The notes below the pieces were generated by a model, which was given only the letters and a program-made list of their open reading frames with translations, made no database searches and had not been told where the DNA came from. A stretch of 64,000 nucleotides of DNA, taken from contig NC_060108.1 of the NCBI RefSeq assembly GCF_021155765.1, forward strand, positions 11,071,425 through 11,135,424, read 5' to 3'. Shown here piece by piece: positions 1 through 64,000 of the stretch. Each line of letters opens with the position of its first letter. Position 1 is the first letter of the stretch. The DNA comes from Diprion similis (Eukaryota; Arthropoda; Insecta; Hymenoptera; Diprionidae). Position numbers and translations under genes: made by a program.

Positions 1-159
1 AAAAATTCGAAGCGTTGAAAATTTTGTCCCCTTAATTCAACCAATGATTTTTCAGGTCATATATAATTGCCCGAAAACTTCAAGAGAAAACTGCAATTCA
101 TGGTTCCTTCAATTAATTACGATCAACTCCAGAACTTTTTACTTTTAGAAACTGATCGT

Positions 160-193
<34 letters not shown>

Positions 194-960
194 AGGTAGC
201 AATTCAATATTGCCATTTTTTGATCAGAATCAATATCAGTGCAACATTGAAAAATTGAATATTCAACGCTGTCAACGTGATGAAAGGAATTAGCGTTCCA
301 GTGAAGAAGAAAAAAGAAAACTCCAAATAAAGTTAACTGCCATAAAGTGAAATCGAACGAATCTACTAGATTTTTAATAATTTTGAAACGATTCGAAACT
401 AAGCGTTAATGTTTAACAATAACCTTTCTCTTGCAACTCTATAATTCTCTGCTTTTTTTTTTTTTTTTTTTTTTGTTTCCTTTTTACCCTGGAAGATTAG
501 GTTACAGAGAATCGTTCAATTGAACATCTGTCACGAAAATTGGACACCTACAATTCCATAAATCATAAATCGATAAACCAGGCGAGTGAGTCTCTCGCTC
601 CAGAAGAGCTGCTTTTTAAAATGATACCTCAGTCTGAAGCGTCTGATTAAATTCTAATTTCGTTCTCCAATTCCATTCACGTTTGGGAATAATGTTCGGT
701 GTTTTTACCCGCAATTAAGTTTTACCCTTTGATTAAATTTCTCCGCTACTCGCCAATTTTAGTGCAATTCGATTACACCGTATACACTTGGAGAATGAAC
801 TGGATGGAAGAAGCAGAAAAAAATTTGGCTTGATTCCGATTCCGACGATAAAGGTCGAAGAGTTACGATAGACGTTTCCCTTTCCGGCAACAAAGTACTT
901 CACCTCTAATAATCGGTAATACTGCTCGATATTTTCACGACGGACAGACAGTCAGTCGAC
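1..960. other. AT-rich intergenic DNA with poly-T tracts
   Basis: No gene is visible. The stretch is AT-rich and holds two long homopolymers, T30 at 163-192 and about T20 near 454-473. The short reading frames here run through the poly-T and are not credible. Confidence 0.6.
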
Positions 961-994
961 GGGTGTCAGAGGCTTAAGAGGGATTGTAATTTCC

Positions 995-1079
995 AGTTCT
1001 ATATATCGGCGTGTCTCGGTCTGCTGTAAAAGTGCGAACCACTGAAACGAGCCGGTGAATCAAGTTCAGCCTGAAAACG
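995..1079 (+). promoter_or_regulatory. Core promoter and 5' UTR exon of the 4.4 kb gene
   Basis: A TATA-like TATATAT lies at 1000-1006. About 75 bases downstream a strong splice donor, AACG|GTGAGT, ends a candidate non-coding first exon at 1079. The next good acceptor on this strand that opens a credible coding exon is TTTTGCAG at 4385-4392, nine bases before an ATG at 4402. I infer that this is the first exon of that gene. The transcription start is probably near 1030, but no clear initiator fixes it. Confidence 0.4.
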
Positions 1080-4000
1080 GTGAGTGCAATTTAAATAAGG
1101 ACTAGGAGAAAGTAAGCAGAGTGAAAAAAACCGTTAGACAAGGGCCAACGAAATTTGGCTCTCATGACTCAAGTGTCAAGAATTTCGCGAGGCTCTAGAA
1201 CAGTGCTTTTAATAATTGTGTCAATAATAGTAAGTAACAAGCGGGCTGGTTTACTATAGAAAATATTATTTGGTCCAATATTTGGGATTCCAAAATGAAG
1301 ATTAGGAACTTCAGCACCGAAGTAACTGATAGAAAACGGTAAAACCGGTAACTCGATTTAATTATTACGGATGATTTAAACGTTCTGTGAGTCTCCCATT
1401 TTTTTTCTTTTCCTATATCGTTTATTCACCACCTATTTTGCCACTTTGCTTCGAGGAAGTAAATTTTTTTCAAAACTATTACTATTACAACTTTATTTTG
1501 ATTCGGTTGAACGAACAGCATTTCAGCAATTTTTATACATAAAGTTTAAAAATCGAAAATCAACTTGAATTAGTGAATTTATTAACGATCTCAGAAATCT
1601 TCCAGTATTGAACAATTCTTTCAGTGCTAAAAATATCGCTACAATTTGATCTCTTCATAGCTGAATTTTCTAAAAATTCTTTAATATGTATGTTTTATAC
1701 TCAGCTTATCGGTAAATTAAATGAACAATCTGCGTAGAATCATATTAGAAGTGGATTATCCAAGAAATGAACGTCATCTTCGTATCGGTTCGTATAAGTA
1801 ATTTAATTCATTCACATTAAGTGTACACAAAAAAGCAGCCACCATACAGTTATTCATTTTGATAAACGATTCGCTTTGAAAGTTAAACAAATTTCACAAT
1901 TCAATAATGAAATAACTCTTAAATTGTCATATAAACTGAACTTTGGTTGAATTAATTTTCCTCTAATTAAACGCCAACAATTTCTACAACAAATTCCAGC
2001 TACCATTTTAAATTCAATAAATTGATATCACGGTCAGTGGAATCTTTGAATATTAAAAAAGATGCATCAATTAAGGGGCAATTTCGAATCCATTAACATT
2101 ATCAAATTATATTATACATATGTCCCAGCTATCTCAGAAGTTAATAGCCTTTTGGCACCGGGTCATCGTTCGCTGCAGGTTTGTTACAATGGAAATTCGG
2201 CTTCCCTGCTATTCTGAAATTTCAAAATATTCAAGATCGTTAATCACACGGCTATACAACGGCCACAAGTTGTGATTGTTTGAGGTAAATAAGCGCAAGG
2301 AGTTAACGTTACAGCCTGCGAAAGACAGCCGAGCTACAAATGTTGTTTCAACTTTGAATCGTGTACAAGTGATTAGTTCTATACGTCGTTCGAAATGTCT
2401 TGCAGGAAAATAAACCCGATCCCCCTGCTTTCTACGCACACATTGAACACACATCTGGACGCAAGTAAATACACGGACAAAAATCCGCAGCGTGTATACA
2501 TTCACGGTTGGACTTTTGTGTGAAACCTTTCTCATTATACAGATTACATGATATAGCCGGAAAAAGAAGAAATTCTTCTTTTTTTTTTTTTTTTTTTTGT
2601 CCATTAGTCAATTCAGAATTTCCATTCAAATGGGAATTCCAATTACAATCAAATATTCAGTAATGCTAACGCGATATAGATAAAAATGTCACTGAATGGT
2701 CTTCTGAATAAAGTGAAACCATTCTAAAGTAATATAAAACGATTCTAAGCAATCTCTAACTATTCTGAAGCTATTCAAAATAGAAGATCGATGTTCAACC
2801 TTTTTTTGATAATTTTATTATTTTTTTTTTTTTTTTTTTGTATTTTGAAAGACAGCTTCGTAGCGTAAAAATATAAGGACTGGATAATTACTCAATACAC
2901 GATTATCTAGTAATAAAATTTATCAATAGCAGCAATTTTTTATGAAGAAACTTTTTCCAGAATTTCTAACATGAAAGATTTGAGGAATAGGGTAACAAAA
3001 TAAAATAAAAATAAGAAATTATTTCGGTGCGAAACTCTTAAGAATGTTATAGCTATGCAGTGACTGTTATTTGGTATAAGGGAAACATTCTTCCCTCAGT
3101 AACATTAAATCGCAGTAAAAGTCGCATTAGCAGCTGATACTCAATCAAACTAACTTCCGTTTCTTCGTACAGTTTTTTTTTTTTTTTTTTTTTTTCTTTT
3201 TTCCTTTTTCTTTGCACGGACATTAACAGGCAGCCCGTTATTTTCAAGACGTAGAAACAGTGGCGCGTTTCATCGATTTCAGGCTTGTGTAACATTGTTG
3301 ACGTTAACGTCGACGGTGAGACGCGAGCACGCACGTTTTCACCTACGCCTAGAGCTCGTTGATACCAGTGAAATTAAGTCGTATAACAGAATTTACGACC
3401 GTTACTAATATCAGCGACCTTGATCTTCGTTTCTTTGACGGTATTACTGAATTTGAGTAAAAAACTAAGGGTACAAAAAGCTGCCTCAACTATCGTCGAC
3501 TCGGAACTATGCTAAAGAAATCTGTAATTTTAAAATTAGGACGCACCTAATTTTCGATTCCACGATAAAATACTGTGAATGAGTAATTGGAAATAAATAT
3601 TCAGATTTAAAAATAATTAATCAGACTCTGTATGATCAGATATGATGGGATATCGTTTAAGTTTAGTAAACTATATTAGTTTGTTTATAAGTCGGATATT
3701 GCAAAGCTTCGAAATGTTTTAATTTACGTGGAAAAATGTCACTGTACAATTACGATTAGGTATCATTTCATAAATAATCTTCTGCATGACCTGAACGCTG
3801 TATTTCAATATTAAAAATACTTCCGATTCATCGTCATTACAGTTGATGATTCATGGGGTAAAAAAATTTATCATCTTTTGACCGATTGTTTATTTGGATT
3901 AATTTCTTGATTGAATATGAATATCAGCCTTGTACAGACACTTTATTTTTATTTTGTCACGTTCCATCATAACCTTAGAAATGTTGCGACCAGGCTCTAT

Positions 4001-4392
4001 AAAATAGCTGTGATGCATAAATTATAACAATTAACGAATTTTATTGAACTGTGAACATTAATTAACATATGAAGTCACACTTTTATTTACGGATTTTATG
4101 CGTCGGGGCTTTTCGCACTTTTTTCGCATTCAATTCTCGACAAAAATATATATTTTCTATAATTTTAGGTATATTCGTTAACGACTAATGAAATTTCAAA
4201 GAGCAAAAAAAGTTTTTCCCATGTTATTGCCATAAAATAATTCGATCACATAGCGGACTATCTTAGAGTTTTTGTTAATAATTTGAAAGCTTTTAAACCC
4301 CTAGGAGCATAAAAATTGAAAAACAACCCTATCAGGACCACCCTGCTACCCATTAACGGAAGTTCTGAAATATTATTTCGTTTATTTTGCAG
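1080..4392 (+). other. Putative first intron of the 4.4 kb gene
   Basis: AT-rich DNA with poly-T runs near 2580-2598, 2820-2840 and 3173-3195. No coding exon was found. A short piece resembling one end of the 33 kb MITE (ATCAGGACCACCCTG, 4331-4345) sits near its 3' end. Confidence 0.4.
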
Positions 4393-4401
4393 AAGAACAT
4401 A

Positions 4402-7400
4402 ATGTCATCGTCATCGCGTGTCAAGTCAAAGAATGCCTTGAAATCGCCGAGAAAGACGGGAAATGAGGAAACTTCGGCAGCTCCTGGTGCAGTGGATGAC
4501 AAGAAGACCCAGAAGGACGTCAAGAAGGAGGGTGAAGCGAAGAAATTAAATTCCATCGACAACAACAACACACAGTGCGATGCTCGAGCAACCGAAGTCT
4601 CAAATGTGCAGGCAAAATTGTCGAAAAAGATGAATGACGTGTGTGGCGAACTTCAGAGGATAAAGATAGAGGATGGAGGAGAGCCCCAACCGATGAAAGA
4701 AGCAACGGAAAAAAAATCAGACGTGGAAGAAACGACTCAAAAAAATGTTGACGCTGCTTGTAAGAGAGAAGAGTCGAATCTCGATGAAAACGAGAATCAA
4801 AATGCAGATAAAAATGGGTTGAAGATGAAGACTGTTGATAATGGATCATGGAGATTGGAATGGAGATTTGCTCTTCTACAGAAAATGCAGAATTTTTATT
4901 CTCCCTCGAACTTGACAGTCTTCATCTTGATCCCATCTTACTCTGCGCCTTGAATCTCGTTCTCATCAAGTTCCGATTCTTTTCTCTATTACAGATCAAG
5001 TCAAGACGAAGGAACAGAAGAAAAAAGAACGAGAGACTGAACGACTTGCAAAAGCGATGACAAAATTCAGCAAAAAATTCGTGTCGGCAGCCAAAGATTT
5101 AGGAATCATTGAACGTAAGTCGTTTTACTTGGGAAAATGAATTTCTTTTTTTTTCGTCGAGAATTGAAAAACTGAGAAGTTACAGTGTCGGCTGGATTAC
5201 TGTCAAATCTGGTGTTCTTTCAAGTTCTGATGAAAATTCCTGTGTAATCCATAGTTTCGCAAAATCATGTCACGTCTACTAAAATTCGTTAAAACCACAT
5301 GAAGCCCCGTGAAATTTTTTAATTATCACGATTCGTGAATTTGCAGTCCTGTAAAATCTCTTGAAATCTATTTCAGTTCTCTGAAATCCCTTGAAGCCTG
5401 ATGAAATCTTTTGGAATAGCGTGAATTCTTTAAAGTTTGAAAAAAACTTTAAAAACCTATGATATCCAGTTTTAAATTTCATCCAATCTAACAAGATTTC
5501 ATAGAATCCGTTAAAGTGTTTGAAGTCTCATGAAATTCTACTATTTTAGTACGTGAGTTCCATGAAGTTTTGTTATAAAGTAATCAACCACTTTAACGTA
5601 AGATATTTGAAAAAAAAAAAATTTAATTTAAATACAAATGGAATGGAATAGCTGTGCTGAACAGTTCAAGTGTAAAATCGATTTTTAATTTTCAACTTGA
5701 TCTTCGTGCTTCGTTATTTGCTTAAAAAATTGACATCATAATATGCAGTCTGCGAGGAATATTCAATCCTTTTTCATTCATGGCGCGTTCGATGAAAACG
5801 GTTGTTCAATTTAACGATTAATTGCCACTCGGAATAGAAAACGAACGATGGAGAAAAACGAGTGCACTTGAAAGCTCCGCAGTCTGCTGTCACGAATTCT
5901 AACAATTTAATTACTCCCAGCTCAGCCTCAGACATGTAACTGATTAAAGCAACTCTTCGTTTTGTTACGAACCTGACAATGAGTATTGAGGTGGAGGGAT
6001 TTGGATTCGTTAACGAATGACGGGTGAAATTTAACGGCTAATTGACGCTCGTGAAATATTGCAATATATAATGTAGTTTTGTGGGATATGAGTATTGCAT
6101 GAAAAATAACACTAAAAATGAGTAAAGTAGTACAAATTTTCAAGAGACTTGCAGGACATTGAAGTATGCAGTTGCAAAGTTATGCAAATTTTTTTTTAAT
6201 ATCATCTGTACATTTTTGCAAAGATCCACTATAGAAACCCATTTATTAATCTGTAAAACAATAAGCATTCTAGCAAGAACTGAATCTTTGTGAATCCAGG
6301 CAGCTTTGAGGGGAATTTCCGAAACGAAAAGCGCTTTGAAGTTACATAGAATCAAGTGTTTAGAACAATGAATATTGTGTAGGTTATGAAATGACGTCAT
6401 TTTTTGTCGAATTCGTAGAAAACTATTAAAAAATGCTGCGAAGTGATGTTGTAGTTCTAAAAACAGTGCAGTTTGCGTTGAAACATTTTATCTTTCTCCC
6501 AATACTCACGATGCGATCATCCTTAAGGAATCTGTCTGAACTAATTTTTTTACCGAATCTTTGTGTATCCGGTTACTTTTAAATATTAATTCCATGTATA
6601 AACTACAGTAAAATTTAGCCAAAATTAATTCAAAAGTGTTCTTAGATATTCATGAAGTGCATTTCGTCGGGTTAGTGGAATAAAGAGACACGTCGTTTCC
6701 ATTTTCGAAAAAGTGACACGTCGGTTTTGAGCTACGAAAAAGTGGCACCTCGGGGCTGAAGTGAAAAACAGGACAACTCGCTTTTAAAGTTGAAGAAGGG
6801 AACATATAATAAATTAATTTTGATTTTGAATTATAATTTCTTTGTTTGCTTAATTGTTTTTTGAAGTGGAGAATTTTTAATTTTTAAAAATGACAATGCA
6901 GGTACATTATCAAGTGCGATAAGAGTTGCAAAAAAAGAATGCCATAGCGATGCGGCTTGTAAACGTACCATTAAAAATTAAAAATTTTCCACTTTCAAAA
7001 ACAATTCAGCAAACAAAAAAATTATAATTTGAAATGAAAAATGAATTTATTAGAAAAATCTAAAACGTGTCCCGTTATTGAAACTCAAAACGACGTCTCT
7101 CCTTTTTCAACTTTAAAATCGAGCTGTCCTGTTTTTGACTTCAAAACCGAGGTGGTTCGTTTTTCAAGCTCAAAACTACGTGACTCTTTTTACAAGCCTA
7201 AAGCGACGTGTCACGTTTTATACTGTTAAAAGCGAGTTTATTCCACTAACCCGACGATTTAAAATCCTCGAACAATGTAATCAAGTTTCTCAAAACCATA
7301 TATAACCATCACAAGCTCTTCGCAAGAAGCCTTAAAAAATATTTCTACAATTCATTAAATATTTTCAGCGTCTGCTGAAATATTTCATAAAATTTACGAA

Positions 7401-7893
7401 ATGTATGTGAAAATACATAAATTTATGATATCTCTAAGATTCTAAAATTTTTCTATACGAAACTGTGACGTTTATTGTTCGAAAAAAACATGAAACTGGT
7501 CGTGTTTCCCTTTATTTTCATACTTCAATTTGGTGCGAAACAGGTTCACTGCAATACGACACGAGTTTCTACATAGATAATGCAAAACTTATTGTGAACA
7601 TCGCAGAATCCAAACTAATTACCACGACAGCAAAAAACGATAACTTTTCACCGCCAATTTCAGAGAACCAGGACTACAGTTCAGATTCGGATATCTCGTT
7701 GCTCTTGACGGATTCCTCATTGTGTTCATCAAGCTGCACCTGTTCAGAGTGCTGCACAACCGATTCCTCGACGTGCAGCTGCTCGGATTGCTGCTCCGAC
7801 GGAAGAAGCAGCTCAACTTCATATTCCGCAGGTTCGTCGACTACGGATTCGTCGTCAGAATCGAGCAGCGAAAGCTCGCCGTCCTCTCCGTAA
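4402..7893 (+). CDS. Unrecognised protein, basic N-terminus and Cys/Ser-rich C-terminus
   Basis: Three coding exons join with matching phases: 4402-4759 (donor GTAAGA, phase 1), 4995-5114 (acceptor TATTACAG, donor GTAAGT, phase 1) and 7664-7893 (acceptor AATTTCAG, stop TAA). They encode 235 residues. Residues 1-119 are Lys/Glu-rich and look disordered. Residues 121-159 hold a charged helix, KEQKKKERETERLAKAM, followed by FSKKFVSAAKDLGIIE. The last 75 residues are an acidic Ser/Cys stretch containing CTCSECC and CSCSDCC, which could bind metal or form disulfides; there is no signal peptide. A MITE sits in the second intron at 6665-7256. AATAAA lies near 8342. The family is not recognised. The phase agreement of all three exons is the main reason to believe the model; a reading through the first donor to 4953 would give an intron-retention variant. 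Confidence 0.6.
5220..5560. repeat. Degenerate short-period repeat in an intron
   Basis: Variants of TTGAAATC, TGAAATCCC and TGAAGCC recur roughly every 10-25 bases across about 340 bp, so that one minus-strand frame shows repeated Phe-Lys-x-Phe units. The repeat is too diverged to give a clean unit. The rest of the intron, 5561-6664, is AT-rich without further features apart from a perfect TGACGTCA at 6392-6399. Confidence 0.5.
6665..7256. mobile_element. Foldback-like MITE with tandem-repeat arms, 592 bp
   Basis: The left end CGTCGGGTTAGTGGAATAAA is the reverse complement of the right end, which finishes CCACTAACCCGACG. Both ends are flanked by ATTT (6661-6664 and 7257-7260), a candidate 4-bp target duplication. 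The right arm is built of about six tandem units of 28-29 bp starting near 7067, each with a core like CGTGTC-C-TTTTT and ending AAAA-CGA; the left arm carries fewer, reverse-complement copies. The AT-rich centre is also self-complementary (6820-6895 against 6965-7040). No transposase is encoded. Terminal arms of short tandem repeats recall Drosophila Foldback elements, but relatedness is not shown. Confidence 0.8.
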
Positions 7894-8340
7894 TCCGATG
7901 ATCGTATCGAGTTAAATTCTCAAATTGTTCTCTACAAATTCGGCATTGAATGTCGATTTTGCCCTGATTTCGAGAGCACTTAATGAGAATTTTGAATTTT
8001 TGAATTTTTTGATGTTTCGATAATTGAAAATTTGTCATAGTACCAATTTTATGATGGTCATTGATCAGTGTATTTATTATAATCATCTAATTTCCATTCC
8101 CTGTGATTGTTGAAGAAAAGAAATTTGAATGGAAAATATGTAATCGAATTAATACAACTTATTGGTGATATTTCACCCTGTTAAAATGTAATCGAACTTC
8201 ATATATTTGTAAGGATTTTTGTATCGAATGAAATGTGATCTATTTCGTGTTATAATGTGTGATCTAACGATCGATTATTAAGCTTGTTTAATTGTCTGCT
8301 GTAAATCATAGTATATTATTATTTATTAATCAGAGGTAAT

Positions 8341-8365
8341 GAATAAACTTTGTTTTTAACTATTC
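8341..8365 (+). terminator. Poly(A) signal of the 4.4 kb gene
   Basis: GAATAAAC near 8341-8348 lies about 450 bases after the stop codon at 7891-7893, in a UTR-like AT-rich stretch. It is the first full AATAAA found downstream on this strand. Confidence 0.5.
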
Positions 8366-9800
8366 GACGTAGAAATGATGTCAGGTTTCACGCAACCAGT
8401 GAAATTGAATTCCAGTAATCACGTTTGTGTGTAATTCAGACGGTAGAGGAAAAAACGTGACACATTATTCATGTCGTACATAGAATTTTCAGAATCCGTA
8501 GCGCGAAGCCAATATGCTGGGAATCAGATGTAACACCTAGTGCCGAGAACATACGTGGCCAAAACTGAGCGAAATTTAATATCACTGTGCAAAATTGTTT
8601 ATCTTTATCGATTTAAATGTTAAAACTCAATTTTCTCATGCAGTATACAAAAAAAAAAATCTTGTTACCGTAATCTGGGGGAGAATCCGTTATACCAACT
8701 TTGAAAAACCTTCTTAATTCAGAAAAATCTCAGCTAACGCAATGGAAATTGTAATTCAAGCGGTTTATCCTATTCCATAAATAGATGGTAGGTGAGCTTC
8801 GCACCTATAGATATACCCTCAGTTACTGATCGCCCACGCCGTCACGAGAATTCCAATTCTGTCCTTCCACCCACTTCCGATTCCCCTCGCTTTCTTTTTC
8901 TCTTTCTCTTTCTGCTTCTGCTTCTCCCATCCATTTCTCAATTTGGGACTCTTACATCAATCATTGGGTATATCTCTTTGAGCTATTAGCTCTGTATACG
9001 CGTTATGGTGTGTGGTACCTGCACAAACGCGCTCGTCAAGAGGACCAAGAGACTACATTACCTGTAATTGCCTCTGAAATTGCTGGCTTTCATTCATCCG
9101 TTAGTTAATCTCATCTCAGGAACCATCGAGGTCGAGTTTTAACGATCGATACAGCCTGTCTGGCACATGCCACTTTGGATCTATAGTTTATTTATTTTAC
9201 GATAATCCACTCGGTACAGTCGATGAAGATTTTTTAGGAATACTCTTTCTCTTTCTTTTCAATTCACTTTTCGTCTAGCATTACAAAAGCAACGTCGTCG
9301 CTCCAATCCTGCGAACGACATGTGCAAACTTATTTCGAGGGTGCGAAGCGTTCCACGTCAGGAACATGAGAACTGTGGCGTAAAAAGGGAGCAAAAATCA
9401 TTCACCGAAACGGTATTGCTCGTACAATAATAAAACGAAAATGAGAAAATGGCGAGTCTCGTGCAGCAAAAGAGGAAAAGAAAAATTGAACGCCTTCCAG
9501 AAATTACGCGCTTCTTCATTTGCACGTATAATTTCGTTTCCTTTTTCTCTATTCTCTCGCATCTGCTGCACAAGGACCAAGCAGCGAGTGCATCGTCGTA
9601 AATTATGGCCAAACATTCGGTTTCGCACATGTGTTTGTATTTCCGATGACTCGCGTTCGGGGTTAACGAGCGTCTTAGAGATGCTGATGCGAGTTAGAAG
9701 AAAGAAATTTGCGATTTTCGCGATCTAAGCTGGAGGCGAGAGCAACGCGAGTGAGAAAAACGGAGGCGAGGTTGGTCGTGAAATCGGGTCCGGAAAATTT
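8366..9800. other. Intergenic DNA, rising GC content toward 9.3-9.8 kb
   Basis: No gene was recognised. A pyrimidine-rich tract lies near 8885-8930. From about 9300 the sequence becomes CpG-richer and leads into the promoter described next. Open frames at 9.4-9.7 kb on both strands reflect this base composition and show no known domain. Confidence 0.4.
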
Positions 9801-9852
9801 TCCGCAATATCGGACGAATGTACGTCTGCGCGTCACGCCGTCGGTTCAGGTC

Positions 9853-9943
9853 TATATAAACGACGTCGAGCGTCGCGACGCCGTCAGACGTTGGGAACCG
9901 CGCACCAATGAAAACGTGATGCCGAAGCTCCGTTGGCAGGCAG
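9853..9943 (+). promoter_or_regulatory. TATA/initiator promoter and leader exon, probably of meng-po
   Basis: TATATAAA at 9853-9860 is followed about 31 bases later by TCAGAC (9884-9889), close to the arthropod initiator TCAGT. A splice donor, GCAG|GTAAAC, ends the exon at 9943. A second possible exon with an acceptor at 10193-10194 (or 10198-10199) ends at 10237 before GTGAGT. If the later acceptor is used, an ATG at 9919 stays open through both exons and joins in phase to the kinase exon at 15530, which would add about 21 residues at the N-terminus. Assignment to the kinase 5.6 kb downstream is inferred from strand and the lack of another gene. Confidence 0.45.
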
Positions 9944-12900
9944 GTAAACACAGTGACGAAATGATTTTTTGAGTGGCAGTTTTACTCTCAACAATCGCGT
10001 CTAATGACACAACTACATTATCACCTAAACGAGCAATAATTCAAACAATAATCAACAAACAATCCACGCGTTACATGTGATTTAACATTATCCGCAAAAC
10101 TGATTTTCCCGGGGCCGGTTGTGATTGCCGAGGAAACGAGGCGATTTTACTCGAACCTGTGTCGACAATGTAAATCAATTGTTTCTAATATCAGTGCAGT
10201 TTCTTGGAATACCCCGTCGACAAGAGGCTATTCAAAGGTGAGTTCGAAACTTCAAAACTTACGTTATTATTATCGTGAATTGGGATTGTAACTTTCGAAA
10301 AACAAGAGATTTTATCTCGTCACGAAAAATTCTAAACTTTGGTAAAACGTTACGAAGTTCCTTTTTCCGCTGTCCGGAAGAAGTCTCTGACAAAAAAGTT
10401 ATTCGCGAATCTTGAGTCGGTGTAATTTTTTTACTCCAACCCCTGTTTTTTCTCTCCATACTTTGATTGATCAGCTTTTGTGGGAAATAAATAGTTTCTC
10501 TTTCACACGATTTCCCAAAGCAAGCTTGTATATTGACATGTAGGCATTCCATTTTCATGAGGCTGTAGTTTGTAACGTTGTTGTAATGATGAATCTATAG
10601 AAAAAAAGTCGTTACTTTGCAGCTTTAGGATTACTTAAAATTTAGCAAACCGTGAAAACAGCATCAAGAAAGTTTGATTTTGTGAATTCAAGTTCTTCAG
10701 GTATTCTAAAGGTGCATAATAGTAACTTGAATTCCTCGTCCATTCTCGATGCCAATCATACTATGATGAAATTTCTCTCACCATCTTGAATGGACCGTAA
10801 AAGCTGGTCAATTTCCGAGTGACTGCAATAAAGATTGAGCGTTGGCGTAGATTGAATAGCCTGAACGCGGGTAATCTGCAAGTGGCATCAGGTGACTTTT
10901 ACAAGTTGCAGAAATTTCACTCGAAGGTATCTCGATTCGGTAATACAGTCCGGTAATCAGGTTATACTGGCGTCGGACTGTTGTTATAAATAGAAATTGA
11001 ACATCCAGGAATCGACCAATCCGGTCCTGGGTCAGACGAGGAGAGTCATAACTGTCGAGCCATTGACATTATGGGAGGTCGTTGAGGAGCTGGTCGAATA
11101 AATGGATGAAAATCTATCATCTAGTCGTGAACCGTCCGACGTTATTGATGGTCGCGTTGGGGTTTCCTCGAAATTCCAGCTGAGTAAGACTCCGGCTCTC
11201 GCATCGTTCATGTCACTCAAAATTGAAACACAAAATAGGGTTCTTCAAAATTTCTTTCACCTCACTCACTATTGTGCAAAGTCTGGGAGGTTGGCACTCG
11301 AGCCAGGCAACCATCCGGATATTTCCTATCGACCACGCCCGTGCAAAGGTCTCGAGTTTGAACTGTAAAACTTGCAGGGAGGTTGGAAGTGCTGGTATAA
11401 ACCAGGCGAGGTGGTTGGGAGGGTGGAAAAGTGTAAGGGTGCATGCTGGCTGAAGTCCAGCTCGACAAACGAGAGCCAGCCGAGTTAAAGTAGCATCGAT
11501 CGCCTCTCGGATGAGCTAAGGGTACTTTTTTCGACTTTAGGTGCCACCTGACGTCGCCAAAAACTTACCTCTCAGTGTTCTTTTTTCATTTCTTGATATC
11601 GTTACATTTCTCACTCGTGCGGAAAAGGCACCGTTTTCAAAAAGCTGTTCAACACCCTGTCAATTGAATCAGTCCAATGATGCAATCGTCGAGAATAAGC
11701 TTCATTCTTAATTTTTGAACAGACTTGATGGATTAGTCGTGGATTAAGTTACCTCATGATTAACTGAACCCTTTAAATATCACTGCGGCTGATATTGACG
11801 GACAAGTGTTATTAGCTCTGATTTTAATTTAGTATAATCTCTGACAAATTAATTGGGAACACAGAGATTTTCTCATTAAAAAAGTGAGCACATCCGATTA
11901 CTCAACTCTTATTGGGATTAAGGCTGCGACGGTAGGCGATTAATGAATCAAAAGTAGCTTAATCAAGTACGGTTGCTATATTGGATCGAACGCCAGCTGT
12001 TTTACGTCTGAGAAAACATTTACGGGGAAATAGTGTCGATCCAATATGGTATTGAAAATTCAAACAATTCCGAATTGTTCGGGCAACGTGATTAATTGAT
12101 ACTTTATTAATTCATGGTTAATATTCAGCGTAGCGAAGAGATGATGAATTCCCGATAGCAAGAACGGCTTGAATCCCAGCAGAGGTTGAATTTTCTTATT
12201 ATTGCGATTAAGGATTGATTCAGTTTGTTTAATCATCAATCATCCGCCAATAGCTGTATAAAACGAATATTAACCGTACGTCGTGAAACTTTTCCAAAGC
12301 TAATTGTATTATCTTTATTGAACTCACTTTCCAGTCTACTTGAAAATACATTATAACAGTTTCATTACGTCACTGACAATCGATCATAGATTAAAAATGT
12401 GAAAACCATAACCGAAGTTCAGTTGCATGTTCAAAAATCCAGTGTAAAAGTTTCTCAGGTCAGCATTACAGCTTTCGAACTTCCCTACCTGAAATCGTAT
12501 AGCAGGCTTGGAAGGTTTCGATCAAATCCATCAATTCCAATCAAATCCAGAATAATGCGTCTCTTATAGTTTCTTTCTAGGATACAAATAAATTGCTTCA
12601 TATTTTGGGAAATAATAATGTTAGCGGTCGTGCATTGGGACGAAAATGTTTGAAAAATTTATGTGAAAACAAAGGAAAAATAAGGCCCAGACGTCAGTGG
12701 TTTACCATAACAATTTGCTTACTTCGATCTCCCCTTATGAAGGTTTCAAGTTGTTTTGCATTTGCTTTTTCTTCCTGTTTTTTTTTTTTTCATTTTCTTT
12801 TTTTTTTTACCAAATGGCATGAGTAACGTCAAATGTTAAAGTAATATTGATAGGTCAGAAAAGCAAGGAAAAAAGTGTCAATGTATTCGATCTATATATG

Positions 12901-15529
12901 GAATTGACAATTAGAGAACAGTTTTTTCAGCCATAACAGTGGCGCATATGATAATTCTGCAGGTTGATCCAAACTCCTTGCCAACTCAGCCAAAAAACTG
13001 TGGCTAGAGTTACAGTATCTTGTTGATATAGCCGTAAACAAATGTTTTTTTCTCGATAATTACCACGTTTTTATCTTCTACGCTTAATGAGAAGAATCAA
13101 ATGAAACAACCGTTTTATCACATTTTTTACCACAGAAAATTTCTTCGAATAAATCTCTACTCAAGTTCTGGCATTAATTACTGGCTGGAATTGGCTGGAA
13201 AAAATAGTTTCCGATCATCCAACAAATATGAAGTGTTCAGATAATGGCCAAAGCTTTCGATTTACTTTCCTTCTATATCTCTGCCGATCAATGGACAAGA
13301 ACAAAGATATAAAACCGTTTTTTTTTTACTTCGTTCGTTGCGACGACATCATTGCATATCCAGGCGTACCTACTGTTACCGCTATTTCAAGACAAAACAT
13401 ACGAGTATAGCATAAAAATATTTTGAATGATCAAAGTACGGCGATAAATTTTTTTTTTTTTTTTTTTCCTAGTATTTAACGGTGCCGATATTTCTTTTTT
13501 ATACATACATTTCTTTTTCACAGACATCGGTAAGATAGAATAATAAACATATCGCCAAGTTTTTGCCGCAGAATGAAGAAGCTCGTTATAAACAATCATT
13601 GCTGGAATATATTCCATTGCGTGCTCGTGGTCTGTCTGGATTTTATCGTTTTCCCCCTTTTTTCACTTTACGCTTGCTGGATATCATGACGTCACGATGG
13701 CTGAAAATTTCATTTCACAACTGATGATGTATTGACAAAAGGCCGTTCGGTCCGTTTGCGCTTCGAGACTGAGAATCGATGTCGTTTAATAATCGCGTGC
13801 GTCAAACGCACACAGTCCGACGTAAAACGTATAAGCATGACGCACATGCCACCGATTCTTCCTCACTTGGAAAATTGGTTCATTTACCTTGCATTGTATC
13901 ACCTCGTGTTTCATTTTGCCATATTAAACGATCTATATCTAGTTTTCCGAAGAAGTAAATCTGGGGATTTTTTTAGGGATCTTGACAATTTTAATGCTCA
14001 TATTTGAAATTGTTTAAAAACATGAATATTTCATATTCAGATGAGATATTCACAAAACTGTTTCCGAAGATTAATCTTCACTAATGAATGATGCAAATCG
14101 AAGGTTTTCTAATGAGAAATACGTCGCAAATAATTCGGAAACATGTAAATTAAATCGCATGGAGGTACGTGATCTGCAATGGATTAACTGATACGTGCAA
14201 AACAGGTGAACGGAAACTGACAGGTGTCAGTGCGTTTGAAATTGTTTTGTGCATAATTTTTCGGTGAATCGTTTGGAAACTATATGTTTGAGTTACATTT
14301 ACGATAAATTAAACAGACACAATTGATGTATCTATACTTAATTTCTAATAATACCTACAAATTTTATCCAGAAAGAAAGTACGTTGTAATGAGGCTATTT
14401 TTACACCCAAAGTTTGGATTCATGAATCAGGTACAATTATATGTCTGGTTCAGCTATATAATTTCAGATCCATTTCAGGATTCAGGATGAGAACAAATTA
14501 TTTACGAGTAGGGTATAAATTATATTTCTCTTTAGAAGAATAAAATAAGAAGAGCAGAAAATTTCATACATATTGCTTACATGTATAATTGTTTATAGTA
14601 GTTCGCAGAATTGTTGTCGCACAAAAACTAATCATAAGAAATCATTCGATACTATAATTTATATGGAAGAATATTTTTTCGCGAAGTCTGAAATGAGATT
14701 AAACTTGTTTTTGGTGTAATTACGTCAGTTGGGCACGTGGGTAATTGTTACGGTTATTAATTCACGAATTTCATTTCCGATGTCACTATATGTTCAACTT
14801 TACAGAAAGACATCTTTGTATTAAGATAATTTTATTCTGAAAAAATTATACAAACTGTGGAGAAAATTCTGGTTTTACTAATATGATTTTTACAAACAAA
14901 ACATAATTATTCATTGACAAATACGGGTTCCTGTAACCGGAACAAAAATATTTTATTTCCGATTCGAGTATAACTTTTGAAAAGGAAGTAGTAATGTATT
15001 CAAAACTTATTTTGAATCCAAACCATAAAGACATTTCTGAAAATTTTACGACACAAAAAAAGGTTCAAGCATGCAAATTCTCTGACACTTCTATCGATAA
15101 TAGTCTGGCAAACGTGGCTTATGGATCTTATGTAGATGATATGAATGTTTTAGGTTAAGCATAACTCGAGCAGTTTATATGTAAGTCATCTGGACTGGTT
15201 TGTAAACTTTTATCGTCAACTGACTACCACGAGTCATCAAAACAACATAACTTTATTTCATTCAGTCAGTTGGCACCCCTGACTAGCGAACACAAATATT
15301 GTCGTGGTACGATCTCGCTGACCAATGAAGTTGAATTGTATTAATTATTCAGCGCATGCGCGTCACTCAGTGTCCTAAGTTTACCGTTTTTCTCTCTACA
15401 TAACACCTGCAGAAAATACGACTATTCCCAAATTTGAAATTTCTTGTAGAAATGTCGCCCAAATTCGCCTACACACATAATTGATTTGGAAAGACTGATA
15501 AAAATAAATATATGTACTTCTTGTTGCAG
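9944..15529 (+). other. Probable intron and upstream region of the kinase gene
   Basis: No certain coding exon. The candidate small exon 10195/10200-10237 is described with the promoter. A GC-richer block at about 11020-11560 has open frames on both strands but no recognisable domain and may be regulatory. A TGACGTCA lies at 13687-13694 and an NRF1-like GCGCATGCGC near 15352, followed by TCAGTG, which could mark a second start site close to the kinase exon. Confidence 0.35.
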
Positions 15530-16693
15530 ATGAAGCTTCACGAAAAAAAAGAGTCGGGCATTCACCGCGTGCAGGAAGTCGCCCTCGAAGACTTGGACCT
15601 CACGAAGGAGTATAACGTGGAGAAGACGTTGGGTGAGGGCAGCTTCGCGAAGGTGCTTCTGGCAAGGCACAAGCGAACGCAAACCCGGGTGGTGCTAAAA
15701 GCTGTGCACCAGGAGTTAACGTCGGAGAAGGACTTCTACAGGGAATTCCACTATTCGTACCACCTGAGTCCACACCCGAACATCCTGAGCTCATACGCAG
15801 TGGCCTTCAGGGCGGAAAACTGCTACGTCTTCGCCCAGGAGTACGCGCCGTTTGGTGACCTCTCGGGGAACGTCAAGGCTGGAGGGCTGTCCGAGGATGT
15901 GAGCAAAAGAATCGGAGGTCAGCTGGCCTCGGCGCTTGATTTTTTACACTCCAAACAGCTGGCACACCGCGACGTGAAGCTGGAGAACGTCCTGGTCTTC
16001 ACGCACGACATGTCGAAGATAAAACTCTGCGACTTTGGGTGCACCAAGAAGGAGGGAACCCTGGTGAACAGGATACGATGCACGTGGGTGCCGTTTCTAC
16101 CACCGGAAGTCTACGAGGTGATAAAGAACGAGCGATACACCTGCAAGCGTAGCGCCGACTGCTGGCAGTTTGGGATCGTGCTCTTCGTCTGCCTGACCGG
16201 AAACCCTCCCTGGCAGAGCGCTGACCTGATCCAGGACCCCGACTACTCGGCCTTCCAACGTTGGCTCAAGCGAAGGACGACCAAGATCCCCGCCATGTTC
16301 AGGCGGTTCACGCCCCGGTTGCTCCGGTACTTTAGGCGGACATTCGAACACAAGCCAGAGAAGCGAGCGAACATCACCGAGATCAACAAGTACCTGAAGG
16401 ACTCCTGGTGCGTCAACAAACTCAGCCATAGCGCCACCTCCACCTCCGTCGACGTCAGCGAAAGCCTCGCGAGGCGAGGCGACAGTCTGCTTTACCTGGA
16501 CACGCTCGTCGACGACAAAAACAACGTCGACGAGAACAAGAACAAACTGAAGAAGCTGCTCAACAGCTACGGCCTCGAGACCACCGTTGACCAGAAGGTC
16601 GTTACCAAACGGATCTGGGAATGGGTCATGCAGTGCGACTCCAACATCGGTGAGCCCGGGCTGATCGGCGGACTGAACTCCGAGCCCATGTGA
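15530..16693 (+). CDS. mnp: Serine/threonine kinase, SBK1 / meng-po family
   Basis: A single exon encodes 387 residues. The glycine loop GEGSFAKV is at 35-42, the ATP lysine in VVLK at 57, the catalytic loop HRDVKLEN at 146-153 and DFG at 168-170. PPEV at 191-194 replaces the usual APE motif, and CWQFGIVLFVCLTGNPPW at 211-228 is typical of the SBK family, known in flies as meng-po. The exon starts right after a splice acceptor (TTGTTGCAG|ATGAAG), so this ATG is chosen; an in-frame ATG at 15512 would only be used in unspliced RNA. The exon is much GC-richer than its surroundings. The stop is TGA at 16691-16693, but the same frame stays open for 65 more coding-like codons, and a consensus donor GTGAGT (16690-16695) overlaps the stop. 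The natural C-terminus is therefore uncertain. Family assignment is from remembered motifs, not a search. Confidence 0.88.
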   Translation: MKLHEKKESGIHRVQEVALEDLDLTKEYNVEKTLGEGSFAKVLLARHKRTQTRVVLKAVHQELTSEKDFYREFHYSYHLSPHPNILSSYAVAFRAENCYVFAQEYAPFGDLSGNVKAGGLSEDVSKRIGGQLASALDFLHSKQLAHRDVKLENVLVFTHDMSKIKLCDFGCTKKEGTLVNRIRCTWVPFLPPEVYEVIKNERYTCKRSADCWQFGIVLFVCLTGNPPWQSADLIQDPDYSAFQRWLKRRTTKIPAMFRRFTPRLLRYFRRTFEHKPEKRANITEINKYLKDSWCVNKLSHSATSTSVDVSESLARRGDSLLYLDTLVDDKNNVDENKNKLKKLLNSYGLETTVDQKVVTKRIWEWVMQCDSNIGEPGLIGGLNSEPM

Positions 16694-16891
16694 GTGCTGG
16701 CTAGGCCATCGAGATCGGTCAGCGAACCCAGCCTCAGGGTTGACGCGAAGGTACCTGTGGTCGAGTCGATTCGAGACATGCACGAATGGCAGAGATTCGT
16801 TGCTGCCAGTCTGGGCAGAGCGAAGATCAAGTGCCAGAAGTCCGTCGAGGAGTATCAGAGCACAATTGCTCCAGTGAATTCGTCGCGATAG
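16694..16891 (+). CDS. mnp: In-frame C-terminal extension of the kinase behind TGA
   Basis: Directly after the TGA, in the same frame, 65 codons run to a TAG at 16889-16891. The codons keep the G/C-ending bias of the kinase exon, and the peptide (RSVSEPSLRVDAKVPVVES, then RDMHEWQRFVAASLGRAK) reads like protein. It could be reached by stop-codon readthrough, or by removal of a 48-base intron from GTGAGT at 16690 to CTCAG at 16737, which keeps the frame and deletes the stop. A sequencing error or a new mutation in this individual would also explain it. Confidence 0.5.
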   Translation: MLARPSRSVSEPSLRVDAKVPVVESIRDMHEWQRFVAASLGRAKIKCQKSVEEYQSTIAPVNSSR

Positions 16892-17216
16892 AACTTGGTA
16901 CAGATGTAGTATTTAACCGCTGTCAATTATGCGTGGTAGGGGACGAGTTAGTAGTCTATTACTACAGCTTGATAGTTACGATCGATTAGAATTGCTGGGT
17001 TGGCGAACGTGCCGCGAGTGATTCGAGGTGATCCGAATTGGGTCGAACCATGAGTGGCACGTGGGATACGAGTGACACGCTCAAGTATGAGTGAATTTTC
17101 GATTTTCCGGCTTCTGGACGAAATGAAATCATGACTAAACTGTTCTTGCCATCATTCCGTTTAGCATGAAAAAACACTCCATAGCCGGTGAGGTATGGAA
17201 ATAATCTTATCTTCGA

Positions 17217-17222
17217 AATAAA
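17217..17222 (+). terminator. Poly(A) signal after the kinase
   Basis: AATAAA at 17217-17222 is about 330 bases beyond the TAG at 16889. Further AATAAA hexamers (near 17477, 17797 and 19521) allow longer 3' UTRs; the AT-rich stretch up to 19.5 kb holds several TGTATATA Pumilio-like sites (for example near 18531). Confidence 0.45.
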
Positions 17223-18955
17223 ATCGCTAGTGTGTTAACGGCAGCCATATTGTTTCATCTATGAGCTTCGAAATTCATTGATAAAAGATTTGAGAAACAT
17301 TGCTTTTCATCTTGTTAGCCAAATTTTTACCAAACGCTGAATATTCGAACCTGATAAATTCAAGGTAATGTCAGTAATTATGATGTGCCACCATTTTGTA
17401 ATTACGATTGATGAGTTAACGGGAGTTTTTTGGTAGCTGCGGTCGTTCGCCAAACTATGCATCTTTGAAAAACGAAATAAAAACGTAGATGCGTGAATGA
17501 CGGTTTGATGATACGGGTAGAATTTCACCAAAGTTCAATTATACTTTTAAAATTATTGTACATAGATATTCTGAACTTGGTTAACTCTACGTCGGATGAT
17601 GATGTCATGTCACGCGTGATTCGTCTTGTAACTCCGCGATGAGAATGATAATTACTTTGAATGAAATGATGGGAAAATTCGCAGTTTTCCTCATGTATGT
17701 TTTACTTCCTCGGCCGAATGAACAAACAAGTATTTTTGTCAATGTATTAAAAGTCCGGCGTCTAAGGAGCGCTATCCATGTCGGACTGATAGAGACAATA
17801 AATAACATTTCCATGAAATTTACTTGCTAAGATGATAATAGATATTAATGATAACATTGATAGCCGTCTTGATATAATATAACATTAACAAATATAGTGA
17901 CAGCAATGATAATAATCATCGCGTTAGTGTACAGACATATTTGTTGTAGTAGCGATATCCTATTAGAAATCGTTTAATCATCAACAATCGGAGTTTTGAC
18001 AAATAGAGCAACAATTTTCGACATGCAAATGCAAATGCATCATGGAGTGAAAAATTAAAGAAGATCAATATATTTTCCATTTGATTTTTTTATAAAAAAT
18101 ATACCCTCTCAAATTGACGGTGACTCATACACGTACATGACTCTAAAACTAATACAGTACACGATGATTTAGAAGCCATGATACACGTTAACCACTGAAA
18201 ACAGAGTATTACTATATAACTATGCGAGTAGCGCATTCATATAGGAAAAGTGTCTAATAGAGCCAAATGTGGCAGAAAAAGGAGCCAAAAAAAAATTATT
18301 TGGTAACTGCATCAAGTGCGATAGATTGAGGCGTGCATTTATAGCTAAAAAAAAAAAAATGGCGATTTCCTCGCCTTATATATTCTTGTAGTAATTTACG
18401 ATGCCCTTAGAAATTAGGCAATATATATATATAACACATGTATATTCATGTACGATATATACAGCATGTATACATATATGTATAGAATATAGACATATGC
18501 AATAGCGTGTATATTACATATTTATATACATGTATATAAATGATATATGTTTAGGAGTAATATAAGTTTACAAAGTGATGTACATATTTAATTCTGAACT
18601 ATAAATTATTGATACGCGAGTGTATGAATACGTACACGTATATAAAGACAGTGATTAATGAAATTCAGGAACCTTATCGCATTTATTGATGAAAATTTGA
18701 TGTGCATATGTATAGATGCAATAGTCAAACGTTAGATAACGAGTTATCTTCACGGAAAAAAACGTAAGCTTCAATAATGTCCTCGGACTATTTTTATATA
18801 CGTATATCGTATTTCATGCAGTATATATGTGAAGTGTGTGAGATATGCGTACCTATTAATTTCTTTCTTCGGTCGAGTGAAGTTGAATTCTGGTACACTT
18901 GCGGATTGAATGAGATTCTAATTACGTATTTTAATGAGACTAGCTGATAGCGGAA

Positions 18956-18958
<3 letters not shown>

Positions 18959-19010
<52 letters not shown>
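18959..19010. repeat. (TA)n microsatellite
   Basis: About 26 uninterrupted TA units. The Tyr-Ile reading frame over it is an artefact of the repeat. Confidence 0.95.
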
Positions 19011-19012
<2 letters not shown>

Positions 19013-19105
19013 TATATGATACATACATATGCACTTGCAGCGAGGAAGTGGATTATTTGTAGTTGTAGCGGTAATTTAATTGACCATTATTGTTTATTCA
19101 TAATT

Positions 19106-19139
19106 CGTTCATTCATTCATTCATTCATTCATTCATTCA
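19106..19139. repeat. (ATTC)n microsatellite
   Basis: About eight tandem CATT units, directly downstream of the TA repeat. Confidence 0.9.
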
Positions 19140-20099
19140 ATATTGATCGATTTCTCGCTGTGAGAAACGTAGGAATAAATCGAATTCGCAACTGGCACGT
19201 TTCTATATTTATACGTTTATATAGAAGCGAAATGAACATATGTTTAGATACTTTGTGTATAATATTGTTTGATAAAATCAGATATTAAAAAGAGATGAAA
19301 AGCTGGTTGCCATCCGACGACTTGGCCTTACCCTAAAACCATAAGTAAGATAATGCACTGTATGTGACGATAAACTATTAAACGAGATTAGTGGTCTGAC
19401 GATGTTTTGGGCTTAGTTCAATTGAAAATATCTACGTGAAAACATACGTACGTACGAATAATTTGACGGCGGGTAAACATGTACGCATATTTGGTTTTGA
19501 TTGTTTTTGTATATAATTGAAATAAACGTTAATATTGTATAACGGAAATGCTTAGAACACCATGTATCCACATTTTCATTTTTCTCTTTCTATAGCCTAG
19601 TCTGAAATGCATTCAGTCGCAAAAAGTATTCATTAAAAGAATTCACTAAAGAACACTTCGTTTATCCATTTGAAATGCGGCTGCGAAATCGTTAGATAAA
19701 TTCATTATTTTGCTAAGGTTTTTTGCAAAACTTTATGAAATTTGCTCGCACAGATCGAATTTCATCGACTAGCTGCGGCATTTTTACCGCATCAGTTATG
19801 TGTAGTGACATTTGACTCCGTCAGGAATGAATCCTCTTAAATCTGGCCACTTAACATAGTATTTTAGTCCAAAATATATTTGTACCAACAACTTCGTTTT
19901 CAAAAACTGCTCCCAAGTTCAAGATTTCCTAAATTTTATGCAATTTGATATGATATACGTTAAACCATCATAAGTCTCAAAGCAGTTCCTTGTGCCGAAT
20001 GATCTTCCTTATCATTCGAGAGTAAAATCGCATCCACCAAATTAACAAACAACAATGTTTTAAAATTCATTGAGCTGGAGAAAAAAAGTTACAGCTCCC

Positions 20100-20345
20100 T
20101 AGCGCCTCGTCACAGCGTGGGTGCAGAAATAATTAGGGTGCCAAGGCAAGAACCACTTGAACGGCTTCCGTCGCGGAGGGTTGTTGGTGGGGGTGGAGCC
20201 GGACCCTGGGGATGCCTGGGGAAAGTCTCGTCACCATGACGACGCAGCCTGGATACCCGGGACCCCGGCAAGCGGCGCAACCACCCATGAGAATCCGACT
20301 TCACCCGGGGCGACGCGAAAAGTCATTTCCGGCTTCAGGTGTGGA
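20100..20345. other. GC-rich island, function unknown
   Basis: A sharp GC-rich block of about 245 bp inside AT-rich DNA, open in frames on both strands (Pro/Arg/Gly-rich). No domain, start context or splice pattern supports coding. A conserved non-coding element or enhancer is the more likely reading. Confidence 0.35.
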
Positions 20346-23300
20346 TAGGGCCAATTTTACCCGTGCTGCATGGATTACTCCATGAATTTCGAGTCGAAGA
20401 ATTTACCATGGATTTAGTTTTCAGACCTTGGAGGCGAGAATCTATTGAATACGAATGAATTTTGCTATATTTCTTATGGGATTTGGATAATTCATACAGA
20501 TTTTTCCCTGTGGATGGATTTGATTCTGATTAAATCTAAGCAATCGTGTATTACAGCGACTCGAAGTTTAAGATTATTTGTTCATTCAGTTCTTAATAAT
20601 TAGAGTAAATTCATTTCTATCGATTTTTTTTCTGATCGATGAAATTTTTTGCTTGTTATTTTTATCAATCTAGACGTAGTTATTTATCTTTGAAGTATAT
20701 TTATGCAACCGAGCTTGATTTCAAATCAATGATGAAATCATCCGAAAATAAATGGAATCGAAGTTGTAGCGAATTACGGTACTTTTTATTTTTGTTTTTA
20801 TATGTACCTACGAGATTGATTAATTGCAGATAATAATAAGTACAGTCTTGAATGTGAGTAACCTTCGGAACCTTATGGTTGGAGCATGGAAAAAAATGGC
20901 AGGTCAAATCTTTATTTTTGACTTTGAATGATTTTGTGACTTGTGACAAACAAAAAAAAATTGAGTTGGAACGTCGGAAACTTTTTTATTAATTTTCCTC
21001 GTTTTTTTCAAAAAATGTCGGCAGAGTGAGTCAGGTTTCATACAGAAAATTTGATGTGCTCTTTCACAGTCTATTATAACGTCTTACAGACAATTCAGTG
21101 TTCGATTTTCACACCATCCGCTGTTTACGGTTGAATATCTCCTTCAAGGCAGGACGCCCAAACGTTCTTGGCGGTGATCCAACTAAAAAATTCCCGCAAA
21201 GGGATAACGAATCGTTTCTCATAGCTCCTGTATAAAAAATAATGCCCTAATACAACTTACAATTTGATAAACATGATCGCGAAATTAATTTCCAAATACC
21301 TGAAAACGCGGACTGCTTCATTAAAAATTATATCCTTCGCTTTTCTCTGAATTGTGCTGAAGCACTTCTGGAGAAAAATCCCACGCAATCTGTAATTGAT
21401 AACCAATTTGTTCGCAGTATTATAAACCGAAATAGCCGGCATTGTGAGTATAAAAATACATCGATATAGTTTCGTCGGATACAGAGAGCATAAAACAGCT
21501 GAAACAATCCAGTTCACAGACAAACCTGTTAGAGCCAAACATATTTTCAGCGAAAATTAGGTTCAATCTCGTCCCACGTCGAATAGCAGAATTGACTTTC
21601 ACCCTGAATTACACGTTTCGTTGAATTGAAGATCACAGTGATCGTCGCAGTCAAACCGTACTTGACGAAAACCGTGTGCTCCTGTAGTGGAATCTACGTT
21701 CTCCCTTGGGAAGGACGATCAGTGACCTGCAATAAACGGTCTGTGACGTTAGTGGAATCTGGTGGACACATTCGAAGTTTACAGACATCAGACAGGCTCT
21801 TATAGCTGCACCGTGAATCGCTATAGACACTAAAGAGGACAGAGAGAAGAGCTGCAAAGAATCCCATCAAATAACGTCAGTCCCGTCAAATTTGACATAC
21901 TTATTACTTATACTTATACTTGTACCACGATATCATCGCATTTCTCATTCCCTCGAGCTCGATGGCGACTCGCATCAATTCAAAATATCTTTCATGCCCG
22001 GGTGGCAGCGATGGTACTGATTTTACAGCACTTGGAGACACGCTTTTCGCGAAGCACGTCTCTTCGAGCTATTGAAGAACCTTATTCTCCAACTCATAGT
22101 TTTGCAAATTACGATTTGATGCACTCAGTTACAGATATAAGTTTTGATGAAGTCGTAATAATTTTATTTTCTGATTTACATTCACTTCCATCTAGTATCC
22201 CTTATTTGTTCCAAATACAATGCCTTCAATTCAACAATTTCGATTTAGCCGGTTCGTCAAAAGGATTTAGTCAAGTGAATTCCTTGATTCAACAAAAGCC
22301 CTTCTTGTCGCGAACGAGTAAATTATTGACTAGTGAACCGTTTCGTGTGTTTCCGAAATTGAGTCAACTAAACAGAATTTCATTTGAAGTTTATGCATTG
22401 ATCCACCAAGTCGCTTGCTCGTTGGCAGAACAATTAGGTACATGAAGTAAGATAAGTACATGAATTCATCAAGCTAGCCAACAAATAATTCACATCGATT
22501 GAATGCCATACTTTGTTCATCTAACTGGAGTCTGTGACTACTTTGTCTACGAGGTAAACGAAACACTACATGCTTTGAAACAAGTAGATAATCTATTCAT
22601 CAAACATCAGTATGCTAGTACCAGAAACGGCCACTAGGTGGTGAACTTTCTCGCTACGGAAGTAGCTTCAGAGATTGTTATAAGACCGGGTAGTCGTATG
22701 CGAAGCCAGATACGGATACGTGATCTATGATTATTATCAAGCCTTTTACGAACGAAGGTGGCACTTTAAGGAGTTTCGATTAATCGAATTTGACAAGACT
22801 GCAATTAAACAAAAACTGTTGACCCTCTTTAAATTTATTCTTTTATGTATACATCAACAAGTTTTCGAGTTTTATTTCTTCAACGCCGAGTGAAACCCCC
22901 AAATCTTGAGTCACCAGAATTATGAATGGTATCATACGAAGAATACATTATGTGTGCTGGAATTATTTTTATTTTCAGTCAATTCAAAAGATTCTTGTAA
23001 CAACAAAATTCATTACCTGAATCAATCATTGAACTCTTGACTCAACAAAACATGAATTAAAACAAGTTTAATTCGTTCTGATACAACAATTTCTTATTCT
23101 TAAAACAAAACGAATGATGTATGCTCAATCAAATTTTCAGTCATTCAAGTAACACATTTCAGTAGTTCACTTTCAGTACTTGACATTCTTCCGTTTAATG
23201 ATATGACGGATACGTTAATTTTTTTAAATCTTCGTAACTCAGCTGGATTTCGTTGTACGGGGTCAATCTTCTAAATGTAAGCGTCTTGTGGAGAGTTGAA

Positions 23301-24860
23301 TTCTTTTGCAAAAATGTTACTAAAACCAAATTCGTGGCTGAATAACGCTTCAAAAGTGACGGGACTCAAAAGTCATTCTTATATAAATATTCGTTTTTAA
23401 AATTATGTAGTGGATTATCTATTGACTTTTCAACAAATATTGAAATGAAAATTTTCTAAATATACTCAATTACCAGAAATCTAATAGATTTTATTCAGTG
23501 AGAATTGGAAAAGTGCTGCAATGAAATCATCGTGCAAACTTGAGTTCACCCATGAGAAATTTCAACGTGCGCTTTATTCCATTTACAAATTTATAACCTA
23601 AAGGCAGCTGGAGGTTTGCGTGAATCGGTTTTCTGGAAGCATTTCTTCTCCCTCTTTTCCTGTACCTTCTTTTTTTCTTTCTTCTTCTTCGTCTTCTTTT
23701 CTTTACTTTTTTGGTGCTTTTTCTTTTGTACTTCTCAACGAGTTTTTTCACGTGATACGTTTTACAGTGTCGTTGATCTTCTCAGTCGTGATTTTACGAG
23801 GAATAACACTGGATTTATGTGTGTATTCACATGACAGCCTTTTGTGGACCCGATGCTCGAATGACGAACACTAGAGCTATGTGAGAGATGAAAATAAAAA
23901 GGCTGGGTTATACTCTTGAACCACACGTGGACGCCACAAAGGTCATTCTCTCAGATGAGATCATAATATTTTTACATTAAAGAGTAAAAAGACCGATATC
24001 CTGAATTAAAGAGTAGAGACAATCTGGAAAATACAAAAATCAGTAAATAAAAACGATATAATTTCATGAGTACCTTAATTCACTGAGAAGTTGAAGTCAA
24101 ATGAGGTTTTCCGAGCATTTAGAAGTCCCTAACTATTTTTTGCGTTTTTAGTTTCTGAATGTTGCGGAATTCAAAACGTCGACCACCATTTTGGATAAGT
24201 GACTCTCCTACTATGCACTTTCCGAATAAACCAGTTTGACTAAAGTTTAAAGCATTCGCTAACAAAGAACATCAATTTGGTGTCCTCTTTCGATTTGGTT
24301 GCAACTTATGTATATTGTATAATAGCCAAAACTAAAAGACACTAAAAGACAGTTTGAAAAGGTGAAAACGACTCCCAAAGATGAACACCCAATGGGGTGC
24401 TTTCTCAATTTTGGATAGAAGCGGTTGATGTATTTAAATAAAACGAATGCTGAAATGTTTCCTTCATCAATGGAAATATTCCAGCGTTGGTTTGATTCAA
24501 ATGCGCCAAATTCATCAAGGAATCATCTTGTTTGGTGCCCACCTTTAGGGGTCGTATTCACCACTTTAAATGGGTTTTACACTCATCAAAATATGTGTCT
24601 ATTAGTTTATAACATTGTCAAACATACATAAGCTGCAACAAATTCGAAGGGAGACACTAAACTGGAGTTCCTTGTAAGTAAACTCAAGTGAACTCCATTT
24701 TCCGATTTTTAAAATGGTTCTTCCATATTCCAACCCTTAGATTCCTAGACTTTCGATTCTGACACATTAATCCAACCCGAATGTAGCTTCGTTCAGTTAT
24801 CGGTGATTTCGGGCTTCTTCTCTTCGTCAATAAATTGGTACACGGTATCGGATCCGGTCC
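20346..24860. other. AT-rich DNA without recognised genes
   Basis: The longest open frame, 22002-22445 (+, 147 codons, begins with GTG), shows no domain and no biased codon use. A pyrimidine-rich tract of about 90 bases lies at 23640-23730. Nothing else was recognised. Confidence 0.4.
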
Positions 24861-24884
24861 AATTCTGAGATGTTGGATTTGTTG

Positions 24885-25270
24885 GATTATGGGGTTGGCA
24901 TTGGGTAGACGGAGCGAGGGGCCGGGGATTTGGCGTGGGCGATGCTGACCCTCGACAAGGTGGTGGGGCATCGACGAAGAAGTAGATGTGGGAAGCGAGG
25001 AAAGCTATTTATAACCTGGAAAGCACGAGGTGCAACCCACCCTCGTCCGGCCAATCGATGGGGTGGAAAACCGCGCAGGCAGCCTCTGGAGATTCGCATC
25101 GGACGGCCACTTGGACTCGGACTCATAGACGAAGACTACGTTGCATGTTGGTAACAGGCGTTGATTAATCTAGCTTCAGACTTCGCGTTTCTCCATGTCA
25201 AGGTCGGCAATTAACACCCCGCAGTGAAATCAGCGGCTGACCTCTGGCTCTGCACCCTTCGAGGGTTGCT
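24885..25270. promoter_or_regulatory. GC-rich island with a MEF2-type site
   Basis: A GC-rich block of nearly 400 bp contains CTATTTATAA near 25006-25015, which fits the MEF2 consensus YTAWWWWTAR. Open frames of 60-79 codons occur on both strands but resemble nothing known. It may be an enhancer; this is inference from composition and one motif. Confidence 0.3.
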
Positions 25271-25899
25271 CGAGGCTTCGGTAATTCAATGAATACCCTT
25301 AACGTTATCGCCTTCGTTGATTCATCTTGAAAAGTTTACACGAGGCCACGAAGACAAAAAAAAAAAAAAAAATTTGTTACAAGTAGGGGTGAAAATTTAA
25401 AGGAAGATCAATAATAATATGTAGAAGGGTTGCGGTATCAAATTTTCAAAAACTCGAATGTCTGTTCTGAAAAGTCTCACTATAGGAAGCCGAAATGTGG
25501 AATCGTCAAAATGAATAAGGATTTAGCAAACCAAATCATAGAATCTTTTTTTTTGTGTATTTTCACTTTTGTATACTTCGAAGAATTACGTAAAATGGGT
25601 TCTTTTTTATGCTTGAAAACTATGGGTTTACGTTTTTATTTTCGTAGTAAAAAATAGACAAACAAATATTTCTATGAGTAAATAAATTATATTACTGTAT
25701 ACTATTACCAATTATATCCAGAATATTACAGTTGTTATTTAAAATATTAAAACAGTGAAATTCTGGTCAATTACAATGTTACAAAGGTCATTCATATAAT
25801 TACTGCCTAACAATCAATATTAAACAACTTGTTCCTCATAAAATACGTATAGCTATGACGTAATGGAGTTCATAATTTTGGTCTGAATATAGAATGAGA

Positions 25900-26420
25900 T
25901 AAGATATTGGTATTATAAAATATAATGATTTATCATTTTGTACCGGGAATACATTATTATTAAAAACGTCAGAATAAAGCGATGATTTAAAACGCCAGTT
26001 TTCAAATGAAAACATTTAAACTGCTTAGTTTATAATGAAATGGTTTGAAACACCAACCTTCGAATCAAATCATTACAAATGCTAACTTTAGAAATGTAAA
26101 TATTTCGATTTTTAGGACAGCGGGTGAAAAGACTTCGGATTCTATACTTTCAAACAAGACAGCTTTGCATTCAAGTCTGGGAATAAAAAACTCAAAATAC
26201 ATCAGTTTCAAATTGAAATGATCCAAAATATTGATCTTGATTTAAAATTATTAGGAATTTGGAACGAGAATGAAAGAATTTCTTAAATTAAAAGAACTAA
26301 TTAAAATTAATTTAGGGTTCTAGATTTTTAATAGAAAATGCAAACTCCTGGATTTAGTACGAAATAGCTGGAAATACTGTAACCTTGGAATGAAATCATC
26401 AGGATTGACACTAGACTGCT
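25900..26420. repeat. Highly degenerate minisatellite-like stretch
   Basis: Phrases such as ATGATTTAAAAC, ATGGTTTGAAAC and TGATCCAAAAT, each followed by a C/T-rich word and AATGAAAT or AATCAAAT, recur at roughly 35-50 base spacing. The units are too diverged to fix a period by eye. Confidence 0.35.
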
Positions 26421-26924
26421 CATAATATTAGACTCTGCACATGCGAAAAGACTCAAAACGCGAACACGGAAAGAAGACAGCTGTTGAGCATTCTAAAGTG
26501 GCCATAAAATAATCTATCGATCAAACAAACTGAGTATTTGATGGTAATTATATGACGTCTTATTCTCGGGACCACCCAGCGTACGTACAGTATGGAAATG
26601 CAAAAGCAAAGCTTACAATTAGAGTGAAGTTGCTCAGAATTTAGCCAGCAAATAAAAATTGATTTAGAATAGAAATTTCAAAAAAGTGATTTACAACACC
26701 TTCACATGAAATTTAAATTATTGATATATGAAGTTCAAAATGGGGTGGTGACTTGGAATTGTAATGATTTAAGGGGATAGTCTAACATCTCAATGACTTT
26801 TTTTTAATAATTTTTTTTTTTTTTTTTATCGTAAAATATATTTAATAATTTCAAAGTATTTACATATAAACGAGAAAATTATGATCTAATAAATGGCTTT
26901 GATGGTAAATCTTGCTGGATTGTC

Positions 26925-27275
26925 CGCTTGAAGTTACACCTACTTAAATCTAACTGACACAGTATCTCAACTTTCATGCATTTGAAAAAAGAAAAACAAC
27001 TTGTCGCCATGATCTAAAGCAGAATTATACAAATTCTATTTAAAAAAAAGCGAAGTGGTAGACTTTTAAAATTTTCAAACTCTTTTCTTCACCTTAAATT
27101 GTTCAAAAGATTGGATTAAACATTGATAAATAATTAAATAATTTTGATAGTGCTTTAGACGGTTGCGAAAATGTACGTTTTAATAATCTTTGTTTATTTT
27201 TCAGATGCATGAAAGTTGAGATATCGTGTCAGCCAGATTTAATTTCAGTTTAACTTCAGGGGCTCATACCTTTCA
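26925..27275. repeat. Inverted repeat, probable MITE remnant
   Basis: The segment 26928-26990, containing TATCTCAACTTTCATGCAT, recurs inverted at 27203-27268, containing ATGCATGAAAGTTGAGATA, with about 75-80% identity over some 60 bases. The loop is about 210 bp and AT-rich. Outer ends and target duplication could not be placed. Confidence 0.7.
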
Positions 27276-27299
27276 TCTTTCCTTTTTTATGTGTAAAGA

Positions 27300-28700
27300 A
27301 ATTGTACTATGGAAAAAAAATGATTCAAACAAGTCATTGATCAAAATGATCCCGAATATTATCGGATTGGAAAAGAATTTATAAAATTGATAATAACAAA
27401 GCCCGCTCAACTGGTGATTAATTTCCCACACCAGCGAAATGATTAATTAATCACCCGAAGATTGCCCGACAATAAAAGCCAATTGTAAATTCAAGGGAAA
27501 ACCTATCCACGATAATTTCCACAGAAATAATTTACAGCATCGACTTAGATGCGACGTCTTCACCTACTCATCGCGCTTCATTGGAAAGTGTAAATATTTG
27601 TGGAAAACTCGTTTGTGGATTTCGATAGAAATAAGGAATTTTTATTACACTACCCAAGAACGTAACGCCAGACAATCGATGACCGTTACCTTCTTCAAGC
27701 TGCTAGTCTTAATAATAAAGATGCTGACACGATGCGTCGATGGGGTAGAAATTTCCAGCCATCCAAAGTACCCTCTCGAGTACTGTAGACTCGCTTCAAT
27801 GCGGCAAGTAATTCTTGACTGCATCATCGACTCTCACCCCAACCGAATGTTGGCGCTTCTATTATTGCCTGCAGAATCGGGTCTCTATTTCGCACACATG
27901 CGCAGGCAACAGATGGTTTTCGTTACTGACGGGGTACGTAATTAATTGCCTGAACCTTGCCGGTTGGAACGTCGATAAGTTTGCTGATCGAAAACAACTT
28001 TAGATATTGATTCTATACCAGATCGCGGTAAAATCTGGGTCACTGTTTCACAATTTCAATCATAGGTATGCGTGTGTTCCTATATACATTGTACCTTACT
28101 TTCATTCGTGTCTATTTCCGTTACAACACAATCGCCCGATTCTCCGTCATAATTCGTCTATATTTCGATTTTTTAGAACCACGGTAAAAAGAGAAACAGA
28201 AGAATTGCAAACAGGATTGAAATCCTTGAAGTCTGAATTTACCGCGCCTTGTAACGACCGTGACACCAACCAAAATAGAAGCACAATAACCACCGAGTAT
28301 TAATGTTATTATACACATCTTAACCTTGGAGCATGCATTTTTTCTTCACCATTCCACCATTTTCTGTGTATTTCCACTATTTCGAAAATTTTTATACAAA
28401 TTTCGTGAGAATCCAGGTCGTATCTTAATTATTAATATAAACATCGGTAAAAAAAAAAGAAGATATTTCAGTACCATTGTACAAAGAAAAATATGAATTT
28501 TCATTCTTGGGCTACTAATTTTGGACCCTGACATTTTACGTACAATAAAAGTTGAAATAAACATCTGCTCGGATTCATCGATGCATTTCACTGTTAAAAC
28601 TTTGAGCTTAAAAGGATTAGCGTAGTTTCCTCTCTTCTCCATTCACATGGAACGACAATAAAAGACACTATCATACGAGACACATAGACGTGTGATTTAG
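27300..28700. other. AT-rich DNA without a supported gene
   Basis: An open frame at 27598-27945 (+, 115 codons) and several shorter ones show no domain, no splice-phase support and no clear codon bias. Nothing else was recognised. Confidence 0.35.
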
Positions 28701-28705
28701 TGCAG

Positions 28706-28892
28706 ACCAGACACGGTTGGAGTAATAAAAACAATTTTGATGCATGTCCCTTGGAACTTTTCCGGCATCGTCAAGGGGTTCATCGATCCGGTTTACCCGG
28801 ACGGCGTCTACAACGACGTCATATCTGAGTCCGACACCCTCACCCCACGTCAACGACCTCCAGAATCGTATGTGGATGAAACCTCGGTGTAG
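28706..28892 (+). CDS. Possible terminal coding exon ending in a PDZ-type motif
   Basis: After a weak acceptor (TTTAGTGCAG|A) a frame is open to TAG at 28890-28892. It contains an ATG at 28740 and reads MHVPWNFSGIVKGFIDPVY, then PDGVYNDVISESD, and ends in SYVDETSV, whose last four residues fit a class I PDZ ligand. AATAAA follows 12 bases after the stop (28905-28910). The block is GC-rich compared with its flanks. The entry phase, one base to complete a codon, is compatible with the donor at 16690 in the kinase exon, but one in three exons would be. A GC-rich regulatory block read by chance is equally possible; the minus strand is also open. Confidence 0.25.
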
Positions 28893-28929
28893 CCCCATAG
28901 CGACAATAAAACAGTGGTGGTGATACAAG

Positions 28930-31900
28930 GTAAATAGAAGGCACTCGACATGTCATTTCCAGGTGAAGGGTAATTTATCGAGAGTTAACGTATTAAACAT
29001 ACGTTGCCGCTTGCACCGAGAGGTGGGTGTAATGTATGGATATACTTATACCGTTTCGACGTAAATAGAGACGCCTAAGAATAGACCTTTTATATTTCAC
29101 CGGCTTCAACACCCGTGAAAAACTCTTGTCTCCCGCATCAACCTGCAGTAGGTCATAAAAGGTAGTAGTCCACCTGCTCTAACGTAGGCTGTCATCGACT
29201 ATCTAATGGCACATCTCTCACGTGTTCACACGTGCAAATCACTCGGGCTCGGAGTAAATTTAGTGGAGTTTTACAAACAGATAAAATGAAAACAGACGGT
29301 ACAATCTACTTTTTTTTACTGGCAAGAAGTTTCACATTCGAATGTTTAAATTATATCAGAATCATGCTATCATAATATTCCAATTTGGCTTTCAAGCTTT
29401 CAAATCCAGACAAAACTTGCTTTGGGTGTTAAGTTTCCTTACTCATAATGGACGTGACAAAATGAATTGGGAATTTGGAATTGGCCTGGCATCAGTTATC
29501 CGTGTACTGGAAAGGAATGATTTAATTCCAGAATATGGATAGCGTTACATGGGCGTGGACTCTACCTCGCTATCTAGTGAAGAAAATAAAAACTAATGAC
29601 AGAAGGATCAACGACGCGCTCCATTGGGCAAGTCTAGCGAAAGGATCCTATTGACAATAGTTCGGATATTGTCGACAGTGCGGTGCAGCAGACTGTCAGA
29701 GCTCCCAACAGTCCTTATACAGGTAATTGAAACATATTCATTCATTGAACACAATTTTAAATGTATCCTCTCACCAAAAGTGTATAAGAATTTCAAACCA
29801 TGATACATTCACTCAAGACTAGTATAATGACCATTGTATTTTCTCAAATTCGACTATTTTCTTTTCAGTCTAACGATAAGATCTTCCATTAATTTGTCAA
29901 CAACCCATTTTAGGACTATTTTCGTTTATAGTATCATGATGCGACTGAGAGTTGTTCAAAGTCTCATATTCTCAATCAGCATACCGCGTGTATATACCAC
30001 AGATGTTTTATGTACTATCAGATGGATTCACGATTTGTGTTCATTAATCACGGTTCAATACCCCTGACTCGTTTTAATATATTAAAAAATAAAAATTGTA
30101 AAGCTATCTCTCTGATTGGCGAACAACTTCTGTGCAGAGGTTCGAAGATTGATCGGGATTATCTGCTTTTTATTCCCATTAATTTTTATTTCTTCGCGTT
30201 GTGTCTGCAGGGGCTTGAGTGTCGCGTTGTTGGAATGAACTCGACTCCAACTGAGAGGATGAAACGCAATCACAGAGATGTAAGCTGACATAAAATATTC
30301 TAACGAATGCATCACATTATATAGTCAATATATAGTGTTAGGAATCTCACACAGCTGCGGTAAAACGGCGGAGGCCAGCCCCCCTTGTTGGTGTATTTCC
30401 GTGGGTGAGGTGCTATTTGAGGACTGGTCAGGATATTTTTAGAGTGTGTTTTGACAAGCTTCGCGAGCCAGGCCCGGGGGAAAATACACTGATCAAGATG
30501 ACTTGCGATGGTTGACAGTGTCAGAGAAGCCGTTTGCTTGGTTCGTTAGTAGACTTTAGTGAGCGTGGAGGTACTCATCACTCTTGATAGCTGAAATAAC
30601 ACACGTTGCGTCCCTGTTAAGGTGCTTCACAAACAACATCAGCTTCGGTTTATTATCTATAACTACGAAATGGCTAGTGCTCAACTAGTCATTTCAGGTC
30701 CTTTACACTGATATTGATTTTGGACAATGGCCGGGACTCGTTCAATTTTTTATCATTTACTACGTCCTAGTGAACTTCGATGAACTTATTTCCGATGCTA
30801 TCATCCGAATAGATCCTTGTTTATCCTGGTTCATTGTGAACGTATTTACGTGAACTCAGTTTTCATCCTTTGAAGTACAACGTCTGGTACGATAACAGAA
30901 CCGCTATAACTATCGTACGAAAACGACAAAATATCAAGTATAAGCATCCCACTCAAGTCGAAACTAAGTTCGTGGACCAAAACAATTCTACGAAAGTTGT
31001 AATCAGGTCATAATCAGGCAGTGATAAGGCCATCGTCAACAAATCCCTAAATATGGAAGCCCTATTGTAGCCAGTCCAGCACCCAACCTTACATATGCAG
31101 AGACACGCCTCTTGCACAAGTGTAGTTCGAGGTTTCTGCAGGTAGGCTCTCCAAGCACGTGAATATTTCTGAAATCTATATTTACCTTTGAGTGATGCTA
31201 TTTATACTGACAATGTTCCAGTTGCATCAGTCGCTTGTGACGCCCAAGAAATCCCAAAACCCTTGCTCAAGCAAACGTGGGTGTTAGTTATCGCGAAGTA
31301 GGGACGAGCGACAGCAACTCTTAAACAAACCACTATAAACTGATGTGTTTCAGGCGACGCTAGGCGCCATATTTCTGTTATCTGCCACTGTAATGCACGG
31401 CCATTTCTGCTGCTCGTTTTCCTTCTCTTTGATGACGTCAATGCCTCCACATGGTAAGAGAATGGACGAATCAGCTAGACGGACCTGTTCCAAAGTTTTG
31501 GTCAAATTGATGAACGAAACTTTGATGCCATTTTCACGAAATTTATCGGAATTTAACGCTGTTAAGCAATGTAGAAGGATCCAAGTAAATTGCGAGGCAT
31601 CAGTTATTTCATGAACTGCAGAACTTTGAAGAGTTCAATATAATCGATCTAACTAGATGCTTTAGTCTCAAGATAATAGCTTCAGAATGCTTTTGTAATT
31701 AAATTGATAGATGTCTTGAAGTGGGATAACGCGCATGCATCAATTAAGGATGAATCATGCGTCAATTCATGTTAACGATTCAACATTTCAAAGATCTTAG
31801 ATTAATAGAAGTTATAAATATATGAAACATATAGGATATAGAAAGATAAATAGATTTCAATTCCTAGTATAGTCTATTGGGCAATATTGATTGACTTGAT

Positions 31901-33050
31901 GAGGCAGAAGTAAAGTAATCAGTCCTCTAGAAATTAACTTCATGTAACCAATTTTGAGAATTTGGTAAAGTGTATGCTCTCAAGGGTCAACCTAACCTAT
32001 CATTAGGGATTGAAATATTCAGTTGTACGCCAATTTTTTCGTCATTTAAATAATAGGCAATATTCAATTGGTAATATTTCGGAAAGCGAATGAAAAAAAC
32101 ACCCCGCAGAAATGTAGTTGAAAATTTGTATTAAAATCTTTACCACCTGCATGGGAAGTTAGTAATATGTACGAGATGAACCTGCACAGAACTGAGACGT
32201 TCTATAATTTATTACTATTTAGAAAACTTGGAACATTTGCATGGGCAGGGTTTATTATTGCAGCGAATTTTCGAGTTTTTTCTCTCTCAAATTTTCTGTT
32301 AAATAAACTTTCTCGGCGATTTCTCCAGTCGGTAATCTCAGTCTTGCTGAGTTTATCACGATGAAAGTGAAACCCCAATACAATTATTTAGTCGAAGTTG
32401 TTTTAGTAAAAAAATTGCTGTTTTTTAGCTACACAGCATCAGAGTACAAACGCGTAGATGCGCCATATCCAGCCCACAGTGATAACGTGAATTCTGAATC
32501 AATAACGTGTTACGAACTCAGAAGCAGCTTGCCTTGAGAGAATAAAAATCAGAAATTACGAGCCATCGGAGCCTGCAGACATCATAATCCTCCACTTTTC
32601 TGCTAGGTACATATAACACGTTACGGGCGCACTATCTTGCCGCATATTCTTGGCGTTTAATTCGATTTTGATAAATTTTCTTCCCAACTTTGATGTAAAC
32701 AAACTCTGGTACTCTTAGCCTCTAGAATTTGCAGAAAAAATATACTGAAAGAACTTTCAAGAGCGAGTACAGTCCGGAACTTGATGTTTTGGGTCTATTG
32801 GTGTACAGATACCAGGATTCTTTCGGTGCGGTGAAAAGCGATTTCGGGTAAAGATAGTAACACGCTTTCAACGAGCGAAAGTACACCTATACTGTGACGT
32901 TCCCGTGAAATTACCAACGAAAAAGATAAATTATGGATGCTTCAGTCAGCGGATCTTCGCCTTTTTGGATAAAGAAAAAAATATTTTATGAGTTGATTAC
33001 GTCCTGATAATGTTTAGGGTTCAACATTCCAGGGTTGTGTTATGTTATAT
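28930..33050. other. Intergenic DNA without a supported gene
   Basis: Only short open frames without domains. A GC-richer stretch at 30350-30500 and a TGACGTCA at 31433-31440 are the only marked features. Confidence 0.35.
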
Positions 33051-33055
33051 ATGTA

Positions 33056-33470
33056 CACCAGGGTGGTCCGTATTAGGTGGGCGGAAAAATTTTCATTCGG
33101 ACGCCCTCCAGATCTGGTCCAAACCATTAAAAAAAATCTGTGTGAAATTTCAAGCCTCTACGTCAACTGAAACATGTGTCTCTAATCTCTGAAAGTTTTA
33201 AATGTAAGATAAGTTATTGCTTATAATGATGGAACAAGCCCTCGAAATTTCAAAATTTTATAATTATTGTTCCCTCGTTATAAGCCTAATAAAAGTGATG
33301 CTATTAAGCTTATATATGTATAAAAAAAAAGGAATACATTATAAAATTATGATAAAATTTCGAAATTTTCATGTTTTGCTGTAAGATTTTCAAGGTTAGT
33401 TCCTTGAAACAGATCTGAGGGGCGTCCCAGCGAAAAGTTTTCCGACTCCCAAATAAGGACCACACTAATG
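33056..33470. mobile_element. MITE with TA target duplication, 415 bp
   Basis: The left end CACCAGGGTGGTCCGTATT matches, inverted, the right end AATAAGGACCACACTAATG; similarity continues inward to CAGATCTG for about 60 bp. TA flanks both ends (33054-33055 and 33471-33472), as expected of Tc1/mariner-superfamily insertions. The interior has a second nested hairpin (TTGCTTATAATGATGGAACA near 33215 against TGTTCCCTCGTTATAAGCC near 33270). No coding capacity. Confidence 0.8.
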
Positions 33471-33472
33471 TA

Positions 33473-36415
33473 CAAGTATTGAGAACTAAGGGTTGTAAGA
33501 CTGTATAGACGATGTTTTATGAAGCTTCTTATTTTTAGCGTTGATAAATCTGCACCTATAATATACACCCATTACCGAGTTTCAGTCGAATACACAATTC
33601 TGCTATTCGTCGGATTTACGAGGCACCAAGAAATTGCGCAATGTTTCCCGACGTATATTCGTGCTCGCGACTTGGTTCGTATTTTGCGAACGCAAACGAT
33701 GCGAATCCAAACGTGCTGCAAGTCACAGTGGAAAAAAAACGGTAAAAAATAAAAATTAGCAAGTTTGACAAAAATCCAAACTAAAATTCAAAATTTTTAT
33801 CTTGGACAGTTTTCTGTCGGTAGCGTGGCCCCTGCTTACAGAATCCACACGTGGCTGAACGGAATCGCGTGAGCGAAATGGTGAGAGATTTTCGAAAAAT
33901 ATCCAAATCTCACAACAAGTATAATCCGATAGTAAAAGTTACGATCAGGCATCCGTATCGCTCTCTGAGTTTGTTAAATACAAGACAAACGGCGCGTGCA
34001 GGCTGTCAGCGCACTCTGCAGGCGAAAAATTTCACCAGGAGAAACCGTTTCTACAACGCACCACTTCAATTTTGTTTGCCCCGTTTTGATTTGTTTTTCT
34101 TCCTCCTTTTTTATACATCGTATTTGTTTATTTTTTCTTATTTTCATCACGCTCTCCTCGCTTTAGCGAGAGTTAAACACCCTGCCGGCTGATCCGCGGA
34201 TGCAAAATTACCATCTATTTTCAGGTCGGCTGTTACCGGTGATTTGCGAGATCGCTGCATTTGGCTGTGACGCACGTGGTTTCGTTTCGTTTAGTTTAGT
34301 TTAGTTTAGTTAAGTTTAGTCACCCGACCACCGTGCATGCATGCAGGCTTACCAACTTGACGGGCGGGGTCATCGGGACAATGCGAATAAGCGAAGAACG
34401 AACTTCACGCCAGTTCTCACCTGAAACAACATCGCTCATATTCTCGAAAAATCTATTTCACTCTTGCCTATAACTTGTACCATTCAAATAAGCCCGCTCC
34501 AGAACTTATTCGACCAGGTTATCGACCAAACAAATTCGACCTCAGATCTGTACGTCGATAATTTCCGCCGTGACCAAACCTGACACTCCTCCGTTGACTT
34601 GATAAGTACGAACACGCATTATTTCGAAAAGGGTGAGAAAGATACGTATTTTAGTTGTAATTCGAAAAGCGTTCGGAATCAGCAGACCCTTTCGTCACGA
34701 CGTATCTATATAAATAAAAAACTACGAAACCGCACAGGTCATCTGTTTTTAAATAAAAGAGGAGTGAGGCACAAAAAACGGAGAGCAAATTGTTATCAGA
34801 GGGAAATGACGAGACAGAATTATTGGCCATTTCTAGGATAAGTTTTTATTTTTATACGTCTATATTTATTTACTATTTATTTATTTATTTGTTTTTATTG
34901 TTACATCTACATTTATTTTATTTTACATTTTTGTTGTAACTTTACACCGTTTACACATTTTTATAAACACGTCATAAATAGAGATTTTAGCCATCAGTAT
35001 TTATTTATTCATTTTTATGTTGTTTTTTTTATTCTTATTAATATTTAAATCAGTAAGGAGAGTTATCCGTTACAAACTGAGCAACCCTTTGTCGAAACTG
35101 CAGAAGATATCTACGCCATTGTTCTACTCCAAAATCGAATGACCCACGCTTATGTTACGGAGAAACTAGACATATCATGGAACTGCAAGTTACGCAACGT
35201 TTCCGCTCAAAACTGATGGGAATAGAGATAGAGGGTTGGTCGTTCCTAGAATACGAGCGGCGTCAATCCGCCCGAAAATATCTCGTGAAAGGATGTAATG
35301 AAAATGATGGGTCGACCGCAACCTGGGCGGGATTCCATGGGGCTTTGATGGTCTGGTTCAAGCGAATTATATCAATTGACGGTGGGTACCTAAACTGTAC
35401 TTATGTAGAGGTGGGTTTTGCTTCAATTGAAGATTAATGTTTTACATGCTTATATCGCGGTCTCCAGCTGCGGGGTGCCCCGTGATCTAAAAATACTAAA
35501 TCAATACCGGGGCCTGAATAAATTGATCTAAGCATGTAGTTAGATGCGTGAGTAGGTGTTTGGCGCATCGGAATTTGGTTTTTCCCGACTGACTAAGGTG
35601 CAATTAGTATCGTCACTTTTCCTCGAACGAATAGAAAACCATCTTTGGAATTCAAGGAGTTTTTAATACAGGTATGTCCTACGGAGATAAATGATGTACT
35701 TTGACTCGACGAGCTTTGTTATATCCTTTATAGGCATAGATTTGACGCATGTTGAAAACAAACGTTATACCAATGAAAGCTATGTCATATTGTATCTATT
35801 GTTTGAAAAAAAAACAGGCTTTGCAGCCTATTCTCATGATCACATGAATAACCATAATCATGTTCCACTCGTAAGTAGGACAACTTGTCACAGTCTCCCC
35901 TATGCCAGTTTCCTATGTTGAAAAATATTTAAAGAGCTCTGAACACACCAAGACGTTTGTATTATTCAGTCTTGACTCGCAGAAGCATTGTGATGCCGAC
36001 ATACATAATACGTGTACACTGAGAAGATCCCGTTTTTTTTTATAATATCCTCGGCTGTTTTTTGACTCACAGAATCAGTAGCCCGCGGCTAGAATTCGAC
36101 ATGAAATAGTCATTCTTTTTCAAGTTAGTCAGCGTCTCGACGGTGGCCTGAGTTCACACGCAAAGCTGGCTCTAAATGTATATTTATTCAAGCAGGATTA
36201 AAACCTCGATGGTGCAGAACCATCCAAAGTTGATCTGAACCGAGTAAAATTTTAACAAATCGAAGCCAACTTCCTCCTGTTTTATCCAAGGACACTCGCA
36301 AAGGATTCAAAAATAATCATATGATTTCATAAATCACCTACGTCAAAGATGGAACATTCGAGACCGTTCCCACTAGCTGGTCATGGCCCTCACCATTTAC
36401 ATCGTTATTTTTCTG
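33473..36415. other. AT-rich DNA without a supported gene
   Basis: Contains the pentamer repeat below and a low-complexity stretch of TTTA units at 34845-34915. A small nested hairpin lies at about 35435-35540 (ACATGCTTA inverted at the ends, CGGGGTGCCCCG inside). No coding exon was recognised. Confidence 0.35.
34279..34320. repeat. (GTTTA)n short pentamer repeat
   Basis: About eight imperfect GTTTC/GTTTA units in tandem. It is not the insect telomere repeat TTAGG. Confidence 0.85.
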
Positions 36416-36419
36416 TTAA

Positions 36420-37309
36420 CCCTTTCATGCATAGTGCTGAGTATACCTACCATTTCCTTATCCTCACGATTTCTGTTTTCTACAAGTCTAATTATTATGA
36501 AAATGGGCATGCAGGGATTTTCAAGATCACTGATCACGATTCAGGACCAGATTTTTGAAATTCAATATGGCGGAACCCAACCTGGTAGTAAAAAATTAAA
36601 AAAATCGTTGGATTCTGCCGAAGCACCGTATACCTCTTATAAGGGGACTATCAGACCTGATACAAACGGATTTCAATGATCCATATACATGTTGTAGAGG
36701 GAACCTCTCCTGTGTACGAGGCTAAAGTGATTCGATGAAATAACCCTTTGTTTTCGAGAATAATAGCCAAGAAATGTTACGATTCTCGAGCCACCGAACG
36801 TAGCCTAGTGCGTAAATTATTGATTCACGGTAATCTTCTGTGAAAAGTAATTCCAAAATAATCATAATTCCCGACTCAATCGTAATGTTAATTTTTTCGA
36901 CCCGATAAGTGGGACAACAGTAGCTTATTACTTCCTCGATATCACATTTCCCGCAAATTATTTTTAAATTTTCTCTCTTTTTCTTTTTGCATTGAGCGCC
37001 AACAGTTCGCGGGGAGAGATAAAAAAAGTTGGCAAAAGCGGCCTCATCTTAACTTTATAGAATATTATTGAAAGTTTATATAAAAGAACAAATCCAACGA
37101 TTTTCTAATTTTTTACTGACATGTTATGGTGGACTTTGGAATTTCGGAAATCTGATGGTAAAATCGTGATCAGCGGTCTCGAAAGCTCTCATATATCCAT
37201 TGTTAGCTAATGCTGAAGTTTTTTTCAAGTTCTTGCCCGCTACATTGGAAATCCGACACAGAATTCGTGATCACATCATGAATTATACTCACTACTATTC
37301 ATGAAAGGG
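36420..37309. mobile_element. Non-autonomous piggyBac-type element, 890 bp
   Basis: The ends CCCTTTCATGCATAGT and, inverted, ACTATTCATGAAAGGG lie directly inside TTAA at 36416-36419 and 37310-37313. TTAA target sites and CCC-starting ends are hallmarks of the piggyBac superfamily. The arms stay similar inward for about 250 bp (for example CTGATCACGATT on the left against AATCGTGATCAGC on the right), so the whole unit can fold back. No transposase is encoded; the open frames over the left arm are incidental. Confidence 0.85.
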
Positions 37310-38329
37310 TTAAATATACACAGTGAATTCTTTGTGAAAAACAAACATGTTTAGTAAAGCAAAGTCGAGAAAACAATTCAATAACCTTCATACTTGTCAT
37401 GACATAATATTTCGACAAAAATCTTTGAAGTACATCATGTTAGTTTTGAACAAGTTAACAGCAGAATACCGTTCGAAGTGCAAATATTGTTGGTCAAATC
37501 CACGTAGTGGATATTTTTTCTGAACTCCAGACAAAAATTGTATCAAATTTTCTCGAAAATGTATTTCATACTGATACGCACGAAAACAAAGCACAAAGAG
37601 AAGTTAATTGTGCATGCGACACATTACAGTGCAATGTTCTATTATAGGGGCGGTTGAAACCACGTCGTAGAAATTCATAGAGGAATAACGGTTTCTGGTT
37701 TAGTTTGGTTTTGGTAAACAGCACTGTAAAGACGTGGAGGAAAATCTTGAGCAGCTTCGAATAGAAGCTCTTGACATTGATGAGGTTAGCGTTCAGGATT
37801 TAGTCTTTCAAACATAGCGAGAATAACTCTCGGTGATTTCGTTAATGCAGCGAGTCCGCCTTTCGTGTTGCTGTAGCGGCAAGTTTTTTTTCTCTTTCCT
37901 TGTAACACCAAGTACCTCACACTATACAATGCATCGTGCAAGCAGAGTCCAATTCCTGCTTAATTGTTTCTTGAGCTTGTTAAAAGCCGTCAAGTTCAAG
38001 GGGCGTCGTATAACGTTCCGTGACAATGAAGAACAAAAATATTACAGTTTTACGTGAAATCAGCCCGGGCCTTGGCACGAACTCGGAACATTAAGTTGGC
38101 ACACAAAGGCAGAGGGAAATCCCTCAGAATTCTGAATCGACAATAACTTGCGTTCTAAGTTTCTTTAAGCGACATTCCGGCAATTCTACGTAGTTCGCGT
38201 GAATGCGTAGGTACCTAATTTCGGGCTTACTTACTTACGACAGAGCAAGAATACGAAAACATAAACAAACGAGAAATGCGTAAACGGTCGTCGGATACAA
38301 TTATCCTTTCAAAATCAATCATTTCTCCA

Positions 38330-38760
38330 GGTTACATCAAACGCAGCGGTGCTCGCATCGTTAAGCCAAAAGACAGAGGGTGAAACCCTGTGACGAACGT
38401 TGGACGAAGACTCAATGCATCGATCGTCGGTATGACGTCACAGAGCGACTGCGGGCATTGAGAAGAGAGAGAGAGAGATTGAGAGAGAGATATCGAGCGA
38501 TTCGGCGAAAGTGAGGAAGGGATAGAGAAGGGAGACGGCCCGGGGAAAGTAGGGATAAGCACCTGTGACGGTGTCGAGGTGGGGCGACTACGTCACAGAC
38601 GAAAGCAGGCGAGTCGAAGGTCGAGACACCTCGGCATTGGGGAGGAATCGCAGTGGTTATCAAGTTCGTTTTGCGTAGATACATTTGGCTGGTTCGACGG
38701 ATCCTGCGATGGAATTTGACGGAGATCTTTGAACACAACTTAGATCGGAGCAATACGATA
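38330..38760. promoter_or_regulatory. GC-richer block with CRE and GAGA tracts
   Basis: Contains a perfect CRE, TGACGTCA, at 38433-38440, a half site TACGTCA near 38590, and an alternating GA tract at 38461-38491 of the kind bound by GAGA factor. Minus-strand open frames are Ser/Arg-rich through the GA tract and not credible as protein. Inferred promoter or enhancer. Confidence 0.3.
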
Positions 38761-39584
38761 CATCATGACATGTGATATAGGATATGTCGAGACTGAGATG
38801 TTTTTAAGTAGTAGAACCACCTTGAGGCATCGTGAAAACTACCAAATTTTGAATAATGCAGTCAACACTCTGAGAAGCAGCCCTGAAGTTTTTCCGGTTT
38901 ATTCAAAGCCAGAAACACTGGAATAGTGTACAGACAAAAGGTATAAAATGCAAGTGTTCACACGGAGGGTCAAGTATTTCTCTTCAATGTATTTTTTCAT
39001 TTTGTACGGATGAATTTTCCCAACTTATGTATGAAAAATGTCACAAAGTACACAAGATATTGCAGTAAGTCATGTGATTGTGCGATTTTGGCATTATGTT
39101 CAACTAATGTAAAATCGTGTTCATGGTTTCGCGCTGGATTTGCTGATCGTAATTCATAAAGTGAAAATATAAACTAGCGATATTCTTTGCTACCACTTCG
39201 AATTACACAATTCGACAATTATAAGGTTAGAATACACGTTCGAATGACTAACCGTCTGATTGGTAGAAACCTCTCGAAAATGACAGTTACCGCTAGATGT
39301 CGTGCCAATCTCATAAGTGAAACTACTCAGCGGCAATGTCTAGTTCTGGTAGTTCTTGGAAACGGGAGTTATTGTGTCCATATATTTCTTAAGCCTAGTC
39401 AAGGCTAAGACAGATACATTCCAATTTACACATACGCAAGTCTGATGCCTGCGCGAACTAAGAAACAAAGATAAATTGCGAGGCAGTGCGATCTGAATAA
39501 TCCATATTAGCATACGTTGAACATACATCGTGTTTGCAAGTGACGTGATTTCTATAGTAGGGTGAAATTGAGGATCCCTTACTT

Positions 39585-39615
39585 GAGATGACGTCACAAT
39601 CGTCATGGCAACTCC
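39585..39615. promoter_or_regulatory. CRE next to an RFX X-box-like half site
   Basis: TGACGTCA at 39589-39596 is followed five bases later by CGTCATGGCAAC (39601-39612), whose reverse, GTTGCCATGACG, matches one half of the RFX X-box. Adjacent X-box and CRE sites occur in known RFX/CREB-controlled promoters. No gene next to it was found. Confidence 0.3.
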
Positions 39616-40961
39616 CACGGAAGGGCAGCTGGGCCAAGGAAGAAAGCTCATCGCTTATGTTTAATTACCTTTTTTCCGCCTCTGAATTATTTATAGATTT
39701 TTAATTCTGCCGACTATTTTTGAAAGTTGTTTATGTGTTTGAAAATACAGTGCAGACTCATTGAAGTTTTCATTTGTTTGGATATTCATTCGTTTTCAAA
39801 GAATATGTCAGTCTAATAAGAGTTCAGAATACTGGCGTCGACCAACGTTTTTCGGAATAAATCGTATGCGGTTCGCTTTTCTGCTAATATAATCTCGGAG
39901 AAATTATAGCATGGGTATGAAATAAAATCATAGAAAATGTTACGACGTATAATTAAATAACTATAATATTTTGTAACATCAGATTTATTTTATGTTTAAA
40001 TGGCTGGAAGAGTTTGGAATTTTTCATTGACGAGAAAATTTTATGCAGAGGTATTTCAAAACAGTTGTCGGAAAGATATTGAATTGAGATTTAGAAAAAA
40101 TGTATTGCACAAGTTTTTATTCATCATACAGTTGAATAACAATAATTCATTGTTTGGATCTTGTAATACATAGAATCTTGAAAATCAAGGAGGTTTCATA
40201 TTCTTATTCTACACTGGAAAATTTTCTCGAAAGAGAACGTCATAAAATCATAATAAGAATAATGTACGCAATGAAACTTAATTGCGTTAAAATAATTGAT
40301 TGAAAAATTTACTAGTCTTCAAAAATACAACATTTTGCTTAAACAATCGATAGATATTTCGATCTTATTCAGGTATGAAATATATTTGCCTCACGTTCGA
40401 TGACCTAAAATTTTTAAAGTACACGAGTACAGCTAAAAATTGTACGAACACAAGTTGTACAGTTAAAAAAATATTTGTACGTAATGCTGATTTTTAAAGG
40501 CACAAGTTTGACGGATCAGCAGGGCCACGTGGTTGAACTTACGGCTAATTAGTCCAACTAGTTATACCGAAGGTCGGGGTTATTTTTCAGATGAAAAGGT
40601 CAACGCATACATCCGCAAATGACGCCACCCTTATGCGCCACATCGCGCACGCGTGCATTACGTCTATAAGTCATAAGCATCATCCGGACGGTAAATTACG
40701 ATTGTGTGTTCCTCATGAATAGCGAAAAGTACGTCATCGCCATATTTACACCGAGTTCAGACGAAGACTCAACTTTTCTCAAAGTTAAATCATCTGCAAA
40801 GATCAAAAACAGTGCAAATTTGTCTGCCTGCTCCTCGAGTATTTCGGTGGGAAAAACTGAGGCATCCGTTTAGAAGATCGTGACGTAAAGTTTGTGGAAG
40901 ATGAGGTGTGACGCAGGAATCTTTTGACCTATACCTACTCATCTATTACAAAATCATCGGT

Positions 40962-41021
40962 AATATTAGGTCTTAAAGCCACTTTTAGAGATGGCTCGAA
41001 GTCGTCTTAAGGCCTAATATC
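40962..41021. ncRNA. Imperfect hairpin, possible small RNA precursor
   Basis: TAATATTAGGTCTTAAAGCC at 40961-40980 is nearly complementary to the segment ending CTTAAGGCCTAATATCA at 41022, with a terminal loop of a few bases; a looser match (ATCGG with CCGAT) extends it to about 80 nt. It is as likely to be a MITE relic as a microRNA. Confidence 0.2.
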
Positions 41022-41489
41022 AGTCAAAGCCGATTCTCTGCTAGGCTGCATGGATATCATCTGTATGATAGTTTCATATTCACTCAAGCCTTATCAGAGA
41101 TCTTCAACTGATGTAATTTTGTTGGAGTGATTGGTAAATCTACGCATTTCACATGCACGTGTTCTTTTTACAATTAGTATAATCCCTCCACTTACAATTA
41201 GCCCGATGAGATTCGAATCTGAATCGAAATGCGTTTAAATAATCAATATCGCTCGGAATAATTCTTGAATATGATTAGTTTACTATCTTAAATCGCTACT
41301 TCGCGTTTTGTACTTCAGATTAAGGCGGTCCATCAATTGTAAACGGTGGCTTCATTCCCAGCAGGAAATCCAGTCTCAAAACGACTAGGAATCAGTGTTT
41401 AAACCGAATTGTTTAATTTTATCTATCGAACTGTTTTTTTTTCAAGTTCTTCTGTACTTCGTTACCGTACACGCTTGAACGAGATGAGT

Positions 41490-42985
41490 TTATGATTGCC
41501 AGTCTTCGCCGGTGGTGAGCGCAGTCCACATTCTGTCGAATTCTGCAATGAACGGCTTGACGAGGGCGAGTTGATTCGAAACTATGACGTTGTCCCAGTT
41601 TCCGTGCATCGCTTGCATCGTCCAATTTGTACTGCCCGTCAAAATCAGCTTCTTATCAATTATCGCAAACTTGTGATGCATTAAGTATTCCGACTTCTTC
41701 ATCCTCACTCGAATACCTGGTGATGTGGTTGTACATAAGAAATTCAGATGTCATTCACTTAACCATTATTTTGATTGTTGACTTAACTTTGTATAGCTGC
41801 TATATCTCTGGTCTCAATTGATCTGAATCAATAATAAGTACAGTCTTACCTGTTTTTCGAAAAGCTCGTATGCGACGGTCACATGCAGTATTTTCGGCCA
41901 TTCCTCCATCAACGATAATTCTGACAACTACTCCACGATAAAACACCTTGGCTATTGCTGCGGCTAGATCCTCGCAGCTAAATAGATACATGCAAACATC
42001 TAGATTTTGCTGAGCAGATTCCAAATATGCGCATAGTTTCCTATAGCAGAAAGAAAACGTATTTCACAAGTCATGTATAGTGTAACGGATTACGTATAAC
42101 AGTAGAGAAGCCATGGCCATACTAAAAGCTACATGACAACGTCGAAGCAAAGATTTCCGGAGTGAGTATTTCGGTACTTCGAATCAAACAGATATCTTGT
42201 TATCTTTCCGTTATGCAATATGACATTTTTCCAGCCTTCGCTGGATGAGAGAGCTGTTCAAGTGCGGAAAATTACTAAAGAATAGTAACATTAGCGGAAA
42301 CGGTAAGGAAACCTTGAGAAAAAATCACTGCTTTCTTATTTTTGCAATAATTTTTCAAGTAACTATGATTGCAAATATGAATGTAGTTCGTTTTATAGCG
42401 GTTTGCTGAATTTCGAATAGTTTCAAAATTGTGAGACAAAGGTTTTTCCTCAGGATAACTCTACTGACTTCAACATGATTGAAACCTTCAAAGTCACCCT
42501 TTGAATTTTCCGCACGTTTCTTACTCTTATTTGGTATCAACATTCTTGTTTATCAAGAGATTAGTAAGCCGAGCAATTGATAGGAATGTTCGCGTTTTTG
42601 GAATTGGTTTTTGGACAAAGTTAGGATGTCTTTTTCCAATTTATAAACGTGAAATCCTGATCTCGAAATTAGGATGGCACCCAAGTTATATCGTACGTCG
42701 CTAAAAATCTTTGCATCGATATTCCTATTGCATTATCTTGATTGATCCTTACCTCAATTGTGTAACCGAACAGTTGGAACGGCCGCAAGGTGTCCTAGAG
42801 ACGGCGTGCATACGACACTTGGATGACTCTTCAGAGAAAAAAAGAACCTCGTTGATGCTCTTTGGGGACGTTTTACTTCGAGTTCTTTTATACAATTGCC
42901 ACAATACTTCTGTGGTCACTACTCCCGCAACAAATACGATCACCGCCTTGTTGGGACGGCCAAAAATCCACATGTTCTTCACCAT
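41490..42985 (-). CDS. zuc: Zucchini / PLD6 mitochondrial HKD nuclease
   Basis: Three exons on the minus strand, 42985-42753 (phase 2), 42040-41850 (phase 1) and 41716-41490, encode 216 residues, close to other PLD6 proteins. Residues 13-29 form the N-terminal membrane anchor for the outer mitochondrial membrane. The start of the PLD fold, NEVLFFSEES, is followed by a zinc-finger-like Cys57, His60, Cys67, Cys72. The single HKD motif, HHKFAIID, is at 155-162 and is followed by LTGSTNWTMQA, as in the family, which acts as a homodimer with one HKD per chain. Zucchini makes the 5' ends of piRNAs, or by another view cleaves cardiolipin. The ATG context is AACCATGG. All key residues are present, so the gene looks intact. 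A Penelope-like element lies about 350 bp upstream. Confidence 0.93.
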
Positions 42986-43329
42986 GGTTTTTCCTCTACG
43001 AAATCATTCTCTGAATCATGCTTCATAGGTGAGTACGTAGTTCAACTAAAATTATTTTTAAAAGTACTACAGAATTCGAGTGTACGATTCGGATCAGAAA
43101 GATCGAATTCAAGACACAAAGCCCTAAACTATGTACCCTTATCAATTGATGCACGATTCATGTTTTCATTTACATTTTTTGAAAACATAGAAACATGTCA
43201 TTCAGATTTATTTGTAATACCATTTGCATCGCATCAGTTTCAAAGTTTTTTTTCTTTTTATTTAAAATACACTACAGCCTATAGCAAAAAACAACTATTT
43301 TGTTGTGAATTTGTTGATGAAATCCCGAT

Positions 43330-43525
43330 TTCGTTGCTCCAGCCGTTTCGGTGGAATCAGGGGTGATGGAAGATTGGAAAAAAGTTGGCATAACCACAAA
43401 TAAAAAGTGAAAAAATATAATAATGATGCTATATTTAGTTACTTGAATTTCACATCAAAATACTTTCAAAATTATCAACCCCAGCTTGGAAAATCCTTCA
43501 TTTCAGTAATTACACGATCGCTATC
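43330..43525. repeat. Left arm of inverted flanks around the Penelope-like element
   Basis: The segment with GCCGTTTCGGTGGAATCA, TTTAGTTACTTGAATTTCAC and CCCCAGCTTGGAAAA recurs inverted at 45680-45918. Identity is roughly 80% by eye. Confidence 0.75.
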
Positions 43526-43544
43526 CTATATTTCCCCAGCGTCA

Positions 43545-45575
43545 GAGAAAAAAAAAGAAAATTTAATTTCGGTGACTTTTTTTTAATCACTGTGACATTT
43601 CCTTTGTCAACTCTAGTAACCAAAAAATTTTTATGTTCCTTTAGATAAACTCCGGCTTGTTTGAATTTATTAATTTCTATTTTAGATTTAACCAAGCGGG
43701 GATTTATCTGATGGAACTTAAAAAAATGTTGGTTACTAGAGCTGACAAAGGAAATGTCACAGTAATTATGAATTTGACTGGTTATAAAGAAAAAAGCTTA
43801 ACTATTCTAAGTGACACCGAAATATAAACCTATGGCAACAAAAAATTTTTATAAATTCATTAACTGCTAAAAATTTGGAAACACATATAACTTTCTTCCT
43901 GCGAAAATTTATTTTTGACCTAAAATCCACAAAGAAAATGTGCCTCTAAGGCCCATTGTTTCAATCCTAAATAAAAAGTGGCGATTAATCAAACCACACA
44001 CTAATGTAAATAAGAAAGAATTTGTTGAAACCGTAAAACTTTGCTTAGAGTCATGTTTGTTTGCTTATGGAAACCAATTTTACAAAAAAATCTATGGAGT
44101 AGCTATGGGCTCGCTCATTGATCCAGTTGTAACAAATATTGTACTTGAACACCTAGAACAAAAAGTGATTAAACAATTACCGTTTAAATTACCATTTTTC
44201 TTTCGTTACGTGGATGATATCATTACGTGTATTCATGTGGATCAAGTACAATATTTGGTAGATAATTTAAAAAATTTTCAATCTAGGATAAAATTTACCT
44301 GTGAATTTGAAAGAAATGGCAAAATTAAACAAAATTCTGGATTGGTATCACGAAGAAACATGGTCAGCTAGTAGAACACGAAAAGACAGTTGCCATAGCC
44401 TTATAATACGATCGTTGTCTAAGGATTTCACATTCACAATCGTGAGTAAAAAATTAAAAATTAGTGAATAAGATCTTATTAAAAAATGGATATCCTCTTC
44501 AATTTGTTTGGGATATAAGGAAACGTAGAATCCACAAACTCCATAATACAATACCATGGGATGAGAACAATAACTGTGAAAAAATTACATGCTCGATCCC
44601 TTATATTGAAGGCCTATCTCGACCTGATATTAAAAAATTTCTAAAACAGGAACGAGTTAAAATTTCGTTTAAAACTTGTGATACCATAAACAGGCTTTTT
44701 ACCTCTCTGAAAACAAAATCTCCTGTCAAAGATCAAGTTAATACTGTATACAAAATTGATTGCTTAGATTGTAACAAAACCTATATTCGTCAGTCATCAC
44801 AATATCTAAAAAACTAATTTCAAAACATAAATCTAATATTAGATGCCATGGCCTTGATAGTTGTGCTTTAGCATCTCATTCTATAGAACTAAGGCATCAT
44901 TTTGATTTCGATAACCCAAAAGTCATAACATCCAAACCTGATTGGTACAAACGCAATATTAAAGAAATACTAATAAAGTCAATCGACGAACAGACAGATG
45001 AAATTTAAGTCATCTATATTTCGATATTTTTTAACTTTTAAATGTTGCGCACCAATATATATAACAGATGTTTGACATGCTCTTTCTCCGACAATTGACT
45101 ATCGATTCAAATTTCGATATTGGTAATTAGATCGCAATCAATTCTCTTGTCATTTCCAACATGGCGTTTGAATAACATTTAAGCCGAAAAGGTCGCCATT
45201 TAATTGCAAGTAATCTTGTTAACATCGCTATGATATAATTTAAATTTCATTTCAAAACATCTTTCAACCTTTTCAAACATGTTTGTATTATAATTTTGTA
45301 ATATTTAATCAAAGTCGTAAACTATATTTGTTTTATGCAATTTTAACCTCAAGAACAGGTTGTCCTCAATCAATTGACAGCTGTTTCGTCTTTAAATTAT
45401 ATGTATCAAATAAAACTATAGACAGATTCTTAATTAGCAGATTATTGTCCAAAGTAATTAAGAAACGAATATTTAATGAAACAATTCTGTATCTTCCAGC
45501 CTGAAGATGGTCGACGGGGCCCGGCCGAAACGTCGGTTTTACATTTTGTAAAAATAAATTTTTGACCTTCATTCG
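43545..45575 (+). mobile_element. Broken Penelope-like retroelement
   Basis: Plus-strand fragments in order: LVTRADKGNVTVIM (43729-43770), PKIHKENVPLRPIVS (43919-43963), the RT core with YGVAMGS and the catalytic FRYVDD (44010-44340), a linker, and a GIY-YIG-type end, VYKIDCLDCNKTYI (44749-44790), whose frame continues after a shift as SKHKSN to a stop at 45006-45008. Reverse transcriptase followed by GIY-YIG endonuclease defines endonuclease-bearing Penelope-like elements. Stops, frameshifts and a deletion between motifs make it dead. Near the 3' end (45500-45535) lies CTGAAGA ... CCGAAACGTCGG, resembling a hammerhead-ribozyme core of the kind reported in these elements. A reversed copy of its 5' coding part sits at 43550-43690. 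Confidence 0.85.
43550..43690 (-). pseudogene. Inverted 5' fragment of the Penelope-like element
   Basis: On the minus strand this reads FLVTRVDKGNVTVI, the same RT N-terminal motif that occurs on the plus strand at 43729-43770. The two copies meet head to head at about 43690 and align from CAAGC-GG-TTTATCT through GTCACAGT. Confidence 0.8.
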
Positions 45576-45679
45576 ACGAATTTTTCACTCTAATGGTTTA
45601 TAGACAACGTACAGTTTGTGAGTAACAAAACCCCGTTATGGAGTTCCTACTATGCTAAGAAGAACTAATTCTAAAAGTG

Positions 45680-45918
45680 GATATCGGTCGTGTAATTGCT
45701 GAATTAAAGGGATTCCACGTAATTTCGTATTTTTACTATATCAAGGCTAGTTTTCCAAGCTGGGGTGAATAATTTGAAATGTATTTTGACGTGAAATTCA
45801 AGCAACTAAATACACTGTTTTTATTATTATCATTTTCAAACCAATTTTTCCACTTGTGGCAATGCCGAGCTTTTCTAATCTGGCATTGATTCCGCCGAAA
45901 CGGCTAGAGCAACAAAAG
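45680..45918. repeat. Right arm of inverted flanks around the Penelope-like element
   Basis: Reverse complement of 43330-43525, with an extra insertion near 45640-45700. It ends in CCGAAACGGCTAGAGCAACA, matching the left start CGTTGCTCCAGCCGTTTCGG. Confidence 0.75.
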
Positions 45919-46201
45919 AACACTAAACCTCGATATAGATATTAATCGATTCTACTCAAGTGGTCATGCCATCCTGAGAGATATCGCGTATCATCATGCT
46001 ATCCTTAGAGGTACCACTTTTAGGACATCGCAGAATGATGTATTGAGAACATAGACGTACATTGGGCTGAGACGTGGAAACAAACCATCTCAGCACCTAG
46101 ATAAGTAAACGAAGTCACAATTTGCCACCTTAGTAACGAAATTGTAACGCTAAGTTGCCTGTCTGTAGGCGCCGAGGTGGCTTCTTTTTACGTTTCCTGT
46201 G

Positions 46202-49081
46202 GAAATAGATTGCGTGCTCTGTGCACCGAGCTGAACCCGTGATAAGACAGAGAGAACAGCCGCAGGTATTTCCTTTTAGCGTAATCGGCAGCTTGGCGAG
46301 GAAAACACGACCAAGCAGTAGTGAATATTGCGTTACAAAAATAGTAGCTGGATACCTCTTGTGCCATTACACGGAAGACAGTCCGTACTTATATTTTGCC
46401 ATGTTTTGAACATGCAAATATCATTTATTAATTATTTATAAACATATAAGAGTAAAAAGTCGTATTTTTTTTAGTTTTTCATTTATAAAATTAAAACTAA
46501 TGAAACAATCTCGATGCTCTAAACAGACGAATTGTAGAGAATTAAAATACGAAGAAAATGAGTGCCGAACCGACTCAATCGGATAATTATTAATGGAGAA
46601 AAACTGGAAAAATCATAAAAATCACCATTTTTCTAAAAATTCATAACTCCCACATTTTTGGAGTTGTAGCGCAGGCTCTCTGCGAGATAGTACGTCTGGA
46701 TAGATACATTATGTGTACCCAACGCAGGTGTTCTCGGATAATTAGTTTTTGCGTAATTGCAGTTACAATTATTTCATGCACCAACTTGCAGCGTGCCTGG
46801 ATACTCTATGGATGGTCCGATTTCAGTTGTCTAGATAAATTTTGAAACTAGAACTATTTTACTACAAAATGTATATTTTGATTTTGCGTTAAAATGCTGC
46901 GAAATAGGTCAGAAATACCTGCAAACATAACTGAAAACGGTCGAGCGCGTAAAAGCGGTCGAGTAGTGGGGGTAGACGCCAGCCGAGGGGATGCGCGTAC
47001 ATATTGTAATACAAGCGCGCTGCGCGCAAGTATGAATCTTCTAATTCGGTTATCTCAGCAACTACTGGAGCTATCTTAAAATTTTTTTTTTATTTTGTGG
47101 GAAGCTGAACCAGCGGAAATTGATTCTTCACTCGAATTTCAGTAAATCAGCGGGAAAGCTGTTGTTGGATTTTCATTGCTACATATCCTTATATTACTAT
47201 GATATTGATAAAATGCTGTGAAATAGGTGAAACATAAATAACCAGGAATCTTATTTATTGGAGTTCATAGAAATTATATTTATTAGACAGTTATTGTACA
47301 AATTTGATCACGAATACACTACGTATTCATATTATTATATAGTCACTTATTAAATGAATATTTATAAAATTCTCCTTCTCTTCGCAGTATACTTCGAACA
47401 GTATAACTTTTTAACATTTTCATCTATATTTTCAACGTGCTCGAAAATATATCTTCCATTAACGTTATCATCCTCAAATTCATCGTTCGACTCAACTGTA
47501 AGATGTTTGGTCTCTAAATTGTAACGCGCAGCTTCGTGACAGTGTGCACAGAGATTAGAGCATTGAACGAAAACTCGAAAAGCGTGTTGTTTAGCTGCTC
47601 CTTCTATCAGCGGTAAAGTCTCCAAAGCGAATTTAGTTTTAACTTCTACTTTACTGAAATCTAAACACCACGAATCATTCAAGGAGAAGGAGCTCGACTT
47701 TTCTATCAACTTTTTTCAGTTTCGTTGCTGTACATTTCTCGGATCAAATCGAATTCATTGCTCGCTGTTTTATCGCACTGGCATTTGCGTCATAAAAACC
47801 TGAAGCTCATTCTACTAATGTACCCCGAGAAAATGCGTCCATTAATTTATTCTTACCGAGTCCATGAAAACAAGATGTTGTATCGCATCCGCAGAATGCA
47901 TATAAGAAAGCTACTATCCCTTGTAAATCTGGGTTTGTAAAACTGTTAGTACTGTAAAATTCATGTGATTTTGCGCCTTCGCTGTCTTTGCGGAAATGAA
48001 TATTATTCATATTTCTTACTAGCTGGGAGAAAATAACAAGCAGGTCGACATCTTCGCCTACAATAATGACCGTTGCCTCGGAATCTACGCGAGCATTCTT
48101 ATTGTCAATCGCAGTAACAACTAACGCGACTTCGGAGATCACATATTTCTTTGGTTAATTCACGCAGTTCGACCCCTTCTATAACTCCTATCAGTTCGTG
48201 CACTTGAGCCTGGGACACCCGTATACACCTCCAACACAAATTAAATAATCCAAGAAAATCCATCAACAGCTTTCCCACTGATTATTACTGAAATTTGAGT
48301 GAAGAATCAGTTTTCACTGGTTCAGCTACCCCAAAATGAAAAAAAAAATTTTAAGATAGCTCTAGTAGTTGCTGAGATAACCAAATTAGAAGATTCATAC
48401 TTGCGCGCAGCGCGCTTGTATTACAATATATACGCGCATCTCCTCGGCTGGCGTCTACCCCCACTACTAGACCGATTTTACGCGCTCGACCGTTTTCAGT
48501 CATGTTTGCAGGTATTTCTCAACTGTTTCGCAGCATTTTAAAGCGAAATCAAAATGTAGATTCTGTAGTACAATAGTTCTAGTTTCAATATATGTCTAAA
48601 CAATTGAAATCGGACCATCCGTAGAGCATTCAGACACGCTGCAGGATAGTGCATTAATAATTGTAACTGCAATTACGCAAAAACTAATTATCCGATAACG
48701 CCTGCGTTCTGCACTCATAATTTATCAATCAAAGCGTACTATCTCGCGGAGAACCTGCAATACATCTCAAAAAAATTTGGGAGTTGTGGATTTTTGAAAA
48801 AAATGGTGATTTTTATGGTTTTTCCGGTTTTTCTCCGTTAATAATGATCCGATTGAGTCGGTTCGGTGCTTCATTAGTTTTTATTTTATAAGCGAAAAAC
48901 TAAAAAAACACAGTTTTTTGCTCTTAAAGTCTGTCTTTCGTGTAATGGCACAAGCGGTATCCAGCTACTATTTTTGTCACACAGAATCACTCTTTTTCTG
49001 CTCTATTGCTTGGTTCTTTAAGACTAGCTCTATCCTTCCGTCGCATCTTCAGCAGCCCCATAAAAGCGCACAATCTATTTC
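46202..49081. mobile_element. Long-TIR DNA transposon, about 2.9 kb
   Basis: Two inverted arms of about 800-930 bp, roughly 46202-47145 and 48285-49081, flank a unique centre. Matching words include ATAGTAGCTGGATACC, GTGGGGGTAGACGCCAGCC and TGTATTACAAGCGCGCTGCG in one arm and their reverse complements in the other. The outer ends both start GAAATAGATTG. Target duplication could not be defined. The centre encodes a decayed protein on the minus strand, described separately. Arms this long with a central gene fit a DNA transposon; the superfamily is not identified. Confidence 0.8.
47362..48240 (-). pseudogene. Decayed transposon protein with GEDVDLLV and GCDTTS motifs
   Basis: Read on the minus strand the pieces are VSQAQVHELIGVIEGVELRE (about 48208-48149), a frameshift, then VIIVGEDVDLLVIFSQLV and FLYAFCGCDTTSCFHGLGK (48142-47807), a broken middle part with DANAS, and finally 47709-47362 with SWCLDFSKVEVKTKFALETL, LPLIEGAAKQHAFRV and a Lys/Arg end. 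The GEDVDLLV ... GCDTTS combination is familiar from multi-copy uncharacterised proteins in arthropod, mollusc and cnidarian genomes, which look like PIN/FEN-type nucleases; that nuclease link is from memory and unverified. At least two frame breaks show it is inactive. Confidence 0.6.
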
Positions 49082-49898
49082 TATAAGTCTATGATTGAGA
49101 AATGAAGAATTTAAAATTTACTACGAGGTTTAAGTTGGTAACGATAATGCAATGAACAATCACAAGGAATCACTATTTTTCAATTTTGGAATGATGTCAG
49201 AAAAATTGAATTTTTAAATTATGGTATCAGTATGAAATTAGTATATTGGTTTCGTTTCATGCTATAGTCAGTTCTTACCAACCGCGTTGAGCTTTTCTTA
49301 GTTTGGCTATTTAATCAGAGCCTGTACATCGTAGACCCTTAAGTAAAGCCGTTTTACGAAAATAATTCCTATTTTAGTGGATTTCGGTATACACGTTAAT
49401 TTTCGTATCATAAACAAACTCTGAAGTCACCGCATCTCCATACCGGGGTTCACGGGGATCATGTGCGCAAACGTTGTAAGAGAATGGTTTTTCGTGGGCA
49501 CCTCCGCATGCGATGGTCCTATGACAAAAATAGGCATGCGATATAGTTTTCATCGTAGAATCGATAGGTACGAAGACTTTTGGGAAAAACTGATTTTATG
49601 CATCGATGACGCGCCATATATACCACGCACCCCCTTCGTCAGTGGTAAGACACCATATTTTTGGACAGAAATTTGATGGTAAGTAATATTATAGATTCAG
49701 GATTGAAAATTTTCAAATATACAGGGCGGAAATTCTTGTATGTATTCAATTCGGGAAATATTCGCAGCTGAGTCAAAAAAGTACGAAAAATTTTGATCAC
49801 AAATTACAAACTTTGACAACTAATAAGCTCCGCTCTTTCCTAATCTAACGAAATCGCACAAAAAGCATTTGCTTCAGTGTTATTTTCTTTGAAAACTA
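49082..49898. other. AT-rich DNA between transposon and small gene
   Basis: An open frame at 49461-49676 (+) has no recognised domain. Nothing else was seen. Confidence 0.35.
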
Positions 49899-50739
49899 CT
49901 AAAAGCTTGAAATCGGATATATCAGACATTTTCTATCGGAAATTGTATAAGCTCCATTTTGGAAGTGGTTATTTTTATCGTAGGACGAACACATACGGAT
50001 GCATCTACAAAAAACCAATTTTTTTTTTGCACATTTTCCACAAATGATCGATGAAGACTGACTATAGCATTCCTTCAACTCAATTTCACTCTTAGACAAT
50101 CCTGTAGTTGCGAAATAATGGGTGTTTTGTGGACATCGAATTTCGACGTTGACGTATATATCTCGAAATATCGTGATCCACGTATTTCAAACAGCTCCAT
50201 TCTATACCCAATTCTGAACAAAAACACTCCAATACATTTTTATTTGACAAAGAAATAAAGAAATGGCACGAAATGTAAGAAATCGCAATAATAGTAAATT
50301 CGTAGAATTCATACAATTTCTTTATTTCTGCGTCAAATGAAAATGTATTGGAGTGTTTTTGTTCAGAATTGGGTATAGAATGGGGCTGTTAAGCCCCTTT
50401 TGCGTAATACGACCTTGTCGAAATTGACTAGGCACGCCTTCAAGATTATTTACGAGAACATCAAGTCGATCTGAAACTTTTTGTGATGTGATCATTTTGT
50501 TGTTAGAAAGTGCGTTATGCTCCGCTAGGACTGATAAATTATCATAAAAGTCATCAAATGAACACTTTTCAAAATCTAACCTCAAAAGAAAGAAAACAAC
50601 CGCTCAGAAAAGTCTTTGAAAACAAGTTTCTAACCTCAAACTAGATTCAAAGTTTATTATTCACGATAAAACCCAGTACGAAGCTACGTAAAGCACATTA
50701 ATCGTGATACCGACGCACGTGGCGCATGAACTTCGACAT
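49899..50739 (-). CDS. Small unrecognised gene divergent from Thoc1
   Basis: Three minus-strand exons fit by phase: 50739-50711 (ATG, donor CG|GTATCA, phase 2), 50580-50414 (acceptor CTTTTGAG, donor CAAG|GTCGTA, phase 1) and 50101 onward (acceptor ACTACAG), open to TAG at 49899. The protein would have about 132 residues, including FEKCSFDDFYDNLSVLAEHN, KVSDRLDVLVNNLEGVPSQF, KSEIELKECYSQ and a CxxC, IICGKCAKKK. The last 40 residues look less like protein, so a further splice is possible. A TATATATA at about 50858-50865 (minus strand) lies upstream. Both donors are non-canonical beyond GT, which lowers confidence. No family is recognised. The second intron contains the hairpin at 50191-50390. 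Confidence 0.4.
50191..50390. repeat. 200-bp near-perfect hairpin
   Basis: The arm 50191-50265 is repeated inverted at 50317-50390 with only a few mismatches (CAGCTCCATTCTATACCCAA against TTGGGTATAGAATGGGGCTG); the loop is about 50 bases. It has no coding content and sits in the second intron of the small minus-strand gene. Confidence 0.9.
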
Positions 50740-50884
50740 GATTAGAACGCAACCACCAACACTACACACAAACAAAAGCTACAACGGCTAGTCAACTATG
50801 AAAGTATGAAATAAAAATCCCGCTTAAACTCCACATCTTACCGTGCATCCGGCGACACCGTATATATACACAATCTCAATGAAA

Positions 50885-50990
50885 CCGTGTCACGTGTAAG
50901 TTGCCGCCACAAGCTGCTGTTCACGCATCAATCCCGGTCATGTGACCTTTGGTGAGGTCACGTGATTCCTGTAGTGAGGTCACGTGATCT
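50885..50990. promoter_or_regulatory. Shared promoter region with E-box array
   Basis: Perfect CACGTG at 50891-50896, 50959-50964 and 50981-50986, plus CATGTG at 50939-50944. The last three lie 20 and 22 bp apart, about two helical turns, and the last two are inside the repeat GTGAGGTCACGTGAT. GTCACGTGA is the site of USF/MITF/Max-type bHLH-zip factors. The cluster lies between the small minus-strand gene and Thoc1 and could serve both. Confidence 0.55.
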
Positions 50991-51313
50991 TTTCCTTAGC
51001 GTTGATAGGCGTATTGCAGCGCCTGCATCTAGGCAATTCGAATTACACGTTGATACTGACGAATGCATCAATATACACATTGCGAGAAGCACTCACACAG
51101 CGCTAGGAAGTCTCGGCGTTTCATGCAGTGTTTGCGTCCTAACCTCTTACCTCTCGGAGCCAGCAGTGCCCAGCAGTTATTGAAGGGTAGGCAAGCGGAA
51201 GGTGTGAGTGAAAAGTGTTTACTCGTTCTCCGTGAATTGAAGTTCTTCGTCACTTCGAACGATCCTGATTCAGTTGCAGCTGAATTGATAAATCAGCCTG
51301 CCGCTGAAATACG

Positions 51314-54300
51314 ATGATGGCTTCTTTCGAGACACTAAGGCACGATTACAACGTAAGTAGGCCGCTTTTTTAGTTAGGAATAAGACACAAGCAGAAGGCA
51401 ACCTTGTTTACTAATACATAACCTAACTCAATTGAATCTAGTGCAATTTGAATTGATTTCTAGATTGAAGAAGCTTTACTAATTTAATTCAAGTTAGCAC
51501 AATTTAGCCAAGGCAACATTGATGATTTTTCAAGTTTTCTTCACCTTTGCTTCGCAATCTAATTCATTCCGATGATTTGTTCGTCTCAACATGTATTGTC
51601 ATCGATCGATGATGACCAGCTATCGTGTTCATTCATGCCATGTAGTGTGGCGCAGTTTGGCTCTGTAAATTTGAACTAAAGATCAGTTAAAACTTAAGAT
51701 CAGGTGTTTAATTCTGTAACTCAGGCCTTACAAGTATAGAAACGTAAGAGAAAAAGGCTACGCAGCTGCTGTGAAAAAGAAGAGCATGTGAATAGTTGCA
51801 GAGATGAATAACGACGAGCATTGAAAATAGTCAAATTGGTTGCTCGTAAAATTTTTTCTCCGATTCGATTAGCATTTAGGTTGATTTTGTAATATTATTA
51901 ATGATTCTATTCATAAAAGTTTCTTCAAGAATGTTACGGCTCAATTTTCTTCTCATTTATCTTTTGAATTGCATTTTCAAATATTTATATCCTTTCATGC
52001 ACCCCGTGCTTCATTAATTTTATCGATAACTAAACACTTCCAGTAAAAGAAAAATGTGCTTAAAAAAGTTCATGCTTAAAGATTAAAATTCAATTTTATG
52101 TTCCAGAACCACCTCGAAAAATGCTTCAAGTTGTCAGACTTATCCGGATTCCAAAAAAAATGTCTGGAAATGAACACAAATGTCTCGAATAGAAAGTCGA
52201 TCGTTGATCAAGCGCTGCGAGACACGCTACTTACTGTATTGCTGGATGATTCTTCCGGAAATGTACAACATCTTGAATCTTACATAACATTTTGTATCGA
52301 GTTATGTAGGAAAGATTTAACAACAGCCAGCATGCCGGTCATATTGCTCGGTGATATATTTGACTGCATGACGTTGGACCGATGTGAGAAGTTATTCACA
52401 TTTGTTGAGAACAACGTTGTTGTGTGGAAAGAAGAGATATTTTTCAGTGCCTGCAAAAATAATTTACTTAGAATGTGCAACGATCTGCTTAGAAGACTTT
52501 CTCGCTCTCAACAAACTGTATTTTGTGGAAGGATTCTTCTATTTCTTGCCAAATTTTTCCCATTCTCTGAGAGGTCAGGGTTGAATATAGTTAGTGAATT
52601 CAATCTCGAAAATCACACCGAATTCGGCAATGAGAAATCAGAGAAAGAAGTGCTTGAGCAGATCGTGGAAGATGGCGACAAAACGGAGAACAAAATTCCA
52701 ATCGATTACAATCTGTACCGAAAATTCTGGGCACTGCAAGACTTTTTCAGAAATCCTAATCAGTGCTACAATAAAATGCATTGGAAGGTTTTCTCTGCTG
52801 TAAATACCAATTTATACTATTATTCAAATTTAAATTTCCATTTAGATTATTTTATAATTGTTTTCATCAATGTCATTAATTGATTACAGCATACGTCGCA
52901 TGTCTTGTCGGCGTTCACTTCTTTCAAATTAGAAGAGCAGCGTAGCTGTCCCACAAAATGTACAAAGATGGACACTTCCTCGGAGGAAAACTACAAGGAA
53001 ACTCACTACTTCGCAAAGTACCTGACTAATCAAAAGCTGTTGGAGTTGCAGTTGTCAGATTCAAACTTTCGGAGATACGTATTACTCCAGTTCCTGATAC
53101 TCTTTCAGTACCTCAACAGCGCCGTAAAATTCAAAGCGTAGGTTCATATTCCACTAAATTCATTATAAAAATCAAATTGTATATAATTTGACTTTATCTT
53201 CGGAACAACGCTCATTCTACATGTCAAGTCAGTCATAATTTCACCACTCAATGCGACATTGCCACCTCAACGTGTTAAAAAGTAGACAGTTAGTTGTTTG
53301 CTCTACTCTTCTGTTTTTTTTTTTTTTTTATTTATGAATTGATGAACACCAAAAAATATAGCTAGTGTTTGCTTGTATCCTTGCATTTGTGTTACGTAAA
53401 TTTAGGCTTGCAAACAAATGTTACTGATGAGTGTTAAACTAGCTGTTAGTCTCTTGAGACCTTCCGTCACAGCGTACAGAATATTTCAATATGCCGGTGG
53501 AGCTTTTAGCTACATTTCAAGTAGAGTTATGCAGGTTAAAAAAACACATTGGGTCCAAACCAGGCCAACGTTACCACCAAGCATTATGTGGTGATTAATT
53601 CATGTCGATGTTTGTATTTTTATGCGAATTTAATCAGTTATTTTCCTGCTTTTGCATCGATAGTAATTTCATTTCTGACCTCAATCTTTTTATGATCACT
53701 GTCTTCTATTAGCGAAACACACGAGCTGAAACCTGATCAAGTCGAATGGGTCAAGACAACAACAGACCAAGTGTATTTGTTATTGTCTGAAACGCCTCCA
53801 AACGGATCTGGCTTTGCGGAAACTGTAAAAAACATTTTAAAACGAGAAGAACACTGGAATGCGTGGAAGAATCATGGATGTCCACCGTTTAAGAGGCCTG
53901 CTCTTGAGTCTAATTCTGAGGGAGAAGAACCGAGGAAACAAAAAAGACGGATCGGCGATGTAATCCGAGCTGCCGAAGATGAAAAAAAGTATCATTTAGG
54001 AAAGTAAGTACCTACTATTTGAAATTTCATTTGAAAATTCACTTTCTCATCTTGATTACACATATTTTGACTCATTTTCATGATTGTAATGTCTTTGAGA
54101 AATGATTCGAATCAAAAGTTTTGACCGTTACTTACTCTTTTTTTGAATTTCTAATCTATAGCTGCATCATTTTCTCCCAAAGCTTGATCATATAACATAA
54201 ATTTCATTGCTACGACTTCACTGTTTCAGTCCTGAGTTGACAAAGTTATGGAATTTGTGCCCTAACAATTTGGAGGCTTGTAAATCAATGGATAGAGACT

Positions 54301-55230
54301 TCCTGCCTTCCTTGGAGACTTATTTTGCAGAAGCTATCGAGCAATTAGATCCAGCAGCGATGGTCGAAGATGAATATAAGTATGCATAACGGAATATCTC
54401 ATGATCCTTACCCATTTTTCGTCGAGAGAACGTTTTATATTCGTTTTTCCCTTTGCAGGAAAGTCAATGATGGCAACTTTGGTTGGAGAGCGCTGCGGCT
54501 ACTTGCTAGGCGGAGTCCCCATTTTTTTGTACACGGGAATAACCCCATTAACAAATTACCTGAGTATTTGGAAGCTATGATAAAAAAAATCGCCAAAGAT
54601 CGACCGGTAATATTCACGCTCTTTTAACTAACTGGTAAAACGTACACTAATAGAAATTTAAATAATTTTTGAACAAAGCTTAATCTTCAAAAATATTCAT
54701 CTCAATTATTGTGAAATGAACATTTAATCACAGTCTCTTTCCTTTTTTCACTTTATTTTCTTAGCAAACGCAGTCGGATATAAAAACAGAATCCGAAGAA
54801 ATTCCGACAGACGGAAACGAAGCCGAATTCAACGAGGACGTACTTAAACAAGAGACCGAACAAGTTGAGGTTGAGGCATCAGCAACCAAGTTCAGTAAAT
54901 TCAATAAAGTGACAGCCGATATTGTTGCGAAACTGTCAGATATATTAAAAGGGAACTGGAAAGATCTGGCAGCGAAATTCGGATATCATGCCGACGAAGT
55001 GAGCATTTTGGCATAAATTTGATATTGACAAAATTCAGAGACGCAAACAATTTTCGAATTTTCCTTTATTACAGATCGCATTCTTTCAGAAGAAACGAAC
55101 ACAGTACGAACAGTGTAAAAGCATGCTAGAAATCTGGGCCGAAGAAGACGAGGACGCATCAATCGAAAATTTGGCTTACATTCTCGAAGGACTGGGCTTT
55201 ACAGAGGCAGTTGCCGTATTGAAGAGCTAA
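51314..55230 (+). CDS. Thoc1: THO complex subunit 1 (Thoc1/Hpr1)
   Basis: Eight exons encode 652 residues (human about 657): 51314-51352, 52107-52799, 52890-53137, 53713-54003, 54230-54379, 54459-54606, 54765-54998 and 55075-55230; every junction is GT-AG and in phase. Family motifs are [64 protein letters not shown] and [16 protein letters not shown] basic KQKRR near residue 415 is a likely nuclear signal. The C-terminus (about 570-650, with [12 protein letters not shown] and [10 protein letters not shown]) is the death domain. The protein is part of THO within TREX, which couples transcription to mRNA export and, in flies, helps export piRNA precursors. The first exon encodes only 13 residues; ATG 51314 is chosen because its exon ends in GTAAGT in frame. 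The gene appears intact. Confidence 0.96.
51353..52106 (+). other. Thoc1: First intron of Thoc1
   Basis: AT-rich, 754 bases, donor GTAAGT and acceptor TATGTTCCAG. Nothing further was seen. Confidence 0.85.
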
Positions 55231-55551
55231 AAAATGTTTTTGATCTGTTTCTAGAAAGTGTGAATAATCGAGGACTACTACAGCCGCTTTACGTGGCTGA
55301 GAGACTAAAGAAAATTTGTTTGTTCTTGAATTTTGAAAAACACTAAGAACAATCCAGCGGATTAGAGATGTTGAGAAAAATTTTTGGCGAAATTGTTTTT
55401 TCATAAAATTCTCTTTGTATTCTGTCCGAAATGAAAATAATAGTGTATATGTAAATAATACAAACGTCACAATTGAAGAAATTTTAATATAAATCATATA
55501 CAAAAGAAACGAACATAACTTGAATACAGATCTAGAGAGTATTCACTAGGA

Positions 55552-55574
55552 AATAAATTGGGTACTAGAATAAA
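55552..55574 (+). terminator. Thoc1: Poly(A) signals of Thoc1
   Basis: AATAAA at 55552-55557 and again at 55569-55574, about 320-340 bases after the stop codon. Confidence 0.6.
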
Positions 55575-57469
55575 ATTTGTCGTAGTATAATACGAATCTT
55601 TTATGCATAATACAATATCCTCGAACAAGTATACAAATCGTATTTCTCACACATACACACACACACGCGCATGCATAAAGTGATACGTGCAACTAATAAA
55701 TAACACACGCGTCAATGCGATTCTTCTTCATCTTTTGCGTCTTCTTCTTGTCGTGCATATTGTATACTCCTACGTTACAGATATTGGCTTGCAGTTGGTA
55801 ATTTTATCAAGTAGACGATTAACGATTATAGAATTCTTCTACGGTAGTAACAAAAGTTATTTTGACTATTACATGGAGACAGTGGTTTCTGGATTCACGT
55901 TGAACCTCTAGAATTAACGCCGCTTGACTAGTTTAATATTTTCTGTTTACTATATGTATCTTGCTACAGTGAATAGTGTTTCATGTACGAATACTCTGCG
56001 TTCTTGCTACTTGACCAATCCAGTCACACCTATCCGATGCCTGCAATTCATTCATCGCAGCTGAGCTGGAGATGATTTATTAATATTCACCTATCAAGTC
56101 ATTTCGATAAAATAATTCAGATTACCCAGTACTTTTTGTACAGTAAGCATATGCACTATACTTAAGCTGTCTCACATAATATTATATATGACATCTTATT
56201 ATATATTGGAAGCTTTTAAGCATGTGTTCGACGCAAAGGAAAGTTTGAAAAAATTAAAGTGACCACTAGAATTCTGCTAACTCGTGATTATTCTGGATAG
56301 AAATCATTGAAAATAATTTTTATACAAGTTTTGCGGTTGTGATCTTATCTAATTTGCAAGGAGATTTAAAAATTAAGAGAGGAATTGAAGAATCCTGTCC
56401 GAAAATTTCACTCTTTAGTTGTGATCATGACTAGTTCGAATAGGTTTGATAAGCTTTGTAGACGAAGTACTCTCTTTGAGTCTAGTATTTTTCCTTCGAC
56501 TAGTTTCCATATGCTATAAAATTTGACTGACAAGCTGAAACTAAATGCTAAACATTTTGTCAGAAAAAAATTTTTTTGAACACAATTTGAAACTTGCATA
56601 AAACAAACTCTCAGAAGTCTAAATCATGAATCTTGGAAGACATTCTAAGAGGGTTTGGCATTATCAATGAATGAACAGTTTATGAAATTGTCATCTTAGA
56701 CAAATTCATAACTATAATGATTCGAATCAGATGCTTTCATGGTCAACCTTTTCTCCATGGCAATTTTTTTTCTCTTTCATTTTTTTTTATAGAAATCTGT
56801 TCCACTGCTGCTCCTCTCGAAAATTTTCCTTAACGTGTAAACTGATAAATATACAGACAGAGCATAAATCTAAACGTCATTAAATGCCTAAATACAATTT
56901 AGCAATTTCAATTGATATACGCATATCGAGTAGTGTTTTTCTTAATTAAAGGTGACCCATTGTTTGAATTGTTATCCTTATTTATTTATTTTTTCTCATT
57001 ATGACCACTCTCCTAAGCAACTGCTTTCAAGCACGCGTGCATGAATTTTGCATTTTATTTTTTGTATTGTTTTATAAAAAAGATGAAAACTTTAACAGTC
57101 AATCAAAGGAAAAAAAGAGAAGATAATTTTCCAAAAAAATTATTAATTGCATTCTAGATTTGGTTTTTCAGAACTTAATCAAGACTTTTCTACTAAGTTA
57201 AGTATGATATCCTATAACTGCGTTTTTTAACTTCTTCGACATGTATCACTTGAAAGTAAAATGTGTTATAGATTCCAAACTAGAAATGATCTTAGCATAA
57301 TTCTTTAACTAATCTAAAACTCAATACTCAGGTGATTGTGATTTTTAATAAATGCAAGTGGGGTCACCTATGCTTACACTTACAATTAACTATATCTTAA
57401 ACATGAACATTCATGTATACGATATTGACTATAACATGTAAATGCATCGATGGTAATTATGTATATATA
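55575..57469. other. Intergenic DNA, no supported gene
   Basis: AT-rich. A short minus-strand frame near 55776-55727 (RQEEDAKDEEESH, then stop) follows an acceptor-like GTAACGTAG and might be an isolated terminal exon, but no partner exon was found. Confidence 0.35.
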
Positions 57470-58300
57470 TTAGACTGTGCCAAATGAAGTGCCTTTTTTT
57501 TCGGTGCCGTACCAAAATTAGGTTGTCACTTGCAAAAAACTTATTCTGGCTATGTTTCAACTCGATATGTCCTTTTTTTAGTTAGCACTAGCGTAAATAG
57601 GAACTTTTTGGAAAAAAAATTTTTGTCCCAACTTTATGTTCTATAACTCATTAAATATGATCGATAGAAAAAAGATTAAGGTGTCATTTTGTAGGGAATT
57701 AAAGTCTCTACAAAAGTAACTCTTGATTATATAGGTTCTCCTGGCAAATTATAACGTTTCAAAAATTGGTAACAGAATCAATAGAAATATTTCTGCTAAG
57801 CCAGAACATCGCATTTCCCTTTAATGATATTTTCTCGGTATTTTCTTATTATAAACATTGTATATTTCTATCAACAAAATAAGAATTTTTCATAAATAGT
57901 ATTAGAATCTTAAAATAACTATTATGAACAATATTTTACCACAGATAAAAATTAATGGAAAGGTTAAATGCGGAAAATATCGAAAGGAAAGTATTGTTAC
58001 GAAAATCGTTAATACAAGTAGCTTAAAGTTAACATATTGACTTAAAGTATAAGAACTTTTTCTTTAGAACATACAGCTTCGTAAAAAACTGAAATCAATG
58101 AGTTTTATACTTAGAAATATTGTTTTGTAAGTGTTTAACGATGAATATGAATGTAAATTTTGACAAAAAATTTGTCTGAAAAATCTGAAAAATTGACATA
58201 TCGAGTTGAAACTTCACCAGAACTTTTTTTTTGCGAGAAACAACCTAATTTTCTTACGGAACCAAAAAAAAAAATAGGCGCTTCATTTGGTACAGTCTTA
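57470..58300. mobile_element. MITE with TA target duplication, 831 bp
   Basis: The ends TTAGACTGTGCCAAATGAAG and, inverted, CTTCATTTGGTACAGTCTTA match for about 100 bp, through AAAATTAGGTTGT and TTTCAACTCGATATGTCC. TA at 57468-57469 and 58301-58302 is the likely target duplication. The interior is AT-rich and non-coding. A Tc1/mariner-type origin is inferred from the TA. Confidence 0.8.
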
Positions 58301-58302
58301 TA

Positions 58303-59621
58303 CATATACATAAACTTAATTTTTAAAACCTACGCATAATAGATATGCAGACGGTATTGCATAAGTAGTTAATATTCTCTTCCCTAACTCGACTCAAACA
58401 ATGTTTAACAATTACCGTTGATTTTAGTTTTATTCTTTTTTTTTTCGTTTGAACGTCTTTCTTGCCATGCTATAACTATGTCATACTGGACGTTTTATGT
58501 GATTAGGCAACATTCATATCGTATTTATTAGTATGTATAATAACGACATGTCAGAATTCAATTTACTTAACAGTGAATAGAATTATTTTCTATTTCACTG
58601 CAGTCGAATAGTTCAAGAGATGACCTGTGATAGTCATCTCCGACGATTAAAGATTACACGAGTAAATTTATTGATATGATGGCTGATATGACACGTTGAA
58701 AAATTGTTTTTGAGACGATCAGTCTTTTGGTTAAAACTGAAATTATTCAGAAAGCATAATCTGCTGTGTATTTATATTATATTGACCATTTTCAAATATG
58801 ATTATCATTCTTCATACGACATTGCTTATGAAGATTAAGGATATTATTCTCGACAGTTATTTGCGTATTAATCTCTTCGGAATAGATCGAATCATGGGTG
58901 AAGAACTCGTACTCAATGACCTTCATTTTTATCTAGTATCAAAATCATTTTCATTTCAGATTTCCCATTGCGGTAAAAATCTCTAACTGAGTTTGAAAAG
59001 TTTCAAACAAACCGTTTGCTTTCGCCATTTTTTTTATCACGTTTTTTGTTAAATCTAACGTATATTCAAATTATTTTTTCACCAGACATTATGCTTCGAT
59101 TTATTTCGCAAATTTTCTTCAATATCATTGTACATAGACATGTTTGAATTTTTGAAACACGGTATTTTTAAAGTTTAATGTTTTATAGAAAATTCAAAAA
59201 ATCCGGAGATTAAAAAAAAAAAACAGATTCTTATACGAAAAGTGTTTTTCTTCAATTTCTCATTACTTCTTGAATTCCAGTGCTTAAAATCAATATGGTT
59301 TCCGATTTTAGGGAAAATGAGAATCACGTCATAATATTTGATATTTTCTTAAATATGTGAACAGTTTTGAATCAATTATACTAGTGAAATTTATACTCAT
59401 AAATTCTTTTCTTCTGTTTGTTCCTCGTTTTTCACCTCAGTACTGTAATCTCGCCACATATGTACCTACTTATTACTTTTATACGATTTTCGTTGTAAGG
59501 AATACATATTTATTATCTCTTGAGTACGAGTCTCTGTATAGTCTTTAAATTAGAATTTATATTCTCATAATTATCCTTCTTTCTTCCTTCCTGGTAACTA
59601 CCTAGTATCAAATCCTTAGGA
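58303..59621. other. Intergenic DNA and 3' flank of Mp
   Basis: AT-rich DNA without recognised genes. Part of it just below 59622 should be Mp 3' UTR (minus strand). Confidence 0.4.
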
Positions 59622-62600
59622 TTAATCTTCGATCAGTTTATTTAAGTGTCTATTGTAATCTTCTTCGGACAATTCTACGTCGTCATCTTCTATAATGTCA
59701 ATTTCATCTTCGTGATCTACGTCCCTCCGACGTCTAGCCGACTGCGTTGTCACCTCTATGCACAATAGAGCGAATTTACTGTCGCACGAATATCGGATTT
59801 GCTCCAGAAGCCGATCTCCGTTTAATGGAGAACCCAATCCGTAACGATCTGAGCTACTGGAATGCCAAGCATCGCAGTAGGTGTCCATAGCCCTTTCGCC
59901 ATACTTGTGCGATCCGTGCCAAGCGACTTTTTCAGGCCTAGAAAAATTACCAGTTTATTACTTTTCATCACCTATTATGACGTGTAAGCAAAGTGTTGAT
60001 TTCGGTGAAAATCACTTTTCCTAATTTCAATGAATCGCTACGTTTTCGAACACTTATAATTTTTTTGTTCTTCGCAATTTTTTATCGAATTTTTCTTTCA
60101 AAGCTTTTTTATTCGGCTGCCAAGTCCTATTAGTTTCAAATTTTTCACTCGATCATTTTCGAGATCATCATAAAAATGAAGAAAACTCTGACATAAAGAG
60201 TTGAATATAGCAAAAACCAATCCGATTCCAGTCGAAAGTTTTAGAATGTTGATACCTGTGTGAAATGATTAACAAATAATTATTAACCCCAGGCACTTTC
60301 GAAAACAACAACTGCAGTACCATAAAATCATATCAGCGTACCATGAGAAATCTGTTAGGATATTTTTTCCATTGAAGCTATAGATTCTCGGGCTCTGCGA
60401 AAAATAAGCACCGTCGCCATTGAACATTTCCTTCCAAGAATTGAACAGAACGTCTCCCTGAAATTGTAATCATAATTATTCATCAATTATTGATATGCTC
60501 GCATAAGTTTCTGGTTATGGAGCCGCTTTTGACCAATATTCATACCTTGATGTTCACAATCGGCAGATCTCGGTCGGCGAATCTGACGATGCTGTCCACA
60601 TTTTGTACTCTTGAGCTCAAAAACGCCCGGAAAGTACTGGCTCTGAATCCAGCTCGCCTGGATTGTCGATAGCAGGAATAATCTGCGCCCCGAATTCCAT
60701 GCATGTCACCGGTAATCGGCTCGTTCAGCGCAGCCATTCGCAGCTAAAAAAAACAAATCTTTCAATTTTTTGGGTCATTTTTTTTTTTTTTAGAAGGACA
60801 ATGTTGTGAGATTGAATTGTCGTTGATATAATTATCAATCCTATTACTATATTGCGAATCTGGAAATTGTGGCCACGATTCATCAAGTCCGGAATAATTA
60901 ATTTTTCTGATTCATTCTTATGCAAATATTGTGATATACGTTTAGATTAAACCTCTTGAGACGTAGTGTTTTTCTTTTTTATCGTATCATATCGAATTCC
61001 CATTAAATTTTCTTTTTTTCTCATTTGTCTACTACGAAAATTTCTCAGATAAGTCGAAATAAGCTTTGCTAATTTCGAAGTTATTTTTTTTTACCAGCTT
61101 GGTTTTGTTTTTTTCTTTGGAAAATTTATTGAAAACTGTCGTGTATGCAACAAGAATAAATGTACTGAAATTTTATTTCAACATAATTTCGAAGAATTTC
61201 TTGAACGGTTTGAAGATTTTTGATTTCTCAACGATTTTTTATATCCGTTTTCGTTGGACGATGCAAATTTTCGATTCGATATGAAAAAGAAACATGACTG
61301 TCTATCAATGATACGATTTATCGTGACATTAGAATTGATATTATAATTGAATTCAGCCTTACCATTTTCGGGTACCACTGAGCAGCGGACGGAGGAAATA
61401 AATATGTTTGCGTTATTCAATATAGCCTTCTGACGTCATGTTATTTCCTCAGTTATTAATAAACAAAATTATTGATTGTATTGTTGAACAACTTACCGCT
61501 GTACCGTCTGCTTTCAACGGGATTTGATTCACCAGGTTCGACACCTCGAAAGGTGGTTTTAACGGGGGTGGAGCCGTCGTTGGTGGGGCTGGAGTTGTGA
61601 TTGGTAGGAGCGATCCGAGCTTGAAAATGTAACAACATATATTTCACGTAGAAATACAATATACAGAGTGAATTCCTAAAGACTGCATGGTCCCTCGTCT
61701 GTTGAAATTTAGTGCGCATGCGCCACAAGACGGAAGCAACTGTTCGCCAGGGCCGCCAACCGTTGTAAATTTAGACGACAGATCGCCACGACGTATGAAT
61801 GTAGAGTAATGCTCATTAATCCGTTCCCAGTGGCTCATTATTTGTTTGGAATCAAAACTGGAACACGTTTCTTCTCCAAGGAAATTTTGTATTACAGAAG
61901 AAACAAAAGATATGTTAATTATGGACACATAAAATTTCTCTAGAGAGTAAGTTTGTTTTAATATTGATTCTAAAAAAATAGTGAGACACTGGGAACTACT
62001 CACTAATGGTTATTACTCTAGACTTAAAAATTTTTACAGTTGTCGGTGCCAGCTGTGCTCAATTTGTAATAGTCAAAATTTATGAGGTTAGAGACAGTTG
62101 ATCATTCTGTGAAATAGTAGCCCTTAGAATATTAGCAAACGGCGAACCATACAGTCGTCAGAAATTCACTCTGTAACCAACTTAGGTAAGAAACTTTGGG
62201 GGATTATAGTGAAATCTTTGATGTGTTCAATTGGATGAGGTTTGGCCCTGCATAATCAATGTTTCATGTTGTTTTTGACTGGTATACTCACAGCGATGTA
62301 CTGCCATCCGTTATTTACCCTGACAAGTAAAGCTTCTTCATCAATTATGTACGCCAATGTACCGACTTGACTGACTGCTGACATCTGTGGAAGTAACACG
62401 CATGGGTATAAATTGGGGATACACTTACTGTACGTATTTGTGAGTAGATATTTATAAATCACGATAATTTCAACGTCATCCAAATTATTTCGCAGTTCTC
62501 TCACCCTTATCCAAATTTACACAAGAACCCTGGGAAAATTTTCAGTATACAGACGATAATTTTTACTGCTTAGGGATTAATGCGGTTTTAAATTAGTATC

Positions 62601-63597
62601 GGTACCTTGGTCATAGCTTCAGTATTTTGGAATGTCACAGCACCAGGAACAATTTTTGTCGTACTTTCCGGTGGACCTCGCGTTGACACGGTACCGGATC
62701 CTGAAAACCAAAAACATGTATTCAAGTTTCGGTATTCGAGTGTGGTAACACTTGCGATTGCGTAATAGTCCAACTAAATCCACAGGGTATTTGGTTTTCG
62801 TGAGGTATGAATTGAAGATATCGTCGAATAAGATAAGTAGTTCGGTTTTATCGTATCTCTGGATCCTATTCTAGAGAAAGTGAATATCTGATGGAGTTTG
62901 GATGGACTCAAAGAATTGTCCAATACTAATTTTCTCTTTCATTGCACACCAAATGCCATCTACTTGCAATCACTTAAATACTTTACCGTAGTGTTCTTTG
63001 AGCTCCTTGAGCTGTTTAAGCTCTCGGAGAGCCTTTATCTCGTCTAAACTGCTTCTCGGTCCTTGAAATGTAGCATGAAACAGTGATGTTATGGTTTAGA
63101 GTGGCTTAAATCGAAGCGTATACGCCAAATGGCTTCGTTCGTCGATAGATTTTGATGAAAGAAGAACCAATGAAAAATGATGCCGCACGTTAAAATGTCA
63201 CACAAAAATTAGCTAACCACATCAACATGTCAAATGACATCACTTTTTAGAGCCAATACTGTTACATCAGTTTCTCCTGAACAAAGAAAAATTTTCTCAA
63301 AAAATGAGACACTCCTCAGAATTTTGTGGATGTACCTTGTCTAGATCCGTAACGGCTGTCTCCTCTGTCCATAAAGATATGACCTCGCCCAATGCCAGGT
63401 TCTCCCTTCTGGCCGATGAAAGATAATCCGGGCGTACCTGGGATACCTGGAGGTCCTGGTGGCCCAGGAACCGGAATGTATTTTCCTAGCGACGGCGGAC
63501 CTGCGGGACCAGGTGGCCCTGGAGGACCCCGCTGACCATCGCGACCTGGCTGACCAGGGGTCCCGGGTGTTCCGGCATCTCCTTTGTCTCCCTTGAC
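59622..63597 (-). CDS. Mp: Collagen XV/XVIII (multiplexin), C-terminal part with endostatin
   Basis: Partial: the 5' part lies beyond the window. Eight in-phase minus-strand exons, 63597-63336, 63061-62987, 62700-62606, 62384-62292, 61619-61497, 60743-60546, 60457-60342 and 59937-59622, encode the last 425 residues. In order: interrupted Gly-X-Y repeats ([17 protein letters not shown] and others); a charged linker ([15 protein letters not shown]); the NC1 trimerisation domain ([11 protein letters not shown] ... [20 protein letters not shown]); a Pro/Thr hinge open to proteases; and endostatin from [21 protein letters not shown] through [22 protein letters not shown] and VAWHGS to FALLCIEV, with the four family cysteines (YSCY, TYCDAW, YSCDS, LLCI). 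An acidic tail of about 35 residues follows RRRR. The protein belongs to basement membrane; in flies Mp acts in heart and motor-axon guidance. A MITE lies in the intron between 62292 and 61619. Confidence 0.95.
61664..62173. mobile_element. MITE in a multiplexin intron, 510 bp
   Basis: The left end CAGAGTGAATTCCTAAAGAC and the reverse complement of the right end, CAGAGTGAATTTCTGACGAC, match over about 33 bases. TA flanks both ends (61662-61663, 62174-62175). A minus-strand open frame of 119 codons lies mostly inside it and is not a gene. It is inserted in the intron between the NC1 and hinge exons of Mp. Confidence 0.8.
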
Positions 63598-64000
63598 CTA
63601 TTTTCGAAGTAGAGCAATTGTAATTAGAGGTGGAAAGGGACTTAATCACGACTGTAAAATTATTACAGTTCATCCCGTGGAAGAGAGATGAAAATTGAAA
63701 CGAAACGGGGCAAGAAAGACTATTCAAAACCACTTGAACTTCCGAAGATTTTGATGGATTTTAGGAGACACTTGAAAGCTTCGTGTGATTTCTACCCATT
63801 GAAAAGACTCCAAGAGTCCACGTGCATTCCAAAAATTTAACTAACTAATGCATAAAGACTTGTGTGTGGAATTAGTCAAAGAAGTGCTATTGGTGAGCAT
63901 TACTTTGAGTGCACTCAAAGTTGCGTTAAGTCATTTGAAGTGACACCAATTTATCCCTCATGTGTAACAACGTGATTTATTTTATTTATTGTTTTATTGA

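Follow-up and report, generated by a model that had tools for sequence, protein, structure and literature searches.

The reading frame of a protein kinase exon in the window (the whole 64-kb stretch of Diprion similis DNA analysed here) stays open for 65 codons beyond its TGA stop. This extension is matched once in the genome, and it carries a moderate codon-usage signal confined to the kinase frame. Readthrough of the TGA is our leading explanation of the extension; we hold it tentatively, at a nearly even chance, and it is favoured by published estimates for insects rather than by the sequence's own features. The kinase exon and its flanks comprise the following features.

15530..16690 (+): protein kinase coding exon of 387 codons, with its ATG at the first base of the exon (PF00069, E 1.3e-40)
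end at 15529 (+), directly 5' of the kinase exon: acceptor-like CTTGTTGCAG, read from the sequence
16691..16693 (+): first in-frame stop, TGA, next base G, in the context ...GAG CCC ATG TGA GTG CTG...
16694..16888 (+): candidate readthrough extension of 65 codons, characterised by codon-usage tests and matched once in the 269-Mb assembly
16889..16891 (+): second in-frame stop, TAG, read from the sequence
17217..17222 (+): first downstream AATAAA, a possible polyadenylation signal, found by motif scan

The first-pass annotation had closed the kinase frame with the TGA at 16691-16693 and counted 65 further in-frame codons. Re-reading confirmed both, with the added codons at 16694-16888. Its description of the frame as open to 16889 was right about the open frame and one base too long, because the last sense base is 16888 and the TAG occupies 16889-16891; its coordinates for the feature are otherwise correct to within one base.

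The kinase has a single full-length match in the 269-Mb assembly. The next best match is 31% identical and lies at a locus (L002) that we take to encode an MSK/JIL-1-like kinase. Searching Pfam with the kinase returned general kinase families only, and no SBK chain was present among the best 60 of its 712 PDB matches. The name used here, a meng-po-type (SBK1/CG11221), memory-linked kinase, was taken from the first-pass annotation and is presumed. Searches of viral contigs and prokaryote genome contigs yielded no relatives of the kinase. Acceptor-like letters precede the ATG, and more coding exons upstream of 15530 are possible. Just 3' of the kinase, at 17092-17262, lies a dispersed repeat with at least 9 other matches in the genome, 69-82% identical.

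The extension was matched once genome-wide, with no paralogous tail. Pfam, the sequences of the PDB, viral contigs and the rest of its own genome yielded no relatives of it, the Pfam and PDB matches being at chance level only. We scored its codon usage with a model trained on the kinase itself, a small set of 387 codons. The extension scored -1.4 bits, compared with a mean of -36 (sd 10.6) for shuffles of the same bases, and 16 of 20,000 shuffles reached its score. Read in frames 1 and 2, this stretch scored -38 and -32 and holds one and two stops, respectively; the three antisense frames scored from -14 to -72, some of them containing stops, which lower the score. In sliding windows, frame 0 was preferred as far as the TAG and not beyond. 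The z value of the extension (3.3) is below the 4.1 to 6.6 of eight held-out kinase segments of 65 codons and resembles the 3.1-3.9 of four frames of THOC1 in the window. The coding signal of the extension is therefore real-looking yet moderate, and its excess over chance is suggestive, not decisive.

A chance-open frame has to be added to the three explanations offered in the first pass: readthrough and a recent nonsense mutation remain from that list, and the intron is disfavoured, as described below. By the chance explanation, the extension is 3' UTR of a GC-rich tract that lacks in-frame stops by luck. Stop-free shuffles numbered 1162 of 20,000 in one run and 3322 of 60,000 (about 5.5%) in another, and GC content declines gradually downstream, from 0.564 to 0.475 to 0.369 in successive stretches. 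The window has 269 open frames of 60 codons or more; ordered by z, the extension is only the 18th of them, and ordered by score per codon it is the 5th. The z values in this ranking are rough because each rests on 200 shuffles per frame; the 17 frames with a higher z are the kinase, two of THOC1, five antisense over the kinase exon and nine without an identified gene. A 271-codon antisense open frame (16097-16912, -), which probably results from the GC richness of third codon positions, also spans the kinase tail and the extension. However, just 11 of the 3322 open shuffles equalled the codon score of the extension, and the signal is restricted to frame 0 and stops at the TAG. Six chaperonin last exons in this genome meet another stop in frame 0, 1, 3, 10, 23 and 26 codons past their own, so that 65 open codons appear long by comparison with these few loci, which all end in TAA and are unmatched for GC. 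Taken together, we consider luck a rather unlikely source of the open frame.

Other frames and domains were recorded in the window. The open frame 7644-7898 (+) has the second-highest codon score in the window (z 7.0); the frame 7438-7893, which overlaps it and is rich in serine and cysteine, gave no match in Pfam. A possible reverse transcriptase remnant lies at 43919-44817 (+), where 43919-44371 has a PF00078 match (E 3e-4) that falls short of the curated cut-off, and 44458-44817 (+) had no Pfam match. Collagen and endostatin domains (PF01391, PF06482) occur at 59622-63597 (-), presumably in a collagen XV/XVIII gene.

The third position is G or C in 43 of the 65 codons of the extension, compared with 309 of all 387 kinase codons (Fisher p=0.023) and 83 of the last 97 (p=0.006); in the next 198 nt after the extension, GC at the three positions is 0.44-0.52, below the GC3 of the extension. 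The extension had been said to share the GC-ending codon bias of the kinase, which holds in so far as its GC3 exceeds that of the following 198 nt, but not at the level of the kinase. A GC3 below that of the kinase is expected once constraint is lost, as it would be after a recent truncation. By that explanation the ancestral protein extended as far as the TAG, a nonsense substitution at 16691-16693 has been fixed or is segregating in this lineage, and the extension is decaying former coding sequence in the 3' UTR. A coding-like frame behind a stop whose context is other than the favoured leaky one would fit such a history, and recent nonsense is a recognised false positive for readthrough in the available text of PMC5100048. 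Yet the same text estimates that D. melanogaster has 17 recent nonsense substitutions, far fewer than the roughly 900 readthrough stops of the fly, and the 65 codons have accumulated no additional in-frame stop. We regard truncation as unlikely on balance, though it deserves serious weight. The lower GC3 also fits readthrough, since readthrough regions are described as being under weaker constraint (PMC5100048, available text).

Removal of the TGA by splicing had been proposed as well, through the following segment.

16690..16737 (+): proposed 48-nt frame-neutral intron, GTGAGT to CTCAG, judged unlikely

The letters are as the first pass reported them, with GTGAGT at 16690, CTCAG ending at 16737 and a length of 48 nt, divisible by three. 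GTGAGT starts at the last base of the ATG codon and overlaps the TGA; excision of the 48 nt would join AT to G GTT GAC (NSEPM-VDAKV). The usual donor consensus is GTRAGT, which the candidate donor matches well; this motif occurs once in the 1362-nt exon (at 16690) and 28 times in the 64 kb on this strand. Alternative splicing from this donor, either to 16737 with the frame kept or to an acceptor farther downstream, would take out the stop.

For comparison we used 35 introns of the genome. Five, of 79, 90, 158, 226 and 575 nt, were read exactly in the gene for THO complex subunit 1 (THOC1), which lies at 52089-55230 (+) in the window; its first large exon matches PDB 7znk (E 2e-62), and its last exon, from about 55003, was assigned by eye. 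For the other 30, lengths of 81 to 2933 nt were estimated as the gaps that separate adjacent exon matches of chaperonin genes (39 matches). Five chaperonin matches, of which four contain stops, include 84-135 excess bases that are probably introns, and these were left uncounted. Internal stops are present in 11 chaperonin matches, namely those four and seven with stops near the match end, which for that reason conceal no evident short intron.

Against the minimum of 79 nt among the 35 introns, the candidate of 48 nt is short. Its GC content is 0.62, compared with 0.18-0.38 in the five THOC1 introns, and the proportion of T before its AG is 0.11, compared with 0.39-0.72. It contains no YTNAY, whereas each of the five THOC1 introns has such motifs in the 60 nt next to its acceptor. 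At the 11 YAG sites listed between 16700 and 16891, T makes up at most one third of the preceding bases, and a distant acceptor would not account for the coding-like signal. Length, composition, acceptor and the absent branch-point-like motif thus disfavour the 48-nt intron, and splicing from 16690 to either kind of acceptor is improbable. Exitrons, as described in the available text of PMC4484396 and PMC10985678, resemble the segment: they lie within coding exons, are frame-neutral and GC-rich, and have splice-like ends. They are described there, however, as stop-free and as nearer to exons in size than 48 nt suggests, and with the TGA at 16691 inside the segment we rejected an exitron.

An assembly or base-calling error that produced the TGA is very improbable. 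One substitution would suffice; however, the 269-Mb assembly consists of 60 contigs, the listed ones being 11 to 28 Mb long, which suggests long reads, and the change requires no indel and sits in no homopolymer.

Readthrough is tentatively preferred over these explanations on account of its frequency in insects. In the available text of PMC5100048, readthrough stops are estimated at more than 600 in Anopheles and 900 in Drosophila, and the readthrough genes of insects are said to prefer TGA. Bumblebees have 851 readthrough candidates, of which at least 306 were judged functional (PMC7826183, available text). If the stop is leaky, the TGA would be a genuine stop at which the kinase usually ends (...NSEPM), and a fraction of ribosomes would decode it with a near-cognate tRNA and continue for 65 codons to the TAG. 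The product would be a minor isoform with a basic tail beginning VLARPSRSVSEPSLRVDAKVPVVES... and carrying RSVSEP. That ribosomes pass the TGA, and that the tail has a role, we infer.

The surroundings of the stop were examined for known marks of leakiness. The stop is TGA, and the next base is G, not the favoured C, which is a tendency of the group and not obligatory. CTAG is absent, and the 8-mer CAGCAGCA was not found in 16400-17000. Five RNA folds around the stop did not exceed shuffles in stability (z 0.08 to 0.65). Among published readthrough candidates, 9% have RNA structure and 23% the 8-mer (PMC5100048, available text). Readthrough gains nothing from the TGA-G context, the ordinary RNA folds or the weaker codon bias. 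Decoding of the TGA as selenocysteine was rejected as a separate candidate. Rfam includes SECIS models; searched with 16600-18600, it gave six matches (E up to 1), each under its gathering score and none a SECIS, and a selenocysteine codon is therefore unsupported. Titles and the starts of abstracts in the literature contained nothing reporting readthrough of meng-po/CG11221/SBK1. CG11221 is absent from the main text of PMC5100048.

The extension contains one short motif that could bear on a function of the tail.

16712..16729 (+): RSVSEP motif in the extension, a single occurrence of the RSx[ST]xP pattern

RSx[ST]xP is the mode-1 14-3-3 pattern. R[SFYW]x[ST]xP has zero occurrences in the 387-aa kinase, and 235 of 20,000 shuffled extensions contain RSx[ST]xP. 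RSVSEP is a lead only, because such a motif arises in that many shuffles and was noticed after the fact. A possible role of the tail would be phosphorylation-dependent 14-3-3 binding, the presumed fly relative of the kinase being PKA-regulated. In fly Meng-Po, S334 is required for phosphorylation by PKA, and S334A has reduced kinase activity (PMC5825208, available text). It is conceivable, as a long shot, that regulated readthrough of a meng-po-type memory kinase yields a tail with a phospho-dependent 14-3-3 site (RSVSEP), and that leakiness of the stop adjusts where a kinase acting with PKA in long-term memory is located, or how stable it is.

Should readthrough occur, the kinase would gain one 14-3-3-like motif, RSVSEP, with the tail. 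If the extension is conserved, a signalling kinase tied to memory formation in flies would join the readthrough genes, together with a testable C-terminal module. If it is not conserved, the frame would be an ordinary truncated C-terminus or a chance frame, and the locus would illustrate that a single-genome reading can mimic recoding.

Compared with known systems, the kinase shares with Meng-Po/CG11221 (SBK1-type, PMC5825208), whose name it bears from the first-pass annotation, the Ser/Thr kinase domain; the available text of that paper mentions neither readthrough nor a C-terminal isoform. Relative to the readthrough genes of insects (Jungreis 2016, PMC5100048; Dunn 2013, PMC3840789; bumblebees, PMC7826183), the locus, read in one genome, differs in having TGA-G in place of the favoured TGA-C and in lacking notable RNA structure and CAGCAGCA. 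With these genes it has in common a TGA, a long in-frame second ORF, a codon usage that looks moderately coding-like, and a second stop.
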